Assembly: GCF_023507705.1 (NCBI RefSeq)
Contig: NZ_JALBGD010000007.1
Location: 1 to 64,000, forward strand
Origin: Stappia sp. WLB 29
GTDB taxonomy: Bacteria; Pseudomonadota; Alphaproteobacteria; Rhizobiales; Stappiaceae
Length of the DNA stretch: 64,000 nt
Direction of reading: 5' to 3'
Shown here: in pieces, positions 1 to 64,000 of the stretch
Numbering within the stretch: position 1 is the first letter of the stretch
How the letters are laid out: the number at the start of each line of letters is the position of its first letter
Made by a program: the position numbers and the translations under genes
The notes under the pieces: generated by a model
The model's database searches: none
What the model was told of the DNA's origin: nothing
What the model saw: only the letters and a program-made list of their open reading frames with translations

Positions 1-51
1 ACCACCTCAACGATATGAGTTGATGACGAGGAGAGAGGCTGGAGCGTTAAA

Positions 52-78
52 AAAGGGGCGCCCGGCGGACGCCCCTTT
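52..78. terminator. bidirectional terminator after dctM
   Basis: A 9-bp perfect stem (AAAGGGGCG / CGCCCCTTT) encloses a 9-nt loop. Read on the minus strand it is followed by a run of T (complement of the A run at 47-54), so it suits the end of the dctPQM transcript. The T-rich right flank could also stop a plus-strand transcript entering from the left of the window. Confidence 0.8.
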
Positions 79-103
79 CTTGTCTTCGGACCGATGCCCG
101 CCC

Positions 104-1471
104 TCACATGATCGAGGGCAGGAAGGTGATGATGGCGGGGAACGCCACCAGCCCGCCGATGGTCAGGATGTCGGCGACGAAGAACGGCACGCAACCGCGG
201 AAGACTTCCTGGACGGGAATGTCGTCGCGCACGCCCGCCACCACGAAGCAGTTGAGCCCGATGGGCGGGGTGATCAGGCAGAGCTCCGCCATCTTCACCA
301 CCAGGATGCCGAACCAGATCGCGCACATTTCGCCCGACAGGCCGAAGGCGCTGTCGGCGGCGGAGACGGTCTCGCCGCCATTGAGCGCCATCACCGCCGG
401 ATAGACCACCGGCAGGGTGAGGATCAGCATGCCGATCGCATCCATGAACATGCCGAGCACCGCATAGACGCACAGGATCAAGATGAGGATCAGCCAGGGC
501 GACATGTGCAGCGAGACGATGAACTGCTCGAACGCGTCGGGCAGGCCGGCAAAGCCGAGGAAGCGGACATAGACCAGCACGCCCCAGATCAGCGTGAAGA
601 TCATCACCGTCAACTTCGCCGTCTCGTGCAGGGCCTGCCAGAGCTGCTTGCCGCGCATGCCGTTGACGAAGGCCGAGACCAGCACAACGAAGGCGCCGAG
701 CGCGCCGGCTTCCGTCGGCGTGGCATAGCCGTAGTAGAGCGAGCCGAAGATGATCACCACGACGGCGATGATCGGCAGCGTGCCCGGCACGGAGGCGAGG
801 CGCTGGCCCCAGGTGAAGCCGCGCACCGGCGGGGCGTCGCCCTTCCACATCGCCATGCCGATGATGATGGCGATGTAGACGAAGGCCGAGAAGATGCCCG
901 GCAGGAAGCCGGCGAGCAGCAGCTTGGCGACCGACTGTTCCACGAGGATGGCGTAGATCACCAGGATCGCGGAGGGCGGGATCAGCGAGGCGAGCGTGCC
1001 GCCGGCCGCAACGACCGCCGCCGACAGGCGCTTGGAATAGCCGACCTGCAGCATTTCCGGGATGGCGACGCGGGCGAAGACCGCGGCCGTTGCGACCGAG
1101 GCGCCGGAGACGGCTGCAAAGCCGGCGGTGGCGAAGACCGTGCCGACCGCCATGCCGCCGGGCAGCCAGCCGAGCCAGCGCTTGGCCGCCTCGAACAGCT
1201 GACGGGTGAAGCCGGCATAGAAGGCGAGGAAGCCGATGAGGATGAAGGTCGGCAGCACCGACAGCGAATAGGTCACCGACTTGGAATGCGGGATGGTGCC
1301 GGCCATCTTGAGGGCCGTCACCACGCCGCGCTCGAAGCCAAGGCGCATGCTGAAGATGGCGATGAGGCCGAGCGTGCCGACCAGGGCGGCAGCGAAGGCG
1401 ACACGCATGCCCAGCACGACGAGGACCAGCAGCAGGCCGGTCATGATCAGTCCGATTTCGAACGGGGTCAT
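104..1471 (-). CDS. dctM: TRAP transporter large permease DctM
   Basis: 455-aa very hydrophobic protein with about 12 predicted membrane segments, the usual length and look of the DctM/SiaM large membrane subunit of tripartite ATP-independent periplasmic transporters. It carries out Na+- or proton-driven uptake of an organic acid delivered by DctP. Its ATG overlaps the stop of dctQ by 4 nt (ATGA), indicating translational coupling. Gene order dctP-dctQ-dctM with dctBD upstream points to a C4-dicarboxylate such as succinate or malate. The substrate itself is inferred from the regulators, not from residues in this protein. Confidence 0.93.
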   Translation of the reverse strand: MTPFEIGLIMTGLLLVLVVLGMRVAFAAALVGTLGLIAIFSMRLGFERGVVTALKMAGTIPHSKSVTYSLSVLPTFILIGFLAFYAGFTRQLFEAAKRWLGWLPGGMAVGTVFATAGFAAVSGASVATAAVFARVAIPEMLQVGYSKRLSAAVVAAGGTLASLIPPSAILVIYAILVEQSVAKLLLAGFLPGIFSAFVYIAIIIGMAMWKGDAPPVRGFTWGQRLASVPGTLPIIAVVVIIFGSLYYGYATPTEAGALGAFVVLVSAFVNGMRGKQLWQALHETAKLTVMIFTLIWGVLVYVRFLGFAGLPDAFEQFIVSLHMSPWLILILILCVYAVLGMFMDAIGMLILTLPVVYPAVMALNGGETVSAADSAFGLSGEMCAIWFGILVVKMAELCLITPPIGLNCFVVAGVRDDIPVQEVFRGCVPFFVADILTIGGLVAFPAIITFLPSIM

Positions 1472-2112
1472 CGCGGCGTCTCCTGCCCCTTGCCGGAGGC
1501 GTCGTCGTCGCCGAGCGCTTCCTCGATTTCATGACGGGCGACGGATTCGACGTCGGTCAGGACCGGCACGGCGACCGGCTCGGCGGACGGATCGCGCACC
1601 AGGCGCCAGTAGCCGTAGAGCTGCAGCGTCAGGCGCAGCAGCAAGAGGGACAAGGCGACGGGAATGACCAGCTTCGACGGCCAGGTGGGCAGGCCGATGT
1701 CGATGGAGCTGTCGCCGATGGTCCAGGACCGCTCGAAATGGAACCAGGAGCCGTAGATCAGCGCGGCAACGACGATCCAGATGCCGAGGATGCCGATGAC
1801 CTCGGCGATCCACATGGCCCGGCCGCTCAGCTTGCCGAGGAACAGCTCCATGCGGATATGGCCGCCGACGCGCTGGCAATAGGCGATGCCCATGAAGGCG
1901 AAAACCGCCATCGCCTGCTCGGTGATGTCGATGAAGCCGGGCACCGGCCAGTTGAAGGCGTTGCGGCCGACGATCTGGACGACGGCGAGCAGCATCAGGG
2001 CGAGGATGCTGACGGCGGCGATCATGTTGAAGGCGTTCTCGACCACGCGCAGCCATCCGTCGAAGCGGATATAGGTGCCGGGCGGGCCGCTGTGGGCGGT
2101 TGGCGATGTCAT
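1468..2112 (-). CDS. dctQ: TRAP transporter small permease DctQ
   Basis: 214-aa membrane protein with the four hydrophobic segments expected of a DctQ small subunit (about residues 26-48, 65-85, 105-125 and 147-168) and a charged C-terminal tail. DctQ forms the membrane complex with DctM and helps dock the binding protein. It is separated from dctP by about 190 nt that can form hairpins, and overlaps dctM by 4 nt. The tail after residue 175 is acidic and probably cytoplasmic. Confidence 0.9.
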   Translation of the reverse strand: MTSPTAHSGPPGTYIRFDGWLRVVENAFNMIAAVSILALMLLAVVQIVGRNAFNWPVPGFIDITEQAMAVFAFMGIAYCQRVGGHIRMELFLGKLSGRAMWIAEVIGILGIWIVVAALIYGSWFHFERSWTIGDSSIDIGLPTWPSKLVIPVALSLLLLRLTLQLYGYWRLVRDPSAEPVAVPVLTDVESVARHEIEEALGDDDASGKGQETPR

Positions 2113-2212
2113 GACAAGCTCCGGCCGGCCGGTCCGCAGCCGAAAGGGCTCAGCCTTCGACCGCAGGCGCAGGGCCAGCTCATGGGGTCCATGGGGCGAT
2201 CAGGGGCGGCGG

Positions 2213-2266
2213 GCCCCACATGGGGGCGAGGGCCCGAGGGTACACGGGAGAGGCGCCGGCCGCCTC
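2213..2266. other. hairpin-rich spacer between dctP and dctQ
   Basis: Two short dyads lie between the dctP stop and the dctQ start: one at 2213-2227 (GCCCC arms) and one at 2250-2266 (GAGGCG / CGCCTC). They are not followed by a T run, so they look like mRNA-stabilising or partial-termination structures that would favour dctP transcript over dctQM. Inference from structure only. Confidence 0.4.
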
Positions 2267-2302
2267 GAGCGAGACAGCCGGCGCGCATCCGCTCTATCCG
2301 CG

Positions 2303-3313
2303 TCAGTCGAGCTTGGACAGGGCGAGGTCCAGCAGTTCCTGGCCCGGGATGCCTTGCGCGTTCATCTTCTGCACCCAGGCGTCCCAGATCGGCTTGCCGG
2401 CCCGCTCCTTGAAGGCCTGCAGCTCTTCCTTGGGGAACTCGACCTGCTCGATCTTCATCTCTTCCAGGGTCGGGTACCACTTCTGGTACACCTTGTCGTA
2501 CTCGGCGAGATAATGCTCCATCGCGCCCTCGACGGAGCTGTCCAGCGCCTCGCGGAAATTGTCCGGCAGGGCGTCGTAGGCGGCGGCGCTGACCACGACC
2601 GGGCAGCTGACGGTGCCCGGGTTCAGGTTGTTGGTCCACCAGGTGCCGGCGTCGATGGTGCGGAACGACAGGTGGGCGTGCGGGGCGAAGGACGCCGCGC
2701 GGACCGTGCCGGAATCGATGGCCTGGAAGGTCTCCGAAGCGGTGACGGTGGTCGGCACGGCGCCGATGGTGGTCATGGCCTGGCCGATGCCGCCCAGCGC
2801 GCGCACGCGCATGCCCTCGAAGTCCGACACCTTGGTCGGCGCCTCGCCCTTGCCGACGAAATTGTACTGCGGCATCGGCGAGGACATCAGCAGCTTGGCG
2901 TCCCAGCGCATCAGGTCCTTTTCGACCGCCGGGTGCTTGTAGATCGTGTTTTCCAGCTCGATCTGGGTCGGCAGGTCCGGCACACCGAGGAACGGCAGCT
3001 CGATGACCGTCAGGGTCGGGTTCTTGTCCTCGTGGTAGCCGGCGCAGATCTGCGCCATCTCGAAGGCGCCGATGGAGATGCCGTCGAGATTCTCGCGCGA
3101 CTTGGACAGGGCCTCGCCATAGGCGATGTTGAGCGTGAATTCGCCGTTGGTCTTCTCGCTGACCAGCTCGGCGAGCTTCTCGATGTGCTCGGTGAAGGCG
3201 CGGCGCTTGCCCCACACGGAGACGTTCCACTCGAGCGCCATCGTCTCGGTCGCGAAGCCGAGACCGAGGATCGTCGTCGTGCCGAGCACGGCGAGCTTGC
3301 GGGAAAGGGTCAT
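2303..3313 (-). CDS. dctP: TRAP transporter substrate-binding protein DctP
   Basis: 336-aa periplasmic solute-binding protein of the DctP family. Residues 1-26 are a Sec signal peptide ending in an Ala-containing cleavage region. The mature protein has the family's typical length and the conserved stretch around the central Arg that binds carboxylate groups in TRAP binding proteins. A strong ribosome site (GGGAGGA) precedes the ATG. It is the first gene of dctPQM and sits about 110 nt downstream of a predicted sigma-54 start site, so it should be expressed on dicarboxylate induction through DctB/DctD. Confidence 0.92.
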   Translation of the reverse strand: MTLSRKLAVLGTTTILGLGFATETMALEWNVSVWGKRRAFTEHIEKLAELVSEKTNGEFTLNIAYGEALSKSRENLDGISIGAFEMAQICAGYHEDKNPTLTVIELPFLGVPDLPTQIELENTIYKHPAVEKDLMRWDAKLLMSSPMPQYNFVGKGEAPTKVSDFEGMRVRALGGIGQAMTTIGAVPTTVTASETFQAIDSGTVRAASFAPHAHLSFRTIDAGTWWTNNLNPGTVSCPVVVSAAAYDALPDNFREALDSSVEGAMEHYLAEYDKVYQKWYPTLEEMKIEQVEFPKEELQAFKERAGKPIWDAWVQKMNAQGIPGQELLDLALSKLD

Positions 3314-3437
3314 GTCAGTCCTCCCAAGATCCGGCCGGTTTCCGGCCAGATGCCAGTTTGGGCCGGGCGCCGACCTTGCGCCGCGGCCATCTCGCTATCC
3401 TCGCCCATCCTCCCTGACAGGCGATTGGCATCAGCTT

Positions 3438-3453
3438 AGCACGCGGCGTGCCA
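3438..3453 (-). promoter_or_regulatory. sigma-54 promoter of dctPQM
   Basis: Read on the minus strand the sequence is TGGCACGCCGCGTGCT, which matches the -24/-12 consensus TGGCAC-N5-TTGCW at all but one position (G for the first T of the -12 element). The GG and GC dinucleotides are correctly spaced. The predicted start is near 3427, about 114 nt upstream of the dctP ATG. A sigma-54 enhancer-binding regulator (DctD) is encoded immediately upstream. Confidence 0.88.
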
Positions 3454-3542
3454 GATCGGCCGCAACCGTCCCGAGAGGGCAGGAACCGGGAGAGAAAAAG
3501 GCAGGGCGCAGCGCACCGCACTGCAACAGGGACGGCACCGAC

Positions 3543-3592
3543 CGGCAAAACCTTGCCGAAAGGTTACCGGCCATCGGCAAGATCTTGCCGAT
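3543..3592. promoter_or_regulatory. two DctD upstream activating dyads
   Basis: Two dyads share the form CGGCAA-N4-TTGCCG. The one at 3573-3592 is a perfect 20-bp palindrome and the one at 3543-3558 is perfect in its 6-bp arms. Their centres are 32 bp apart, about three helical turns, and lie roughly 125 and 155 bp upstream of the predicted sigma-54 start. This is the usual geometry of enhancer sites for a DctD/NtrC-type activator. They lie just downstream of the dctD stop codon. Confidence 0.75.
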
Positions 3593-3600
3593 CTCGGCGA

Positions 3601-5010
3601 TCAGCTTTCGCCTACTCCCTCGCCGGTGCGGCTGAGACCGAGGCGCGCCATCTTCTCGTTAAGGGTGCGGCGGGGCAGATCGAGTTCGTCCAGCACCGGG
3701 GCGATGCGCCCGTCGTGGCGGCGCAGCGCATCGACGATGACGCGCCGCTCGTAGTCCTCCATCAGGTCGCGCAGGCGTCCGCGCGGCGCCCCTTCCGCGC
3801 CCGGAGCCGCGCCGGTGACGAGATCGCGCAGCGAAGGCGCGCCCATCGGCGCGTTGAGCACGAAACGCTCGGCGGCATTGCGCAATTCGCGGACATTGCC
3901 CGGCCACTCGTGCGCCGCCAGGAAGCCGGCATCGTCCGGCGACAGGGCGACGCCGTCGATGCCGTATTCGGCCGTGAAGCGGTTGACGAAACTGTCGAAC
4001 AGCAGGCGGATGTCGCCGCCGCGCTCGCGCAGGGGCGGGATGCGGATCTCCACCGCGTTGAGCCGGTAGACGAGGTCCTGTCGCATCAGGTTCTCCGCCA
4101 CCGCCTGCCGCGGATCGACATTGGCCGCGCTGATGATGCGGATGTCGACGGGCACCGCCGAGCGGCCGCCGATGCGGTCGACCTCGCGCTCCTGCAGCAC
4201 GCGCAGGAGCTTGGGCTGCAGGGCGAGCGGCATGGAGGGGACTTCGTCGAGGAACAGCACGCCGCGGTCGGCCTGTTCGATCCGCCCTACCCGGCTGCGG
4301 TCGGCGCCGGTGAAGGCGCCCGCCTCGTGGCCGAAGAGCTCCGCCTCGACCATGGTCTCGGGAAGCGCCGCACAGTTGAGCGCGACGAAGGGTGCGTCGG
4401 CGCGGGGCGACAGGTCGTGCAGGGCCCGCGCCACCACTTCCTTGCCGGTGCCGGTCTCGCCGATGATCATCACCGAAGCGTCGGTGCGGGCGAAATGGCC
4501 GATCTGCTCGCGCAGGCGGACCATGGCGGCGGATTCGCCGATGAGGCGGGCGGACAACCCGCTCATGTCGCTGAGCCGGCGGCTGAGCGCGCGATTTTCC
4601 AGCACCAGCCGGCGGTGGCCGGTGGCGCGGCGGACCATCGCCGCCAGCATGTCCGGGTCGAAGGGCTTTTCGATGAAGTCGGCGGCGCCGTGGCGCATCG
4701 CCTCCACCGCCATCGGAACGTCGCCATGGCCGGTCATCAGGATCACCGGCAGGTCCGGGTCGATCTGCTTGACCCGCCGCAGCAGCTCCAACCCGCTGGC
4801 GCCGGGCAGCAGCACGTCGGAGATGACGCAGCCGGGAAAGTCCGGACCAAGGCGCGACAGCGCGGTCTCCGCATCCACCGCCTCGACCGGATCGAAGTCG
4901 GCGAGCCGCATCCACTGGCGCAGGCCTGCGCGCATCGACGGGTCGTCGTCGACAACGAGCACCGGCGTGCGCTTGTCCGCCGCGGCGTGGCGATCGCTGT
5001 CGATGGTCAT
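3601..5010 (-). CDS. dctD: C4-dicarboxylate response regulator DctD (sigma-54 activator)
   Basis: 469-aa NtrC-class regulator. The receiver domain (residues 17-130) has the acidic pocket D21-D23, phospho-acceptor D65 and conserved K115. The AAA+ domain has Walker A GETGTGK (184-190), the sigma-54 contact loop GAFTGA (231-236) and Walker B ending in DE (251-256). A Fis-type helix-turn-helix closes the C-terminus. The start MTIDSD at 5010 is chosen because the ORF extension upstream is Arg-rich shadow sequence overlapping dctB. It lies 34 nt after dctB and is surely co-transcribed with it. Confidence 0.92.
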   Translation of the reverse strand: MTIDSDRHAAADKRTPVLVVDDDPSMRAGLRQWMRLADFDPVEAVDAETALSRLGPDFPGCVISDVLLPGASGLELLRRVKQIDPDLPVILMTGHGDVPMAVEAMRHGAADFIEKPFDPDMLAAMVRRATGHRRLVLENRALSRRLSDMSGLSARLIGESAAMVRLREQIGHFARTDASVMIIGETGTGKEVVARALHDLSPRADAPFVALNCAALPETMVEAELFGHEAGAFTGADRSRVGRIEQADRGVLFLDEVPSMPLALQPKLLRVLQEREVDRIGGRSAVPVDIRIISAANVDPRQAVAENLMRQDLVYRLNAVEIRIPPLRERGGDIRLLFDSFVNRFTAEYGIDGVALSPDDAGFLAAHEWPGNVRELRNAAERFVLNAPMGAPSLRDLVTGAAPGAEGAPRGRLRDLMEDYERRVIVDALRRHDGRIAPVLDELDLPRRTLNEKMARLGLSRTGEGVGES

Positions 5011-5044
5011 GCTGTCCTGCTCCCGCCTCGCGCTCACCCGGCCC

Positions 5045-6994
<1,950 letters not shown>

Positions 6995-7056
6995 GGCCGG
7001 TTCTTGCGGTCCTGATCCAACCCTTTGGCGACATCATTGTTCTGGGAGGAACGCCG

Positions 7057-8211
7057 ATGCAGTTTTCGTTGAGCGAGGAAGAGTATCTCATCCAGGACAC
7101 GGCGCGAAAGCTCGCCGAGGACAGGATCGCCCCTCTGGCCGAGGAACTGGACCAGGGCGGCGGCCGGGAGGCCTTTCTCGCCAATCTGAAGCTGCTTGCC
7201 GAAAACGGCTTCATGGGCCTCAACATCTCGCCCGACCATGGCGGCACCGGCGCGGGCAGCGTCGCCTTCGCCATCGCAGTCGAGGAGATCGGCAGGGCCT
7301 GCGCCTCCACCGGCGTCACCGTCTCGGTCTCCAACATGGTGGCGGAAGTCATCCAGGCCGTGGGCAACGACGACCAGCGCGCGCGCTACCTGCCGCTGCT
7401 GACCGACGGCACCTATGCCGCCGGCGCCTTCTGCCTGACGGAGACGGGCGCGGGCTCCGATCCGGCCTCGATGCGCACGCGCGCCGAGCGCGACGGCGAC
7501 GGCTACGTGCTGAACGGCTCCAAGCTCTACATCACCTCGGCCGAATATGCCGGCGTCTTCGTGGTGTGGGCCGTCACCGACAAGGAGGCGCCGAAGGGCA
7601 AGGGCATCAGCTGCTTCCTGGTGGAGGCCGGCACGCCGGGCCTCGTCGTCGGCAAGGCCGAGAAGAAGATGGGCCAGACCGGATCGGCGACCAACGAGGT
7701 GCATTTCGAGAATTGCCGGGTGCCAGCAAGCGCCCTTCTCGGCCGCGAAAACGACGGCTTCCGCATCGCGGTCGGCGAGCTGGCGGGCGGGCGCATCGGC
7801 ATCGCCGCCCTGTCGCTGGGCATCGCCCGCGCAGCGATGGAGCGGGCCAAGGCCTATGTGAAGGAGCGCCGGCAGTTCGGCAAGGCGATCTCCGACATGC
7901 AGGGCGTGCAGTGGATGATCGCCGACCGGGAAACGGAGCTGGAAGCGGCGCGGCTGCTGATCCTGCAGGCCGCCGCGCTGAAGGACGCGGGCAAGTCCTT
8001 CGCCCGGGAAGCCTCGATGGCCAAGCTCTTCGCCTCGGAAGCGGCCCAGCGCGCCACCTATGCGGCGCTGCAGCTGCATGGCGGGGCGGGCTATATCCGC
8101 GAATACCCGCTGGAGCGGCTGGCGCGCGATGCCCGCATCACCACGATCTACGAGGGCACCTCGGAGATCCAGCGGCTGATCATCGCCCGCGAGGCACTGC
8201 GCGACCAGTAA
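7057..8211 (+). CDS. acyl-CoA dehydrogenase
   Basis: 384-aa FAD flavoprotein of the acyl-CoA dehydrogenase family, which oxidises acyl-CoA to enoyl-CoA and passes electrons to ETF. The start MQFSLSEEE at 7057 has a strong Shine-Dalgarno (GGGAGGA) 6 nt upstream; the longer ORF start at 6976 has none. Visible motifs include the FAD/substrate segment FCLTETGAGSD, the GNGxxRxxR-region equivalent and the C-terminal YEGTSEIQ, whose Glu is the catalytic base in the short- and branched-chain clades. Exact chain-length specificity cannot be read from the sequence. Confidence 0.9.
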   Translation: MQFSLSEEEYLIQDTARKLAEDRIAPLAEELDQGGGREAFLANLKLLAENGFMGLNISPDHGGTGAGSVAFAIAVEEIGRACASTGVTVSVSNMVAEVIQAVGNDDQRARYLPLLTDGTYAAGAFCLTETGAGSDPASMRTRAERDGDGYVLNGSKLYITSAEYAGVFVVWAVTDKEAPKGKGISCFLVEAGTPGLVVGKAEKKMGQTGSATNEVHFENCRVPASALLGRENDGFRIAVGELAGGRIGIAALSLGIARAAMERAKAYVKERRQFGKAISDMQGVQWMIADRETELEAARLLILQAAALKDAGKSFAREASMAKLFASEAAQRATYAALQLHGGAGYIREYPLERLARDARITTIYEGTSEIQRLIIAREALRDQ

Positions 8212-8239
8212 GGCCGGCGGGCGGTCAACCGCCGAACGA

Positions 8240-8266
8240 AAAGGCCGGCGAGAAGCGCCGGCCTTT
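8240..8266. terminator. bidirectional terminator, acyl-CoA dehydrogenase / fasciclin gene
   Basis: An 11-bp perfect stem (AAAGGCCGGCG / CGCCGGCCTTT) with a 5-nt loop sits between two convergent genes. T-rich ends on both strands suggest it terminates both. Confidence 0.85.
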
Positions 8267-8288
8267 CCATGCACCATGTGCAGCAAGG

Positions 8289-8777
8289 TCAGTCGGACGG
8301 CAGGATCACCTTGTCGATGACATGGATGACGCCGTTGTCGGCCTTGATGTCGGCGGTGACCACATTGGCCCCGTCGACGGTGACGCCGCTGTCGGACTTC
8401 ACCACGGTGATCGTGCGGTCGCCCTCGCCCTTCAGCGTCTCGACCTCGGTCGTGGCGGCCGGGATCTGGTCGGAGGTGATCTCCTGGCCGACCACGTGGT
8501 AGCTCAGGATCGCGGCGAGCTGGCCCTTGTTCTCCGGCTTCAGGAGGTTGTCGACCGTGCCCGCGGGAAGCGCGGCGAAGGCCTCGTCGGTCGGCGCGAA
8601 GACCGTGATCGGGCCGGGGGCGGACAGGGCTTCGACGAGACCGGCCGCCTGTGCGGCCGCAATCAGCGTGTTGAACGTGCCGGCCTGCTGGGCCGTCTCG
8701 ACGATATTTGCCGCATTCGCGGTGCCGGCGGCGGCCAGGGCCGTCGCGAGAGCCGCACCCATAAAGTACTTGCGCAT
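8289..8777 (-). CDS. secreted fasciclin (FAS1) domain protein
   Basis: 162-aa protein with a signal peptide (residues 1-23, ending TANA-A) and a single FAS1 domain over the rest. It has the H1 motif (TVFAPTDEAFAALP) and the H2-type motif near the C-terminus (ADNGVIHVIDKVILP). FAS1 proteins are extracytoplasmic adhesion or matrix-binding modules; in rhizobia a homologue (Nex18) is induced in nodules. The start MRKYF at 8777 is preceded by GGAGG at good spacing, better than the upstream ATG at 8801. Confidence 0.88.
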   Translation of the reverse strand: MRKYFMGAALATALAAAGTANAANIVETAQQAGTFNTLIAAAQAAGLVEALSAPGPITVFAPTDEAFAALPAGTVDNLLKPENKGQLAAILSYHVVGQEITSDQIPAATTEVETLKGEGDRTITVVKSDSGVTVDGANVVTADIKADNGVIHVIDKVILPSD

Positions 8778-9095
8778 GATTGCCTCCGTTTCGCTTGTCA
8801 TTTTCCGGGATACTGCGACACATCACATGCCGCAGGGTCCGATTGTTCTTACGCAGGCGAGCAATATCGGATGAAATACTGAGAGGATAAAATCGTCGAG
8901 GATTTAAATCTGATCCATCCTGTGCAACGATGCGTAACCGCGCGCCCTTTACGGGACACGCGCGCATGTCCGTTCCGCGCCCGAAGATTGATCCCGGTCA
9001 AGGATCGGGCGGATCGGACGTCCTAGTTTCGGCACACCCCCCGCGGCAGCCTTTCCGGCTGCAACGGCACGGTGTGAGATGGAGGGACACGATCC
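8778..9095. other. intergenic region between fasciclin and usp genes
   Basis: About 318 nt between divergent genes. The left half is AT-richer and probably holds the fasciclin promoter. The right half holds the FNR/FixK-type box and the putative -10 of the usp gene annotated separately. No additional coding sequence is supported here. Confidence 0.6.
8988..9029 (+). promoter_or_regulatory. FNR/FixK-type box and -10 of usp gene
   Basis: The 14-mer at 8988-9001, TTGATCCCGGTCAA, matches the anaerobox TTGAT-N4-ATCAA except for one base. A plausible -10 (TAGTTT, 9024-9029) lies where it would put the box centre at about -41.5, the class II activation position. Suggests induction by low oxygen through an FNR/FixK family regulator encoded elsewhere. 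Confidence 0.72.
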
Positions 9096-9926
9096 ATGGC
9101 TATCAAGGACATCCTCACGCTGGTCGACCTGGCCGGCAAACAGCACGCGGCGCAGGTGGCGCTCGACCTGGCAACCCGCACCGGTGCGCATGCGACCGGA
9201 CTGACGGTCGCTTTCGAACCGGTCGTTCCCGGCTTCATCGCCGGACCGATGCCGGCGGACTATATCGAGATCGCCCGCAACCAGGCGCTGAAGGCCGCGC
9301 AGAGCGCCGGCGAGACCTTCAGCGAAATGGCCCGCAAGGCCGGCGTCGCAGCCGAACTGCGCACCGCCGAGGTCATCACCGGCGGCTCCGCCGAGGCGGT
9401 GCTGGCCCATTGCCGGCTGACCGACCTGGTCGTCATCGGCCAGGAGAACCCGGACGCGCCGGAGCCCATGCGCGAATTGCTGATCGAGACGGTGCTGTTC
9501 GAGGCCGGCGTGCCGGTGCTGGTGGTGCCCTATATCGGCGGCAGCCTGAAGATGAAGAACGTCATGGTGGCCTGGGACGGCAGCCCCACGGCCAGCCGCG
9601 CGGTGCATGCGGCGATGCCGATGCTGCATATGGCCAAGAAGGTCACCGTGATGATCGTGGAGACCGGACGCCGCTTCACGGACGGCGAGCCCGGCTCCGA
9701 CATCGCCACCTATCTCGCCCGGCACGGCCTGTCGGTCACCGTCGACGTGGTGCCGCGGCCCGGCTCCGGCGTTGCCGATGCGATCCTCAACTACGTCTCC
9801 GACCACGACGTCGACATGATCGCGATGGGCGGCTACGGCCATTCGCGCATGCGCGAGTTTCTGTTCGGCGGCGCAACGCGCGAGATCCTCGCCTCGATGA
9901 CCGTGCCGGTGCTGATGGCGCACTGA
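9096..9926 (+). CDS. tandem universal stress protein (UspA family)
   Basis: 276-aa protein made of two USP domains (about 1-145 and 150-276). The second keeps the nucleotide-binding signature G-2x-G-9x-G(S/T) near residues 244-262; the first is degenerate there, as is common in tandem Usps. It has a strong Shine-Dalgarno (GGAGGG) before the ATG. Tandem Usps of this type often respond to oxygen or redox stress, which fits the FNR-like box upstream. It is monocistronic, with its own terminator. Confidence 0.88.
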   Translation: MAIKDILTLVDLAGKQHAAQVALDLATRTGAHATGLTVAFEPVVPGFIAGPMPADYIEIARNQALKAAQSAGETFSEMARKAGVAAELRTAEVITGGSAEAVLAHCRLTDLVVIGQENPDAPEPMRELLIETVLFEAGVPVLVVPYIGGSLKMKNVMVAWDGSPTASRAVHAAMPMLHMAKKVTVMIVETGRRFTDGEPGSDIATYLARHGLSVTVDVVPRPGSGVADAILNYVSDHDVDMIAMGGYGHSRMREFLFGGATREILASMTVPVLMAH

Positions 9927-9999
9927 CCGGCCGGGCAGAGAACGTCTGCCGGCCACGAGTTGCTTTCGGGCGCGGCCCTAAGCCTGACGCCCGGAAGCG

Positions 10000-10033
10000 A
10001 GGCGCCGCCACATCGGGGGAAGTGGCGGCGCCT
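10000..10033 (+). terminator. terminator after usp gene
   Basis: A perfect 11-bp stem, GGCGCCGCCAC at 10001-10011 and its complement at 10022-10032, with a 10-nt loop and a short TT tail. It sits 74 nt after the usp stop and before the Pat-like gene. Confidence 0.75.
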
Positions 10034-10124
10034 TCACACGGCCTCGGCCTTTGATTTCCCCGTCTTTCGCGCCACACTCTCCGGCAGGACCGGCCGCGCC
10101 GCCGGCCAACCCGGGTGATTGCCG

Positions 10125-12851
10125 ATGACAATCCGCAACCTCGAAGCGCTGTTCCGCCCGACCTCGCTGGCCGTGGTCGGCCCCGACCGCTTCGGCGACG
10201 AGGTGCTCGAGCTGCTGCTGTCGCGCCTTGCCGGCGGCGGCTTTGCCGGCGATATGGCCGCGGTCGCCTGTCCGCCGAACCCGGTCGGCGGGCGCATGCG
10301 CGCTGTCGGCACCATCGCCGAGATCCCCTTCGCCCCGGACCTTGCGCTCTATCTGGGAAGCCCGGAGGACGCACCGGCCGCGGTCGCGGCCCTCGGAGCC
10401 GCCGGCACGCGCGCCGTCGCCGCCCTGTCGCCCGGCTACGACCGCTGGGACGAGGCCACCGTCGCCGCGACGCTGCAGGCCGCCCGCCCCCACACGCTGC
10501 GCCTGCTCGGCCCCGGAAGCCTCGGCATCGCCGCTCCTGCGACCGGGCTTGCCGCGCATCTGGGCGTATGCGAGGCCGGCAAGGGCGACCTTGCCTTCAT
10601 CGCCCGCTCGGGCACGGTGGTGAACGCGACGCTGTCCTGGGCCAAGGCCAACGGCATCGGCTTTTCCGCCGTTGCCTCGCTCGGCCAGCGCACGGATGTC
10701 GACGTGTCGGACCTGCTCGACTGGTTCGCGCTCGACTACCGCACCCGGGCGATCCTGGTGCATCTGGAAACCATCGCCAATCCGCGCAAGTTCCTGTCGG
10801 CCGCCCGCGTCGCCGCCCGCTCCAAGCCTGTCGTCGTGCTGCGCTCCGGCGCCAGCCGCGAGCGGATCGGCGAGCGCGTCACCCATGCGGGCCGGATCGC
10901 CGTGCAGGACGCGGTCTACGATGCGGCGCTGGCGCGCGCCGGCGTGCTGCGCGTCGGCGATATCGACGAGATGTTCGAGGCAGTGGAAACGGTGAGCCGG
11001 GTGAAGCCGGTGGCCGGACGCCGCCTTGCCATCCTGGCGACCGGCGGCAGCCTGGCGACGCTGGCCGCCGACCAGCTGGAGCGGCAGGGCGGGCAGTTGG
11101 CCGACCTCGACAACGCCACGGCCGCGCAGCTCGCGCCGCTTCGCCGGCAAGGGCAGAGCCGGGCCAATCCGCTGACCCTGCACGAGACCTCGCCGCCGGC
11201 GCGCTACGGCGAGGTCGCCAAGGCGCTGCTGAAGGACCCCAATGTCGATGCGGTGCTGGCGGTGGCCGCCCCCTCCGCCTTCGTGGATCTGGAAGGCATC
11301 GCCGGCGAGCTGGCCAGGGCGCATGGCGAGACGCAATCGGGCTACGGCCGGCGCAAGCCGCTGCTGGTGGCGCTGACGGCCGGCCCGCCGCTGCCGCGCC
11401 AGCCGCTCGATGCCGCGCGCATTCCCTGCCACGGCAGCGCCTCGGAGGCGGTGCGCTCGTTCATGCATCTGGTGCGCTATGCCGAGGCACGCGAGATGCT
11501 GATGGCGGCCCCGCCCAGCCTGCCGGCCGGCTTCACCACCGACAGCGAGAGCGCGCGGCGGCTGGTGCGCCAGGCCCTCGACGAGGGGCGCACATGGCTG
11601 CACCCCGGCGAGATCTCCGAACTGCTCGCCTGCTACGGCATCAAGCAGGCGCCCGGCCGCCTTGCCGCCACGCCGCAGGAGGCCGAAATCCTGGCGCGCG
11701 ATCTGTTGATGCAGGCCGAGCGGCTGGCGCTGAAACTGGTCTCGCCGCAGCTGCCGTTCAAGTCGGACGTGGGCGGCGTGGTGCTCGACCTCGCCTCGCC
11801 GGAGGCGGTGCGGATCGCCGCCGCGACGCTGCTGGAGCGGATCGGCACGGCGCATCCGACAGCCGAAATCACCGGCATTCTGCTGCAGCCGATGGTGCGC
11901 TCGGCCAGCGGCACGGAGATCTTCATCGGCCTTGCCGACGATCCGGGCTTCGGGCCGGTGCTGCTGTTCGGCCATGGCGGCACGGGCGTCGAGGTGATGG
12001 GCGACGTGGCGCTGGCCCTGCCGCCGCTCGACCTCAACCTTGCCCAGGCCTTGATCCGCCAGACGCGGGTGAGCCGGCTGCTCGCCGGCTTCCGCAACCG
12101 CCCGGCCGCCGATCTCGACGCCATCGCCCTCACCCTGGTCAAGGTCGCGCAGATCGCCGTCGACCTGCCGGAGGTGCGCGAGCTCGATCTCAACCCCCTG
12201 GTCGCCGATGCCCGCGGCGTCACCGCGCTGGACGCGCGGATCGCCCTGCGCGAGCCGGAAGTGCATCGCGGCCGCCACCCGACCTCGCGGCTCGCCATCG
12301 CCCCCTATCCGAAGGAGTGGGAAAAGCAGCTGCAGCTCAAGGACGGCAGCACCGTCGACATCCGTCCGGTGCGGCCGGAGGACGAGGAGCGCTATCGCCG
12401 CTTCTTCGAGAAAGTGTCGCCGCACGACCTGCGGCTGCGCTTCTTCGCGCCGGTCAAGGAGTTCAACCACGCCTTCATGCAGCGGCTGGTGCAGCTCGAC
12501 TATTCGCGCGCCATGGCCTTTGCCGCGCTGACGCCGGGCACGGACGAGATCCTCGGCGTCGTGCGCCTGCATGCCGACCCGGACCACCGGACCGGCGAAT
12601 ACGCCATCATCGTCCAGTCGGACCTGAAGGGGCGCGGCCTCGGCTGGGCCTTGATGCAGCTGATCATCGACTATGCGCGCTCGGACGGCATCGAGACGAT
12701 CACCGGCGAGGTGCTGAAGGAAAACACCACCATGCTGGCGATGTGCACCGCGCTCGGTTTCACCGTGAAATCGTCCGTCGACGACGACGCCATCGCCAAG
12801 GTGACGCTGCCGGTCGCCTCGGCCAGCGAGGGAAGCCGGGATCCCGCCTGA
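10125..12851 (+). CDS. acyl-CoA synthetase (NDP-forming)/GNAT fusion, Pat-like protein acetyltransferase
   Basis: 908-aa protein in the architecture of Salmonella Pat and actinobacterial Pat-like enzymes. It has a CoA-binding Rossmann domain (about 1-130), succinyl-CoA-ligase-like domains (about 135-460), an ATP-grasp domain (about 480-705) and a C-terminal GNAT acetyltransferase (about 735-890). Pat enzymes acetylate lysines of acetyl-CoA synthetase and other proteins. Residue H254, in the segment THAGRIAVQDAVYDAAL, aligns by eye with the phosphohistidine of active ADP-forming ligases. The ATG at 10125 is chosen over the TTG six nt upstream; the ribosome site is weak. Confidence 0.85.
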   Translation: MTIRNLEALFRPTSLAVVGPDRFGDEVLELLLSRLAGGGFAGDMAAVACPPNPVGGRMRAVGTIAEIPFAPDLALYLGSPEDAPAAVAALGAAGTRAVAALSPGYDRWDEATVAATLQAARPHTLRLLGPGSLGIAAPATGLAAHLGVCEAGKGDLAFIARSGTVVNATLSWAKANGIGFSAVASLGQRTDVDVSDLLDWFALDYRTRAILVHLETIANPRKFLSAARVAARSKPVVVLRSGASRERIGERVTHAGRIAVQDAVYDAALARAGVLRVGDIDEMFEAVETVSRVKPVAGRRLAILATGGSLATLAADQLERQGGQLADLDNATAAQLAPLRRQGQSRANPLTLHETSPPARYGEVAKALLKDPNVDAVLAVAAPSAFVDLEGIAGELARAHGETQSGYGRRKPLLVALTAGPPLPRQPLDAARIPCHGSASEAVRSFMHLVRYAEAREMLMAAPPSLPAGFTTDSESARRLVRQALDEGRTWLHPGEISELLACYGIKQAPGRLAATPQEAEILARDLLMQAERLALKLVSPQLPFKSDVGGVVLDLASPEAVRIAAATLLERIGTAHPTAEITGILLQPMVRSASGTEIFIGLADDPGFGPVLLFGHGGTGVEVMGDVALALPPLDLNLAQALIRQTRVSRLLAGFRNRPAADLDAIALTLVKVAQIAVDLPEVRELDLNPLVADARGVTALDARIALREPEVHRGRHPTSRLAIAPYPKEWEKQLQLKDGSTVDIRPVRPEDEERYRRFFEKVSPHDLRLRFFAPVKEFNHAFMQRLVQLDYSRAMAFAALTPGTDEILGVVRLHADPDHRTGEYAIIVQSDLKGRGLGWALMQLIIDYARSDGIETITGEVLKENTTMLAMCTALGFTVKSSVDDDAIAKVTLPVASASEGSRDPA

Positions 12852-12857
12852 GGCGGG
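12843..12857. terminator. small GC hairpin spanning the stop codon
   Basis: CCCGCC and GGCGGG flank the TGA stop of the Pat-like gene, so the stop codon forms the loop. With only about 16 nt between this gene and the convergent TPP-enzyme gene, it may serve as a weak shared terminator. No T run is visible. Confidence 0.35.
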
Positions 12858-12867
12858 CCTCGACGGG

Positions 12868-14541
12868 TCAGCCGGCGCGGATCTGGCTCAAGCTGCGCAC
12901 CGGGGTGATCGCCTCCGGGTCGAGCTTGAGATGCAGCAGGGCCGGCCCGCCGGATGCGGCAGCCCGCTCGAAGGCCGGACCGAACTCGTCCGCCGTCAGC
13001 ACCGTTTCCGCATGGGCGCCATAGGCGCGGGCCAGCGCCGCGAAGTCCGGATTGACCAGGGTGGTCGCCGAGACGCGGCCCGGGAACTCGCGCTCCTGAT
13101 GCATGCGGATGGTGCCGTACATGCCGTTGTCGACCACGACGACGATGATCGCCGACCCATCCTGCACCGCCGTGCCGAACTCCTGCATGGTCATCTGCAG
13201 GCAGCCGTCGCCGGCAAAGCAAACGACGCGGCGGCCGGGCGAATGCAGGCCGGCGGCGACGGCGGCCGGAAGGCCGTAGCCCATCGAGCCGCTGGTCGGG
13301 GCGAGCTGCGTGTTGTTGCGGCGGAAGCGGTGGAAGCGATGCACCCAGGTGGCGTAGTTGCCGGCGCCATTGGTCAGCACCGCGTCTTCCGGCAGGTTCT
13401 CTTCCAGCCAGTCCATCACCTGCGCCATCTGCAGGGCGCCCGGCACCTTGGGCCGCGCACCCGACCAGGCGAGATAGTCCTTGTGCGCCTCGTCGGCCCG
13501 GCCCGACCAGGCGATCTCGTTCGGCGGCTGCAGGCCCTCCAGCGCGGCGCAGAAACCGATCGGGGTCGCATGGATCGCGAGATCAGGAAGATAGACGCGG
13601 CCGAGTTCCTCGGCGCCCGCATGCACATGCACCAGCGCCTGGCGCGGCGAGGGAATGTCGAGCAGCTCGTAGGACTGGCTCGGCATTTCCGACATGCGCC
13701 CGCCGACGAGCAGCAGCAGGTCCGCCTCCCTCACCCGCTCGGCCAGCGCCGGGTTGATGCCGATACCGACATCCCCGGCATAGTTGGGATGCAGGTTGTC
13801 GAACAGCATCTGCCGGCGGAAGGAGCAGGCGACCGGCAGGCGGAAGCGCTCGGCAAAGCGGGCGAAGGCCGCACGCGCGGCATCGTTCCAGCGGCTGCCG
13901 CCGAGAATGGCGAGCGGCCGGCGGGCCGCCCACAGGCGCTTTTGCAGCTCCGCCATCTGGGCGAGCGAAGGATGCGTCTCGACCGGACGGAAGGGCGGCA
14001 GTTCCATCACCTCGGCGGTGCGGGCGAGCGTGTCCTCCGGGAGGGCGAGAACCACCGGGCCGGGCCGCCCGGACGTGGCCACATGATAGGCGCGCGACAG
14101 CATCTCGGGGATGCGGGCCGGGTCCTCGATCTCGGCCACCCACTTGGCGATGCCGCCGAACATCTGGCGGTAGTCAACCTCCTGGAAGGCGTCGCGGCCG
14201 CGCATGCCGGTCTCGATCTGGCCGACGAAGAGGATCATCGGCGTCGAATCCTGCTGGGCGACATGCAGGCCGGCAGCGGCATTGGTGGCGCCGGGGCCAC
14301 GGGTGACCATGCAGATGCCGGGCCGGCCGGTCAGTTTGCCCCAGGCCTCGGCCATCATCGCCGCACCGCCTTCCTGGCGGCAGACAGTGACGGGGATGGA
14401 GGCGTCATGCAGCGCGTCGAGCACCGGCAGATAGCTCTCGCCCGGCACGCAGAAGACGCGACCCGCGCCGAGCTGCTCCAGCGCCTTGACCAGCAAAAAT
14501 CCGCCCGTACCGGAGATCCGGCGCGCCTCGTTCCCGTGCAT
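12868..14541 (-). CDS. thiamine-pyrophosphate enzyme, acetolactate-synthase-like
   Basis: 557-aa TPP-dependent enzyme of the acetolactate synthase / POX family. The N-terminal pyrimidine-binding domain has the catalytic Glu in CRQEGGAAMMAEA, followed by a central domain. The C-terminal domain has the GDG...N cofactor motif (AGDGCLQMTMQEF through VVDNGMYGT) and GSMGYGLPAA. There is no adjacent small subunit ilvN, so a catabolic or uncharacterised decarboxylase/carboligase role is likelier than valine biosynthesis. The start MHGNEA at 14541 is preceded by a GGGATGG-like ribosome site. Confidence 0.83.
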   Translation of the reverse strand: MHGNEARRISGTGGFLLVKALEQLGAGRVFCVPGESYLPVLDALHDASIPVTVCRQEGGAAMMAEAWGKLTGRPGICMVTRGPGATNAAAGLHVAQQDSTPMILFVGQIETGMRGRDAFQEVDYRQMFGGIAKWVAEIEDPARIPEMLSRAYHVATSGRPGPVVLALPEDTLARTAEVMELPPFRPVETHPSLAQMAELQKRLWAARRPLAILGGSRWNDAARAAFARFAERFRLPVACSFRRQMLFDNLHPNYAGDVGIGINPALAERVREADLLLLVGGRMSEMPSQSYELLDIPSPRQALVHVHAGAEELGRVYLPDLAIHATPIGFCAALEGLQPPNEIAWSGRADEAHKDYLAWSGARPKVPGALQMAQVMDWLEENLPEDAVLTNGAGNYATWVHRFHRFRRNNTQLAPTSGSMGYGLPAAVAAGLHSPGRRVVCFAGDGCLQMTMQEFGTAVQDGSAIIVVVVDNGMYGTIRMHQEREFPGRVSATTLVNPDFAALARAYGAHAETVLTADEFGPAFERAAASGGPALLHLKLDPEAITPVRSLSQIRAG

Positions 14542-14570
14542 GTGGTTCCATCCCAATCCGTGTGTCGCTG

Positions 14571-14592
14571 CCTGCCGGTATACCTGCCGGTA
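14571..14592 (-). promoter_or_regulatory. direct repeat upstream of TPP-enzyme gene
   Basis: The decamer CCTGCCGGTA occurs twice, at 14571-14580 and 14583-14592, a 12-bp period. Read on the minus strand it lies 30-50 nt upstream of the TPP-enzyme start. It resembles a tandem operator, but the binding protein is unknown. Confidence 0.4.
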
Positions 14593-14623
14593 GCCCTGCG
14601 CGCAAAGGCACGAGTGTCGGCAC

Positions 14624-14644
14624 CTCATTCCGAAACGGAATGAG
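14624..14644. terminator. hairpin downstream of hypothetical gene at 14665
   Basis: A 9-bp perfect stem (CTCATTCCG / CGGAATGAG) with a 3-nt loop sits 20 nt after the stop of the minus-strand gene. It lacks a clear T run, so it could be a terminator or an operator. Confidence 0.4.
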
Positions 14645-14664
14645 TCTTCCTCCGGAGGGAAGGC

Positions 14665-15045
14665 TCACACGTCCTGGACGGTCACCACCTGGAAGGTGTG
14701 CAGGTCGCCGTCCTCGTCGCGGATGGAGACGTATTCGCCGGGCACGAAGGCGTGGGCGGCGAAACGATAGCCCGCCTCGTCGTCCTCGTCGCCGCCGATA
14801 TCGTAGCGGAAGGCCCAGGAGCCGCCCGGCCGATGCAGGAGGTGGCCGATGTCCTCTTCCTCGTCCGCCCAGAACCGGCGCACGCGGCAGGCGTCGCGAT
14901 GCACCTTCCACTGCGCCGCGTCGATATGGCCGTCCTCACCCAGAGGCGCGACGAACTCATAGCCGTGACGGGCCGAGCCGCTGGGAAAATCGTGAGTGCG
15001 GGCGAGATTGAGCCGGATCTTCTTCAAACCGGAATGAGCGGTCAT
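14665..15045 (-). CDS. conserved hypothetical protein
   Basis: 126-aa acidic soluble protein with no signal peptide or membrane segment. I do not recognise the family with certainty. The sequence is rich in Asp/Glu and aromatic residues with evenly spaced beta-strand-like stretches (for example SWAFRYDIGGDEDDEAGYRF and a C-terminal HTFQVVTV), suggesting a compact beta fold. The start MTAHSG at 15045 has GGGAGC upstream. It lies between the TPP-enzyme gene and gcrA on the same strand with its own spacers, so it is probably monocistronic. Confidence 0.7.
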   Translation of the reverse strand: MTAHSGLKKIRLNLARTHDFPSGSARHGYEFVAPLGEDGHIDAAQWKVHRDACRVRRFWADEEEDIGHLLHRPGGSWAFRYDIGGDEDDEAGYRFAAHAFVPGEYVSIRDEDGDLHTFQVVTVQDV

Positions 15046-15346
15046 CTGAGCTTGCTCCCGTTGCGCCGGCATTTCGTGCCGGCATGTGTTGCCGTTTCGC
15101 CTCCAGTTTGCCCGAATGGAGACTTGCGACAATGAGCGAAATCAAGCTGGGAGCAGGGTCACACCGGCCGTCGGAGACAGGAACAACTGCTCGGGCCGCT
15201 ACCCGGAGAGACAAAGGGGCGGGGCCGTTGCCGGCCCTGTATCCCCTGAGACAAAAGGGGCGGGGCCGTTGCCGGCCCCGCCCGGGGTCAAACGCGAAGT
15301 GCCTGGGAGGGGGGAGGCCCCCGCGTCGAACCCTGACCCGATGCTG
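15046..15346. other. intergenic region with duplicated terminator
   Basis: About 300 nt between gcrA and the hypothetical gene, both on the minus strand. It holds the tandem 41-bp repeat with the gcrA terminator annotated separately, plus about 150 nt that must contain the promoter of the hypothetical gene. No coding sequence is supported. Confidence 0.6.
15208..15283 (-). terminator. tandem duplicated terminator of gcrA
   Basis: A unit beginning GAGACAAA and containing GGGGCGGGGCCGTTGCCGGC occurs twice with a period of about 41 nt. The gcrA-proximal copy (15258-15283) has a perfect 11-bp stem with a 4-nt loop, followed on the minus strand by TTTTGT, a good Rho-independent terminator. The distal copy (15217-15237) retains only the inner 6 bp of the stem. 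Confidence 0.78.
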
Positions 15347-15877
15347 TCAGACCGCGATGGCCCGCAGCGGCAGAGCCTCGACCGGAGCGACCCGGCGCTC
15401 GGCCGCCTGGCGACGGCGGCGGACGCCCTGATAGGCGAGGCTGTGGTGGAACTCGCAATAGGAGCGGCCGTTGTCGGCCTCGTGGCTGCAGAAGTGGAAG
15501 TCGGCATCCGCCGGATCGCCGATCGGCCACTTGCAAGTGCGGCTGGTCAGCGTCATCAGCGTGACGCGGTCACCCTGCTGCGCCTGGAGAGCGGCGTCGA
15601 AGCCGAGGCCGAGGCCGCGCTGGAACTGCTTCTCCATGATGCTTTCGCGCGGGGCCGGCTTGGCGCCGACCAGGGCGAGCGAGGGCTTGCCGCGCTGGAT
15701 CCGCGGCTTGGGACGATGGCTGGTGGCGGGCGAACGCTTGGGCAACCCCATGCGATGCGCCTTGCCGATCACCGCATTGCGGGTGATGCCTGCCATCACA
15801 TAGGCGATCTGGCTGGCGCTGAGGCCCTGCAGCCAAAGCTTCCTGAGCAGATCTTCGCGTTCCTGAGTCCAAGCCAT
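15347..15877 (-). CDS. gcrA: cell-cycle regulator GcrA
   Basis: 176-aa protein, about the length of Caulobacter GcrA. The N-terminal helix-turn-helix (residues 1-45) is the near-invariant GcrA motif starting MAWTQEREDLLRKLW and containing ITRNAVIGKAHRMGLPKR. The C-terminal domain has CKWPIG and the Cys/His cluster ending CEFHHSLAYQ that contacts sigma-70. GcrA activates promoters at CcrM-methylated GANTC sites. The start at 15877 gives the canonical N-terminus. GANTC sites occur at 15865-15869 (start of the coding region) and 15991-15995 (leader). Confidence 0.96.
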   Translation of the reverse strand: MAWTQEREDLLRKLWLQGLSASQIAYVMAGITRNAVIGKAHRMGLPKRSPATSHRPKPRIQRGKPSLALVGAKPAPRESIMEKQFQRGLGLGFDAALQAQQGDRVTLMTLTSRTCKWPIGDPADADFHFCSHEADNGRSYCEFHHSLAYQGVRRRRQAAERRVAPVEALPLRAIAV

Positions 15878-16074
15878 GTTCAGCCCCGCTTTCCTGTCTT
15901 CAACAACCTGGTGCGGACACGCAGGTTTCCTGTCCCGCCGGAGCCCCTTTCGGGTGCCGACAGCTGCCAACATCTTGATTTTCCGGTAGCGACTCCCATC
16001 GCCGCGACGAGCTTTCCGAGCGTTCCCGCCCCGCGGCCCTGCTACTCGATGAACCTGTCAACGAGTATGCGTAT

Positions 16075-16104
16075 TGTATAGTTAACAATACCTTAACGCG
16101 TCAA
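16075..16104 (-). promoter_or_regulatory. gcrA promoter with CtrA box in the spacer
   Basis: On the minus strand a -35 TTGACG (16099-16104) and a -10 TATACA (16075-16080) are separated by 18 bp. The spacer contains TTAA-N7-TTAA (16082-16096), the full CtrA consensus. A bound CtrA would block RNA polymerase, as known for gcrA in Caulobacter. Predicted start near 16068, giving a leader of about 190 nt. Confidence 0.85.
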
Positions 16105-16129
16105 TTGAATGAGATTTCCATTCTGAATT

Positions 16130-16552
16130 TTACTTTTTATTCTCAAGTATTATTGAATTAATCGACTTAACAACAATATCTATTACATCTTTCTGGAATT
16201 TTCTGCTTATTTCCTCTTTGTGCTGGCCAGGGTGGGCAAAGTCCATCTGATCAGAGATAGAAAAAACAAGCTTCTGGTTTTCTTTTCGCATTTTCAGGAT
16301 GCCGTCGGCACACATTTTGTCGATCTTTCTACGTACTGTCGAGTATGGAATGTCCGTTTCCTCAGAGATAGTTTCAATATCCGCTTCGATACGGTTCGCA
16401 TTTGCGATGGATATCGTGGTAATTATCATCAGATTTCCAAGGTCTTTTACTTCATATTCCTCCATGAACCGGAACATGAGGCTGAAAAACATCTCGTAAA
16501 GACGGAGGATCCGGTGCGCCTGAGTCGGGAGTTCATCATCCTGACGCGACAT
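16130..16552 (-). CDS. AT-rich winged-helix (MarR-like) regulator
   Basis: 140-aa protein with a helical N-terminus (residues 10-45), a winged helix-turn-helix (about 50-100, recognition segment SEETDIPYSTVRRKIDKM) and a Lys-rich helical C-terminus. My hand count of 16141-16500 gives about 39% G+C, far below its neighbours, with many ATA/AAA/TTT codons; this suggests foreign origin or relaxed selection. The start MSRQDDE at 16552 is set by a strong GGGAGGA; the ATG at 16576 has no ribosome site. It aligns without gaps to the product of the next gene to the right. Target unknown. Confidence 0.75.
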   Translation of the reverse strand: MSRQDDELPTQAHRILRLYEMFFSLMFRFMEEYEVKDLGNLMIITTISIANANRIEADIETISEETDIPYSTVRRKIDKMCADGILKMRKENQKLVFSISDQMDFAHPGQHKEEISRKFQKDVIDIVVKSINSIILENKK

Positions 16553-16686
16553 GAGGGTCCTCCCTGTGTTGCTCATTCGTCATTTTGACGAAACTGGCCC
16601 GTTTGCAGCGGCGATTCCCGGCAGTTCAAGAGGCAAGGCGCGACCGCAGCGACCAATCCCCTGGGTAATTTGTGCAATTCGTCAGA

Positions 16687-16710
16687 TTTTCCACAAATTT
16701 TAACCACAAA
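16687..16710. promoter_or_regulatory. CCACAAA direct repeat between the two winged-helix genes
   Basis: The heptamer CCACAAA occurs at 16691-16697 and again at 16704-16710, a 13-bp period, in a short AT-rich spacer upstream of the AT-rich regulator gene. The first copy also overlaps a single DnaA-box-like 9-mer (TTTTCCACA, 16687-16695). Candidate autoregulatory operator only. Confidence 0.35.
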
Positions 16711-16724
16711 GGCCTTGCGCCGGT

Positions 16725-17132
16725 TCAATCGTTGGCAATGTCGAAAACCATCGTCATGACGGCTCTGACCATGTCGACGCTCATGTCCGGCGGCGCTCCG
16801 TTGCGCTCACCGGCCTCGGCCGACCATAGGTAAACTACTGACTTGCCTCGCCGTTCCTTGGCGATGCGGCCGCTGTCCAAATAGGGCTTGAGGCGACGCT
16901 CGATGGTCGAGCGCGAGGATTCGAGTTTCTCGGCGAGGAGTTCGGCATCCATCGGCGCACCGCGCAGGTCGGCGATCGCAACGAGCACCAGCATCAGGAC
17001 ATCGGACATGTCGTGCACGCCGAGACGCTCGCTGATCTGCAGCGTCAGGTCGTAGTAGGTCTCGAGCAGCCGACGCATCCGATACGCGGTCGCATCGCCG
17101 GCACGACCGGTCTGTCCGGTGTCCTCTGCCAT
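16725..17132 (-). CDS. winged-helix transcriptional regulator
   Basis: 135-aa GC-rich protein with the same layout as the AT-rich regulator to its left: N-terminal helices, a winged helix-turn-helix (about 55-105, with SSRSTIERRLKPYLDSGRI) and a helical C-terminus. A gap-free hand alignment of about 89 residues gives about 20 identities between the two, so they are likely diverged paralogues. The start MAEDTG at 17132 has GGGGGA just upstream. The function is unknown; MarR-like or phage-repressor-like folds are possible. Confidence 0.75.
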   Translation of the reverse strand: MAEDTGQTGRAGDATAYRMRRLLETYYDLTLQISERLGVHDMSDVLMLVLVAIADLRGAPMDAELLAEKLESSRSTIERRLKPYLDSGRIAKERRGKSVVYLWSAEAGERNGAPPDMSVDMVRAVMTMVFDIAND

Positions 17133-17319
17133 TTCCCCCAATCCGCCTGCGTGCCTGATTGTTCCGGCGGCTCCCCGTGACAAGGTGCCTCAAGATACAG
17201 GAGGGAGGCAAGGAAAGTCAGACAGGCGCGGGGGAGCGCGCCATCATGATGCGCGGCGGCGGCAGGGCCGGCCCGTCACTGGCAAGGGATGCAGGAATGA
17301 GATGAGGGGGAGAGGCGAA

Positions 17320-17396
17320 TGGTACAGACGGTTGGAGTTGAACCAACGACCTTCGGAGCCACAATCCGACGCTCTAACCAACTGAGCTACGTCTGC
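17320..17396 (-). tRNA. tRNA-His (GTG)
   Basis: A 77-nt cloverleaf on the minus strand with encoded CCA. The acceptor stem starts GCAGACG, pairing with CGTCTGT. The D arm has GCTC...GAGC, the anticodon stem TCGGA/TCCGA encloses the loop TTGTGGC (anticodon GTG), and the T arm has GTTGG-TTCAACT-CCAAC. The base before the acceptor is T and the discriminator is A73, so the usual G-1:C73 pair of bacterial tRNA-His is absent. This is the known alphaproteobacterial variant read by a divergent HisRS. Confidence 0.95.
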
Positions 17397-17518
17397 ACGT
17401 CAATTCGGTGGCGGAACCTAGTTTGAAATGACGGTGATTGCAAGAGGCGCAAACCGCCTTTCCGCCCGTTCGTCCACAGGCCGGCATCGCGCCGGGCAAT
17501 AGCCCTGCCACGACGCAA

Positions 17519-17546
17519 AGAGCCCGGACCTTGCGGCCCGGGCTCT
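17519..17546 (-). terminator. terminator of first phasin gene
   Basis: A 9-bp stem (AGAGCCCGG / CCGGGCTCT) with a 10-nt loop, followed on the minus strand by TTGCG. It lies 31 nt after the phasin stop codon. Confidence 0.7.
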
Positions 17547-17577
17547 ATGTCTGTTCCGGTCGAAGACCGGAGGCGGA

Positions 17578-18093
17578 TCAGGCCGCCTTGAAGTCCTTGG
17601 ACGCCTTCTCGACGGCACCCTTGAACGTCTCGTTCATCTCGCCGGCCAGCTTGGTGGACAGCTCCTGCATGTCCTTGGCCTGGGCGCCGAACGCATCGAA
17701 CTGGGCGCGGGCGAAGGAGGTCTGCAGCTCGATCGCCTCGGCCAGGGTCTTGACCTCGAACAGGTCCTTGACGAACTGGAACGTGGCATCGGTGTTGGTG
17801 CGGGCCGCGTCGACAGCCTTGTGGTTGAAGTCCAGCACGCCGCGGCGGGTGGTCTCGAAACCGTCCTCGAGAAGGTCGGTCGCGTCCTCGGCAGCGGTCT
17901 TGAGCTTGGCATAGGCCTCACGGGCCTGCTCGATGCTCTTCTCGGCCATCTCGCGGGTCACGGCAGGAATTTCCATCTTCGGCATGGTGAAAGCCTCGAA
18001 GTTCGGGAAAGCGGAAACGGTCGCTTCGGCGGCCTTGGCGGTCTTGGCACGCGGCGCCTTCGGCGCCGCAGCAGCGGTCTTGGTCTCGGTCAT
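17578..18093 (-). CDS. phasin family protein
   Basis: 171-aa phasin (Phasin_2 type). An Ala/Lys-rich N-terminal tail (about 1-25) leads into a long amphipathic helical domain with Glu/Lys/Ala-rich heptads and the typical FxF/KTLAEAIELQTSFARAQFDAF segment. Phasins coat polyhydroxyalkanoate granules and control their size. The start MTETKT at 18093 has AAAGGAG; the longer ORF is upstream leader. A second phasin follows to the right on the same strand but with its own promoter region. Confidence 0.9.
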   Translation of the reverse strand: MTETKTAAAAPKAPRAKTAKAAEATVSAFPNFEAFTMPKMEIPAVTREMAEKSIEQAREAYAKLKTAAEDATDLLEDGFETTRRGVLDFNHKAVDAARTNTDATFQFVKDLFEVKTLAEAIELQTSFARAQFDAFGAQAKDMQELSTKLAGEMNETFKGAVEKASKDFKAA

Positions 18094-18195
18094 GGTATGC
18101 TCCTTTGGCAGTTCGCTCGCCCTGGGGCGGGCCTGCCTTGCGGGGAAAGCCTGCGACCTGAACGCCAGATGCGCTGGTCGCCATCTACAGGTTTC

Positions 18196-18242
18196 TATAT
18201 AGCAAGGATTATTGTGCATTGCAACATAACTATTGCATCGCA
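18196..18242 (-). promoter_or_regulatory. phasin promoter with PhaR-like sites
   Basis: On the minus strand a -35 TTGCAA (18219-18224) and a -10 TATATA (18196-18201) are 17 bp apart. Two TGC-N3-GCA dyads at 18215-18223 and 18234-18242, 19 bp centre to centre, overlap and flank the -35. PhaR repressors of PHB metabolism bind TGC-N3/4-GCA-type sequences. The promoter is well supported; the PhaR assignment is an inference because this short dyad is common in GC-rich DNA. Confidence 0.55.
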
Positions 18243-18334
18243 CAATGCACGGGCCGCGCAGCAGCCATGCATTCGCGCGCCCTCTGCGCCGCGAGCGACA
18301 ACCTGACTTTCAAGATCTGAAGGCGGGAGAAAGC

Positions 18335-18365
18335 GGCGCCCGGACCGAAAGCGAAGCCGGGCGCC
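18335..18365 (-). terminator. hairpin terminator of second phasin gene
   Basis: A 9-bp perfect stem (GGCGCCCGG / CCGGGCGCC) with a 13-nt loop lies just downstream of the stop of the second phasin gene. It is followed on the minus strand by GCTTTC, a weak U tract. Confidence 0.6.
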
Positions 18366-18375
18366 GGCCGATGCC

Positions 18376-18762
18376 TCAGTCGCGGGTCTTGCGCGCGACG
18401 TCCTGTGCGGTGCGGGCGGCCTTGTCGCCGAGTTCGCGCACCTGCTCGCCGAGCGCTTCCATCTGCTTCTTCAGATATTCGCTTTGCAGCTGCATCATCT
18501 CCTGCGGATCCTTGGCACGGACCATCTTCTGGGCGAGATCGAAGGCCGCGGAGACGTGCTCCTCGGTATATTCGAGCGCGGTGCGGCCCATGTCGTTGGC
18601 GCTGGCCTTGACGGTCTGGGCGGTTTCTTCCGCACTGCCCACCGCCTTGCGGGTCGCCGACATGTATTCGTCGAAGGCCTTGCGGGCCTGATCGACGCTC
18701 TGGTCGGCGAAGTCGCGCATCTGCTCGGGGATTTCAAAGCCTGTCTTGCCGCTTTTCGTCAC
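18376..18762 (-). CDS. second phasin family protein
   Basis: 128-aa helical phasin with the segment IPEQMRDFADQSVDQARKAFDEYM at the N-terminus and the C-terminal KMVRAKDPQEMMQLQSEYLKKQMEAL, both typical of alphaproteobacterial phasins. The start is GTG at 18762 (encoding VTKSGKTG), set by AGGAGAGG just upstream; the ORF extension beyond it is leader. A TGC-N3-GCA motif at 18859-18867 upstream could be a PhaR site shared with the first phasin. Confidence 0.87.
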   Translation of the reverse strand: MTKSGKTGFEIPEQMRDFADQSVDQARKAFDEYMSATRKAVGSAEETAQTVKASANDMGRTALEYTEEHVSAAFDLAQKMVRAKDPQEMMQLQSEYLKKQMEALGEQVRELGDKAARTAQDVARKTRD

Positions 18763-19196
18763 GATGCCTCTCCTTCGCACTGATCTGATTGACGCTGATC
18801 CGACCCCAAAGGCCCGACGGGGCCCGGCCCGCTGCCGGCACGCGAAACCCGCAATGCCTGCAACGCATGCGATCTTAGAGGAAATCCGACCTGGAGGAAA
18901 TCGGCCGAATGGGAGTCCCGGACGCGAGCAAGGCCTTTCAAAGTCATATCGGCGCCCCACATCCGGATTAACCACAGTTCAAGAGAAACCGGCCATTTAC
19001 AGTGGCTGACGTGGACGACTCGGATGCGAAACGATATTTACTGTTTGTTTACCGCGTCGGATTTCGAAAGCTCGGCGTAGTCTCGAGTACCTGTCGACAA
19101 AGGCCCGAAGAAACAGGACCTTGCCGGTGCCTCCCCGACCCGGAGGCTCGGATGCGGCGGTCGAGAAGCCGGGAAGGCTGCAATGGCGGAGTGAGC
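18763..19196. other. divergent intergenic region, phasin / PdhS-like kinase
   Basis: About 430 nt between divergent genes. The left side must contain the promoter of the second phasin and one TGC-N3-GCA motif. An AT-richer stretch at 18960-19060 contains an ATTAACC half-site resembling half of a CtrA box, which may belong to the kinase promoter. No gene is supported. Confidence 0.5.
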
Positions 19197-22100
19197 ATGC
19201 CCATGAACAGCCAGTTGAGCACCTTCATGGCGTTGAGCGGCCTGGCGGCCGCCAGCAGCCATCTGACGGATGCGCGCCCGGCCTGGATCTGGGCCGAGGA
19301 CGGCAAGACGCTGCTGTGGGCGAACCCGGCAGGCGCGGCCTTTTTCGGCGTCGGCACCCTTGCGGCCCTGTCCGAACTCTCCGGCCTCGGCCGCGCCCCG
19401 GCGCGCCCGCACATCGCGCGGGTGGCCGCCAGCGGGTCGACAGAGCGCGACACGATCGACCGCCTGCGCTTCTATCGCGGCCTCCGGGTGATGCTGCTGA
19501 CCTGCACCTGCCGGCGGCTCGACCTGCCGAACGGGTCCAGCGGCGCGCTCATCGTCGCGCTGGACGCCCCGGCCAATCCGGGCGACGGCGAGGAGACCGC
19601 GCTTGTCGACTTCCTGGCCGGCGAGGACCGTGTCGCCGTACTCTACCAGCGGGACGGAAGTCTGCGGACCAGCGTCAGCGACCTCGACCTGCCCGACAGC
19701 GACAGCGTGCGGGCGGCCCTGCGCCAGGCCAAGCACGCGCCGCTGCGCCGTGCGTTCGCCTTCGGCGAACAGCTGCACGAGGCGGCGGTGCTGACGCTGG
19801 ACAGCGGCTCGGTGCTGATGGTGGCGGAGGCGAGCGGGCGCCCGCTCGCCGAGGACGCTGCCCCGGCGATCGCGCCCGATCTGGGCGAAGCCGCAGAGCC
19901 GGCGGACATTGCGGCGCCGACAAGCCCTGCGGCAGATGCCGAGGCGCCGGCGCCCGCAATCCCTCCGCGCAGCCGCCTCAGCATGGGCGGCCTCTATGCC
20001 TTTGCCAGCGGCACGCGGTTTCTTTCGGCAGGCCCGACGACCGAGGCGGCAGAACCGGCTGCGCCGATCTCACGCGCGGATGCCGCACCACAGGACACCG
20101 GGGCGAGCACCAAGGCCCTGCTTGCGCATGACGACATCGCCGACGACCTCCATGAAGCCGACCTGCCGGCCGTGATGGCGCCCGAGATGCGGGAGACCGC
20201 AGAGATTCTGGCGTCCGAGGACGAGGCGCCCGCTGGCGGAACCGGCGACGAGGAAACCGGCGAAGAAGAAGCCGGGGGCCTCGAGACGACCGAGACGCTG
20301 GTCGCAGCAGCGCAAGCGGTCGCGACCACCGACGCGGCGCCGGAAGAGATCCTTGCCGAGACCACTACCCAGGAGGCGACCGGGACGGATGTGGACGCCC
20401 TGCCCTCGCCCGCCCAGGAGACGGTTGCGGAGGACGCGGCGAGTGTCGAGGCGGAAGCCGAGGCCGGCACCTTCGGCGAGGACGCGGACGAGGCTACCGA
20501 CGAAGTGCTCTCCGATGAGACGCCCGTCGCCGGTGCATCGGGCTTTGCCTTCGAGGCGCGCGAGCGGCCCGTCCGCTTTGCCTGGAAAATGGATGTCGAG
20601 CGGCGCTTCACCTTCATTTCGCCCGAGTTTGCCGAGGCGCTCGGCCCGCAGGCGGCCGATGTGGTCGGCCTCAGCTGGGAAGAGGTGGCCGAACGGTTCG
20701 ATCTCGACCGGGACGGCCGCGTTGCGGCGGCCCTGCGCCGGCGCGACACCTGGAGCGGGCGCACCGTCGACTGGCCGGTCAGCGGCGCGGCCCTGCGCGT
20801 GCCTGTCGACATGGCCGCGCTGCCGGCCTTCGACCGCCAGCGGGTGTTCGAGGGCTTCCGAGGGTTCGGCGTGTGCCGGACCGGCGAGGCGTCCGAGGAT
20901 GCGGCGGCGACCGGCCTTGCGCTGGTGCTGCGCGAGGACGCGGCCGCAGAGCCTGAGGACAGCGCGGCCGAACAGGACCCTGGCGACGATGCCGGTACAC
21001 CCGCACCGGAGGCAGCGCCGGGCACGGATGCAGAGACCGGCACAGAGGTTGCCGAAGCCGGCGAGGCCCTGGGCACGGGCGCAGACGACACGCCGGCGCT
21101 TGCCGCCATGCTGGGCTCGGATCCGGAAGACCAGGCCGTCGAGCCGGCGCCGCGGGAACTGACCGCCGACGTCGCCGACCTGCTGGATCTGCCGGGTGCG
21201 CGGGAGATCGACGACATCTTTGCCGCCGACGCGGCAGACGCGGAAGAGAGAGAAGAAGAGGAAGCCGCCTCGCCGGCCGAAAGCGGCACTGCGAGCGACA
21301 CCGGAAGCGACAGCATCGAGGCGAGCACGCAGGAGGTGCCCGCCGCCCAGGCCGATGCGCCGCCGAAGGTCCTTACCGAGGCCGGCCTTTCGCCGACCGG
21401 GGACGACGATACGGGCGCGGATGATCTGGACGAGGACGATCTGGTCGGGGACGTTGGCGCGGACGACGAGGCCGGGACGGAACCCGAGGCGGTCGACGCA
21501 GAGCCCGCCGCACCGTCGCAAGCCGGCCTGCTGCCGCTGATCGAGCCGCAGGCGCCGGTGCACACGCCCGACACCCGCACGCCCGTGCAGGAGGCGCCGG
21601 TTCAGCGCCGCGACGAAGAACTCGACACCTCGCGCCTGTCGAAGCCCGAGCGCGAAGCCTTCCGCAAGATCGCCGAGGCGCTCGGCGCGCGCAGCGAGTT
21701 GGACGATGGGGCCGCTGCCACGCCGACCCGCACCATCGCTCCGGCGGCGGACACGCCTGCGAAGGACGCGGTAACGGGCACGCAACCCGCAGGGTCCGAA
21801 CCGGCGGAGCCCGTCTCGCCGCAGACTGCCGACACTGTCGGCGGGCGCGAGGCCTCAAACGTTGCGAGCCTCGGCATCATCCCGCGGATGCAGGCGCCGG
21901 CTGCGCCGCGTGCCGCCCGCACCAGCCTGCTCGACAAGCTGCCGGTCGGCGTCGCGATCATCGCCGGCGAGGATGTCGACTATGCCAACGCGACGCTGCT
22001 CGACCTGCTCGGCTATGCCGATCTCGATACGCTGAAATCCGTCGGCGGGCTGGACGCGGTCTTCGCCGAGCCGGAGGACTGGCCGAGCGCCCTGCCCGGC

Positions 22101-23408
22101 GCGATGACCGAACGGACCATGCGCATCCGGCTTTCCGACGGCGGCACCAAGCCGGTGAAGGCGCGCCTGCACACCGTGCCGTGGAAGGAGGGCACGGCGC
22201 TGATGATGTCGCTGCTCGACCGGCACGACCCGGCGCAGGAAGCCGCGCTCGACCGCCTGCACGAGGCGCAGTCGGCGCTGGCGCTGGCCGAGGAGCACCT
22301 GGCCGAGATGGATGCGGTGCTGGAAACCGCGACGGACGGGGTACTGATCCTCGACGAGGGCGGCCGCATCGTGAAGGTGAACCGCTCGGCCGAGGCGCTG
22401 TTCGACGGCGCGCGCGAGGAGATGGTCGGCGCGCCGCTGACCGACTTCCTGGCCCCGGAAAGCCACCGGGACGCCAACGACTATCTGGACGGGCTCGCCC
22501 GCAACGGCGTCGCCAGCGTGCTGAACGACGGGCGCGAGGTGATCGGCCAGTTACGCTCCGGCGGACTGATCCCGCTGTTCATGACCATCGGCCGGGTCGG
22601 CCACGGCTCGGAAGGGCCGCGCTTCTGCACGGTGCTGCGCGACATCACCCAGTGGAAGACGGCCGAGGAGGAACTGACCGACGCGAAACGCCAGGCGGAA
22701 AACGCCAGCTCGCAGAAGTCCGATTTCCTCGCCAAGATCAGCCACGAGATCCGCACGCCGCTCAACGCGATCATCGGCTTTTCGGAAGTGATGATGGAAG
22801 AGCGCTTCGGCCCGGTCGGCAACGACCGCTACAAGGGCTACCTGCGCGACATCCACAATTCCGGCTCGCATATCATGAGCCTGATCAACGACCTGCTCGA
22901 CCTGTCGAAGATCGAGGCGGGCAAGCTGGACCTGACCTTCGAGGCGGTGTCGGCCAACGACATCATCCGCGAATGCGTCGCCCTGATGCAGCCGCAGGCC
23001 AACCGGGAGCGGGTGATCATCCGCGCCAGCCTGCCGACCTCGGTGCCGAAGATCGTCGCCGACGGCCGGTCGGTGCGCCAGATCGTGCTGAACCTTCTGT
23101 CCAACGCCATCAAGTTCAACCAGCCGGGAGGCCAGGTGATCGTCTCGACGGCGCTGGAGGATACGGGCGAAGTGATCCTGCGGGTGCGCGACACGGGCAT
23201 GGGTATGAGCCACCAGGACCTCGCCGCGGCGATGGAGCCGTTCCGCCAGCTGCACACCGCCCGCCACGGCGGCGGCACCGGGCTCGGCCTGCCGCTGACC
23301 AAGGCGCTGGTGGAGGCGAACCGGGCGAGCTTCCGCATCGACTCGGAAGTCAACCACGGCACCCTGGTGGAAGTCACCTTCCCGCCGCAGCGCGTGCTGG
23401 CCGAGTAG
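19197..23408 (+). CDS. PdhS/PleC/DivJ-type PAS sensor histidine kinase, very long
   Basis: 1403-aa cytoplasmic kinase without membrane segments. Order: a PAS-like domain (about 15-110), a 240-residue Ala/Glu/Asp-rich low-complexity stretch (about 215-455), PAS (457-560), a second acidic stretch (563-905), PAS (907-1000), a short coiled coil, PAS (1039-1150), HisKA with H1183 in the family hallmark HEIRTPLNAIIGFSEVM...ERFGP, and HATPase (1280-1395, NLLSNAIKF and GGGTGLGLPL). The HisKA matches kinases acting on DivK/PleD in asymmetric division. Brucella PdhS has a similar plan but is shorter. The start at 19197 follows GCGGAG. Confidence 0.85.
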   Translation: MPMNSQLSTFMALSGLAAASSHLTDARPAWIWAEDGKTLLWANPAGAAFFGVGTLAALSELSGLGRAPARPHIARVAASGSTERDTIDRLRFYRGLRVMLLTCTCRRLDLPNGSSGALIVALDAPANPGDGEETALVDFLAGEDRVAVLYQRDGSLRTSVSDLDLPDSDSVRAALRQAKHAPLRRAFAFGEQLHEAAVLTLDSGSVLMVAEASGRPLAEDAAPAIAPDLGEAAEPADIAAPTSPAADAEAPAPAIPPRSRLSMGGLYAFASGTRFLSAGPTTEAAEPAAPISRADAAPQDTGASTKALLAHDDIADDLHEADLPAVMAPEMRETAEILASEDEAPAGGTGDEETGEEEAGGLETTETLVAAAQAVATTDAAPEEILAETTTQEATGTDVDALPSPAQETVAEDAASVEAEAEAGTFGEDADEATDEVLSDETPVAGASGFAFEARERPVRFAWKMDVERRFTFISPEFAEALGPQAADVVGLSWEEVAERFDLDRDGRVAAALRRRDTWSGRTVDWPVSGAALRVPVDMAALPAFDRQRVFEGFRGFGVCRTGEASEDAAATGLALVLREDAAAEPEDSAAEQDPGDDAGTPAPEAAPGTDAETGTEVAEAGEALGTGADDTPALAAMLGSDPEDQAVEPAPRELTADVADLLDLPGAREIDDIFAADAADAEEREEEEAASPAESGTASDTGSDSIEASTQEVPAAQADAPPKVLTEAGLSPTGDDDTGADDLDEDDLVGDVGADDEAGTEPEAVDAEPAAPSQAGLLPLIEPQAPVHTPDTRTPVQEAPVQRRDEELDTSRLSKPEREAFRKIAEALGARSELDDGAAATPTRTIAPAADTPAKDAVTGTQPAGSEPAEPVSPQTADTVGGREASNVASLGIIPRMQAPAAPRAARTSLLDKLPVGVAIIAGEDVDYANATLLDLLGYADLDTLKSVGGLDAVFAEPEDWPSALPGAMTERTMRIRLSDGGTKPVKARLHTVPWKEGTALMMSLLDRHDPAQEAALDRLHEAQSALALAEEHLAEMDAVLETATDGVLILDEGGRIVKVNRSAEALFDGAREEMVGAPLTDFLAPESHRDANDYLDGLARNGVASVLNDGREVIGQLRSGGLIPLFMTIGRVGHGSEGPRFCTVLRDITQWKTAEEELTDAKRQAENASSQKSDFLAKISHEIRTPLNAIIGFSEVMMEERFGPVGNDRYKGYLRDIHNSGSHIMSLINDLLDLSKIEAGKLDLTFEAVSANDIIRECVALMQPQANRERVIIRASLPTSVPKIVADGRSVRQIVLNLLSNAIKFNQPGGQVIVSTALEDTGEVILRVRDTGMGMSHQDLAAAMEPFRQLHTARHGGGTGLGLPLTKALVEANRASFRIDSEVNHGTLVEVTFPPQRVLAE

Positions 23409-23437
23409 CCGGCACGCCGATAGTTTCCGGATTCGCC

Positions 23438-24400
23438 ATGCTCACGCTTGCCGCCATCGAGGATGCCGCCGAGACCGTCTACCGGTCGATGCGCCCGACC
23501 CCGCAATATGCCTGGCCGCTGCTGGCGGACGCGGTGGGACGGAAGGTCTGGGTCAAGCACGAGAACCACACGCCGACGGGCGCCTTCAAGGTGCGCGGCG
23601 GGTTGGTGATCGCAAGCTGCATCGCCCGCAACTCCCCCGCCGGCACCGGCATCATCTCCGCCACCCGCGGCAATCACGGGCAGAGCCTTGCCTTCGCCTC
23701 GGCCCGCAACGGGCTGGCCTGCACCATCGTCGTGCCGCACGGCAATTCGGCCGAGAAGAATGCCGCGATGCGCGCCTTCGGGGCGGAGCTGGTGGAGGCA
23801 GGCAGCGACTTCGACGAGGCCAAGCAGCATGCGATGGCGCTGGCGGACGAGCGCGGCCTGCTGATGGTGCCGAGCTTCCATCCCGACCTGGTGCGCGGCG
23901 TCGCCACCTACGCGATGGAGTTCTTCCGGGCGGCCGACGATCTCGACGTCGTCTATGTGCCGATCGGCCTCGGCTCCGGCATCTGCGGCATGATTTCGGC
24001 ACGCAACCTGCTGGGCCGGCGCACGCGCATCGTCGGCGTCGTCTCCGACAAGGCCGATGCCTATGCGCTGTCGCTGGAGAGCGGCCAACGGGTCGAGACG
24101 GCGAGCGCCGTCACCTTCGCCGACGGCATGGCGGTACGCGGGCCGGACGAGACCGCGCTGGCGGTCATCCGCGCCGGCGTCGACGACATCCTGCGCGTCG
24201 GCGACGAGGCGATCGCCGAGGCCGTGCGCCTGCTCTACCGCACCACGCACTCCGTTGCGGAAGGTTCGGGCGCGGCCGCCCTTGCCGCATTGCTGCAGGA
24301 CCAAAGGCGCGGCGAGGTCGCCGGCATCGTGCTGAGCGGGCAGAACATCGACACCGCGTGGATGGCCGAGATCCTATCGGGCGGCACCCCGGCGCCGTAA
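23438..24400 (+). CDS. PLP-dependent serine/threonine dehydratase
   Basis: 320-aa fold-type II PLP enzyme. The cofactor lysine is K51 in the motif TPTGAFKVRGG, the asparagine loop is TRGNHGQS, and a glycine loop (GLGSGICGM) binds phosphate. It deaminates threonine or serine to 2-oxobutyrate or pyruvate. There is no C-terminal ACT regulatory domain, so it resembles catabolic or racemase-type enzymes rather than biosynthetic IlvA. It begins 29 nt after the kinase gene and may be co-transcribed, although the ribosome site is weak. Confidence 0.85.
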   Translation: MLTLAAIEDAAETVYRSMRPTPQYAWPLLADAVGRKVWVKHENHTPTGAFKVRGGLVIASCIARNSPAGTGIISATRGNHGQSLAFASARNGLACTIVVPHGNSAEKNAAMRAFGAELVEAGSDFDEAKQHAMALADERGLLMVPSFHPDLVRGVATYAMEFFRAADDLDVVYVPIGLGSGICGMISARNLLGRRTRIVGVVSDKADAYALSLESGQRVETASAVTFADGMAVRGPDETALAVIRAGVDDILRVGDEAIAEAVRLLYRTTHSVAEGSGAAALAALLQDQRRGEVAGIVLSGQNIDTAWMAEILSGGTPAP

Positions 24401-24460
24401 AATATCCGGCCCGACTTTCTGCTGAGAGGGAGAAAAGTTGGCCAACGCACTCAGCTTAAC

Positions 24461-24475
24461 TTAGAATAATTCTAA
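24461..24475 (+). promoter_or_regulatory. Irr-type iron control element
   Basis: TTAGAATAATTCTAA is a perfect 15-bp dyad around a central A, matching the core of the ICE/Irr box of Rhizobiales. It lies 27 bp upstream of the -35 of the fbpA promoter. It predicts control by Irr according to haem/iron status. Confidence 0.82.
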
Positions 24476-24501
24476 ACTATTGATTTTTCAAGCGATTATT
24501 C

Positions 24502-24529
24502 TTGACACCAGAACTCCTGTTTATAGGAT
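24502..24529 (+). promoter_or_regulatory. sigma-70 promoter of fbpAB
   Basis: A perfect -35 TTGACA (24502-24507) and a -10 TAGGAT (24524-24529) are 16 bp apart. Predicted start is near 24536, giving a leader of about 87 nt to fbpA. Confidence 0.7.
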
Positions 24530-24622
24530 GCGGGCGCTCGATAGAAAGTTGCCGCAACGGCAGCCCAACGGGCCAACGCAACCGACATCAGGGCCTTGTC
24601 CCCTGATCGCTGGGAGAATTCC

Positions 24623-25675
24623 ATGTTCCACAAGGTTTCCGCTCTGCGCACCGGCCTCCTGTCGGCCGCGCTTCTCGCATCCGCCGCGATCGCTGCGCCG
24701 GCCGCTGCCGAGGGCGAGGTCAACATCTACTCCTATCGCCAGCCGTTCCTGATCGAGCCGCTGCTCGAGGCCTTCACCAAGGAAACCGGGATCAAGACCA
24801 ACGTCATCTTCGCCTCCGACGGCCTCGCCGAGCGCATCCAGGCCGAGGGCGCGAATTCGCCGGCCGACGTGCTGCTGACGGTCGACATCGGCCGTCTCGA
24901 CGGCGCCAAGGAGCTCGGCATCACCCAGCCGGTGTCGTCCGAGGTCGTCAACGCCAACGTGCCGGTCGAGTTCCGCGATCCGGAGGGCCACTGGATCGGC
25001 CTGACCACCCGCGCGCGCATCGTCTACGCCTCGAAGGAGCGCGTGGCGCAGGACAGCATTACCTATGAGGAGCTGGCCGACCCGAAGTGGAAGGGCAAGA
25101 TCTGCACCCGCTCGGGCCAGCACGTCTACAACGTCGCCCTGTTCGCCTCCGTCGTCGCCCACAAAGGCGCCGAGGAAGCCGAGAAGTGGCTCGCCGGTGT
25201 GCGTGACAACCTTGCCCGCAAGCCGACCGGAAACGACCGCGGCCAGGTGCAGGCGATCTTCGCCGGCGAGTGCGACATCTCGCTCGGCAACACCTATTAC
25301 ATGGGCGCGATGCTGACCAACGAGAAGGAGCCGGAGCAGAAGGACTGGGCCAACTCGGTCAAGATCCTGTTCCCGAACAGCGACGACCGCGGCACCCATG
25401 TCAACATCTCGGGCGTCGTAATGGCCAAGAACGCTCCGAACCCGGAAGCCGCCGTCAAGCTGATCGAGTTCCTCTCCTCGGACCAGGCCCAGCACATCTA
25501 TGCCGAGGCCAACAACGAGTATCCGGTGAAGCCGGGCGTCGAGATTTCCGAGATGGTCGCCTCGTGGGGCGACTTCAAGGCCGACACCCTGTCGCTCGAC
25601 GAGATCGCCAAGAACCGCAAGACCGCCAGCGAGCTGGTCGACAAGGTCGGCTTCAACGACGGCCCGCAGAGCTGA
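24623..25675 (+). CDS. fbpA: Fe(III) ABC transporter substrate-binding protein
   Basis: 350-aa periplasmic ferric-binding protein. The signal peptide (1-30) ends in APAAAE. The mature N-terminus has the family's VNIYSYRQP motif, and the adjacent tyrosines in GNTYYMG correspond to the iron-binding Tyr pair of FbpA. The start MFHKVS at 24623 follows GGGAGAA; the ORF start at 24596 is upstream leader. It is first in an fbpAB operon behind an Irr-type box and is followed by a strong intergenic hairpin, expected to make the binding protein more abundant than the permease. Confidence 0.92.
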   Translation: MFHKVSALRTGLLSAALLASAAIAAPAAAEGEVNIYSYRQPFLIEPLLEAFTKETGIKTNVIFASDGLAERIQAEGANSPADVLLTVDIGRLDGAKELGITQPVSSEVVNANVPVEFRDPEGHWIGLTTRARIVYASKERVAQDSITYEELADPKWKGKICTRSGQHVYNVALFASVVAHKGAEEAEKWLAGVRDNLARKPTGNDRGQVQAIFAGECDISLGNTYYMGAMLTNEKEPEQKDWANSVKILFPNSDDRGTHVNISGVVMAKNAPNPEAAVKLIEFLSSDQAQHIYAEANNEYPVKPGVEISEMVASWGDFKADTLSLDEIAKNRKTASELVDKVGFNDGPQS

Positions 25676-25708
25676 GGCCCGTCCTCGCAAGCGAAGACTG
25701 AAACTCCG

Positions 25709-25738
25709 CGGCGCCCTGTTCTTGCGAACGGGGCGCCG
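25709..25738 (+). terminator. strong hairpin between fbpA and fbpB
   Basis: A 13-bp stem with a single T-G wobble (arms 25709-25721 and 25726-25738) and a TTGC loop, about 35 nt after the fbpA stop. No long U run follows, so partial termination or 3'-end protection of fbpA mRNA is more likely than full termination. Confidence 0.72.
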
Positions 25739-25832
25739 TTCGCCGTTGCCGGATACCGCCGGAAACGGCCTTCAGACCAGCCAGATCCGGCCCGCCAAAC
25801 CGGGTTCCGCTGATCGAGCCGTCGGAAGCACC

Positions 25833-27545
25833 ATGAGCGATACTGCCCGCCTCGACGACATGACCGCGATCCCGGTCGCCCCGCGCGCCTCGCGCAGCCT
25901 CGCCGACCGGCTGTGGCTCGTCGCCGGCCTCATGGTCGCCGGACTGACCCTGCTGCCGATCGGCGCGCTCGTCGTCCTTGCCGCCCAGCCGACGGGCGAT
26001 GTGTGGAGCCACCTGATCGGCACGGTGCTGCCGCGTTCGCTCCAGACCACCTTCCTGCTGCTGCTGGGCGTCGGCCTGATCACCTTCGTCGTCGGCACGG
26101 GCACCGCGTGGCTCGTCACCATGTGCCGCTTTCCCGGCCGCGCCCTGTTCGACTGGGCGCTGCTGCTGCCGCTGGCGGTGCCGACCTACATCATCGCCTA
26201 TACCTATGTGGAGATCCTGACCTTCACCGGGCCGGTGCAGAGCCTCGTCCGCGAGATTTTCGGCTTCCGCACCTCGCGGGAATACTGGTTCCCGGAGGTT
26301 CGCTCGCTGGGCGGGGCGATCTTCGTGATGGGCTTCGTGCTCTACCCTTACGTCTACCTGACGACGCGCGCCGCCCTGCTGCTGCAGTCGGCCTCCACGC
26401 TGGACGTGTCGCGCACGCTCGGCGCCGGCCCCACACGCCTGTTCTTCCGCGTGGCGCTGCCGCTCGCCCGCCCGGCCATCGTCGTCGGCATCTCGCTCGC
26501 CCTGATGGAATGCCTCAACGACATCGGCGCGGTCACCTTCTTCGGCGTCCATACGCTCAGCTTCTCGGTCTACGACACCTGGGTGCATCGCTCGAGCCTG
26601 GCCGGGGCGGCGCAGATCGCCTGCGCCATGCTGGCGCTGGTCTTCGCGCTTTTGTGGATGGAGCGGCGCGCCCGCAAGGGCCAGCGCTTCCACACCCCGT
26701 CCGCCAGCTACAAGACGCTGCCGAGCTACCGGCTGAGCGGGCCGCAGGCCTGGCTCGCCACCGCCGCTTGCGCCCTGCCGATCCTGATCGGCTTCGTCTT
26801 CCCGGCCGCCCTGTTGGCCGACTATGCCAGCCGGCGCCTCGACGACCTGTTCGATCCGCGCCTGCTCTCGGCGATCCAGAACACCCTGGTCCTGTCGGTC
26901 TCGGCGGCGCTGCTGACCGTGGTGATCGGCGTGGTGCTGACCTATGCGCACCGGGTCCAGGCCAGCCGGCTGACGCAGCTGTTCGGCCGCATCGCCTCCA
27001 TCGGCTACGCCATCCCCGGCACGGTGCTCGCCGTCGGCATCCTGATCCCGCTCGCCAATTTCGACAATTTTCTGGACGGCGTCGCCCGCTCGACCTTCGG
27101 CTTTTCGACCGGGTTGCTGCTGATCGGTTCGGGCACGGCGCTGGTCTATGCCTATATGGTCCGCTTCCTGGCGGTGGCCTACGGCCAGATCGAGGGTGGC
27201 TTCGGCAAGGTGACGCCGCATCTCGACATGGCCGCGCGCACGCTGGGGCGCAGTTCCGGCCGCATCCTCTTCGAGGTGCACCTGCCGATGCTGCGCCCGG
27301 TTCTGCTCACCGCCCTGCTGCTCGCCTTCGTCGACTGCATGAAGGAACTGCCGGCAACGATCCTGCTGCGCCCGTTCAATTTCGAGACGCTGGCGACGAC
27401 GGTCTACAACGCCGCCTCGCGCGAGGCCTTCGGCGAAGGCGCGCTGCCGGCGCTGCTGATCGTGCTGGTGGGGCTGGTGCCGTCGATTCTGCTGGCGCGC
27501 ACCTCCGCCCGCAGCTTCCGCGACAAGGGCAGCACGCGGTTTTGA
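25833..27545 (+). CDS. fbpB: Fe(III) ABC transporter permease (two fused domains)
   Basis: 570-aa membrane protein with about 12 predicted segments, made of two binding-protein-dependent permease domains in tandem as is usual for FbpB/SfuB. Each half carries an EAA-type loop (around residues 200-220 after SASTLDVSRTLGAGPTRLF, and near 465-490 after MAARTLGRSSGRILF). The start MSDTARL at 25833 has a GGAAG ribosome site. No ATPase gene follows; the next gene is on the opposite strand, so the energising subunit must be supplied from elsewhere. Confidence 0.9.
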   Translation: MSDTARLDDMTAIPVAPRASRSLADRLWLVAGLMVAGLTLLPIGALVVLAAQPTGDVWSHLIGTVLPRSLQTTFLLLLGVGLITFVVGTGTAWLVTMCRFPGRALFDWALLLPLAVPTYIIAYTYVEILTFTGPVQSLVREIFGFRTSREYWFPEVRSLGGAIFVMGFVLYPYVYLTTRAALLLQSASTLDVSRTLGAGPTRLFFRVALPLARPAIVVGISLALMECLNDIGAVTFFGVHTLSFSVYDTWVHRSSLAGAAQIACAMLALVFALLWMERRARKGQRFHTPSASYKTLPSYRLSGPQAWLATAACALPILIGFVFPAALLADYASRRLDDLFDPRLLSAIQNTLVLSVSAALLTVVIGVVLTYAHRVQASRLTQLFGRIASIGYAIPGTVLAVGILIPLANFDNFLDGVARSTFGFSTGLLLIGSGTALVYAYMVRFLAVAYGQIEGGFGKVTPHLDMAARTLGRSSGRILFEVHLPMLRPVLLTALLLAFVDCMKELPATILLRPFNFETLATTVYNAASREAFGEGALPALLIVLVGLVPSILLARTSARSFRDKGSTRF

Positions 27546-27561
27546 CGGGTCGGCCGGGCGG

Positions 27562-28854
27562 CTACCACAGCCGGTCGCGCAGGGCGAACCAGCTCATCGC
27601 CAGCACCAGGATCGGCCAGCGGAAGGCCCGCCCGCCCGGAAATTTCGGCGGCGACAGCTGCGCGAACACATCGAACCGCTCCGTATCGCCCAGCATGGCG
27701 CAGGCGGCCGCATGGCCGCAAAAGCCGGCCATCGCCACGCCGTGGCCGGAAAAGCCCGCCGCCACATAGACGCCGGGCGCGGTGCGCCGCAGGCAGGGCA
27801 TGCGCGAGGTGGTGACGCCGAGCGTGCCGCCCCAGACATGGGAGACGGGGGCCGTGGCGAGCTGCGGATAGACATTGCTCAGATGCGAGCGCACGAAAGC
27901 GCGCAGGTCCGGCGGGAAGCCGCGCCGATAGGTCTCGCCGCCGCCGAACAGAAGCCGCAGGTCGCGGGTCAGGCGCCAGTAGTAGACGACGAAGCGGCTA
28001 TCGGAGACGGCCTCGCGGCCGGGAATCAAGTGATCTGCCGCCTCGCGCGACAACGGCTCGGTGGTCAGGATGTAATTGTTGATCGGCATGACCCGGGCCT
28101 CGCTGTCGCGGTCGAGCCCGGCGAGATAGCCGTTGCCGGCCAAAAGCACGCTGCCGGCGTCGATCTCGCCCTGCCCGGTCTCGACCGCCACCCGCCCTCC
28201 TGCATGCCGCAGCGAGATGGCATGGGTCGCCTCGTGCAGGACGGCACCGGCCGCCTCAGCCGCATCGGCGAGCCCCTGGGCGAGTTTCAGCGGATGCAGA
28301 TGCCCCGCCCCGCCGTCGCGCGTGCCGCCGAAATAGCGCTTGGTGCCGATGGCCGCCGCCAGCTGGGCGCGGTCGAGCGGCGTGACCGCGTCATACCCAT
28401 AGTCGCGGGCGAGCTTTTCGGCATAGGCCCACTCCTCGGCGACGAACCGCTCCTTATGGGCGGCGTGGATGAGGCCTTCCGTCCAGTCGCAGTCGATGCC
28501 GAAGCGCTGCATACGGTCGTGCAGCAGGGCCTTCGCCTCCTCGGCGAAGGTCCAAAGCCGGCGGGCGGTGTCGAGGCCGTACTGCTTTTCCAAATGCACC
28601 TGGTCGCGCCGCTGGCCGCTGTGCAGCTGGCCGCCATTGCGCCCGCTGGCGCCCCAGCCGATGCGGTTCTGCTCGATCAGGACGACCGAGCGGCCCGCCT
28701 CGGCCAGGGTGATCGCCGCGTTGAGCCCGGTGAACCCGCCGCCGACGATGGCAACGTCCGCCCGCACCGCGCCGGCCAAGGCAGGCCGGGCCGGGCGGTC
28801 GTCGACGCTCGCCGCGTAGTAGGAGGGGGCATGGGCGCTGGCGATCTCGGTCAC
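27562..28854 (-). CDS. puuB: gamma-glutamylputrescine oxidase-like FAD oxidoreductase
   Basis: 430-aa DAO-family flavoprotein. The N-terminal Rossmann motif VAIVGGGFTGLNAA (about residues 34-47) binds FAD, and GASGRNGGQLHSGQR is the characteristic second FAD segment of PuuB-like enzymes. It oxidises gamma-glutamyl-putrescine to the aldehyde with H2O2 release. The start codon is GTG with GGGAGG 7 nt upstream. It lies in a minus-strand run with the aminotransferase and the PuuA-like ligase, supporting the polyamine role. The C-terminal Trp-rich stretch is unusual but short. Confidence 0.86.
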   Translation of the reverse strand: MTEIASAHAPSYYAASVDDRPARPALAGAVRADVAIVGGGFTGLNAAITLAEAGRSVVLIEQNRIGWGASGRNGGQLHSGQRRDQVHLEKQYGLDTARRLWTFAEEAKALLHDRMQRFGIDCDWTEGLIHAAHKERFVAEEWAYAEKLARDYGYDAVTPLDRAQLAAAIGTKRYFGGTRDGGAGHLHPLKLAQGLADAAEAAGAVLHEATHAISLRHAGGRVAVETGQGEIDAGSVLLAGNGYLAGLDRDSEARVMPINNYILTTEPLSREAADHLIPGREAVSDSRFVVYYWRLTRDLRLLFGGGETYRRGFPPDLRAFVRSHLSNVYPQLATAPVSHVWGGTLGVTTSRMPCLRRTAPGVYVAAGFSGHGVAMAGFCGHAAACAMLGDTERFDVFAQLSPPKFPGGRAFRWPILVLAMSWFALRDRLW

Positions 28855-28925
28855 ATCTGCCTCCCTTCGGGTCGGTCGCGGGCGGGTCGGTCGCGGGTTG
28901 GCCGCGAACCGGGCTCGGGTTCGTC

Positions 28926-30323
28926 TCAGGCCGCCAGACGGCCGTCCTTCTTGAGCGCTGCATAGGTCTCGTCGAGGGTGCGCTCGGCGCGTGCGACCAG
29001 TTCGTCCGCCTCCTCATGGGTCAGCACCAGCGGCGGCGAGATGATCATGCTGTCGCGCACGGCGCGCATGACCAGCCCGTTGCCGAAGGAGATGTCGCGG
29101 CACAGCGTGCCGACCTCGCCGACGGGCGCGAACTTGCGCGTGCGATCGCCCTTGGCCGGCACCAGCTCCAGCGCGCCGACGAGACCGACCATGCGCGCCT
29201 CGCCGACCAGCGGATGGTCGCCCAAGGCCTTCCAGCGCTTCTGCAGATAGGGACCGATATCGTCCGCCACCCGCTCGACCAACCGCTCGCGCACCATGAT
29301 GTCGAGATTGGCGAGCGCGGCCGCGCAGCAGGCCGGATGACCGGAATAGGTATAGCCATGATAGAACTCGCCGCCCTTGGCGATGAAGACGTCGGCGACC
29401 CGGTCGGCGATCATCACGCCGCCGATCGGCAGGTAGCCGGAGGACAGGCCCTTGGCGATGGGCATCAGGTCGGGCTCGATGCCGTAATGCTGCGAGCCGA
29501 ACCAGCTGCCCAGGCGCCCGAAGCCGCAGATCACCTCGTCGGCGACCAAGAGGATGTCGCGCTCGCGGCAGATGCGGGAAACCTCAGGCCAGTAGCTGTC
29601 CGGCGGGATGACGACGCCGCCCGCGCCCTGGATCGGCTCGGCGATGAAGGCCGCCACCTTGCCCTCGCCGAGGACATCGATGGCCCGCTCCAGCTCGCGC
29701 GCCGCCCACAGGCCGAACTCGTCCGGCGACATCGCGCCGCCTTCGCCGAACCAGTAGGGCTGGGGAATGTGATGGACGCCGGGCACCGGCAGGTCGCCCT
29801 GCGCATGCATGCCGGTCATGCCGCCGAGGCTGGTGCCGGCGAGCGTGGAGCCGTGATAGCCGTTCCAGCGGCCGATGATCGTCTTCTTCTCCGGCTTGCC
29901 CATCAGGTCCCAATAGGTGCGGACCATGCGGAACACCGTGTCGTTCGCCTCCGAACCGGAGGAGGTGAAGAAGACGCGGTTGAACTGCGGCGGGCTGAGC
30001 TGAGCCAGGCGCTCGGACAGGGCGATGACCGGCGGATGGCTGGTCTTGAAGAAGGTGTTGTAATAGTCGAGCTCGCGCATCTGCTTCTCGACCGCATCGA
30101 CGATCTCGCCGCGACCATGCCCGACCTGGCAGCACCACAGGCCGGCCATGCCGTCGAGATAGCGGTTGCCGTCGCTGTCGGTCAGCCACACTCCTTCGGC
30201 CGAGGTGATGACGCGCACGCCCTCCCGGTTCAGCGCCCCCGTATCGGTGAAGGGGTGGAAATGGTGCGCAGCATCGCGGGCGCGCAGGTCTGCGGTCGGG
30301 TAAAGGTTCGAGGCACCGGTCAT
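28926..30323 (-). CDS. class-III aminotransferase, polyamine type (SpuC-like)
   Basis: 465-aa PLP aminotransferase. The PLP lysine is in LMPIAKGLSSGYLPIGG, the cofactor Asp in LLVADEVICGFGRLG, and the N-terminus has the LDGMAGLWCCQVGHGR signature of the putrescine/beta-alanine:pyruvate group. SpuC-type enzymes transfer the amino group of putrescine to pyruvate, giving 4-aminobutanal. The location between puuB-like and puuA-like genes supports a polyamine substrate, but omega-amino acids cannot be excluded. GGGAGA precedes the ATG. Confidence 0.85.
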   Translation of the reverse strand: MTGASNLYPTADLRARDAAHHFHPFTDTGALNREGVRVITSAEGVWLTDSDGNRYLDGMAGLWCCQVGHGRGEIVDAVEKQMRELDYYNTFFKTSHPPVIALSERLAQLSPPQFNRVFFTSSGSEANDTVFRMVRTYWDLMGKPEKKTIIGRWNGYHGSTLAGTSLGGMTGMHAQGDLPVPGVHHIPQPYWFGEGGAMSPDEFGLWAARELERAIDVLGEGKVAAFIAEPIQGAGGVVIPPDSYWPEVSRICRERDILLVADEVICGFGRLGSWFGSQHYGIEPDLMPIAKGLSSGYLPIGGVMIADRVADVFIAKGGEFYHGYTYSGHPACCAAALANLDIMVRERLVERVADDIGPYLQKRWKALGDHPLVGEARMVGLVGALELVPAKGDRTRKFAPVGEVGTLCRDISFGNGLVMRAVRDSMIISPPLVLTHEEADELVARAERTLDETYAALKKDGRLAA

Positions 30324-30378
30324 GGTGGCGTCTCCCGGTTTTTCTGGTTGTCGATCTCTTTGCCCCGCCCGACGCGCG

Positions 30379-31776
30379 TCAGACGTTGAGCAGCAGGTAT
30401 TCCCGCTCCCATGGGCTGATGACCTTCATGAAGGTCTCGAACTCTTCCTGCTTGATGGCGCGGTAGGTGGCGACGAACTTCTCGCCGAACACGTCGATCA
30501 GCTCCTCGCACTCGCCGAACAGCGCGACCGCCTCCAGCAGGCCGCGCGGCAGGGCGTGCATGTCCTCGCTGAAATTGCCGCTGCGCGGCTCGTCCGGCGT
30601 CAGGCGCTGCTTGATGCCGAGATAGCCGCAGGCGAGCGAGGCGGCGATGGCGAGATACGGGTTGGCGTCCGAGGACGGCACGCGGTTCTCCAGCCGGCGG
30701 GCGCCGGGCTTCGAGTTCGGCACGCGCAGGCCCACCGTCCGGTTGTCGTAGCCCCAGTGGACATTGACCGGCGCCGTGGTGCCGCGGGTGAAGCGGCGGT
30801 AGGAATTCACGTAAGGCGCCAGGATGCAGGTCACCGCCGGCAGGAAGGCCTGGTGGCCGGCGATGAAGGAGAGGAACTCGCTCGTCGGCTCGCCGTCGTC
30901 GCGCGAGAAGATGTTGGTGCCCTTCTCCGCGTCCATCACCGACTGGTGGATGTGCATGGACGAGCCGGGCTGGTTCGACATCGGCTTGGCCATGAAGGTG
31001 GCGTACATGTCGTGGCGCAGCGCCGCCTCGCGGATCGTGCGCTTGAACAGGAACACCTGGTCGGCAAGCTCCAGCGGATGGCCGTGCCGGAGATTGATCT
31101 CCATCTGCGCGGCGCCTTCCTCGTGGATCAGGGTGTCGATCTCCAGCCCCTGCGCCTCCGACAGGTCGTAGATGTCGTCGATCAGGTCGTCGAACTCGTT
31201 GAGTGCGGAGATCGAATAGGACTGGCGGCCGACCTCCGGCCGGCCCGAGCGGCCGGTCGGCGGCTCCAGCGGATAGTCCGGGTCGGTGTTCGGGCGGACG
31301 AGATAGAACTCCATTTCCGGGGCGACCAGCGGCGTCCAGCCCTCGTCCTCGTAGAGCTGCAGCACGCGCTTGAGCACGTTGCGCGGCGCCGTCTCCACCG
31401 GAATGCCCTCGCGGGTATAGGCGTCGTGGATGAGTTGGGCGGTCGGATCGCTCTCCCAGGGCACGGTGGTCAGCGTCGAATAGTCGGCGCGGAAGAACAG
31501 GTCGCCGTCGGTCGAATTGTGCTGGAAGCGCTCGTCGTCCGGCGGATAGTCGCCGGAAATGGTCTGGGCGAAGATCGAGGCGGGCATCGTCATCACCGGT
31601 CCGGAGAAGAACTTCTCCGTCGGCATCATCTTGCCGCGCGCCACGCCGGCGAGATCGGGCACGATGCACTCGATGTCCTCGATCCCGCGTTCGGACAGCC
31701 ATAGCTGGGCCGCGTCGAAGCTCTCGACGCCCCGGCGGCTGGCAATCTTCGGTGCGGATTTCTTCTTCTTGCTCAC
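30379..31776 (-). CDS. puuA: gamma-glutamylputrescine synthetase-like (glutamine synthetase family)
   Basis: 465-aa member of the glutamine synthetase fold. It has the beta-grasp N-terminus, then a catalytic domain with EMEFYLV, the His motif GSSMHIHQS, RFTRGTTAPVN and the Glu/Arg motif RRLENRVPSSDANPYLA. PuuA ligates glutamate to putrescine with ATP, the entry step of the Puu pathway. The start is GTG at 31776 (VSKKKK), with AAAGGCGAG upstream. The operator-like GTGATCAC site lies about 80 nt upstream. A second paralogue is divergently encoded across the gntR gene. Confidence 0.87.
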   Translation of the reverse strand: MSKKKKSAPKIASRRGVESFDAAQLWLSERGIEDIECIVPDLAGVARGKMMPTEKFFSGPVMTMPASIFAQTISGDYPPDDERFQHNSTDGDLFFRADYSTLTTVPWESDPTAQLIHDAYTREGIPVETAPRNVLKRVLQLYEDEGWTPLVAPEMEFYLVRPNTDPDYPLEPPTGRSGRPEVGRQSYSISALNEFDDLIDDIYDLSEAQGLEIDTLIHEEGAAQMEINLRHGHPLELADQVFLFKRTIREAALRHDMYATFMAKPMSNQPGSSMHIHQSVMDAEKGTNIFSRDDGEPTSEFLSFIAGHQAFLPAVTCILAPYVNSYRRFTRGTTAPVNVHWGYDNRTVGLRVPNSKPGARRLENRVPSSDANPYLAIAASLACGYLGIKQRLTPDEPRSGNFSEDMHALPRGLLEAVALFGECEELIDVFGEKFVATYRAIKQEEFETFMKVISPWEREYLLLNV

Positions 31777-31851
31777 GGGTCTCGCCTTTCGGGCGCAGGG
31801 CGGGCGGGGCAGCGGGCGCCTGCCTGCCTCCTCACCGCGCGGACTGCATTT

Positions 31852-31865
31852 TGTGATCACATTTT
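31852..31865. promoter_or_regulatory. GntR operator candidate, copy 1
   Basis: TGTGATCACATTTT: a perfect GTGATCAC palindrome at 31853-31860 followed by ATTTT. It lies upstream of the puuA-like gene and downstream of the gntR stop. The same 13 nt recur at 32645-32657. Confidence 0.7.
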
Positions 31866-31886
31866 CATCGAGTCAATCGCCGGCGA

Positions 31887-32600
31887 TCATTCGGCGACCG
31901 ACGGCCCGGCATCGGGAAGTCCGGTGTCGAGCAGATCCATTCCGCAGCGGATGTCCGCCGCCACCGCCTCCCGCAGGGCCGCAGCATCGCGGGTCCGCAC
32001 GGCCTCGATCGCCTCCTTGTGGTGGTCGACGAGGGCAAAGGTCCCCACCCGCCCGTAGACGGTGCGCATGAACGGGGCGAACTGCAACCACAGACTTTCG
32101 ACCAGAGGCAGCAGCACCTGCGAGCCAGCCGCACGGTAAATCATGAAGTGAAAGGAATGGTTGAGACGCATGTAGGTCTCCGCATCCCCGCCATCGAGAC
32201 TGGCGTCGATCCGGTCGTCGATGGCGGCAAGGCGTGCTGCATCGCGCGGTCCCAGTCGCGCCGCCGCGGCCTGCGCCAGTTCCGGCTCCAGCAGGAGGCG
32301 CGCCTTGACGATCTCGGCCAGGCGCGGCGGCGTCATGGTCGGAACCTGGATGCGGCCGTTGGCGCGGATTTCCAGCGCATGGCCGGCCGCCATCGCCCGC
32401 ACCGCCTCGCGCACCGGCATCGGGCTGACCTTGAGCTCCTGCGCCAGGCCGCGCAGCGTGACGGCGCGCCCCGGAACGAAGCGGCCGGTCAGCAGCGCCT
32501 CGCGCAGCGCCTCCTCGACCGTATCGCGCAGCGAGTGCCGGCCGGGTGCAGGCGGATCCTGCAGGTCTTTCGCCTGTTGCGGTCGGCTTTGGCCAGCCAT
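31887..32600 (-). CDS. GntR family regulator (FCD/FadR-type)
   Basis: 237-aa regulator. The N-terminal winged helix (about 25-90, with LRGLAQELKVSPMPVREAVRAMAA) is the classic GntR recognition region. The C-terminal FCD helical domain (about 100-225) has the metal-binding Asp/His positions of the family around LNHSFHFMIY and DHHKEAIEAV. Ligand binding normally releases DNA. It is encoded inside the polyamine cluster, between two copies of the same operator-like palindrome, so a polyamine or its gamma-glutamyl derivative is the likely signal; that is an inference. Confidence 0.9.
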   Translation of the reverse strand: MAGQSRPQQAKDLQDPPAPGRHSLRDTVEEALREALLTGRFVPGRAVTLRGLAQELKVSPMPVREAVRAMAAGHALEIRANGRIQVPTMTPPRLAEIVKARLLLEPELAQAAAARLGPRDAARLAAIDDRIDASLDGGDAETYMRLNHSFHFMIYRAAGSQVLLPLVESLWLQFAPFMRTVYGRVGTFALVDHHKEAIEAVRTRDAAALREAVAADIRCGMDLLDTGLPDAGPSVAE

Positions 32601-32644
32601 TTGCCTCGTTCCCTCCCGGCCTTGCTTGACAGCCTTGCCGCTAC

Positions 32645-32658
32645 GTGATCACATTTTT
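32645..32658. promoter_or_regulatory. GntR operator candidate, copy 2
   Basis: GTGATCACATTTTT at the divergent gap between gntR (minus) and the second puuA-like gene (plus). A repressor bound here would control both, giving autoregulation. Confidence 0.72.
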
Positions 32659-32708
32659 GCGTAAACGGCAATTCGCGCGGACGGCAAGTTCGCGCCCTGG
32701 AGGATCCG

Positions 32709-34100
32709 ATGTTGCAGACCCATCGCACGGCCTGGCAGCGCCCGGCCGGCGGCGTCGACTGGCAGGAAGAGGTGGCCCGCTTCGAGGCGGAGTATCCCGA
32801 CCTCGACACGCTGGAGGTGATCCTGCCCGACAGCAACGGGGTTCTGCGCGGCAAGTGGCTACCCGGCAGCGCGCTGCGCAAGGTGTTCGAAAACGGCGTC
32901 GCCCTGCCCTTCTCGCTGTTCGGCCTCGATGTGTGGGGCCGCGAGGTCGAAGAGACCGGCATGCATATCGAGACCGGCGACAAGGACGGCGTGTGCTGGC
33001 CGGTGCCCGGCTCGCTGCGCGCCGTGCCCTGGGCCGAGCGCCCGACCGCGCAGGTGCTGCTGTCGATGCACGACCGCGACGGCAGCGCCTTCATGTGCGA
33101 TCCGCGCCATGTGCTGGCGCGCAAGGCCAGCCGGCTCGGCGAGCACGGATTGACGGCGACGGCGGCCTTCGAGCTGGAATTCTATCTGTTCGAGGACAAG
33201 GACGACGGCGACTGGAGCAGTGCGCCGACGCCGGTCTTCTCCACCCATCTCGGTCCGGCCCGGCAGAACATGTATGCGCTGTCCGACCTCGAGGCCTTGA
33301 TGCCGCTGGTCGACGAGATCCGCCGCTCGGCCGATGCGCAGGACATTCCGGCCGATGCCGCCGTCTCCGAGGCCGCGCCCGGGCAGTTCGAGCTGAACCT
33401 TCATTATCAGCGCGATCCCTTGCGCGCCGCCGACGACGCGGTGCTGCTGCGCCGGCTGGTCGCAGGCGTTGCCCGCAAGCACAATCTCAAGGCCTCGTTC
33501 ATGGCCAAGCCCTTCGTCGAGTGGCCGGGCAACGGCATGCATGTGCATGTCTCGATGGAGGACGGCACGGGCAACATCTTCGCCGACCCGGACACCGGCG
33601 AGGCGCGGCTCGGCTACGCGATCCGCGGGCTGCTCGACACGATGCCGGAGGCGCACCTGCTGTTCGTCTCCACCTTCAACGGCTTCCGCCGCATGCAGCC
33701 GGGTTCCTATGCCCCGACCTCGATCTGCTGGGGCTACGACAACCGCTCGGTGGCGCTGCGCGTCCCGGCCGGAACGCCGGCCTCCGCACGCATCGAGCAC
33801 CGGATCGCCGGAGCCGACGCCAATCCGTATCTGGTGCTGACCGGGGTGCTGGCGGGGATGATGCAGGGCGTGCTCGGCGAATTGCCGCCGCCGCCGGCGG
33901 TTGACGGCAATGCCTACGAGAAGACCGCCCCGCGCCTGACGCCGTGGATGGACGAGGCGATCGACGCCTTCGCCGCCTCCCAGCGGATGAAGGACGCGGT
34001 CGGCGAGGAAATGCACAAGGTACTGGTCGACATCAAGCGTCATGAACTCTTCGCGTTCGGGCGCGAGATTTCGTCGCTGGAACGGCAGACCTACCTGTGA
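32709..34100 (+). CDS. second gamma-glutamyl-polyamine synthetase-like protein
   Basis: 463-aa glutamine synthetase family protein with all catalytic landmarks: ELEFYLFE, the His motif GNGMHVHVS, and the C-terminal ARIEHRIAGADANPYLV. It is clearly diverged from the ligase at 30379 and begins with its own N-terminal domain. Being the first gene upstream of potFGHI, it couples uptake to ligation and may use another polyamine or amine (for example spermidine or ethanolamine). GGAGGA lies 6 nt before the ATG. Named PuuA-like, specificity unresolved. Confidence 0.85.
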   Translation: MLQTHRTAWQRPAGGVDWQEEVARFEAEYPDLDTLEVILPDSNGVLRGKWLPGSALRKVFENGVALPFSLFGLDVWGREVEETGMHIETGDKDGVCWPVPGSLRAVPWAERPTAQVLLSMHDRDGSAFMCDPRHVLARKASRLGEHGLTATAAFELEFYLFEDKDDGDWSSAPTPVFSTHLGPARQNMYALSDLEALMPLVDEIRRSADAQDIPADAAVSEAAPGQFELNLHYQRDPLRAADDAVLLRRLVAGVARKHNLKASFMAKPFVEWPGNGMHVHVSMEDGTGNIFADPDTGEARLGYAIRGLLDTMPEAHLLFVSTFNGFRRMQPGSYAPTSICWGYDNRSVALRVPAGTPASARIEHRIAGADANPYLVLTGVLAGMMQGVLGELPPPPAVDGNAYEKTAPRLTPWMDEAIDAFAASQRMKDAVGEEMHKVLVDIKRHELFAFGREISSLERQTYL

Positions 34101-34322
34101 CGCGAGCGCGACTGGGGAAATGCCTGTCCGCAAAGGCAGTTCGTGGCGATTGGTGCGGATGCTCTCTTGAGGACGGGCCGCATCGCTTCTAGGCTGCGAG
34201 GCAGAGGGGCCGCATACGGCCGAATGAAAGACGGAATCCGGGACGGGCGCGAGCGCCTGCAACCGGAAAACGACAGGGGCCGGAGTGCGAGCCGCGCCGG
34301 CGCAGGCCAGACGGAGGGACTG

Positions 34323-35414
34323 ATGAAGAAGCTGCTGTTCACCAGCGTCGCAATGCTCGGCGTACTTGCCGCCACCGCGGCGTCCGCCCAGGATCGGGAA
34401 GTGCGCGTCTACAACTGGTCGGACTATATCGACGAATCCGTGCTCGAGGAGTTCACCAAGGAGACCGGCATCAAGGTCGTCTACGACGTGTTCGACAGCA
34501 ACGAGATGCTGGAGACCAAGCTGCTGGCCGGCGGCACCGGCTACGACGTCGTCGTGCCGACCGGAACCTTCCTCGGCCGCCAGATCCAGGCCGGCGTGTT
34601 CCAGAAGCTCGACAAGTCGAAGCTGCCGAACCTGGAGAACATGTGGCCGGAGATTTCGGCCCGCATCGAGAAGTTCGATCCGGGCAACGAGCACGCCATC
34701 AACTACATGTGGGGCACCACCGGTTTCGGCTACAATGTCGACAAGATCAAGGAGCGCATGCCCGACGCCCCGCTCGACAGCTGGGACATGATCTTCAAGC
34801 CGGAAGTGATCTCCAAGTTCGCCGATTGCGGCGTGCACCTGCTCGACACCGCGGACGAGATTTTTCCGGCGGCGCTGAACTATCTAGGGCTCGATCCCGA
34901 CAGCGGCGATCCGGAAGACTTCGCCAAGGCCGGCGAACTTCTCATGAAGATCCGTCCCTACATCCAGAAGTTCCACTCGTCGGAATACATCAACGCGCTG
35001 GCCAATGGCGACATCTGCCTGGCCGTGGGCTGGTCCGGCGATGTGCTGCAGGCGCGCGACCGCGCGGCCGAGGCCGACAACAACGTCACGGTCGAATACG
35101 TCATCCCCAAGGAAGGCGCGATGATGTGGTTCGACAACATGGCGATCCCGGCCGATGCCCCGCATGTGGAGGAGGCGCATGCCTTCCTCAACTTCATCAT
35201 GAAACCGGAAGTCATCGCCAAGGCGACCAACTACGTCTTCTACGCCAACGGCAACAAGGCGAGCCAGGAGTTCGTCGACAAGGAAGTTCTGGACGATCCG
35301 GCGATCTATCCGAGCGAGGAGACGGTCGAGAACCTGTTCACCACCACCACCAAGTCGCCCCAGGCCATGCGGGCACGCACCCGCGAGTGGACCCGGGTCA
35401 AGACCGGCCAGTAA
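34323..35414 (+). CDS. potF: polyamine ABC transporter substrate-binding protein
   Basis: 363-aa periplasmic protein. The signal peptide (1-22) ends ASAQ. The mature start VRVYNWSDYIDESVLEEFTKETGIKV is the PotD/PotF signature, with the WSDYI aromatic/acid residues that line the polyamine pocket. The start MKKLLF at 34323 has GGAGGG upstream; the longer ORF is leader. It is followed by a strong hairpin and then potGHI. Putrescine specificity is inferred from PotF-like length and neighbours. Confidence 0.92.
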   Translation: MKKLLFTSVAMLGVLAATAASAQDREVRVYNWSDYIDESVLEEFTKETGIKVVYDVFDSNEMLETKLLAGGTGYDVVVPTGTFLGRQIQAGVFQKLDKSKLPNLENMWPEISARIEKFDPGNEHAINYMWGTTGFGYNVDKIKERMPDAPLDSWDMIFKPEVISKFADCGVHLLDTADEIFPAALNYLGLDPDSGDPEDFAKAGELLMKIRPYIQKFHSSEYINALANGDICLAVGWSGDVLQARDRAAEADNNVTVEYVIPKEGAMMWFDNMAIPADAPHVEEAHAFLNFIMKPEVIAKATNYVFYANGNKASQEFVDKEVLDDPAIYPSEETVENLFTTTTKSPQAMRARTREWTRVKTGQ

Positions 35415-35427
35415 CCAAGACGATCGT

Positions 35428-35449
35428 CCGGCCGCCGAGCGGCGGCCGG
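35428..35449 (+). terminator. hairpin between potF and potG
   Basis: A perfect 9-bp GC stem (CCGGCCGCC / GGCGGCCGG) with a GAGC loop, 14 nt after the potF stop, followed by CCCTTTCC. Likely a partial terminator or mRNA stabiliser that favours potF. Confidence 0.7.
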
Positions 35450-35480
35450 GCCCTTTCCTCCCGTCGACGAGGGGGCTGAC

Positions 35481-36629
35481 TTGGCCAAGAAACCGATCGG
35501 GCCGGTGCGCCGCGACTTCGCACCCTGGGACGACCCGCAGGCGAAGCCGTATATCGAATTCAGGAACGTTACCAAGACCTTCGGCGACTTTACCGCCGTC
35601 GACAACCTTTCCCTCAAGATCTACGAGCGCGAGTTCTTCGCCCTGTTGGGCGGCTCCGGCTGCGGCAAGACGACGATGATGCGCATGCTCGCCGGCTTCG
35701 AGACGCCGAATGCGGGCGAGATCTTTCTCGACGGACAGAACCTGGCCGGCGTGCCGCCCTACAAGCGCCCGGTCAACATGATGTTCCAGTCCTACGCGCT
35801 GTTTCCGCACATGAGCGTGGAGGCGAATGTCGCCTTCGGCCTCAAGCAGGAGGGCATGCCGAAGGACCAGATCGCCGCGCGCGTGGAGGAAATGCTGAAG
35901 CTGGTGAAGCTCCAGGATTTCGCCAAGCGCAAGCCGCACCAGCTGTCCGGCGGCCAGCGGCAGCGCGTCGCGCTGGCCCGCTCGCTCGCAAAGAAGCCCA
36001 AGGTGCTGCTGCTCGACGAGCCGCTCGGCGCGCTCGACCGCAAGCTGCGCGAGGAAACCCAGTTCGAGCTGACCGACCTGCAATACGAGCTCGGCATGAC
36101 CTTCCTGATCGTCACCCATGACCAGGAAGAGGCCATGACCATGGCCGATCGCATCGCCGTCATGGACCGTGGGCGGATCATCCAGATCGCGACGCCGGCG
36201 GAGATCTACGAGCTGCCGAACTCGCGCTTCGTGGCCGATTTCATCGGCGATATCAATCTGATGGAATGCAAGGTGGCCGCCAAGGAGGGCGAGATCTGCC
36301 GCATGACGTCGGTCGAGTTCGGCTGCGAGATCGAGGTGGCGCAGCCGGTCGAGGCCGGCATCGGCGAGACGGTGTGGTTCGCGATCCGGCCCGAGAAGGT
36401 TCGCATCTCCTTCGACGAGCCGGAAAGCCGTGTCAACGCGGTGACGGGCGAGGTCTGGGACATCGCTTATCTCGGCGACGTCTCGATCTACCACACGCAT
36501 ATCGCCAACGAGCAGACCGTGCGGGCGACGGTCGCCAACCGGTCGCGCGTCGTGGAACGGCCGGTCGGCTGGGACGACAAGGTCTGGCTGTCCTGGGACG
36601 CGGATGCCGGGGTGGTTCTGACGAAATAG
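35481..36629 (+). CDS. potG: polyamine ABC transporter ATP-binding protein
   Basis: 382-aa ABC ATPase. Walker A is GGSGCGKTT, the Q loop lies near FQSYALFPH, the signature is LSGGQRQRVALAR, Walker B LLLDEPLGALD, and the H loop is in IVTHDQEEA. A C-terminal TOBE/OB regulatory domain (about 290-380) is present, as in PotA/PotG. The start is TTG at 35481 (MAKKPIG) preceded by AGGGGG; the rare start codon may lower expression relative to PotF. Confidence 0.93.
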   Translation: MAKKPIGPVRRDFAPWDDPQAKPYIEFRNVTKTFGDFTAVDNLSLKIYEREFFALLGGSGCGKTTMMRMLAGFETPNAGEIFLDGQNLAGVPPYKRPVNMMFQSYALFPHMSVEANVAFGLKQEGMPKDQIAARVEEMLKLVKLQDFAKRKPHQLSGGQRQRVALARSLAKKPKVLLLDEPLGALDRKLREETQFELTDLQYELGMTFLIVTHDQEEAMTMADRIAVMDRGRIIQIATPAEIYELPNSRFVADFIGDINLMECKVAAKEGEICRMTSVEFGCEIEVAQPVEAGIGETVWFAIRPEKVRISFDEPESRVNAVTGEVWDIAYLGDVSIYHTHIANEQTVRATVANRSRVVERPVGWDDKVWLSWDADAGVVLTK

Positions 36630-36680
36630 TGCCGTCCGGCGGGGCGCGATGCCGCCGGACCTCAACCGGGAGACGACACG

Positions 36681-37607
36681 ATGCCCGAGCAGGTGAGCAC
36701 GAGACCCAGGCGCAGCCTCGGCGGCTGGTTGCTGATCGCCGTGCCCTATGCGTGGCTGCTGTTCTTCTTCCTGGCCCCGTTCTTCATCGTCTTCAAGATC
36801 TCGCTGTCGGAGATCGCCGTCGCGATCCCGCCCTACATGCCGACCTTCGATCCGGCGGACGGCTGGAACGGGCTCGTCGAGCTGGTCGGCGGGCTGTCCT
36901 TCGACAATTACGTCTGGCTGACCCAGGACGACCTTTACTGGAAGTCCTACATCTCCAGCGTCTCGATCGCGGCGATCTCGACGCTGATCACGCTGCTGGT
37001 CGGCTTTCCGATCGCCTACGGCATGGCGCGCGCGCCGAAGGAATGGCGCACGACGCTGCTGATGCTGGTGATCCTGCCGTTCTGGACCAGCTTCCTGATC
37101 CGCGTCTACGCCTGGATCGGCATCCTGAAGAACGAGGGCCTGCTCAACCAGTTTCTCCTGTGGCTGGGGCTGATCGACCAGCCGCTGACGATCCTCAACA
37201 CCAACCTCGCGGTCTATATCGGCATCGTCTACTCATACCTGCCGTTCCTGGTGCTGCCGCTCTACGCCAACCTGGAAAAGCTCGACACCAGCCTTCTGGA
37301 AGCGGCCGCGGACCTCGGCTGCCCGCCGTGGCGCAGCTTCTGGACGATCACCGTGCCGCTGGCGATCCCGGGCGTCATCGCCGGCTGCTTCCTGGTCTTC
37401 ATTCCGGCCGTCGGCGAGTTCGTCATTCCGGACCTGCTGGGCGGGTCTGAGACGCTGATGATCGGCAAGACGCTGTGGATGGAGTTCTTCACGAACCGCG
37501 ACTGGCCGGTCTCTTCGGCGGTTGCCGTCATTCTCCTGCTCATCCTGGTGGTGCCGATCGTGCTCTTCCAGAACCAGCAGCAGAAAGCCGCGGAGAGAGG
37601 CCTGTGA
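36681..37607 (+). CDS. potH: polyamine ABC transporter permease PotH
   Basis: 308-aa inner-membrane permease with six predicted segments, first at about residues 16-37. The EAA loop is visible as LLEAAADLGCPPWRSFWTITVPLAIPG, which docks onto PotG. GGGAGA precedes the ATG. It is 51 nt after potG in the potFGHI operon. Confidence 0.92.
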   Translation: MPEQVSTRPRRSLGGWLLIAVPYAWLLFFFLAPFFIVFKISLSEIAVAIPPYMPTFDPADGWNGLVELVGGLSFDNYVWLTQDDLYWKSYISSVSIAAISTLITLLVGFPIAYGMARAPKEWRTTLLMLVILPFWTSFLIRVYAWIGILKNEGLLNQFLLWLGLIDQPLTILNTNLAVYIGIVYSYLPFLVLPLYANLEKLDTSLLEAAADLGCPPWRSFWTITVPLAIPGVIAGCFLVFIPAVGEFVIPDLLGGSETLMIGKTLWMEFFTNRDWPVSSAVAVILLLILVVPIVLFQNQQQKAAERGL

Positions 37608-37659
37608 GCACCCGACCGACAAGGCCGCACGCGGCCGGCGCGCGCGAAAGGACGGCACG

Positions 37660-38481
37660 ATGAGACAGGGACCGAGCTGGTTCAACGTCACCTCGCTGGT
37701 GCTGGGATTTTCGTTCCTGTACCTGCCGATCGTGCTGCTGGTGATCTACTCGTTCAACGACTCGCGGCTCGTCACCGTGTGGGGCGGCTTCTCGACGAGA
37801 TGGTACGGAACGTTGCTGGGCAACCAGCAGCTCCTCGACGCCGCCTGGGTGACCGTGCGGGTCGCCTTCGCCTCGGCGACCATCGCCACGGTGCTGGGCA
37901 CGCTGGCCGCGCTGGTTCTGGTGCGCTCGGGCCGGTTCGCCGGCCGCAGCCTGTTTTCCGGCATGGTCTACGCGCCCTTGGTGATGCCGGAGGTGATCCT
38001 GGGCCTGTCCTTGCTGCTGCTCTTCGTCGCCATCGACCAGGCTCGCGGCTTCTGGACCATCATGATCGCGCATACGACCTTCGCCATGTGCTACGTGGCG
38101 GTGGTGGTGCAGTCGCGCCTTGCCGGCTTCGACCGGTCGCTGGAGGAAGCGGCGCAGGACCTCGGCTGCCCGCCGGCGCGCACCTTCCTTTCGATCACCC
38201 TGCCGATCATCCTGCCCGGCGTCGTCGCCGGCTGGATGCTGGCCTTCACCCTGTCGCTGGACGACCTGGTCATCGCCAGCTTCACCACCGGGCCGGAAGC
38301 GACGACCCTGCCGATGAAAATCTACTCGCAGGTGCGCCTCGGCGTGACGCCGGAGATCAACGCGATCTGCACGATCCTGGTCGGCGTGGTAACGGTGGTG
38401 GTGGTCTTCACCTCGCTGCTGACCAAGCGGCGCGAAGTTCGGCGCGCGCAGGACATGCGGCAGGCGGAAGCGCAAGCCTGA
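37660..38481 (+). CDS. potI: polyamine ABC transporter permease PotI
   Basis: 273-aa permease with six predicted segments. The EAA loop SLEEAAQDLGCPPARTFLSITLPIILPG and the downstream SLDDLVIASFTTGPEATTLPMKIYS are classic of PotC/PotI proteins. The start MRQGPSW at 37660 has AAAGGA upstream; the longer ORF overlaps potH in another frame. Last gene of the operon; it ends 20 nt before the convergent AsmA-family gene. Confidence 0.92.
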   Translation: MRQGPSWFNVTSLVLGFSFLYLPIVLLVIYSFNDSRLVTVWGGFSTRWYGTLLGNQQLLDAAWVTVRVAFASATIATVLGTLAALVLVRSGRFAGRSLFSGMVYAPLVMPEVILGLSLLLLFVAIDQARGFWTIMIAHTTFAMCYVAVVVQSRLAGFDRSLEEAAQDLGCPPARTFLSITLPIILPGVVAGWMLAFTLSLDDLVIASFTTGPEATTLPMKIYSQVRLGVTPEINAICTILVGVVTVVVVFTSLLTKRREVRRAQDMRQAEAQA

Positions 38482-38501
38482 CCCCGGGGCAGTCCGTGGG
38501 T

Positions 38502-40313
38502 TTACGGGGCGCCGGTGCCAGTCCCGGTCCCAGTCCCGTTGCCGATCCCGGTCATGTCGGGCAGGAGGCTGGGCCGGGCAAGCGTGCCGCGCACCAGCAC
38601 CGGGATGCCTTCGGCCACGGTCTGCGAAGGAGCGGAAGCCGGTGCTGCCGGCCCTGCGGTGGCAGCCGGCGCCGCGGCCGTGCGCGGCAGCAGCCTGCCG
38701 CGCAGCGACAGCGAAAAATCGGCGAGCGACAGGCGGCCCGCGAGCTGCAGGAGGTGCTTGCCGGCAAACGCCTCGACATCGCCGAGGCGCATCTCCTGCC
38801 CTGCCATGGCGCCGTGTCCCGACACGCGCTCCAGCACCAGCGCGGCGACGGCGGTTCCTGCCTGGCCTGCCGAGGCCGCGAGCCGGGCCAGCGCTTCACC
38901 GCCGGCCGGATAGGTCGCGTTTTCAAGCAGCAGCTGCAATTCGCCGCCGGCATTCCCAAGGATCGCGGCAAGGGTCGGCCCCTTGCCGGTGCGCCCGAGG
39001 CGGAAGGTCAGCTGCCCGGATTGCGGCATCGTCACGACGTCGAGCGGGGGAAGCTGGCGCACATCCAGTTTGTCGGCGATGGCGTCCGCTGCAAGGTCGA
39101 ACGTGTCGCCGCCCGCCGGCTTCAGCCGGGCGGTCGCCTCCAGCGTGCCGCCGGAAACATCGGTTTCGCTGAGGTCGAGCGACAGGTCGCCGTCGCGCAG
39201 CAGCAGCGCGACGGCGCTCGGCCCGCCCGACAGCGGCCCGGCAGTGAAGCGGGCGGCCGACAGGCGCAGGTCGATGTCGGCCGCCTGCAGCAGGCCCGAC
39301 AAGGACCGGTCGCGCAGGCTGTCGCCCTGCGGCGCGTCGTCCCGGGCACCGACGAGGCTGCCGAGTTCGCCGAGATAGGCGGAGAGGTCGAATTTCTCGA
39401 AGGCGAGCGTTCCCTCAAGGCGCGGACGCTGGCTGCCGAGCTCGAAGCCGAGACGGCCCTCGCCGACATTGCCGTCCAGCTCCAGCCGGGCCGTGTCGAG
39501 CACCAGGCGGGAGAAGTCGACCGCACCATCGCCGGCGATCCGCAGCGCGCCGAAGCTCGCCTCGCCGACCAGCGTCTTGCCGAAGCGGACCGCAAGGCCG
39601 CGCAAGTCGCTGGTATTGAAGTCGAAACTTCCCTCGATCCGGGCCGCTTCCGGGTTGCGGACCGCCCCGGTCATGCGGAAGCTGGCAAGCGGCGAGACCA
39701 CGGAAACGGCGACCGGCCCGCTGGCCGTGCCGGTCAGGATGCCGCGATGTCCGAGAGAGGCGCTGAACTCGACCGTCTGGTCGCCGGCCGCCACCGACCC
39801 GCGAAGCGTGCCGCCCTCGCCCGACGGCGAAAGACGAAAGGCGAAGGCGCCGAGCCGCGGTGTTTCGGACGCGCCCCAGCTGATGCCATCGCCCGAAACC
39901 GTGACCGGCGCCCCAATGACCTGCGACAGATCGCGCCCCAGGCCTGCCAGCACGCCGTCCGCCGGAACGGCGCCGGCCAGGTGCAGGCGCGCCCCGTCGA
40001 GCTGAAAGGACGACAGGCGCACCTCGCCGAGGAAGAGGCCAGCCGGATCTATCCCCGCAATCATGCGCTCGGCCGCCAGCGTCCAGCGGCCATCCCGGCC
40101 CTGCCAGCGGACGCCGCCGAGCACCAGGGCCGGGCCTTGAGCGAGCGAGACGGCGGGCACGTCGACAAGGTTCAGCGTGCCGCCGAGCCGGGCCGACAGG
40201 CTCGCCTCGACGCGCTCTCGCGAGACCTCGCGCGAGACCAGCAGATAGCCGGACACGGCTGCGACCGCGACGAGGACAAGTGCTGCAAGGAGGATCGCCA
40301 AAAGGCGCTTCAT
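38502..40313 (-). CDS. AsmA family protein
   Basis: 603-aa protein with one N-terminal membrane anchor (about 5-24, ILLAALVLVAVAAVSGYLLV) and a long beta-rich periplasmic domain of the AsmA type. AsmA-like proteins span the periplasm and take part in lipid transport and outer-membrane homeostasis. The C-terminus ends in Gly-Thr repeats encoded by a hexanucleotide-like tract (38510-38560). The start MKRLLA at 40313 is chosen because the upstream extension is Arg-rich. Family assignment rests on fold pattern and anchor. Confidence 0.75.
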   Translation of the reverse strand: MKRLLAILLAALVLVAVAAVSGYLLVSREVSRERVEASLSARLGGTLNLVDVPAVSLAQGPALVLGGVRWQGRDGRWTLAAERMIAGIDPAGLFLGEVRLSSFQLDGARLHLAGAVPADGVLAGLGRDLSQVIGAPVTVSGDGISWGASETPRLGAFAFRLSPSGEGGTLRGSVAAGDQTVEFSASLGHRGILTGTASGPVAVSVVSPLASFRMTGAVRNPEAARIEGSFDFNTSDLRGLAVRFGKTLVGEASFGALRIAGDGAVDFSRLVLDTARLELDGNVGEGRLGFELGSQRPRLEGTLAFEKFDLSAYLGELGSLVGARDDAPQGDSLRDRSLSGLLQAADIDLRLSAARFTAGPLSGGPSAVALLLRDGDLSLDLSETDVSGGTLEATARLKPAGGDTFDLAADAIADKLDVRQLPPLDVVTMPQSGQLTFRLGRTGKGPTLAAILGNAGGELQLLLENATYPAGGEALARLAASAGQAGTAVAALVLERVSGHGAMAGQEMRLGDVEAFAGKHLLQLAGRLSLADFSLSLRGRLLPRTAAAPAATAGPAAPASAPSQTVAEGIPVLVRGTLARPSLLPDMTGIGNGTGTGTGTGAP

Positions 40314-40589
40314 GACAAAATCCGGCCGGCGCCCTCTGGCGCGTCGTCTTCGATGTGTTCGCAGCGACGCAGCGCGTCGCATCCTGCATCGGGATAGGAG
40401 TTCGGGGCACGCGGTTCAAGACGAAACCGCCGGAAATCCCGGGCCGAATGGATGGCGCTTGAGATCACCGGTGAGGGAAGGTATCACAGGGCGCCTGACG
40501 AAAGGTTCATGTTGGACGGGCGGCGCTGCGCGCCCCTGCCCCGTCCGCAGGACCCGTTGCGAGGAGACGCTGATGCGAGGAGACGCCAG

Positions 40590-41285
40590 ATGAATAAGGT
40601 ATACCCCAACGCGGCCGCCGCGCTTGAGGGACTGACGTTTGACGGCATGACCGTGATGGCCGGCGGATTCGGTCTTTGCGGCATTCCGGAGAACCTGATC
40701 GCGGCGCTGCGCGACAGCGGTACGAAGAACATCACGGCGATTTCCAACAATGCCGGTGTCGACGATTTCGGCCTCGGCCTGCTGCTGCAGACGCGCCAGA
40801 TCAGCAAAATGATCTCCTCGTATGTCGGCGAGAATGCTACCTTCGAGCGTCAGTACCTCAACGGCGAGCTGGAACTGGAGTTCAACCCGCAGGGCACGCT
40901 GGCCGAGCGCATCCGCGCCGGCGGCGCCGGCATTCCGGGCTTCTACACCAAGACCGGCGTCGGCACGCTGATCGCGGAAGGCAAGGAGCACAAGGACTTC
41001 AACGGCGAGACCTACATCATGGAGACCGGACTGGTCGCCGATGTGTCGCTGGTGAAGGCCTGGAAGGCCGATCCGGAAGGCAACCTGATCTACCGGAAGA
41101 CCGCCCGCAACTTCAATCCGATGATGGCGACCGCCGGCAAGACGACCCTTGTCGAGGTGGAGGAGATCGTCGGGCTCGGCGAGCTCGATCCCGACACCAT
41201 CCACACGCCCGGCATCTTCGTCGACCGCATCATTCTCGGCCAGCACGAGAAGCGGATCGAGAAGCGCACCACCCGCGCCGCCTGA
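40590..41285 (+). CDS. scoA: succinyl-CoA:3-ketoacid CoA-transferase subunit A
   Basis: 231-aa alpha subunit of class I CoA-transferases. The motif [16 protein letters not shown] near residues 26-41 and the [14 protein letters not shown] segment are diagnostic. With ScoB it converts acetoacetate plus succinyl-CoA to acetoacetyl-CoA, linking ketone bodies and PHB breakdown to central metabolism. The start MNKVYP at 40590 has AGGAGA upstream; the ORF start at 40452 is leader. It is 17 nt from scoB. Confidence 0.93.
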
Positions 41286-41302
41286 GGACAAGGAGAAGAA
41301 CA

Positions 41303-41938
41303 ATGGCCTGGACTCGCGACGAAATGGCCCAGCGGGCCGCGCAGGAGCTGGAGGACGGCTTCTACGTCAATCTCGGCATCGGCATCCCGACGCTGGTCTC
41401 GAACTACATTCCCGAAGGCGTTCACGTGACGCTCCAGTCGGAGAACGGCATGCTCGGCATGGGCCCGTTCCCGACCGAGAACGAGGTGGATGCGGACCTG
41501 ATCAATGCCGGCAAGCAGACGATCACGGAGCTGCCGCAGACGAGCTACTTCTCGTCCGCCGACAGCTTCGGCATGATCCGCGGCGGCCATATCGACCTGT
41601 CGATCCTCGGCGCCATGGAAGTGTCCGAGAAGGGCGATCTCGCCAACTGGATGATCCCGGGTAAGATGGTCAAGGGCATGGGCGGCGCCATGGACCTGGT
41701 CGCCGGCGTCAAGCGCGTCGTCGTGATCATGGATCACACGTCGAAGTCGGGCGACCCGAAGCTGCTGCCCGAGTGCACCCTGCCGCTGACCGGCGTCAAC
41801 TGCGTGCACCGGATCATCACCAACCTGGGCGTCTTCGACGTGACCGAGGACGGCCTGGTGCTGGTGGAGCTGGCCAAGGACGTGACCGCGGACGAGGTCA
41901 AGGCAAGCACCACGGCCAAGCTGACCATTCCGGCCTGA
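41303..41938 (+). CDS. scoB: succinyl-CoA:3-ketoacid CoA-transferase subunit B
   Basis: 211-aa beta subunit. The catalytic glutamate is in the motif SENGMLGMG, which forms the enzyme-CoA thioester. The N-terminus ([27 protein letters not shown]) and the segment [15 protein letters not shown] are standard. The ribosome site AGGAGAA precedes the ATG. It is co-transcribed with scoA and followed by a strong terminator. Related functions in the window are two phasins and a thiolase, consistent with PHB turnover. Confidence 0.94.
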
Positions 41939-41979
41939 CGATTTCGGTCCGGCAGGACGGTCGATCTGCAAGAACAGCG

Positions 41980-42010
41980 AAGGCGGACGGGACCTCCCGT
42001 CCGCCTTTTT
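41980..42010 (+). terminator. terminator of scoAB
   Basis: A perfect 12-bp stem (AAGGCGGACGGG / CCCGTCCGCCTT) with a 4-nt loop, followed by a T run ending at 42010. Strong intrinsic terminator. Confidence 0.92.
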
Positions 42011-42079
42011 GTTTGGGCCGGGAGTGCAGCCCGGCGACAGCATCGCAGGCGCAGGGCGTGGTGCGAATTTCGAGAAAAA

Positions 42080-42110
42080 TTGAGACGGATTTTGCAAAAT
42101 CCCGTCTCAA
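42080..42110 (-). terminator. orphan minus-strand terminator
   Basis: A 31-nt near-perfect inverted repeat: outer arms TTGAGACGG / CCGTCTCAA, one bulged C, inner arms ATTTT / AAAAT, loop GC. On the minus strand it is followed by TTTTTCTCG, so it has intrinsic-terminator form for leftward transcription. No minus-strand gene lies to its right before the next kilobase of plus-strand coding. Confidence 0.6.
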
Positions 42111-42429
42111 TAATCGCCGAAGTTGCGTTCGGCCTCGCAAACTCGGCAATCTGGAGATGCAGGCCGGGCGCCCGGCCGCAGCGACTTGTCCCCGCACGGA
42201 CGCCGGAGCGGATGCAAGCTTCCCCTCGACAGGGTGACGCAGCACCTTGCCCGCGTTATCCCCGCCGGGCACCCCGCTTATCCTCTCCTTGCGACAAGCA
42301 TTCGATTTCGGACCGATTTCGGCAGGCGGTGCTTTCCGCACCATCGGCAGAAAGACGATTCGGTAAACGTTTCCTTCACCGATGGAGGACAATGGTCGAA
42401 GTCCCTGGGAGAGAGTCGGGTCAGGCGAG
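42111..42429. other. intergenic region upstream of pleD-like gene
   Basis: About 320 nt without a supported protein gene. It should hold the promoter of the pleD-like gene on the right and may encode a leftward small RNA ending at the terminator at 42080-42110. An AAACGTTT-centred dyad occurs at 42362-42374. Confidence 0.5.
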
Positions 42430-43683
42430 ATGGGACAAGTTCTGCTTGTAGAGGATGCCTCGTTCTTCGAACGGGTCATTCGCCGTCAGTTGAGCGAGCT
42501 GCATGGGCTCGAGGTCGTTTCCGCGACGACGCGTGCGGAGGCCGAGGCCCTGCTGGCGCGCCCGGACTTCAAACCGGAGGTGGCGCTGGTCGACCTGACG
42601 CTGCCGGACGCACCCGACGGCGAGATCGTCGACGTGACGCTGAACGCACAGCTGCCGACCATCGTGTTTTCCGGCCGCTTCGACGAGAGGCTGCGGCACA
42701 CGCTGCTGAACAAGGGCGTCGTCGACTACATCCTGAAGGACAGCCCGGCGAGCCTGACCTACCTGACGACGCTGGTGCAGCGCGTCCATGCCAACCGGCA
42801 TATCGACGCGCTGGTGGTCGACGACAGCCGGGTCGACACGGAGGTGATCGCCCGGCGCCTGGCGCTCTACCAGCTGCGGGTGCATACGGCCACCGATCAC
42901 CAGACCGCCATCGACATGCTCGACACGTTCGAGAACCTGCGGCTGGTCGTGCTGGACTACGTGATGCCGCGGGTCGACGGCTTCGAGGTGCTGCGGGCGG
43001 TGCGCGGGCGCTTCACCATGAACGAGCTGGCGGTGATCGGCCTGTCGGGCAAGGCCGGCCCGGAGGTGATCGCCCGCTTCCTGAAATCGGGCGCCAACGA
43101 CTTCCTGCCGAAGTCCTGCACGCCGGAAGAATTCATGCTGCGGATCTCGCAGAACCTCGACATGCTGGACCGGATCCAGACCCTGTCGAGCATGGCGCAC
43201 GGCGATGCCTTGAGCGGGCTGTCGAACCGCCGGCACCTGTTCGCCGAAGGCAACGCGATGTTCGAACGCGCCCGGCGCGCCGGCGAGGACGTGACCGTGG
43301 CGGCCATCGACATCGACACGTTCAAGTCGGTCAACGACCGGTTCGGCCACGAGCAGGGCGACGAGCTGATCCGCCTGTTCGGCATGCTGCTGCGCGAGCA
43401 CTGCCCGCAGCGCGCCTTCCCGGCGCGCCTCGGCGGCGACGAGTTCTGCGTGCTGCTGCCGGGCCTCGCCCCGGCGGAGGGCGTTGCCTTCATCGACAAG
43501 GTGCGCAAGGGGCTCGCCGAGTTGACCGGACGCGAGGGGCCGCTGCGCTCGCTCGGCAACGTCACGATCAGCGTCGGCCTGTCGAACGGCAACGAGGCGA
43601 ACATGCAGTCGGCCATGCGCATCGCCGACATGCGGCTCTACGAGGCCAAGCATGGCGGGCGCAACCGCACGGTCGCGTCCTGA
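42430..43683 (+). CDS. PleD-like diguanylate cyclase response regulator
   Basis: 417-aa protein with two receiver domains and a GGDEF domain, the PleD plan. REC1 has D55 as phospho-acceptor, and REC2 has D176 in VVLDYVMPRVDGFEVL with K228 downstream. The GGDEF active site is intact (RLGGDEF, 335-339), so it should make c-di-GMP. The allosteric I-site RxxD expected just before GGDEF reads PQRA, so product inhibition through that site is probably lost. The start MGQVLL at 42430 is the natural REC N-terminus. Confidence 0.86.
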   Translation: MGQVLLVEDASFFERVIRRQLSELHGLEVVSATTRAEAEALLARPDFKPEVALVDLTLPDAPDGEIVDVTLNAQLPTIVFSGRFDERLRHTLLNKGVVDYILKDSPASLTYLTTLVQRVHANRHIDALVVDDSRVDTEVIARRLALYQLRVHTATDHQTAIDMLDTFENLRLVVLDYVMPRVDGFEVLRAVRGRFTMNELAVIGLSGKAGPEVIARFLKSGANDFLPKSCTPEEFMLRISQNLDMLDRIQTLSSMAHGDALSGLSNRRHLFAEGNAMFERARRAGEDVTVAAIDIDTFKSVNDRFGHEQGDELIRLFGMLLREHCPQRAFPARLGGDEFCVLLPGLAPAEGVAFIDKVRKGLAELTGREGPLRSLGNVTISVGLSNGNEANMQSAMRIADMRLYEAKHGGRNRTVAS

Positions 43684-43715
43684 CCTCCTGATCCCGTACC
43701 ACGCCGGCCGGCGGC

Positions 43716-44957
43716 TCAGCGGCCGCCGAGCGCCTTGTAGATGCGCTGCCCCGGACGCCCCGTGACCGGCAGGCCGAGCCGCGCCTCCGCCTTGCTGATG
43801 CCGGCGCGGGTCGCCGCACCCACCCGCCCGTCGGCCTCGCCGATGTCGTAGCCGGCGCGCAGCAGCAGCTTTTGCAGTTCCAGCCGTTCCTTGCGCGACA
43901 GGCCGGGATCGGCGGTCGGCCAGGCGACCTGGAACGGTCCGGCGCCGCGCAGCCGGTCGGCGAGATGCGAGATCGCCAGCGCGTAGCTTTCCGCGACATT
44001 GTAGGTGTAGATCGCGTCGAAATTGCTGAAGACGAGGAAGGCGGGACCTTCCGCGCCGGCAGGCAGCAGCAGGCCGGCCCTGGCCGAGCCGGTCAGCTCG
44101 GCGCCATCGAGATGGCGGATGCCGCGCTTGCCCCACTCCGTGACCGAGACCTTGGACTTGCGGCCCGAGGGACCGCGATAGCCGGCCGGCACCTTGACCT
44201 CGTAGCCCCAGGGCATGCCGGTGACCCAGCCCGCGTTCTTGAGGTAATTGGCCGTGGAGGCGAGCGCGTCCGGCACCGAATTGACCAGGTCCTTGCGCCC
44301 GTCGCCGTCGAAATCGACGGCAAGGCGGCGATAGGTGGAGGGCATGAACTGGGTCTGGCCGAAGGCGCCGGCCCAGGAGCCCTGGAGATCGGCGAGGCGC
44401 ACGTCGCCGCGGTCGACGATCTTGAGGATCTCGATCAGCTCGGAGCGGAAATACTTGGCCCTCCGGCCCGAGCAGCCGACATTGGCCAGCGCATGAGGAA
44501 CGTGAAAGTCGCCGCGGAACTGGCCGTAATCGCTCTCCACGCCCCAGACGGCGACGACGATGTGGCGGTCGATGCCGTAGGTCTTCTCGACCTGGGCGAG
44601 CACACGGGCATGGCGCGACAGCATCTTGCGGCCATCGGCGATGCGCTCGGCATCGACGAGGAAGGCGAGGTAGTCCCAGATCGGGGTCTTGTATTCCGGC
44701 TGGCTGGTGGAGAAGCGCACCGCCTTTTCGTCATAGGCGACATCGGCAAGCGCGGCATCCACCGTGCGCTGGCTGACGCCGGCCTTCACGGCCTGGGCCC
44801 GCATCTGCGGCAGGCAGCTTTCCAACGAGGCGGCGGCGGGCACGGCACTGAGCGGCAGCGAAAGGGCGGCCAGCGCCAGCGCCGCGCCGCGCGCCTTTGC
44901 GAGCCCGGCCCGAGCGTACACTCGTCCTGCAATCGACCCCAGCCCGATCCGCCGCAT
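43716..44957 (-). CDS. lytic murein transglycosylase (MltB family) with PG-binding domain
   Basis: 413-aa secreted enzyme. The signal peptide (about 1-43) ends AAAS. The catalytic Glu is in VAVWGVESDYGQFRGDF, followed by the family's GAFGQTQFMPSTYRR and DGDGRKDLVNSVPDALASTANYL. A C-terminal peptidoglycan-binding_1 domain (about 350-405) has LLLRAGYDIGEADGRVGAATRAGI. It cleaves peptidoglycan to anhydro-muropeptides. Convergent with the pleD-like gene. Confidence 0.9.
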   Translation of the reverse strand: MRRIGLGSIAGRVYARAGLAKARGAALALAALSLPLSAVPAAASLESCLPQMRAQAVKAGVSQRTVDAALADVAYDEKAVRFSTSQPEYKTPIWDYLAFLVDAERIADGRKMLSRHARVLAQVEKTYGIDRHIVVAVWGVESDYGQFRGDFHVPHALANVGCSGRRAKYFRSELIEILKIVDRGDVRLADLQGSWAGAFGQTQFMPSTYRRLAVDFDGDGRKDLVNSVPDALASTANYLKNAGWVTGMPWGYEVKVPAGYRGPSGRKSKVSVTEWGKRGIRHLDGAELTGSARAGLLLPAGAEGPAFLVFSNFDAIYTYNVAESYALAISHLADRLRGAGPFQVAWPTADPGLSRKERLELQKLLLRAGYDIGEADGRVGAATRAGISKAEARLGLPVTGRPGQRIYKALGGR

Positions 44958-45030
44958 TCTTCACTCCCGCCGCCCGAAGAAGACGGCATCAATGAGGCCG
45001 CGACATCTTGTCAGCAGGATGGCGGAGACC

Positions 45031-46035
45031 TCAGACTTTCAGCGAGAGCTTGCCGAAATTTTCGCCGGTGTAGAGCAGGTTCAGCACCTGCGGGAAGGCG
45101 TCCACCCCACCCTCGCGCACGTCCTCGCGGAACTTCAGCCGCCCTTGCGAGACCCATTGCGACAGATCGGCAAGGGCGATGGGGTTCTCGCGGGCGAAGT
45201 CGAAGACGATGAAGCCCTGCATCCGCAGTCGCTGGGTCAGCAGGAAGCGCAGGTTGGCGGGGCCGGGCTGCGGCGTCGTCGCGTTGTAGGCCGAGATCAG
45301 GCCGCAAACGGCGATGCGCCCGAACGGGTTCATCCGCGCCAGCACCGCGTCGAGGATCTCGCCGCCGACATTCTCGAAATTGACGTCGATGCCGTCGGGA
45401 CAGGCGGCGGCAAGGTCGGCGGCGAGATTGCCGGCCTTGTAGTCGACGGCCGCGTCGAAGCCGTCTTCCTCGACGAGGGCCCGGCACTTGGCCGGCCCGC
45501 CGGCGATGCCGACGGCGCGGCAGCCCTTGATCCTGGCGATCTGGCCGACGATGGAGCCGACCGCGCCGGAAGCGGCGGAGACGACCACCGTGTCGCCTTC
45601 CCTGGCCTCGGCAACGCGCAACAGGCCGAAATAGGCGGTGAGGCCCGGCATGCCGAGGCCGCCGATCCAGCTCTGCAGCGGCGCGATGGAGGTGTCGGCG
45701 CGCTGTACGCCCTTGCCGTCCGACACGGCATGGCTCTGCACGCCGAAGAGGCCGACGACGGCCTCGCCGTCCTGGAAGTCGGGATGGCGCGAGGCCTCGA
45801 CGATGCCGGCGGAAAACGAGCGCATGACATCGCCGAGCCCGACCGGCGCCACATAGGACTTGCCGTCATTGACCCAGCCGCGCATGGCCGGATCCAGCGA
45901 GACGTGGCTGATGCGGACGCGGAACTCGCCCTCGCCCGGTTCCGGCAGCGGCTCGTCGCGGATCTCGAAACAATCCGGCGTGACAAGGCCCGGGGCCGGA
46001 CGCTTGACCAGACGCACGACACGGTTCATCGGCAT
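45031..46035 (-). CDS. NADP-dependent oxidoreductase (MDR family, CurA/PTGR-like)
   Basis: 334-aa zinc-independent medium-chain reductase. The Rossmann motif SAASGAVGSIVGQIARIKGC (about 156-175) binds NADPH; the N-terminus lacks the catalytic-zinc Cys/His set. Members reduce alpha,beta-unsaturated ketones or aldehydes, for example 2-alkenals or prostaglandin-like enones. The physiological substrate is unknown here. It follows the Nudix gene by 42 nt and may form an operon with it; AAGGGA precedes the ATG. Confidence 0.85.
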   Translation of the reverse strand: MPMNRVVRLVKRPAPGLVTPDCFEIRDEPLPEPGEGEFRVRISHVSLDPAMRGWVNDGKSYVAPVGLGDVMRSFSAGIVEASRHPDFQDGEAVVGLFGVQSHAVSDGKGVQRADTSIAPLQSWIGGLGMPGLTAYFGLLRVAEAREGDTVVVSAASGAVGSIVGQIARIKGCRAVGIAGGPAKCRALVEEDGFDAAVDYKAGNLAADLAAACPDGIDVNFENVGGEILDAVLARMNPFGRIAVCGLISAYNATTPQPGPANLRFLLTQRLRMQGFIVFDFARENPIALADLSQWVSQGRLKFREDVREGGVDAFPQVLNLLYTGENFGKLSLKV

Positions 46036-46077
46036 GGCGGTCCCTTTTCGCGTGTTGGAGATACGATGGCGGCAAGG

Positions 46078-46707
46078 CTACGAGAAAAGCTCGGGCGCGC
46101 GCAACATCAAGGCCTGAACGAGAATCAGGGTCTTGGCGTCGGAGAGGCTGCCCTCCTGCACCGCTTCGCCGAGACGGGCGATGGGCCATTCCATCACCTC
46201 GATCTCCTCGCCCTCCTCGGCAAGGCCGCCGCCGCCGGAGACGACATCGCCGGCGCCGTAGCGGGCAAGGTAAAGACTGAGCCGTTCGGTGGAGGAACCG
46301 GGCGAGGGATAGATGTCGCCGACATGTTCGAGCTCGCCGACCTTGACGCCGACTTCCTCGGCGGCCTCGCGGCGGGCGGCATCGACGGCGATCTCGCCCT
46401 CGTCGATATAGCCGGCCGGCGCTTCCTCCAGGTACCCGTCATGGTCGCCGCGGGCGAACAGCGGCACGCGGAGCTGGCGGGCGAGCAAGGCGACCCGCCG
46501 CACCGGATCGTAGGGAAGAACGGCGACCACATCGCGCCGTGCCTGAAACTCGCGCGAAATCTCGATATTGCCGCCGGAGGCCAGCGGCTGTTCGACAACC
46601 ATCTCCCGGTAGGTGCCGAAGCCCTCGTAGAGGCTGCGCTCGGAGACGATGCGCACAGCCTTCTGCCCTTCCCGTTCGGACGGGTCCTGCCTGTCTTCTT
46701 CTTGCAT
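46078..46707 (-). CDS. Nudix hydrolase (ADP-ribose pyrophosphatase type)
   Basis: 209-aa Nudix protein. The Nudix box is complete: GYIDEGEIAVDAARREAAEEVGV fits GX5EX7REUXEEXGU (about residues 97-119). A preceding beta domain is typical of ADP-ribose pyrophosphatase/GDP-mannose hydrolase subfamily members. The start MQEED at 46707 follows GGGAGTG; the upstream ATGs at 46746 and 46770 have no ribosome site. Confidence 0.87.
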   Translation of the reverse strand: MQEEDRQDPSEREGQKAVRIVSERSLYEGFGTYREMVVEQPLASGGNIEISREFQARRDVVAVLPYDPVRRVALLARQLRVPLFARGDHDGYLEEAPAGYIDEGEIAVDAARREAAEEVGVKVGELEHVGDIYPSPGSSTERLSLYLARYGAGDVVSGGGGLAEEGEEIEVMEWPIARLGEAVQEGSLSDAKTLILVQALMLRAPELFS

Positions 46708-46785
46708 AAACACTCCCGATGCACCGCAACGCGGCGTCTCACTCATGTCAGCCGAAGACGATGGGCGCAAGGGGGGCGAAAATCG

Positions 46786-47598
46786 TCAGCCGACGAAGGC
46801 CCGCTCGATGACGAACTCGGCCGGCCGGTTGTTGGCGCCCTCCGTGAGGCCTGCCGCCTCGAGCAGCGCCTTGGTGTCCTTGAGCATCGCCATGGAGCCG
46901 CAGATCATCGCCCGGTCGGTGGCCGGATCGAGCGGCGGCACGCCGAGCGCGCGGAACAGATCGCCGTTCTCGATCAATGTGGTGATGCGGCCGGTATGCG
47001 CGTGCGGCTCGCGGGTCGTGGAGGTGAACAGGCGCAGCTGGCTGGCGGCGAGCTCGCCGATCAGCGGATCCTCGCGGGTGGCGGCGACCGTCTGCTGCGA
47101 ATAGGCGAGTTCGGCCACGAAACGGCACGAGTGGGTGACGATCACCTCCTCGAACTTCTCGTAGGTCTCCGGGTCGCGGATCAGGCTGGCAAAGGGCGCA
47201 AAGCCGGTGCCGGTGGAGAACATGTAGAGGCGCTTGCCGGCGATCAGCGCGTCGTTGACGAGCGTGCCGGTCGGCTTCTTCTTCATCAGGACCTTGTCGC
47301 CGACCTTGATCTTCTGCAGATGCTGGGTCAGCGGGCCGTCGGGAACCTTGATCGAGAAGAATTCCAGCTCCTCGTCCCAGGACGGAGAAGCGATGGAATA
47401 GGCACGGAAGACCGGCTTTTCGCCGACCATCAGCCCGATCATCACGAACTCGCCGGAGCGGAAGCGGAAGCTCGCCGGGCGCGTCATGCGGAAGCGGAAC
47501 AGATCGTCCGTGTAGTGCTGAACCTCGGTCACCGTCTCGGCAGTGGCGCCTGCAGGGACGGCGTCGGCGAGATCGCCGGCAAGATTGACCACATTCAT
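46786..47598 (-). CDS. fpr: ferredoxin-NADP+ reductase
   Basis: 270-aa flavoprotein of the bacterial FPR class. The FAD motif FRAYSIASPSWDEELEFFSIKV (RxYS) and the NADP motif STGTGFAPFASLIRDP with CGSMAMLKD are clear. It exchanges electrons between NADPH and ferredoxin or flavodoxin. The start MNVVNLAG at 47598 sits 9 nt after GTGAGG; an in-frame ATG three codons upstream overlaps that site. Its position beside the sulfite reductase operon suggests it feeds electrons there, which is an inference. Confidence 0.92.
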   Translation of the reverse strand: MNVVNLAGDLADAVPAGATAETVTEVQHYTDDLFRFRMTRPASFRFRSGEFVMIGLMVGEKPVFRAYSIASPSWDEELEFFSIKVPDGPLTQHLQKIKVGDKVLMKKKPTGTLVNDALIAGKRLYMFSTGTGFAPFASLIRDPETYEKFEEVIVTHSCRFVAELAYSQQTVAATREDPLIGELAASQLRLFTSTTREPHAHTGRITTLIENGDLFRALGVPPLDPATDRAMICGSMAMLKDTKALLEAAGLTEGANNRPAEFVIERAFVG

Positions 47599-47680
47599 GC
47601 GTTGCATCCTCACTACATGTCGAACAATACGTGTATCCGAACGGCCGGCGGCAGCATAGCCAAGAGCCGCGCCGCAGACA

Positions 47681-48205
47681 TCAGGAAAGCTGCGCATCCG
47701 CCGGGCGCCGGGCCCAGGAACGCGCGCCGGCAGGCACCTCGCCCGCCCGTTCCGCAGGCTGGAGGTATAGTGGCACGTCGACGTCGTGACCAGCCTCCAG
47801 CGCCCGGATCGTCGGCTCGTTGACCACGGCGAAGGCGTCGAAGCCGACCCGCCGCATCAACGGGATCTGGTCGAGCAGCACATCGCCGCTCGCCCGGACC
47901 TCGCCGGCAAAGCCGTAGCGCTGGCGCAGCAGGCGGGCGGTCGAGTAGCCGCGCCCGTCCGAGAACTTGGCGAAGTCGACCACCACCAGCTCCAGCGCGG
48001 CGAGATGGCCGGCAAGGCTTGCCGGATCGTCGCCCGCCTTGACCAGCGGCGCAAGCCTGAGGCCCTGCGGCAGATCGGCCGCCTGCTCCAGGAAGCGGGC
48101 GAGCGGCACGACGAAGGCGCCTTGCGCGGGCAGCTCCGCCTCGTCGTCCAGATGGGTCCACTCGTCGGCGACGAAGCCGCCGGCACGGTAAAGTCTTGCC
48201 GTCAT
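47681..48205 (-). CDS. DUF934 protein, sulfite-reduction associated
   Basis: 174-aa protein with the DUF934 signature GRGYSTARLLRQRYGFAGEVRASGDVLLDQIPLMRRVGFDAFAV near the middle. The family is nearly always encoded beside cysI/cysH in proteobacteria and is annotated as a probable oxidoreductase component of sulfite reduction. The start MTARLYRAGG at 48205 nearly abuts the cysH stop, so it is translationally linked. No cofactor motif is visible. Confidence 0.85.
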   Translation of the reverse strand: MTARLYRAGGFVADEWTHLDDEAELPAQGAFVVPLARFLEQAADLPQGLRLAPLVKAGDDPASLAGHLAALELVVVDFAKFSDGRGYSTARLLRQRYGFAGEVRASGDVLLDQIPLMRRVGFDAFAVVNEPTIRALEAGHDVDVPLYLQPAERAGEVPAGARSWARRPADAQLS

Positions 48206-48207
48206 GG

Positions 48208-48963
48208 TCAGATCCCGGCTCCCTGTTCGTTCTCCATCGGCAGAGCCAGATGAATGCCGCATTCGGTCTTGTCGCGCCCGCGCCAGCGGCCGGCGCGCGG
48301 GTCCTCGCCCTCCGCCACCGGGCTGGTGCAGGGCATGCAGCCGATGGAGGGGTAGCCCCTGGCGACCAGCGGGTGGCTGGGCAGGTCCTGCGCCTGCGCA
48401 TAGGCGCGCAGGTCCGACGGGTCCCAGTCGGCCAGCGGATTGACCTTGATGCGCTCGCCGTCGGCCTCGAAGACCGGGATGTCGGACCGGGTGCTCGCCT
48501 GGAAGCGCTTGCGCCCGGAAATCCAGGCATCGAAGCCCTTGAGCGCGCGCGCCAGCGGGCGGACCTTGCGGATCTCGCAGCAGGCGTCGGTGTCGCTCAT
48601 CCACAGCATGCCGGCCGGGTCGACGGCCTCGAGATCCGCCGGATCGGGCGCGAGGGTGCGCACGTCCGAAAGACCGAACTGCTCGACCAGAAGGTCGCGG
48701 TAGCGCAGCGTGTCCGGGAACAACTTGCCGGTGTCGATGAACAGCACGGGAATGGTCCGGTCGACGCGCGAGACGAGATGCAGCAGCACCGCCGCTTCCG
48801 CGCCGAAGGAGGACACCATCGCCAACCGGTCGCCGAAGCGCCCGCGCGCGGCCGCGATCACCGCCTCCGCGGAGGCCGAGACGAAGCGCTCGGCGAGCCA
48901 GGCCGCATCGAGGGCGGGCGTCGGCGGGTCCTGCCGGACCGCATAGGCCTCACGCAGTGCCAT
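48208..48963 (-). CDS. cysH: adenylylsulfate (APS) reductase, CysH family
   Basis: 251-aa enzyme with the [4Fe-4S] Cys signature of APS reductases: C128-C129 in DACCEIRKV and C209/C212 in GCMPC. Also present are the P-loop-like SSFGAEAA (51-58) and the catalytic ECGIH near the C-terminus (C235). The two cysteine pairs mark it as using APS rather than PAPS, so it yields sulfite directly. The ATG at 48963 overlaps the cysI stop by 14 nt. Confidence 0.93.
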   Translation of the reverse strand: MALREAYAVRQDPPTPALDAAWLAERFVSASAEAVIAAARGRFGDRLAMVSSFGAEAAVLLHLVSRVDRTIPVLFIDTGKLFPDTLRYRDLLVEQFGLSDVRTLAPDPADLEAVDPAGMLWMSDTDACCEIRKVRPLARALKGFDAWISGRKRFQASTRSDIPVFEADGERIKVNPLADWDPSDLRAYAQAQDLPSHPLVARGYPSIGCMPCTSPVAEGEDPRAGRWRGRDKTECGIHLALPMENEQGAGI

Positions 48964-50608
48964 AGAGCGCCTCCTTGAACGGTTGATCGCCGACACGGCG
49001 ATAGGCGGCGAGGAAATCTTCCTGCGGGGTCTCGCGCAGGCCGACATAGGTGTCGACGACCTTTTCGATCGCATCGACCACCTCGTCGTAGGAGAAGCCG
49101 CGGCCGATGATCTCGCCGACCGACGTGTTCTCGTCCGCCGAGCCGCCGAGGGTGATCTGGTAGTATTCCTCGCCCTTCTTCTCGACACCGAGAATGCCGA
49201 TATGGCCGACATGGTGATGGCCGCAGGCATTGATGCAGCCGGAGATCTTGATCTTGAGATCGCCGATCTCGCGCTGACGCTCGGGCGAGGCGAAGCGCTC
49301 GGAAATGCGCTGCGCGACCGGGATCGAGCGGGCGGTGGCGAGGGCGCAATAGTCGAGCCCCGGGCAGGCGATGATGTCCGTCACCAGGCCGGCATTGGCC
49401 TCGGCGAGCCCCGCCTCGGCGAGCGCGGCGTGGATCGCCGGGATGTCGCGGCGGCGCACATGCGGCAGCACCAGGTTCTGCTCGTGGCTGACGCGGATCT
49501 CGTCATGGCCGTAGCGCTCGGCAAGGTCGGCGACGACCTCCATCTGCTCCGCCGTGGCATCGCCCGGCGCCTTGCCGATGGGCTTGAGCGAAATGGTGAG
49601 GCTGGCATAGCCGGGCGCGCGGTGCGGATGGACGTTGCGCGCGGCAAAGGCCTCCAGCTGCGGATCGGCGGCAATCGCCGCCTCCAGCACCGCCTCGTCC
49701 CCGACCGCGACATCGAAGGCCGGCGGCGCGAAATAGGCGGTGATGCGCTCGATCTCCGAGGCCGGCAGCGTCAGGACGCCGTCGCGGATCTCGGCGAACT
49801 CGGCCTCGATATCGGCCTTCAGCTCCTCGAGGCCGGTCTCGTGGACGAGGATCTTGATGCGGGCCTTGTACTTGTTGTCGCGGCGGCCGTAGCGGTTGTA
49901 GACGCGCAGGATCGCCTCGCTGTAGGCGAGCAGGTCCGCCTCGGGCAGGAACTCGCGCACCAGCCGGCCGACCATCGGGGTCCGCCCCAGGCCGCCGCCG
50001 ACGAAGACGCGGAAGCCGACATTGCCGTCCGCGTCGCGCACCGCCTGCAGGCCGATATCGTGCACCTGCACCGCCGCCCGGTCGTGCGGGGCGCCGGTGA
50101 CCGCGATCTTGAATTTGCGCGGCAGATACGAGAACTCCGGATGCAGCGACGACCACTGGCGCAGGATCTCCGCATAGGGCCGCGGGTCGAGGATCTCGTC
50201 GGCGGCAGCGCCCGAGAAATGGTCGGCCGTGACATTGCGGATGCAGTTGCCCGAGGTCTGGATCGCGTGCATCTCGACTTCCGCGAGCTGCGAAAGAATG
50301 TCGGGAATGTCCTTCAGCCGCGGCCAGTTGAACTGGATGTTCTGCCGCGTGGTGAAATGGCCGTAGCCGCGGTCGTAGGTGCGCGCGACATGGGCGAGGC
50401 GCCGCATCTGGCGGGCATTCAGCGTGCCGTAGGGAATGGCGATGCGCAGCATGTAGGCATGGAGCTGCAGATAGACGCCGTTCATCAGCCGCAGCGGCTT
50501 GAACTGGTCTTCCGTCAGGTCGCCGGCAAGGCGGCGCTGCACCTGGTCGCGGAACTGGTCCACGCGGGCGGACACGAAATGCGCATCGAACTCGTCATAG
50601 CGGTACAT
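48950..50608 (-). CDS. cysI: ferredoxin-type nitrite/sulfite reductase
   Basis: 552-aa sirohaem/[4Fe-4S] reductase. The N-terminal half has the ferredoxin-like repeats with the sirohaem-binding RTYDRGYGHFTTRQNIQFNW. The cluster cysteines are in CPGLDYC and the CINACGHHHVGHIG motif. It reduces sulfite to sulfide with six electrons. Neighbours cysG (cofactor), cysH (sulfite supply), DUF2849 and DUF934 support the sulfite role over nitrite. Confidence 0.92.
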   Translation of the reverse strand: MYRYDEFDAHFVSARVDQFRDQVQRRLAGDLTEDQFKPLRLMNGVYLQLHAYMLRIAIPYGTLNARQMRRLAHVARTYDRGYGHFTTRQNIQFNWPRLKDIPDILSQLAEVEMHAIQTSGNCIRNVTADHFSGAAADEILDPRPYAEILRQWSSLHPEFSYLPRKFKIAVTGAPHDRAAVQVHDIGLQAVRDADGNVGFRVFVGGGLGRTPMVGRLVREFLPEADLLAYSEAILRVYNRYGRRDNKYKARIKILVHETGLEELKADIEAEFAEIRDGVLTLPASEIERITAYFAPPAFDVAVGDEAVLEAAIAADPQLEAFAARNVHPHRAPGYASLTISLKPIGKAPGDATAEQMEVVADLAERYGHDEIRVSHEQNLVLPHVRRRDIPAIHAALAEAGLAEANAGLVTDIIACPGLDYCALATARSIPVAQRISERFASPERQREIGDLKIKISGCINACGHHHVGHIGILGVEKKGEEYYQITLGGSADENTSVGEIIGRGFSYDEVVDAIEKVVDTYVGLRETPQEDFLAAYRRVGDQPFKEALYGTA

Positions 50609-50686
50609 GCTTGCAACTCCTGGAACGGCGGATCGCGTGTCGCGTCCCGGTTCTGGGTACTCAATGGGTAGCGTGTCGCGGCCGGA

Positions 50687-50992
50687 TCAGGCCGCCGACA
50701 CCTCGCGCCGGGCCTGCTTGCCGAGGTCGAGGCGCACGGTCGGCCCCTTGGCACGGATCTTCTCGCGGAAGCGGACGGGCTGAATCTCGCCGTCCTCGCG
50801 CGTCAGATCGATGAGATAGGGCTCGACGATCAACCGGGCCGCCTCGGCCTCGGCGCCGGCCGCTTCCGCCTCGGCCACGGCCTCCGGCGTTTCCAGCAGC
50901 CATGCGCCGGCCAGGGTCTCGACCCAGGTGCCGGAGCGGCCGAGCCACACCACTTCGCCATCGATCAGTCGGTTGGCTGTCAAAGCCTTCAT
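50687..50992 (-). CDS. DUF2849 small protein of the sulfite reductase operon
   Basis: 101-aa protein starting MKALTANRLIDGEVVWLG, the DUF2849 signature; the family is restricted to alphaproteobacteria and usually sits between cysG and cysI, as here. Acidic Ala-rich middle, no cofactor motif. The start at 50992 is 22 nt after cysG. Function unknown, likely accessory to sulfite reductase. Confidence 0.87.
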   Translation of the reverse strand: MKALTANRLIDGEVVWLGRSGTWVETLAGAWLLETPEAVAEAEAAGAEAEAARLIVEPYLIDLTREDGEIQPVRFREKIRAKGPTVRLDLGKQARREVSAA

Positions 50993-51014
50993 GCAATCGC
51001 TCCTTCGAACGGGG

Positions 51015-52460
51015 CTATGCGGCGACCACGGCCCTTTCGGCGGGCGCGACGCGCAGGGGCTGGCTGTTTGCGAGGTCGCCATGGCCGACGGCCTCGCCGA
51101 TGATGATCAGGGTCGGGCCGTCGATCTCGTGGCGGCCCTGAAGCGCCGGCAGATCGGCGAGCGTGCCGGCGAAAAAGCGCTCGTTGCGCTGCGCCGCGTT
51201 CTCCACCACCGCGACCGGGGTGGCCGGCGACAGGCCCGCGCCGAGCAGCCGGTCGGCGACGCGGGAAGCGACCGTGCGGCCCATATAGACGGCGACGGTC
51301 GCGCCCTGCAGCGCCATCGTGCCCCAGGACGGCAGCGTCTCGCCGTCGCGGTCGTGACCGGTGGCGAAGACGAGGTCGGAGGCGACGCCGCGCAGGGTCA
51401 GCGGAATGCGGGTGCCGGCGGCGGCGGCAAGGGCGGCCGTCACGCCCGGCACCACGTCATGGGCGATGCCGGCGGCGCGCAGGGCGGCGATCTCCTCGCC
51501 GGCGCGGCCGAAGACCAGCGGATCGCCCGCCTTCAGCCGCACGACGCGGCGGCCGTGCGAGGCCTCGCGCACCAGGATCGCGTTGATCTCGTCCTGCGAC
51601 ACCGAATGGCGGCCCTTGCGCTTGCCGACGGAAATCCGCTCCGCATCGCGCCGGCCCATGGCGACGACCGCCTCCGGCACCAGGGCGTCGTGGACGATGA
51701 CGTCGGCCTCCTGCAGCAGGCGCTGCGCGCGAAGGGTCAGGAGGTCCTCGGCGCCGGGACCGGCGCCGACCAGCCAGACGAAGCCGGCTTCCTGGTTGCG
51801 GGTGTTGAGCAGGCGCTGCGCCTCGTTGCGGGCCGCATCGGGGCGCCCGGCCTGCAGCTGGGCAGCGACCGGGCCGGAGAAGAAGCGCGCCCAGAAGCGG
51901 CGGCGCTCGACACCGCTGGAAATCACGCGCACGACCGTCTCGCGGAAGCTCTCGGCAAGGCGGGCGAGATCGCCGGTCTCGCGCGGCAGCATCGCCTCGA
52001 TGCGCGCGCGGATGTGGCGGGCGAGGACCGGGCCGACGCCGGTGGAGGTGATGGCGACGGCGACCGGCGCGCGGTTGACCAGGGCGCCGACATAGAAGTC
52101 GCAGATCTCCGGCCGGTCGACCGCGTTGGCCGGAATGCCGAGCGCGCGCGCGGCGGCAACGACGGAGGTGTCCTCCGCCTCCTCGCCGCTGGCGGCGAAG
52201 ACCAGGACGGCGCCCTTGAGCTGCGCCGGATCGAAGGCTTCGGCGACGATGGCGCCGCCGGCGCGGGCGACGGCGTCCCGCAGGACATCCTCGGCCTGCG
52301 GCGCGACAACGACGATGTCGGCGAGCGTTTCGGCAAGAAGCCGGACCTTGGCGGCCGCCTCGTCGCCGCCGCCGACCACGACGACGCGCTTGCCCTCGAC
52401 CTTGTGAAAGGCCGGGAAGACGGCGAGCTTGCGATCCGTTGCCTTTGCTTGGCGAGCCAT
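51015..52460 (-). CDS. cysG: sirohaem synthase CysG
   Basis: 481-aa fusion. The N-terminal dehydrogenase/ferrochelatase domain starts with the NAD motif RVVVVGGGDEAAAK (about 24-37), and the C-terminal uroporphyrinogen-III methyltransferase has VGAGPGAEDLLTLRAQR and GDPLVFGRAGEE. It makes the sirohaem needed by CysI. The start MARQAK at 52460 follows GGGAGA; the longer ORF has none. First gene of the sulfate assimilation operon. Confidence 0.93.
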   Translation of the reverse strand: MARQAKATDRKLAVFPAFHKVEGKRVVVVGGGDEAAAKVRLLAETLADIVVVAPQAEDVLRDAVARAGGAIVAEAFDPAQLKGAVLVFAASGEEAEDTSVVAAARALGIPANAVDRPEICDFYVGALVNRAPVAVAITSTGVGPVLARHIRARIEAMLPRETGDLARLAESFRETVVRVISSGVERRRFWARFFSGPVAAQLQAGRPDAARNEAQRLLNTRNQEAGFVWLVGAGPGAEDLLTLRAQRLLQEADVIVHDALVPEAVVAMGRRDAERISVGKRKGRHSVSQDEINAILVREASHGRRVVRLKAGDPLVFGRAGEEIAALRAAGIAHDVVPGVTAALAAAAGTRIPLTLRGVASDLVFATGHDRDGETLPSWGTMALQGATVAVYMGRTVASRVADRLLGAGLSPATPVAVVENAAQRNERFFAGTLADLPALQGRHEIDGPTLIIIGEAVGHGDLANSQPLRVAPAERAVVAA

Positions 52461-52999
52461 CTGGCGCGATCTCCCAACGATCTCTGGGCGGTCTTGAGAC
52501 AGCCCTAGAGATAAAGCCTCGGACCCGCTTGCGCCGGGCATGGCATTTCAATCGAGGGAAGCGGCAGGGAAAAATCATACTACGGATCGGCCTTCCGACG
52601 GTTTTGCCGCCAGGCAGGACCGAAATGCTTGCCGGAAGCCGGCACGATTTTGCCGGTGCAAGACGAAAAGACGTCCTGCCTCGCGACTACAACCCATGAG
52701 GGAGGTTTTCCGCGCGCGGAATTCAGAACCATAGTCTTTGGCGCGCGCTGGCGAGCCTTTGCAACCGTCTTACCATAATTTCAAAAAATCAACTGATCTT
52801 GTTCAACATCAGCGAGACTTCAGGTGTTTTCTTTTTGATTTTTGCTCCTTATCCATGATTCTGCTTTCTTCGGAAAATCAGATTGGGGGGTGTTACTGTA
52901 CCTCCGACAAGGAAGACTCTTGGTTGATTCCCACTGTCAAGCAACTAATACTGGTCTCCCCAGAAGCGTTTCAGACATATCGATATCGAGTGAAAACCC
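52461..52999. other. AT-richer intergenic region left of the HAD gene
   Basis: About 540 nt between the divergent cysG and HAD genes. The left third should hold the cysG promoter. The stretch 52700-52990 is AT-rich with oligo-T runs and contains a 94-codon reading frame (52738-53022) without a ribosome site or recognisable motif, judged spurious. I could not identify a convincing promoter pair. Confidence 0.5.
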
Positions 53000-53701
53000 G
53001 TGGTAAAAGCTATTTTCTTTGATGTATTGGGCACCATTGTCGATTGGAACAGGGGGCTATCCAGCGGTTTCGACCGCGCCTTCGCAAAAAGCGGCAAGGA
53101 CATTTCGGCAAGCACCCTGGCGAGTGCGTGGTACAAGGACTATCGCGCGCGGTTCACCTCCAGCACGGGAGCCGTTTACGCTCAGGACCAACTGGCCGAA
53201 AGCCTGTCCCACGTACTGGAAGAGGCAGGCCTGGAGGCCCCGGTGGGAAGCCGGGAGCAGGAATTGCTCCTGGCCTGCTGGCAACGCTTTCCCGCCTGGC
53301 CGGACAGCGTGCCGGGCTTGCGCGCGCTGCGCCGCGAATATGTCATCGCATCCTGCACCGACCTGCCGACCGCGCCGATGACCTGGCTCGCCAAGCATGC
53401 GGGCCTGCCATGGGATCTCGTGCTCGGATCGGACCTGCTGGACGGGCGGGCGCACGACGGCAGCCTGTTTCTCAAGGCCGCGGCGACGCTGGACTTGCAG
53501 CCGTCCGAGGTGATGTATGCCTCCGCCCACAATGCGGACCTGGCCGCCGCCCGAGCTGCGGGGCTGAAGACCGCCTTCTTCGCAAGGCCGAAGGAGTTCG
53601 GGCCCGAGCAGCGCAACGACCTTGCCCCGCGGGACAGCTGGGACATCGTCGCCTTCGACCTTCTGGACCTGGCCCGCTACATGGAATCGGCCGTCTACTG
53701 A
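53000..53701 (+). CDS. haloacid dehalogenase type II-like HAD hydrolase
   Basis: 233-aa HAD-superfamily enzyme. Motif I is FFDVLGTIVDW (nucleophile D8), motif II lies around VIASCTDLP and motif III near K-phosphate-binding LFLKAA, with the C-terminal Asp pair in ASAHNADLAAA. It resembles (S)-2-haloacid dehalogenases, though the DVFGT form is altered to DVLGT. The start is GTG at 53000. Dehalogenation is plausible but a generic phosphatase role is possible. Its upstream region is unusually AT-rich. Confidence 0.82.
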   Translation: MVKAIFFDVLGTIVDWNRGLSSGFDRAFAKSGKDISASTLASAWYKDYRARFTSSTGAVYAQDQLAESLSHVLEEAGLEAPVGSREQELLLACWQRFPAWPDSVPGLRALRREYVIASCTDLPTAPMTWLAKHAGLPWDLVLGSDLLDGRAHDGSLFLKAAATLDLQPSEVMYASAHNADLAAARAAGLKTAFFARPKEFGPEQRNDLAPRDSWDIVAFDLLDLARYMESAVY

Positions 53702-53778
53702 CGCCGATACCAAGGGTCGCAGACAAAACAACGGCGCGGGAGCCGAGCCCCCGCGCCTCTATTTCATATGGCGCAGCA

Positions 53779-54945
53779 TCAGCGCAGCGGCTGCAGCACC
53801 GAAACGTAGTTGGCGACCGCGGCGCCGCCCATGTTGAAGACGCCGCCGAGCTCGGCATTCTTCACCTGGATGTCGCCGGCCGTGCCGGTCAGCTGCATCG
53901 ACGACAGCACATGCATGGAGACGCCGGTGGCGCCGATCGGGTGGCCCTTGGCCTTCAGTCCGCCGGACGGATTGACCGGCAGGCGGCCGTCCATCTGGGT
54001 CCAGCCCTCGAGAATGGCGCGATGCCCCTCGCCCGGCGCGGTCAGGCCCATCGCCTCGTACTCGATGAGCTCGGCGATGGTGAAGCAGTCGTGGGTCTCG
54101 ACGAAGGAGAGGTCTTCGATGGACAGCCCGGCCGCCCCCAGCGCCCGGCGCCAGGCTTCGCCGCAGCCCTCGAAGGCGAGGATGTCGCGCTTCGACATGG
54201 GCAGGAAATCCTGCGCATGGGCAAGCCCGCGGAAGGCGACCGCCTTCTTGCGGCCGAGCGCCGTCTCGATGTCGGTGAGCACCAGCGCGGCGGCGCCGTC
54301 CGAGACGAGCGAGCAGTCGGTGCGCTTGAGCGGGCCGGCGACGAAGGGGTTCTTCTCGCTCTCGGCGCGGCAGAAGTCGAAGCCGAGATCCTTGCGCATC
54401 TGGGCATAGGGGTTGCCGACGCCGTTCTTGTGGTTCTTGGCGGCGATGGCGGCCAGCGCATCGGAGCGGTCGCCGTATTTCTGGAAATAGGCCTGCGCGA
54501 TCTTGCCGAAGACGCCGGCAAAGCCGGCCGGCGTGTCGCCGTCCTCGGGCAGGTAGGAGGCCTTGAGCAGGTTGCGGCCGATCTCGGGCCCCGGAGTCGT
54601 GGTCATCTGCTCGACGCCGACCACCAGCACCACCCGCGCCTCGCGCGCGGCGATGGCGCGCACGCCCTGATGCACCGCGGCAGAGCCTGTAGCGCAGGCA
54701 TTCTCGACGCGGGTCGCGCGCTTGAAGCGCAAAGCCGGGTCGGCCTGCAGCACCAGCGAGGCGGTGAAGTCCTGGGCCGAGAAGCCGGCGTTGAAATGGC
54801 CGAGCACGATCTCGTCGATATCGGCCGGCTCGAAGCCGGCATCGGCGATGGCATCGCGCGCCACCTGGACGATCAGGCTCTCGACCGTCTCGTCGGAATG
54901 CTTGCCAAAGGGGGTATGGGCCCAGCCGACAATTGCTGCAGTCAT
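53779..54945 (-). CDS. thiolase family protein (acetyl-CoA acetyltransferase-like)
   Basis: 388-aa thiolase. The nucleophilic Cys lies in RVENACATGSAAVHQG, the catalytic His in VETHDCFTIAELIEYEAMG, and the C-terminal GHPIGATGVSMHVL closes the active site. The mid-part resembles SCP2-type thiolases, so it may act on branched or longer 3-ketoacyl-CoA rather than being PhaA. The start MTAAIV at 54945 has GGAGG. AT-rich promoter region upstream at 55060-55140. Confidence 0.86.
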   Translation of the reverse strand: MTAAIVGWAHTPFGKHSDETVESLIVQVARDAIADAGFEPADIDEIVLGHFNAGFSAQDFTASLVLQADPALRFKRATRVENACATGSAAVHQGVRAIAAREARVVLVVGVEQMTTTPGPEIGRNLLKASYLPEDGDTPAGFAGVFGKIAQAYFQKYGDRSDALAAIAAKNHKNGVGNPYAQMRKDLGFDFCRAESEKNPFVAGPLKRTDCSLVSDGAAALVLTDIETALGRKKAVAFRGLAHAQDFLPMSKRDILAFEGCGEAWRRALGAAGLSIEDLSFVETHDCFTIAELIEYEAMGLTAPGEGHRAILEGWTQMDGRLPVNPSGGLKAKGHPIGATGVSMHVLSSMQLTGTAGDIQVKNAELGGVFNMGGAAVANYVSVLQPLR

Positions 54946-55246
54946 GACTACCTCCGCGAAATGCCCTGTCGCGGATCGCCGGCTGCGCCCATGCGGGCGG
55001 ACCTGTCCGGATCCCGGGCCGTTTCTTTCGATGGAGGGGAAGATTCCACTTCGCAGGCGGGCTTGCAAGCACCTTATTTACGAAAACGTCAATCAGGCAA
55101 GATTAATAATTTACTTTCAATCACTTAAATAAAATTGCGCGACACGAGCGCCGGAGTTCCACAGCCCCTCCGGCTTGTCTGCGGCCAAAGAAAAAGGCCC
55201 GGCAGTTGCCTGCCGGGCCTCTCAATCCAATCCTTAGAGGATCAGA
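54946..55246. other. intergenic region between thiolase and porin
   Basis: About 300 nt. It contains the AT-rich presumed thiolase promoter (55060-55140) and the porin terminator annotated separately. No gene is supported. Confidence 0.55.
55195..55220 (-). terminator. terminator of the porin gene
   Basis: A perfect 11-bp stem (AGGCCCGGCAG / CTGCCGGGCCT) with a TTGC loop, followed on the minus strand by TTTTTC. Strong intrinsic terminator, 26 nt after the porin stop. Confidence 0.92.
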
Positions 55247-56443
55247 TTAGAACGTGCGCTGGACGCGGAACACGCCGATCAGAGCGTCGTTGTTCGGCAG
55301 GAAGTCGCGGTCGCGATGACGGTACTCGAGCTCGGCACCGACCTGCAGACCGGAGACCGGACGCCACACGACGTTACCCTGGACGTTGATGTCGCGGATA
55401 TCGGCCAGAGCGGCGGTCGCCTGATCGAGGTGGTTGTACGATGCGGTGACCGAGGTCGAGATCGCCGGGGTCCAGAAGTGGGTGAAGCCACCGCCGATGC
55501 CCCAAGCGGTCGACAGCTTGAGCTTGCCAGCTGCGTTGTAGGCCGCATCAGCAAAACCAGCCGTGCCGTCCCAAGCCGAGCTGACGTAGCCGATCGCGCC
55601 CTGCGAGTAGACCGCCTGCAGCGAGATGTTGTCGCCCGGAGCGATCATCGGCAGGTTGAACGTGGCGCCAGCGCCGATCGCCCAGCCGAGCTTGCTCTCG
55701 CCACCGTAGGTAGCCGGGACGTGCGCACCGTAGACGTGGTGCAGAGCACCCATGATCTGGGCCGAACCCCAACCCTGGTCGACGCGCAGGTTTGCGACGA
55801 AGTCCGGGATCTTGTTGCCACCGTAGTAGTTGATGCCAGGCGCAGCAGCGTCCCAGATCTGAGCGCGCTTGTTCGCGACTTCAGCCGACACCGAGGCCGA
55901 GAAGCCGTTGCCGAACTGAGCGGTGTACGCGAACAGGTTGGTCTCGCCGTAGTCGGTGAAGCCCTGGTCGAGCGCCGCACCCCAGTTGTTGCCGGTGTAG
56001 AACTGGAAGTACGTAGCGGTACGACCAGCAACGAAACCACCCAGCTGGATGAAGGCTTCGTCGAGGTAGAAGTCAGAGCCACCGGTGTTGTCGGTGGTCG
56101 ACCAGGCCGCGACGTAGGTGCGCAGCAGGCCGTACTCGGTGTTGGTGCGGGTGTCGAAGTTCATGTACGCACGAGCACGGAACGTGGTCGAATCGTCGAG
56201 ACGCGAGTCCCAATCGGAACCACCCTCGTCCAGCACGTCGTTGATACGGAACTCGACGCGAACGCCGCCGCCGATCTTCAGGCAGGTCTCGGTGCCCGGG
56301 ATGTAGAAGAAGCCGGTGCCGAAAGCGTCGCAAACGCGAACGTAGTCGACCGGCTCCGGAGCCACCGGGAGATCGGCGGCCTGAGCGCCCGTGGCCGCCA
56401 GGGCGGCAGCGGAAGCGCCGAGCAGGATGCTCTTGATGTTCAT
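55247..56443 (-). CDS. outer-membrane porin (Porin_2 family, Omp2-like)
   Basis: 398-aa porin. The signal peptide (1-22) ends GAQA-A. The mature N-terminus has the alphaproteobacterial signature YVRVCDAFGTGFFYIPGTETCLKIGGGVRVEF with two conserved Cys, then 16-strand-like alternating pattern and a terminal Phe (RVQRTF). The codon usage is noticeably biased (few rare codons), fitting a very abundant protein. It is monocistronic with a strong terminator. Brucella Omp2a/b are homologues. Confidence 0.94.
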   Translation of the reverse strand: MNIKSILLGASAAALAATGAQAADLPVAPEPVDYVRVCDAFGTGFFYIPGTETCLKIGGGVRVEFRINDVLDEGGSDWDSRLDDSTTFRARAYMNFDTRTNTEYGLLRTYVAAWSTTDNTGGSDFYLDEAFIQLGGFVAGRTATYFQFYTGNNWGAALDQGFTDYGETNLFAYTAQFGNGFSASVSAEVANKRAQIWDAAAPGINYYGGNKIPDFVANLRVDQGWGSAQIMGALHHVYGAHVPATYGGESKLGWAIGAGATFNLPMIAPGDNISLQAVYSQGAIGYVSSAWDGTAGFADAAYNAAGKLKLSTAWGIGGGFTHFWTPAISTSVTASYNHLDQATAALADIRDINVQGNVVWRPVSGLQVGAELEYRHRDRDFLPNNDALIGVFRVQRTF

Positions 56444-56851
56444 TTCCTGACCTCGTCGTTATTCCCTGTGTGACCTAGCGGCCAACGGGAGATGAAGAGT
56501 TGAGCAAGCTTCCCCGCGAGCTCGATCCTTTTCTAAGCGAGGCCGTCGGCGCCTAGCAACCGGCAAATGCCCGAGAGCGGCACTCGACGGACACAGTGTG
56601 TCTTTGCGGTGACACCCCGTTAAACCTCTGTTAGCAAATGGGCGAGGTTTCCTGCGGTTCTGCCGTTTTCGGCCTTTGGCGCCGCTTTCCGGGCTTCCCG
56701 GCGATGCCGCGCCGCGAAAGCCTTGAAGCAGCCTATCCCGCCCCGTAAAGAAGGCCCGCACAGTGCATGCAGACGCTTTTTACGGCAGGGGCGTGGCCTC
56801 GATTCGCGGCAGTCAAGCGGCCCTTACGGCCGGCAACAGGGACTTGAACGG
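56444..56851. other. divergent intergenic region, porin / glycosyltransferase
   Basis: About 400 nt with the porin promoter on the left and the glycosyltransferase leader on the right. A CtrA-box-like TTAA-N7-TTAG (one mismatch) occurs at 56620-56634. No gene is supported; the reading frame extension upstream of 56852 is leader. Confidence 0.5.
56620..56634. promoter_or_regulatory. possible CtrA box upstream of the porin gene
   Basis: TTAAACCTCTGTTAG has the TTAA-N7-TTAA layout with one mismatch (final G). About 180 nt upstream of the porin start. Weak on its own; the gcrA site is a much better match. Confidence 0.35.
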
Positions 56852-57664
56852 ATGCAGAAGACAGCTGGCGGGCAGCCCGTCGCCGTATCGGTCTTCATCA
56901 TCGCCCATGACGAGGCCGACCGCATCGGCCGCGCCATCGACAGCGTAGCGGGATTCGCCGACGAGGTCGTCGTCGTCGACAGCGGCTCCACCGACGGGAC
57001 GCAGGAGATCGCGCGCGCGCATGGCGCGCGGGTCTTAGAGAATGCCTGGCCGGGCTACGGACCGCAAAAGCGCTTCGGCGAGGACCAGTGCCGCAACGAC
57101 TGGATCTTCAATCTGGATGCGGACGAGGCGGCAACGCCGGTGCTGGCGCGCGAGATCGCGCAACTGGCCGCTTCCGGCGCGCTGACTGCCTCTTCTTTCT
57201 GGGAGGTGGCGATCAAGGACGTCTTCGCCCATGAGGACGGCCCGGCGCCCTGGGCCTACGGCTATATCCAGATCCGCCTCTACGACCGGCGCGCAGGCCG
57301 GTTTTCCGATTCGCCCGTGCACGACACGGTGCGTCCGCCGGCCGGCGCACGGCCGGCGCGGCTGAAAGGTGCGATGGAGCACCGCTCGATCCGCTCGGTC
57401 GCCTTCCACGTGGAGAAGATGAACCGCTACTCGACGATGCAGGCGCAGGACATGGCCGCCCGCGGACGGCGGATCGCCCGCTGGCGCATCGCCACCGAGT
57501 TCCCCCTCGCCTTCCTGAAGGCCTATGCGATCCGCCGCTATGCGCTCTATGGCTGGTGGGGGATCGTGATCTCCGTCAATTTCGCCTATACGAGGTTCCT
57601 GCGGCTTGCGAAGGCCTACGAGCAGGATCTGTGCGAGCAGGCCGACAAGCGCCGCCGGCGCTGA
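56852..57664 (+). CDS. family 2 glycosyltransferase (WaaE/KdtX-like)
   Basis: 270-aa GT-A enzyme. The N-terminus VSVFIIAHDEADRIGRAIDSV and DEVVVVDSGSTDGT form the nucleotide-sugar pocket, and FNLDADEAATP is the metal-binding DxD-type segment, as in WaaE/KdtX lipopolysaccharide core glucosyltransferases. It probably adds sugar to the LPS core. The start MQKTAG at 56852 follows AGGGA. Next to an FkbM methyltransferase, suggesting surface glycan work. Confidence 0.86.
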   Translation: MQKTAGGQPVAVSVFIIAHDEADRIGRAIDSVAGFADEVVVVDSGSTDGTQEIARAHGARVLENAWPGYGPQKRFGEDQCRNDWIFNLDADEAATPVLAREIAQLAASGALTASSFWEVAIKDVFAHEDGPAPWAYGYIQIRLYDRRAGRFSDSPVHDTVRPPAGARPARLKGAMEHRSIRSVAFHVEKMNRYSTMQAQDMAARGRRIARWRIATEFPLAFLKAYAIRRYALYGWWGIVISVNFAYTRFLRLAKAYEQDLCEQADKRRRR

Positions 57665-57727
57665 AGCCCGCCCTTCGGCAGACGCTTCGCAAGAGACATA
57701 TAGATAAAGAGAGCCGGTACCCTCCAG

Positions 57728-58501
57728 ATGCACAGCGTGACGATCCGCGAGATTTCCTTCCAGGTGAACGATGCGCGCCCCGGCTTCTGGCGGCAGGCGG
57801 AAAACGGCAACTGGGAAAAGCCGACCTACGACATTCTCGATGCCTGCGTCGACGAGGACACCGTCTGCCTCGACTTCGGCGCCTGGGTCGGGCCGACCGT
57901 GCTCTACGAGGCGCAGCGCGGGCGCAAGGTCATCGCCTTCGAGCCGGACCCGACCGCGGCCGACGAGCTGGAGGCCAATCTCGCGCTGAACCCGGCCTTC
58001 AAGGACAAGGTCACGGTGATCCGCAAGGCGGTGTGGACGCAAAGCGGCAGCCGCAAGATGGCCGCCAAGACCGCGCCGGGCGATTCGATGTCGTCCTTCG
58101 TGCACAAGGACGCGAGCGTGTCCTTCGATGTCGACTGCATTTCCATCGAGGAGATCGCGGCGATGATCGGGCCGAACGACAAGCTGTTCATCAAGATGGA
58201 CATCGAGGGCGCGGAATACGAGGTGGCGCCGCTGCTGGCGCCGCTGCTGCAGCGCGAGCGGGTCGACTGCTACGTCTCGTTCCACCCGCGCTTTGCGGCC
58301 GGCGGACATCCGCGCTTCCACAAGACCTTCGGCATGACGCGCCGGGTGTTCGAGACCTTCCGCGGCTTCAATCTCACCCGCGTCGGGCGCAAGTCGCTGC
58401 TGCCGGCCGGCGACGTCAAGCTGCTGGCCAAGCTCGGCCTGTGGCTGTTCGAGGCCAAGCGCGGCTTCCTGTTCTCCAAGGGCCGGGCGCCGCTGCGCTG
58501 A
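57728..58501 (+). CDS. FkbM family methyltransferase
   Basis: 257-aa SAM-dependent methyltransferase. Motif I is VCLDFGAWVGPTVLYEA (about 40-56), motif II FEPDPTAADELEANL, and the FkbM hallmark KMDIEGAEYEVAPLL is present. FkbM enzymes O-methylate sugars or polyketides; adjacent to a glycosyltransferase, a surface-sugar substrate is likely. 64 nt after the glycosyltransferase gene, probably co-transcribed. Confidence 0.88.
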   Translation: MHSVTIREISFQVNDARPGFWRQAENGNWEKPTYDILDACVDEDTVCLDFGAWVGPTVLYEAQRGRKVIAFEPDPTAADELEANLALNPAFKDKVTVIRKAVWTQSGSRKMAAKTAPGDSMSSFVHKDASVSFDVDCISIEEIAAMIGPNDKLFIKMDIEGAEYEVAPLLAPLLQRERVDCYVSFHPRFAAGGHPRFHKTFGMTRRVFETFRGFNLTRVGRKSLLPAGDVKLLAKLGLWLFEAKRGFLFSKGRAPLR

Positions 58502-58531
58502 GCGCGCGGGGGCCGAAACGGGACGCACAGA

Positions 58532-59776
58532 GTGAGCGAGAACGGCACGCGGGCGGTCCCGCAGGTGGTCGTCGTCGGCGCCGGGCCGGCCGGGCTGATC
58601 GCCGCCGACAGACTGTCGGCAGCGGGTCTTGCCGTGACCATCGCCGAGCGCATGCCCTCGCCGGCGCGCAAGCTGCTGATGGCCGGGCGCGGCGGGCTGA
58701 ACCTCACCCATAGCGAGGAGATGCCGGCGTTCCTCACCCGCTACCGGGACGCGGAGGCGCAGCTGGCGCCGGCGATCGCGGCCTTCGATCCCGCAGCGCT
58801 CAGGGCCTGGTGCGCGGAGCTCGGCATCGAGACCTTCATCGGCTCGAGCGGGCGGGTGTTTCCGATCCAGATGAAGGCCTCGCCGCTGGTGCGGGCGCTG
58901 TTGGAGCGGCTGGCGGCGCGCGGCGTACAGCTCAACACCCGCTGGAGCTGGACAGGATTGGAGCGGAGCACGGACGCGCCCGCGCGCTGGCGCCTCTCCT
59001 TCGAGACGCCGGACCGGACAAAGGACATCGAGGCGGATGCAGTGCTGCTGGCGCTCGGCGGCGCGAGCTGGCCGCGGCTCGGCAGCGACGGCGGCTGGGT
59101 GCCGATGCTCGAACGGCACGGCGTGACGGTGACGCCGCTTGCACCGGCGAATGCGGGCGTTCTCGTCGACTGGTCGCAGCTGCTGAAGGCGCGCTTTGCC
59201 GGAACGCCGCTGAAGCGAATCGCCGCAAGCATCGGCGGCACGCGCGTTGCCGGCGAGGCGATGATCACCGCGCGCGGGCTGGAAGGCGGCGCGGTCTACG
59301 CGCTGTCGGCGGAGCTGCGGGCGGCCTTCGAGGCGAACGGAACGGCGCAGCTGGTGCTCGACCTGCGCCCGGATCTCGGCGAGGCGGATCTGGCAGTGCG
59401 GCTCGCGCGACCGCGCGGCAAGCAGTCGCTGTCCAATCACTTGCGCAAGGCCGCGGGCCTGCCGCCCGCCGCCATCGCGCTGCTGTCGGAGACGGGCGAG
59501 CGCACCAGCGATCCGCTCGAACTGGCCCGCCGCATCAAGGGGCTGGCGCTGACGGCGACGGGGTTTTCCGGCCTGGACCGGGCGATCTCCACGGCCGGCG
59601 GCATCGCCTGGGAGGAGATCGGCGCAGATTTCGGCCTCAGCAAGCTGCCGGGCATCCATGTGGCCGGCGAGATGATCGACTGGGAAGCCCCGACGGGCGG
59701 CTACCTGCTGCAGGCGTCCTTCGCCAGCGGCGTCAAGGCTGCCGACGGCATCGCCCGGGCACTGGCCGGTCGCTGA
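58532..59776 (+). CDS. HI0933-like / TIGR03862-type flavoprotein
   Basis: 414-aa FAD oxidoreductase. The N-terminal GAGPAGLIAADRLSAAG dinucleotide-binding motif and RKLLMAGRGGLNLTHSE are diagnostic of the HI0933/BaiN group. The C-terminal THSEEMP-type loop and GGYLLQASFASGVKAADGIA close the FAD site. Function uncharacterised. The start is GTG at 58532, 30 nt after the FkbM gene; likely last gene of the three-gene run. Confidence 0.87.
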   Translation: MSENGTRAVPQVVVVGAGPAGLIAADRLSAAGLAVTIAERMPSPARKLLMAGRGGLNLTHSEEMPAFLTRYRDAEAQLAPAIAAFDPAALRAWCAELGIETFIGSSGRVFPIQMKASPLVRALLERLAARGVQLNTRWSWTGLERSTDAPARWRLSFETPDRTKDIEADAVLLALGGASWPRLGSDGGWVPMLERHGVTVTPLAPANAGVLVDWSQLLKARFAGTPLKRIAASIGGTRVAGEAMITARGLEGGAVYALSAELRAAFEANGTAQLVLDLRPDLGEADLAVRLARPRGKQSLSNHLRKAAGLPPAAIALLSETGERTSDPLELARRIKGLALTATGFSGLDRAISTAGGIAWEEIGADFGLSKLPGIHVAGEMIDWEAPTGGYLLQASFASGVKAADGIARALAGR

Positions 59777-59801
59777 CCCCTCCCCCGGCACAACGGAAAA
59801 A

Positions 59802-59825
59802 GGCCGGCAAAGGCCGGCCCTCTTC
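59802..59825. terminator. terminator after the flavoprotein gene
   Basis: A 7-bp stem (GGCCGGC / GCCGGCC) with an AAAG loop at 59802-59819, flanked by an A run on the left and CTCTTCT on the right. It separates two convergent genes. Confidence 0.7.
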
Positions 59826-59879
59826 TGGTCCCCGGAAAGGGGGGGTCCGCCTGGAGTGACGAACTTCAGATTCGGGTGA

Positions 59880-60221
59880 CTAGCGGCAGAACTGGTAGCG
59901 ACCCGAATAGGTGCGGAAGTAGCCGGTGTCCGGATTGAACGAGCGGTACCTGGACGAGCAGTAGCGGTACCATTCGGGCGTCCACGGGGCCGGGCGGCCG
60001 TAATAGACCGGGGCCGGAGCGTAGTGCGGGGCCGGCTCGTAGTAGCGCGGCTGCGACAGGGCGGAGCCGATGACGGCACCGGCGACGAACCCGCCGGCAG
60101 CGGCCCAGCCGTTGTTGTGGTGCCAGCCCTTCTTGGCCTCGGCGCCGGTGGTGCCGGATGCCAGAACCGCACCGGCGGTCAGGGCGACTGCAAGACTCGT
60201 GACTGCGATCTTCTTGAACAT
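59880..60221 (-). CDS. BA14K-like secreted protein
   Basis: 113-aa protein with a signal peptide (1-28), a Gly/Ala-rich segment (GGFVAGAVIGSAL) and the C-terminal motif WYRYCSSRYRSFNPDTGYFRTYSGRYQFC that defines the BA14K family (Brucella immunoreactive lectin-like protein). Probably outer-membrane or periplasmic. Divergent from the Liv-type operon. Confidence 0.88.
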   Translation of the reverse strand: MFKKIAVTSLAVALTAGAVLASGTTGAEAKKGWHHNNGWAAAGGFVAGAVIGSALSQPRYYEPAPHYAPAPVYYGRPAPWTPEWYRYCSSRYRSFNPDTGYFRTYSGRYQFCR

Positions 60222-60492
60222 GACTTCATTCCCTCTGCTTGATGCTTATTTCTCATCTTCGTGACGCCGCTTTTTCCTGCGTCCATGGTCAGAAGATAAG
60301 ACAGTCTTGCCAAGACAACTGTGATCGCGATCACGAGATGGCGCATCCCGCGGGACTGCCCCTTCGGGAAGCGGCGGAGGCTTGCGCGCATCCGAATTGA
60401 CATGAAACATGAATCATGCGTCATATAACGGCGGCGATACGGAGCGGCGGGCTGGAGGAGCGGCCCGCGATCCGCGCCACAGGGAGGACACC
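60222..60492. other. divergent intergenic region with CRP-like site
   Basis: About 270 nt between the BA14K-like and livK-like genes. It contains TGTGATCGCGATCACG (60320-60335), which fits the CRP/FNR layout TGTGA-N6-TCACA except for the last base, and a second dyad GTCTTGCCAAGAC at 60304-60316. Either could control both genes. Confidence 0.5.
60320..60335. promoter_or_regulatory. CRP-like palindrome
   Basis: TGTGATCGCGATCACG: a perfect 14-bp inner palindrome (GTGATCGCGATCAC) in the Crp/Fnr half-site layout. Candidate cAMP-CRP or similar site. Confidence 0.55.
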
Positions 60493-61689
60493 ATGATCAG
60501 ACATGCCACCGCGGCCGCGCTGCTCGCCGCAGCCCTTGCCGCCGCGCCCCTGGGCGCCGGGGCCAAGGCCGAGGACATCCGCATCGCCCACGTCTACGGC
60601 AAGACCGGCGCGCTGGAAGCCTATGCCAAGCAGTCGCATATCGGCTTCATGATGGGGCTGGAATACGCGACCGACGGCACGATGGAGATCGACGGCCGCA
60701 AGATCGTCGTCATCGAGAAGGACACCCAGCTGAAGCCGGATATCGGCCGCGCCGCGCTGGCCGAGGCCTATGGCGACGACGACGTGCACCTGGCCGTCGG
60801 GCCGGTGTCCTCGGGTGTCGCGCTGGCCATGCTGCCGGTCGCCGAGGAATACGGCAAGCTGCTGCTGGTCGAGCCGGCGGTGGCCGATTCCATCACCGGC
60901 GAGAACTGGAACCGCTACGTCTTCCGCACGGGGCGCAATTCCTCGCAGGACGCCATCGCCAATGCGGTCGCGCTCGGCAAGGAGGGCGTCACCATCGCAA
61001 CGCTGGCGCAGGACTACGCCTTCGGCCGCGACGGCGTCGCCGCCTTCCGCGAGGCGCTGGCCGATACGGGCGCCAAGCTCGCCTTCGAGGAATACGCCCC
61101 GACCGACACCCAGGACTTCACCGCCAGCGCCCAGCGCATCTTCGACGCGATGAAGGACATCGAGGGCCGCAAGTTCCTGTTCGTGATCTGGGCCGGCGCC
61201 AACAACCCGATCGGCAAGATCAAGGCGATGGAGCCGGAGCGTTTCGGCATCGAGATCGCCACCGGCGGCAACATCCTGGCGGCGATGAAGGCCTACAAGG
61301 CGCTGCCGGGCATGGAAGGCGCCACCTATTACTACCACGACATCCCGAAGAACGCGGCGAACGACTGGCTGGTCTCCGAGCACGAGAAGCGCCACGGCTC
61401 GCCGCCGGACTTCTTCACCGCCGGCGGCATGTCGGCCGCCATCGCCGTCGTCGAGGGCATCCGCAAGGCCGGCTCGACCGACACGGAAGACCTGATCGCA
61501 GCGATGGAGGGCATGTCCTTCGAAACGCCGAAGGGCACGATGACCTTCCGCGCGGAGGATCACCAGGCGTTGCAGTCCATGTACCACTTCAAGATCCGGG
61601 TCGACCCGGAGGTCGAGTGGGGCATTCCGGAACTGGTGCGCGAGCTGAAGATCGAGGACATGAACATCCCGATCCGCAACACGCGCTGA
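60493..61689 (+). CDS. branched-chain amino acid-type ABC transporter binding protein
   Basis: 398-aa periplasmic protein of the LivK/Peripla_BP_6 family. The signal peptide (1-23) ends GAGAKAE. Typical segments are AHVYGKTGALEAYAK at the mature N-terminus and ATLAQDYAFGRDGVAAF in the hinge region. Ligand is unknown; family members bind branched-chain or other amino acids, urea or aromatics. The start MIRHAT at 60493 has GGGAGGA. First gene of a Liv-type operon. Confidence 0.88.
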   Translation: MIRHATAAALLAAALAAAPLGAGAKAEDIRIAHVYGKTGALEAYAKQSHIGFMMGLEYATDGTMEIDGRKIVVIEKDTQLKPDIGRAALAEAYGDDDVHLAVGPVSSGVALAMLPVAEEYGKLLLVEPAVADSITGENWNRYVFRTGRNSSQDAIANAVALGKEGVTIATLAQDYAFGRDGVAAFREALADTGAKLAFEEYAPTDTQDFTASAQRIFDAMKDIEGRKFLFVIWAGANNPIGKIKAMEPERFGIEIATGGNILAAMKAYKALPGMEGATYYYHDIPKNAANDWLVSEHEKRHGSPPDFFTAGGMSAAIAVVEGIRKAGSTDTEDLIAAMEGMSFETPKGTMTFRAEDHQALQSMYHFKIRVDPEVEWGIPELVRELKIEDMNIPIRNTR

Positions 61690-61696
61690 CGCTCTG

Positions 61697-61764
61697 GCGT
61701 GGCGAGTTTGGAACACGCGTCGTCTCGGCGGCACTCCCAAAGCGTGTTTCGAATTCCGCCACGC
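61697..61764. repeat. long imperfect inverted repeat between livK-like and livG-like genes
   Basis: Arms 61697-61718 and 61742-61764 pair over about 22 bp: 8 bp perfect, a bulged C, then 14 bp with three G-T wobbles. Loop of 23 nt. Not followed by a T run. It may be a stabilising hairpin or a dispersed intergenic repeat. Confidence 0.6.
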
Positions 61765-61853
61765 GAGGCGGCCCGGCCCTTTCGCCGCGGCCGGGCCGCC
61801 CGAACTTTCCGACACCGAGCCTTTCCCGCGCCCTTTCCCGGAGCCGAGCCCTC

Positions 61854-62645
61854 ATGCGCGAACCGCCCGTTCTTGCGACCGAGGACCTGACGATCCGCTT
61901 CGGCGGCCATGTCGCGGTCGACGCGGTGACCTGCGCCTTCGAGCGCGGCACGCTGACCGCCATCGTCGGCCCCAACGGCGCCGGCAAGACCACCTATTTC
62001 AACCTCGTCTCGGGCCAGCTGAAGGCCAGCGCCGGCACAGTGCGCCTCAACGGCGAGGACATCACCCGCCTTGGCGTCGCCGACCGCTGCGAGCGCGGCA
62101 TCGGCCGGGCCTTCCAGCTGACCAACCTGTTTCCCAGCCTCAGCGTGCGCGAGAACGTCCGCCTGGTGGCGCAATCGCGCGCGCGGCGCGGCTTCGACCT
62201 GTTCTCGCGGGCAAGCTCGCATGTGGAGCTGATCGAGCGGGCCGACCATGTGCTGGCCGAGGTGCGGCTTGCCGACAAGCGCGACGTCACCGTCTCCGCC
62301 CTGCCGCATGGCGACCAGCGCAAGCTGGAGGTCGCCCTGATGATCGCGCTCGGCGCGCAGGTGCTGATGTTCGACGAGCCGACCGCCGGCATGAGCGTCG
62401 ACGAGGTGCCGGTGATCCTCGACCTGATCCGCGAGCTGAAGGCCGACAAGGACCGCACGATCCTCCTGGTCGAGCACAAGATGGACGTGATCCGCACGCT
62501 GGCCGACCGCATCGTCGTGCTGCACAACGGCGCGCTGGTCGCCGACGGCGAGCCCGGCGAGGTGATGCGCTCGGCCATCGTGCAGGAAGCCTATCTCGGC
62601 AAGGCACCGGATGCCGCTGCCGCAACGGAGACAGCCCATGGCTGA
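61854..62645 (+). CDS. livG: branched-chain amino acid-type ABC transporter ATPase LivG
   Basis: 263-aa ABC ATPase of the LivG clade. Walker A GPNGAGKTT, Q-loop region GRAFQLTNLFPSLSVREN, a signature that reads LPHGDQRKLEVALM, and Walker B VLMFDEPTAGM. The start MREPPV at 61854 is the first ATG; an upstream non-ATG start cannot be excluded because no clear ribosome site is visible. It overlaps livF by 8 nt. Confidence 0.9.
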   Translation: MREPPVLATEDLTIRFGGHVAVDAVTCAFERGTLTAIVGPNGAGKTTYFNLVSGQLKASAGTVRLNGEDITRLGVADRCERGIGRAFQLTNLFPSLSVRENVRLVAQSRARRGFDLFSRASSHVELIERADHVLAEVRLADKRDVTVSALPHGDQRKLEVALMIALGAQVLMFDEPTAGMSVDEVPVILDLIRELKADKDRTILLVEHKMDVIRTLADRIVVLHNGALVADGEPGEVMRSAIVQEAYLGKAPDAAAATETAHG

Positions 62646-63363
62646 CGCGCTGCTGACGCTGGAGGGCGTCCACACCCATATCGGCCCCTATCACATCCTG
62701 CATGAGGTGAGCTTTGCCGTGCCGCGCGGCGGGGTGACCATGCTGCTGGGGCGCAACGGTGCCGGCAAGTCGACGACGCTGCGCACCATCATGGGCCTGT
62801 GGAAGGCAAGCCGGGGCACCATCACCTTCGACGGCCGGCCGATCCAGTCGCTGGCGACACCGGACATCGCCCGTGCCGGCATTGCCTATGTGCCGGAGAA
62901 CATGGGCATCTTCGCCGACCTCACGGTGGCGGAGAACATGCGCCTTGCCGCGACAAGCGGGCCGTTCGACGAGAGGCGCCTTGCCTGGATCAAGGAGCTG
63001 TTCCCGCCGATCGGCACGTTCTGGGACAAGGCCGCCGGCACGCTGTCGGGCGGACAGAAGCAGATGCTGTCGGTCGCCCGCGCGATCATCGAGCCGCGCC
63101 GCCTGATCCTGATCGACGAGCCGAGCAAGGGCCTGGCGCCGGCGATCATCGCCGCGATGACGGCAGCGCTCAAGCAACTGAAGGACACCGACACCACGAT
63201 CCTCCTGGTGGAGCAGAATTTCGCCATGGCCTCGGCGCTCGGCGACACGGTGGCGGTGATGGATGACGGGCGCATCGTCCATGCGGGCGCGATGGCGGAG
63301 CTGGCCGCCGACGCGTCGCTGCAGGAGAAGCTGATGGGCCTCAGCCTGGAGGTGCACCAGTGA
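62638..63363 (+). CDS. livF: branched-chain amino acid-type ABC transporter ATPase LivF
   Basis: 241-aa ABC ATPase of the LivF clade. Walker A GRNGAGKST, signature LSGGQKQMLSVAR, Walker B LILIDEPSKGLAP, H loop near VEQNFAMA. The ATG at 62638 overlaps the end of livG by 8 nt and its stop overlaps the GTG of the livH-like gene, indicating tight coupling. Confidence 0.9.
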   Translation: MADALLTLEGVHTHIGPYHILHEVSFAVPRGGVTMLLGRNGAGKSTTLRTIMGLWKASRGTITFDGRPIQSLATPDIARAGIAYVPENMGIFADLTVAENMRLAATSGPFDERRLAWIKELFPPIGTFWDKAAGTLSGGQKQMLSVARAIIEPRRLILIDEPSKGLAPAIIAAMTAALKQLKDTDTTILLVEQNFAMASALGDTVAVMDDGRIVHAGAMAELAADASLQEKLMGLSLEVHQ

Positions 63364-64000
63364 GCGAAACCGCGATCCGCCCCCGCCTGGTGGGGCCGAC
63401 GGCGATGGAGCGGCTCGGCAAGGCGGCGCCGCTGCTGCTGGCGCCGGTGCTGGCCCTTGTCGGGCTTGTCGCCGTCGGCGATCCGTCCGTGTGGCTGACG
63501 CTGACGGTCGCCGGGCTCGCCATGGGGCTGATGATCTTCATCATGGCCTCGGGCCTCACCGTCGTCTTCGGCCTGATGGACGTGATCAATTTCGGCCATG
63601 GCGCCTTCGTCTCGGTCGGCGCCTTCGTCGGCTTCACGGTGCTGGCCTGGCTGTCCGGCTGGACGCAGAATCCGGCCGTGGTGCTGAACCTTGCCGCCGT
63701 TTTCCTGGCGATCCTCGCCTCCATGGCGGTGACCGGCGCGCTCGGACTCGCCTTCGAGCGGGTGATCGTCAAGCCGGTCTACGGCCATCACCTGAAGCAG
63801 ATCCTCGTCACCATGGGCGGGCTGATCGTCGCCCAGCAGCTGATCCATGTGGTCTGGGGGCCGGATGCGATCCATGTCGCCCGCCCGCCCTCGCTGCAGG
63901 GCTCGTTCATCGTCGGCGAGGCGGCCATCGAGAAATACCGCATGCTGGCGGTGGCCATCGGGCTGGTGCTGTTCCTCGCCATGCGCCACGTGCTGCGGGC
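63360..64000 (+). CDS. livH: branched-chain amino acid-type ABC permease LivH (partial)
   Basis: Reading frame from GTG at 63360 runs open to the window end (at least 213 codons); the 3' end lies outside. My own translation gives a hydrophobic protein with the LivH motif ASGLTVVFGLMDVINFGHGAF near residues 60-80 and several membrane segments. It would be the first permease of the operon; LivM is expected next. Confidence 0.88.
   Translation, partial: MSETAIRPRLVGPTAMERLGKAAPLLLAPVLALVGLVAVGDPSVWLTLTVAGLAMGLMIFIMASGLTVVFGLMDVINFGHGAFVSVGAFVGFTVLAWLSGWTQNPAVVLNLAAVFLAILASMAVTGALGLAFERVIVKPVYGHHLKQILVTMGGLIVAQQLIHVVWGPDAIHVARPPSLQGSFIVGEAAIEKYRMLAVAIGLVLFLAMRHVLR

Follow-up and report, generated by a model that had tools for sequence, protein, structure and literature searches.

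Gene content of the locus

The window (the whole stretch of DNA analysed, 64 kb in length) comes from Stappia sp. WLB 29, whose genus belongs to the order Hyphomicrobiales. Near its centre lies a gene for a GntR-type regulator, designated gntR here, which is placed between two divergent arms of genes resembling those for polyamine breakdown and uptake:

27562..28854, minus strand: FAD-dependent oxidoreductase, puuB-like (39% to E. coli PuuB)
28926..30323, minus strand: class-III aminotransferase, spuC-like (34% to E. coli PuuE)
30379..31776, minus strand: puuA1, glutamine-synthetase-like ligase (PF00120; 36% to E. coli PuuA; presumed GTG start at 31776)
31887..32600, minus strand: gntR, 237-amino-acid regulator with GntR winged HTH and FCD domains (PF00392, PF07729)
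32709..34100, plus strand: puuA2, second gamma-glutamylputrescine-synthetase-like ligase (39% to E. coli PuuA)
34323..35414, plus strand: potF-like polyamine-binding protein (best NCBIfam match PotF, below its cut-off)
35481..36629, plus strand: potG-like ATPase (above the TIGR01187 potA cut-off; best score with the PotG model)
36681..37607, plus strand: potH-like permease (best NCBIfam match PotH, below its cut-off)
37654..38481, plus strand: potI-like permease (best NCBIfam match PotI, below its cut-off; start chosen within the ORF)

The products of both puuA1 and puuA2 score below the NCBIfam GGputSyn cut-off.

A repeated palindrome on both sides of gntR

An earlier note on this DNA had described an identical palindromic 13-mer flanking gntR, and exact copies of GTGATCACATTTT were indeed found at 31853-31865 and 32645-32657. 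The search for further copies which the note proposed was run on the whole genome (4,745,415 bases; 4.75 Mb) and returned these two exact copies and no third; with up to 2 mismatches allowed, a single place with 1 mismatch was found, on contig C33. The palindromic character held for the conserved core shared by both sites, GTGATCAC, and not for the ATTTT extension, which is kept merely as an A/T-rich flank in the window and 41 relatives. The predicted operator is accordingly the palindrome, rather than the full 13-mer, and two such sites were delimited, with 792 bp between their centres:

31852..31861, no strand assigned: operator O1 (predicted), a perfect palindrome reading TGTGATCACA, in the gap separating the end of gntR (31887) from the start of puuA1 (31776)
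32644..32653, no strand assigned: operator O2 (predicted), reading TGTGATCACG in the gntR sense, in the divergent region bounded by the starts of gntR (32600) and puuA2 (32709)

Predicted sites are thus present in the control regions of both arms, the puuB/spuC/puuA-like arm and the arm of puuA2 and potFGHI.

The note had also held that two such copies are very unlikely by chance, an argument which proved weak when drawn from the window by itself. In first-order Markov sequences of the window's composition, identical 13-mers with an 8-bp palindrome lying within 1 kb of each other arose at a mean of 1.08 pairs per 64 kb, with at least one pair in 22 of 40 simulated windows, and the real window holds two; a search allowing up to 3 mismatches found 6 places against 4.59 expected. 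Repeats of this kind are not rare in simulated windows, and a chance repeat without function would be compatible with the statistics of the window alone.

Conservation of the sites

Genome contigs were scanned with the GntR protein, giving 44 loci, of which 41 were close (52-95% GntR identity over the best segment) and 3 distant (21-27%). The close loci were mostly from Stappia, Roseibium/Labrenzia, Pannonibacter, Breoghania and their kin, together with some MAGs under broader names, the closest relative being Stappia indica (95%). With up to 1 mismatch allowed, each of the 41 close loci (6.6 kb) held two TGTGATCACA-like sites and no more, with gntR between them; the 3 distant loci held none at this threshold. 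O1 reads TGTGATCACA in 41/41 relatives. At O2 the first nine bases, TGTGATCAC, are constant in the window and the 41 relatives, the tenth base varies (T in 21, G in 18, A in 2 and C in 1) and is followed by T in 41 of the 42 sequences; O2 was therefore observed to depart from the palindrome in a conserved manner (mostly G or T, then T). The gene order spuC-puuA1-gntR / puuA2-potF is shared by 40 of the 41 loci, and in the exception (L048) the puuA2 query matches the puuA1 place only. Candidate sites in both control regions, conserved together with the cluster, support the earlier proposal that GntR exerts polyamine control over both arms.

The association was then assessed in 397 genomes of the order by a GntR profile search combined with a motif scan. 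A GntR profile match at E <= 1e-40 was obtained in 134 genomes and WWTGTGATCACAWW was present in 111; the motif occurred in 72 of the 76 genomes with a GntR match at E < 1e-70 compared to 39 of the 321 others (Fisher p = 4.9e-45, a value which is only nominal because the genomes are related). The window's own family was represented by 20 genomes; GntR and the motif were both present in 19 of them and both absent from one (G377). Outside the family, all 57 genomes with a strong GntR match (E < 1e-70) were examined at one locus each, up to 800 bp from the matched gntR segment (just 375 bp being available on one side in L132). GTGATCAC was found upstream in 40 and downstream in 49 of these loci, on both sides in 35, downstream only in 14, upstream only in 5 and not at all in 3, giving at least one site in 54/57, while 11 control palindromes built from the same half-site letters reached a maximum of 3/57 on one side and never occurred on both.

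Of the 14 downstream-only genomes, 12 carry two downstream copies. In L114 (8101 and 8125) and L128 (10163 and 10186), which have no operator upstream of gntR, two operators stand in tandem between gntR and puuA1 at a distance of 23-24 bp.

It is the conservation which makes the operator pair significant, since GTGATCAC brackets gntR within 800 bp in all 41 close relatives and the control palindromes do not behave in this way. Nine bases are invariant at two places in the window and its 41 relatives and the flanks vary; a chance repeat was rejected on these grounds, and its probability is considered negligible.

Against a simple pairing of regulator and motif stand the 3 of 57 genomes with a strong GntR match (E < 1e-70) without operators beside gntR, and the 39 of 321 genomes which carry the motif without a strong match. 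In some of the latter, weaker GntR homologues adjoin the motif (L107-L109, L111), and paralogues may therefore share it. In L111, a genome with a weak match only, the palindrome at 5648 precedes a paralogous GntR gene (42% identity), so that a sister regulator may share the operator.

At the level of the class, 13 genomes out of 289 had a GntR match at E <= 1e-50, one of them being the genome of the window. Beyond the order, 7 of 17 loci (12 genomes) carried GTGATCAC within 800 bp of gntR and 10 did not, with bracketing on both sides in two (L142 and L146). In these two loci GntR homologues of 38-40% identity are bracketed by GTGATCAC (at 1126, 2253 and 2277 in L142 and at 1394 and 2232 in L146) and have puuA- and puuC-like neighbours. 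Plasmid records gave no match at E <= 1e-35.

The palindrome could also be bound by another factor, such as a PuuR homologue, a CRP-like protein or a global regulator. A PuuR homologue is present in the window's genome, and the TGTGA/TCACA of the palindrome is similar to CRP half-sites. CRP half-sites are usually separated by a 6-bp spacer, however, which the palindrome lacks; no TGTGATCACA site (up to 1 mismatch) was found in 19 kb around the PuuR homologue (L155); and the motif tracks GntR across the 397 genomes and flanks gntR itself. Binding by another factor is accordingly thought improbable, and GntR is the preferred candidate.

Promoter-like elements at the predicted operators

Promoter-like elements were sought around both sites:

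31848..31876, minus strand: sigma-70-like puuA1 promoter, TTGACT-17-CAAAAT, the sole promoter-like match in 31700-32800 (1.1 kb)
32626..32631, plus strand: TTGACA, likely -35 of the puuA2-pot promoter, the -10 of which would fall in O2
32666..32671, minus strand: TTGCCG, likely -35 of the gntR promoter, the -10 of which would fall in O2

In the puuA1 promoter, O1 takes up eight bases of the spacer and the first two of the -10 element. On either side of O2, both -35-like boxes keep a fixed offset in the window and 41 relatives, with TGTCAA (the other strand of TTGACA at 32626-32631) retained in 41-42 of 42 sequences per base and TTGC (32671-32668) in 39-41 of 42, and the bases between these boxes and O2 vary. 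With a 17-nt spacer after each -35 box, one -10 hexamer would fall in each half of O2. As these hexamers (TCACAT and TCACGT) are poor matches which were not called by the promoter scan of 31700-32800, the -10 boxes at O2 are put forward as candidates. The conserved imperfection of O2 (T at +10 in 41/42) could be accounted for by the -10 hexamers occupying its halves, the deviating arm having a second role, perhaps as the -10 of gntR.

An operator placed over a -10 element or spacer usually blocks polymerase. GntR might instead act as an activator of the two arms, but O1 extends over spacer and -10 bases of the puuA1 promoter, and -10 elements are expected at the position of O2, leaving this alternative with a small probability; repression is the favoured mode of action.

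Distal sites and the probable extent of the regulon

Distal regions were chosen by hand among the matches listed for genomes with a strong GntR match and among the loci retrieved, giving 12 in total (five from G337, two from G256 and one each from G137, G027, G230, G149 and G001). In all 12 of these chosen regions the site adjoins a gene of a type to be expected for polyamine breakdown, although several of the targets belong to broad families (aldehyde dehydrogenase, FAD oxidoreductase) which are not specific to polyamines. Sites were found beside aldehyde dehydrogenase genes (L101, L103, L104, L105 and L106), a puuA-like ligase (L102), a class-III aminotransferase (L100), an agmatinase with a puuB-like oxidoreductase (L129), and an amidotransferase followed by an aldehyde dehydrogenase (L128). 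FAD oxidoreductases adjoin sites in L114 and L128, the latter having a succinate-semialdehyde-dehydrogenase-like gene on the other side. These kinds of enzyme correspond to steps expected in polyamine breakdown. At least 9 sites each were counted in G121, G150 and G198, and at least 6 in G254.

In L099 a gene whose product has saccharopine-dehydrogenase domains and no NCBIfam match is preceded, at a distance of approximately 145 bp, by an operator at 1562. The product presumably resembles homospermidine synthase, and polyamine synthesis may therefore join the regulon.

Against this reading, copies of TGTGATCAC occur inside spuC and potF in L096, and the site in L112 adjoins no recognised polyamine gene.

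A wider regulon in the window's own genome was considered and rejected. The other 8 WTGTGATCAC places all lie in open frames of at least 110 codons (open frames in GC-rich DNA need not be genes), and within 1.5 kb of these places and of the C33 place with 1 mismatch, a search at E <= 1e-4 found no homologues of E. coli Puu proteins or of the window's cluster; a 7-kb region examined around the C33 place showed a distant aminotransferase only (31-35% to spuC/PuuE). For these reasons the regulon looks local in this strain.

A second GntR/FCD-like paralogue (32% identity) is encoded in the same genome on contig C5 (L157:4868-5524); TGATCA occurs in two stretches a short way upstream of it, at 4595 and 4610.

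The regulator protein

The gntR product matched PF00392 with 44.2 bits (cut-off 27) and PF07729 with 83.4 bits (cut-off 24.3), placing it by its domains in the FadR (FCD) subfamily of the GntR superfamily. The PuuR family combines an HTH with a cupin domain; no domain other than GntR and FCD was found in the gntR product at E <= 0.001, in agreement with the earlier note, which had set this regulator apart from the cupin/HTH protein PuuR. An AlphaFold model from a 15-sequence alignment had a mean pLDDT of 85.2.

The HTH residues T48, R50 and G51 are kept in 41/41 close relatives and in at least 53 of the 54 operator-bearing loci outside the family, and the 3 operator-less loci read S-T-R-V, T-L-Q-G and S-L-R-S at positions 48-51. 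The FCD metal site usually consists of an Asp and three His. In the gntR product the corresponding positions, assigned by motif without superposition, are N147, H151, H194 and D216, each kept in all 41 close loci and in 56 or 57 of the 57 outside loci. We take D216 to stand in place of the usual third metal His, and effector chemistry may therefore differ.

According to Suvorova et al. (PMC4494728), FadR-subfamily operators are A/T-rich palindromes with GT/AC boxes spaced by 3 or 2 nt, most HutC sites having 4 nt. The predicted operator, TGT-GATC-ACA with A/T flanks in 42 sequences, fits the A/T-rich GT/AC palindrome of the subfamily, but its GT/AC spacing is 4 nt, a predicted feature which is unusual for an FCD protein of the FadR subfamily. 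In the same paper 3 nt is called typical, not obligatory, and off-consensus motifs were left out (PMC4494728), so that a 4-nt spacing is compatible with FadR membership.

Proposed mechanism

Taken together, we think it quite likely that gntR encodes an FCD-type repressor which binds TGTGATCACA, controls its own gene and represses both polyamine uptake and gamma-glutamylation-type catabolism; a conserved predicted operator precedes uptake as well as catabolic genes, as would be expected of a local polyamine-pathway repressor. Probably bound as a dimer to each site, the protein would lie at O1 over the core promoter from which the catabolic operon puuA1-spuC-puuB is transcribed, and at O2 over the -10 regions, which are proposed to overlap, of the promoters driving gntR and, divergently, puuA2-potFGHI; because of this overlap, one site could shut both of the latter promoters. 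An accumulating polyamine or gamma-glutamylated intermediate would be bound by the FCD domain and the repressor would leave the DNA, turning on uptake and gamma-glutamylation-type breakdown together.

A GntR tetramer might alternatively bridge O1 and O2 and repress by forming a DNA loop of approximately 0.8 kb containing its own gene. Looping is thinkable because Atu1419 (PMC7797058) is an FCD tetramer which binds 10-bp palindromes and loops 190 bp, and because bracketing is conserved in 41/41 close and 35/57 outside loci. However, the O1-O2 spacing is variable (754-1139 bp in the window and 41 relatives; 742-1145 bp in the 35 outside loci with sites on both sides), sites lie on one side only in 19/57 genomes, and two control regions, one per operon, would also explain the brackets simply. 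A test of helical phasing gave no clear signal (resultant 0.26-0.28, n = 42 related sequences). A loop is thus held to be rather unlikely, and separate occupation of the two sites by the repressor is preferred.

The operator pair is real and well conserved, and the regulator is a probable polyamine repressor with a new regulon of a familiar kind. What is unusual is the 4-nt spacing and the bracketing with a possibly shared -10 at O2. A more ambitious proposal, which we regard as doubtful in its entirety, is that an undescribed FCD-GntR runs a polyamine regulon over much of Hyphomicrobiales and in places beyond, taking in uptake, gamma-glutamylation, aldehyde dehydrogenases, agmatinase and possibly homospermidine synthase, by means of a 4-nt-spaced palindrome unusual for FCD proteins which in the window's kin supplies the -10s of two face-to-face promoters, and that the protein, as a tetramer, may hold the gene encoding it in a DNA loop.

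Marine and root-associated bacteria use polyamines as sources of nitrogen and carbon. In the open-licence literature, among the matches listed, neither a GntR polyamine regulator like this one nor a regulator of polyamine breakdown in Hyphomicrobiales was found, although an earlier description is possible, and TGTGATCACA together with GntR was not found in that literature. The analysis provides a concrete candidate regulator-operator pair with a testable regulon and an example of an unrelated repressor apparently running a Puu-like cluster, and the deviant spacing together with the shared HTH signature offers material for GntR recognition rules.

Comparison with known systems

The E. coli puu system likewise has a local regulator, PuuR, inside a gamma-glutamylputrescine cluster with divergent arms, and the window holds homologues of PuuA (39% and 36%), PuuB (39%) and PuuE (34%). 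PuuR represses the puuAP and puuDRCBE operons (PMC9397018). Unlike PuuR, the window's regulator is a GntR/FCD rather than an HTH-cupin protein, and transport is represented by PotFGHI-like proteins in place of PuuP; homologues of PuuC, PuuD, PuuP and PuuR were not found in the 64-kb window at E <= 1e-4. The best reading of the sequence data is that GntR would do the job of PuuR at this cluster with an unrelated protein. The genome also encodes, on another contig (L155:8850-9398, contig C32), a homologue of PuuR, 35% identical along its length to the E. coli protein; its neighbours are genes for Pot-type ABC transport and for a class-III aminotransferase other than that of the cluster. The replacement would therefore apply to this cluster only and not to the whole cell.

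E. coli McbR/YncC is the closest solved structure by both sequence and fold (26% identity, TM 0.80); it is not known to be linked to polyamine genes. Atu1419 (VanR-type) was among the top Foldseek matches, with approximately 21% identity to the window's GntR. It is likewise an FCD GntR repressor with 10-bp palindromes, two of them over -10 boxes (PMC7797058); it differs in its operator, ATGTATACAT, with a GT/AC spacing of 2 nt, and in its location in a region for hydroxycinnamic-acid degradation. HypR of Sinorhizobium is likewise a GntR-family local catabolic repressor in an alphaproteobacterium (PMC5343134), and differs in having hydroxyproline as substrate and a GT/AC spacing of 2 nt (PMC4494728).
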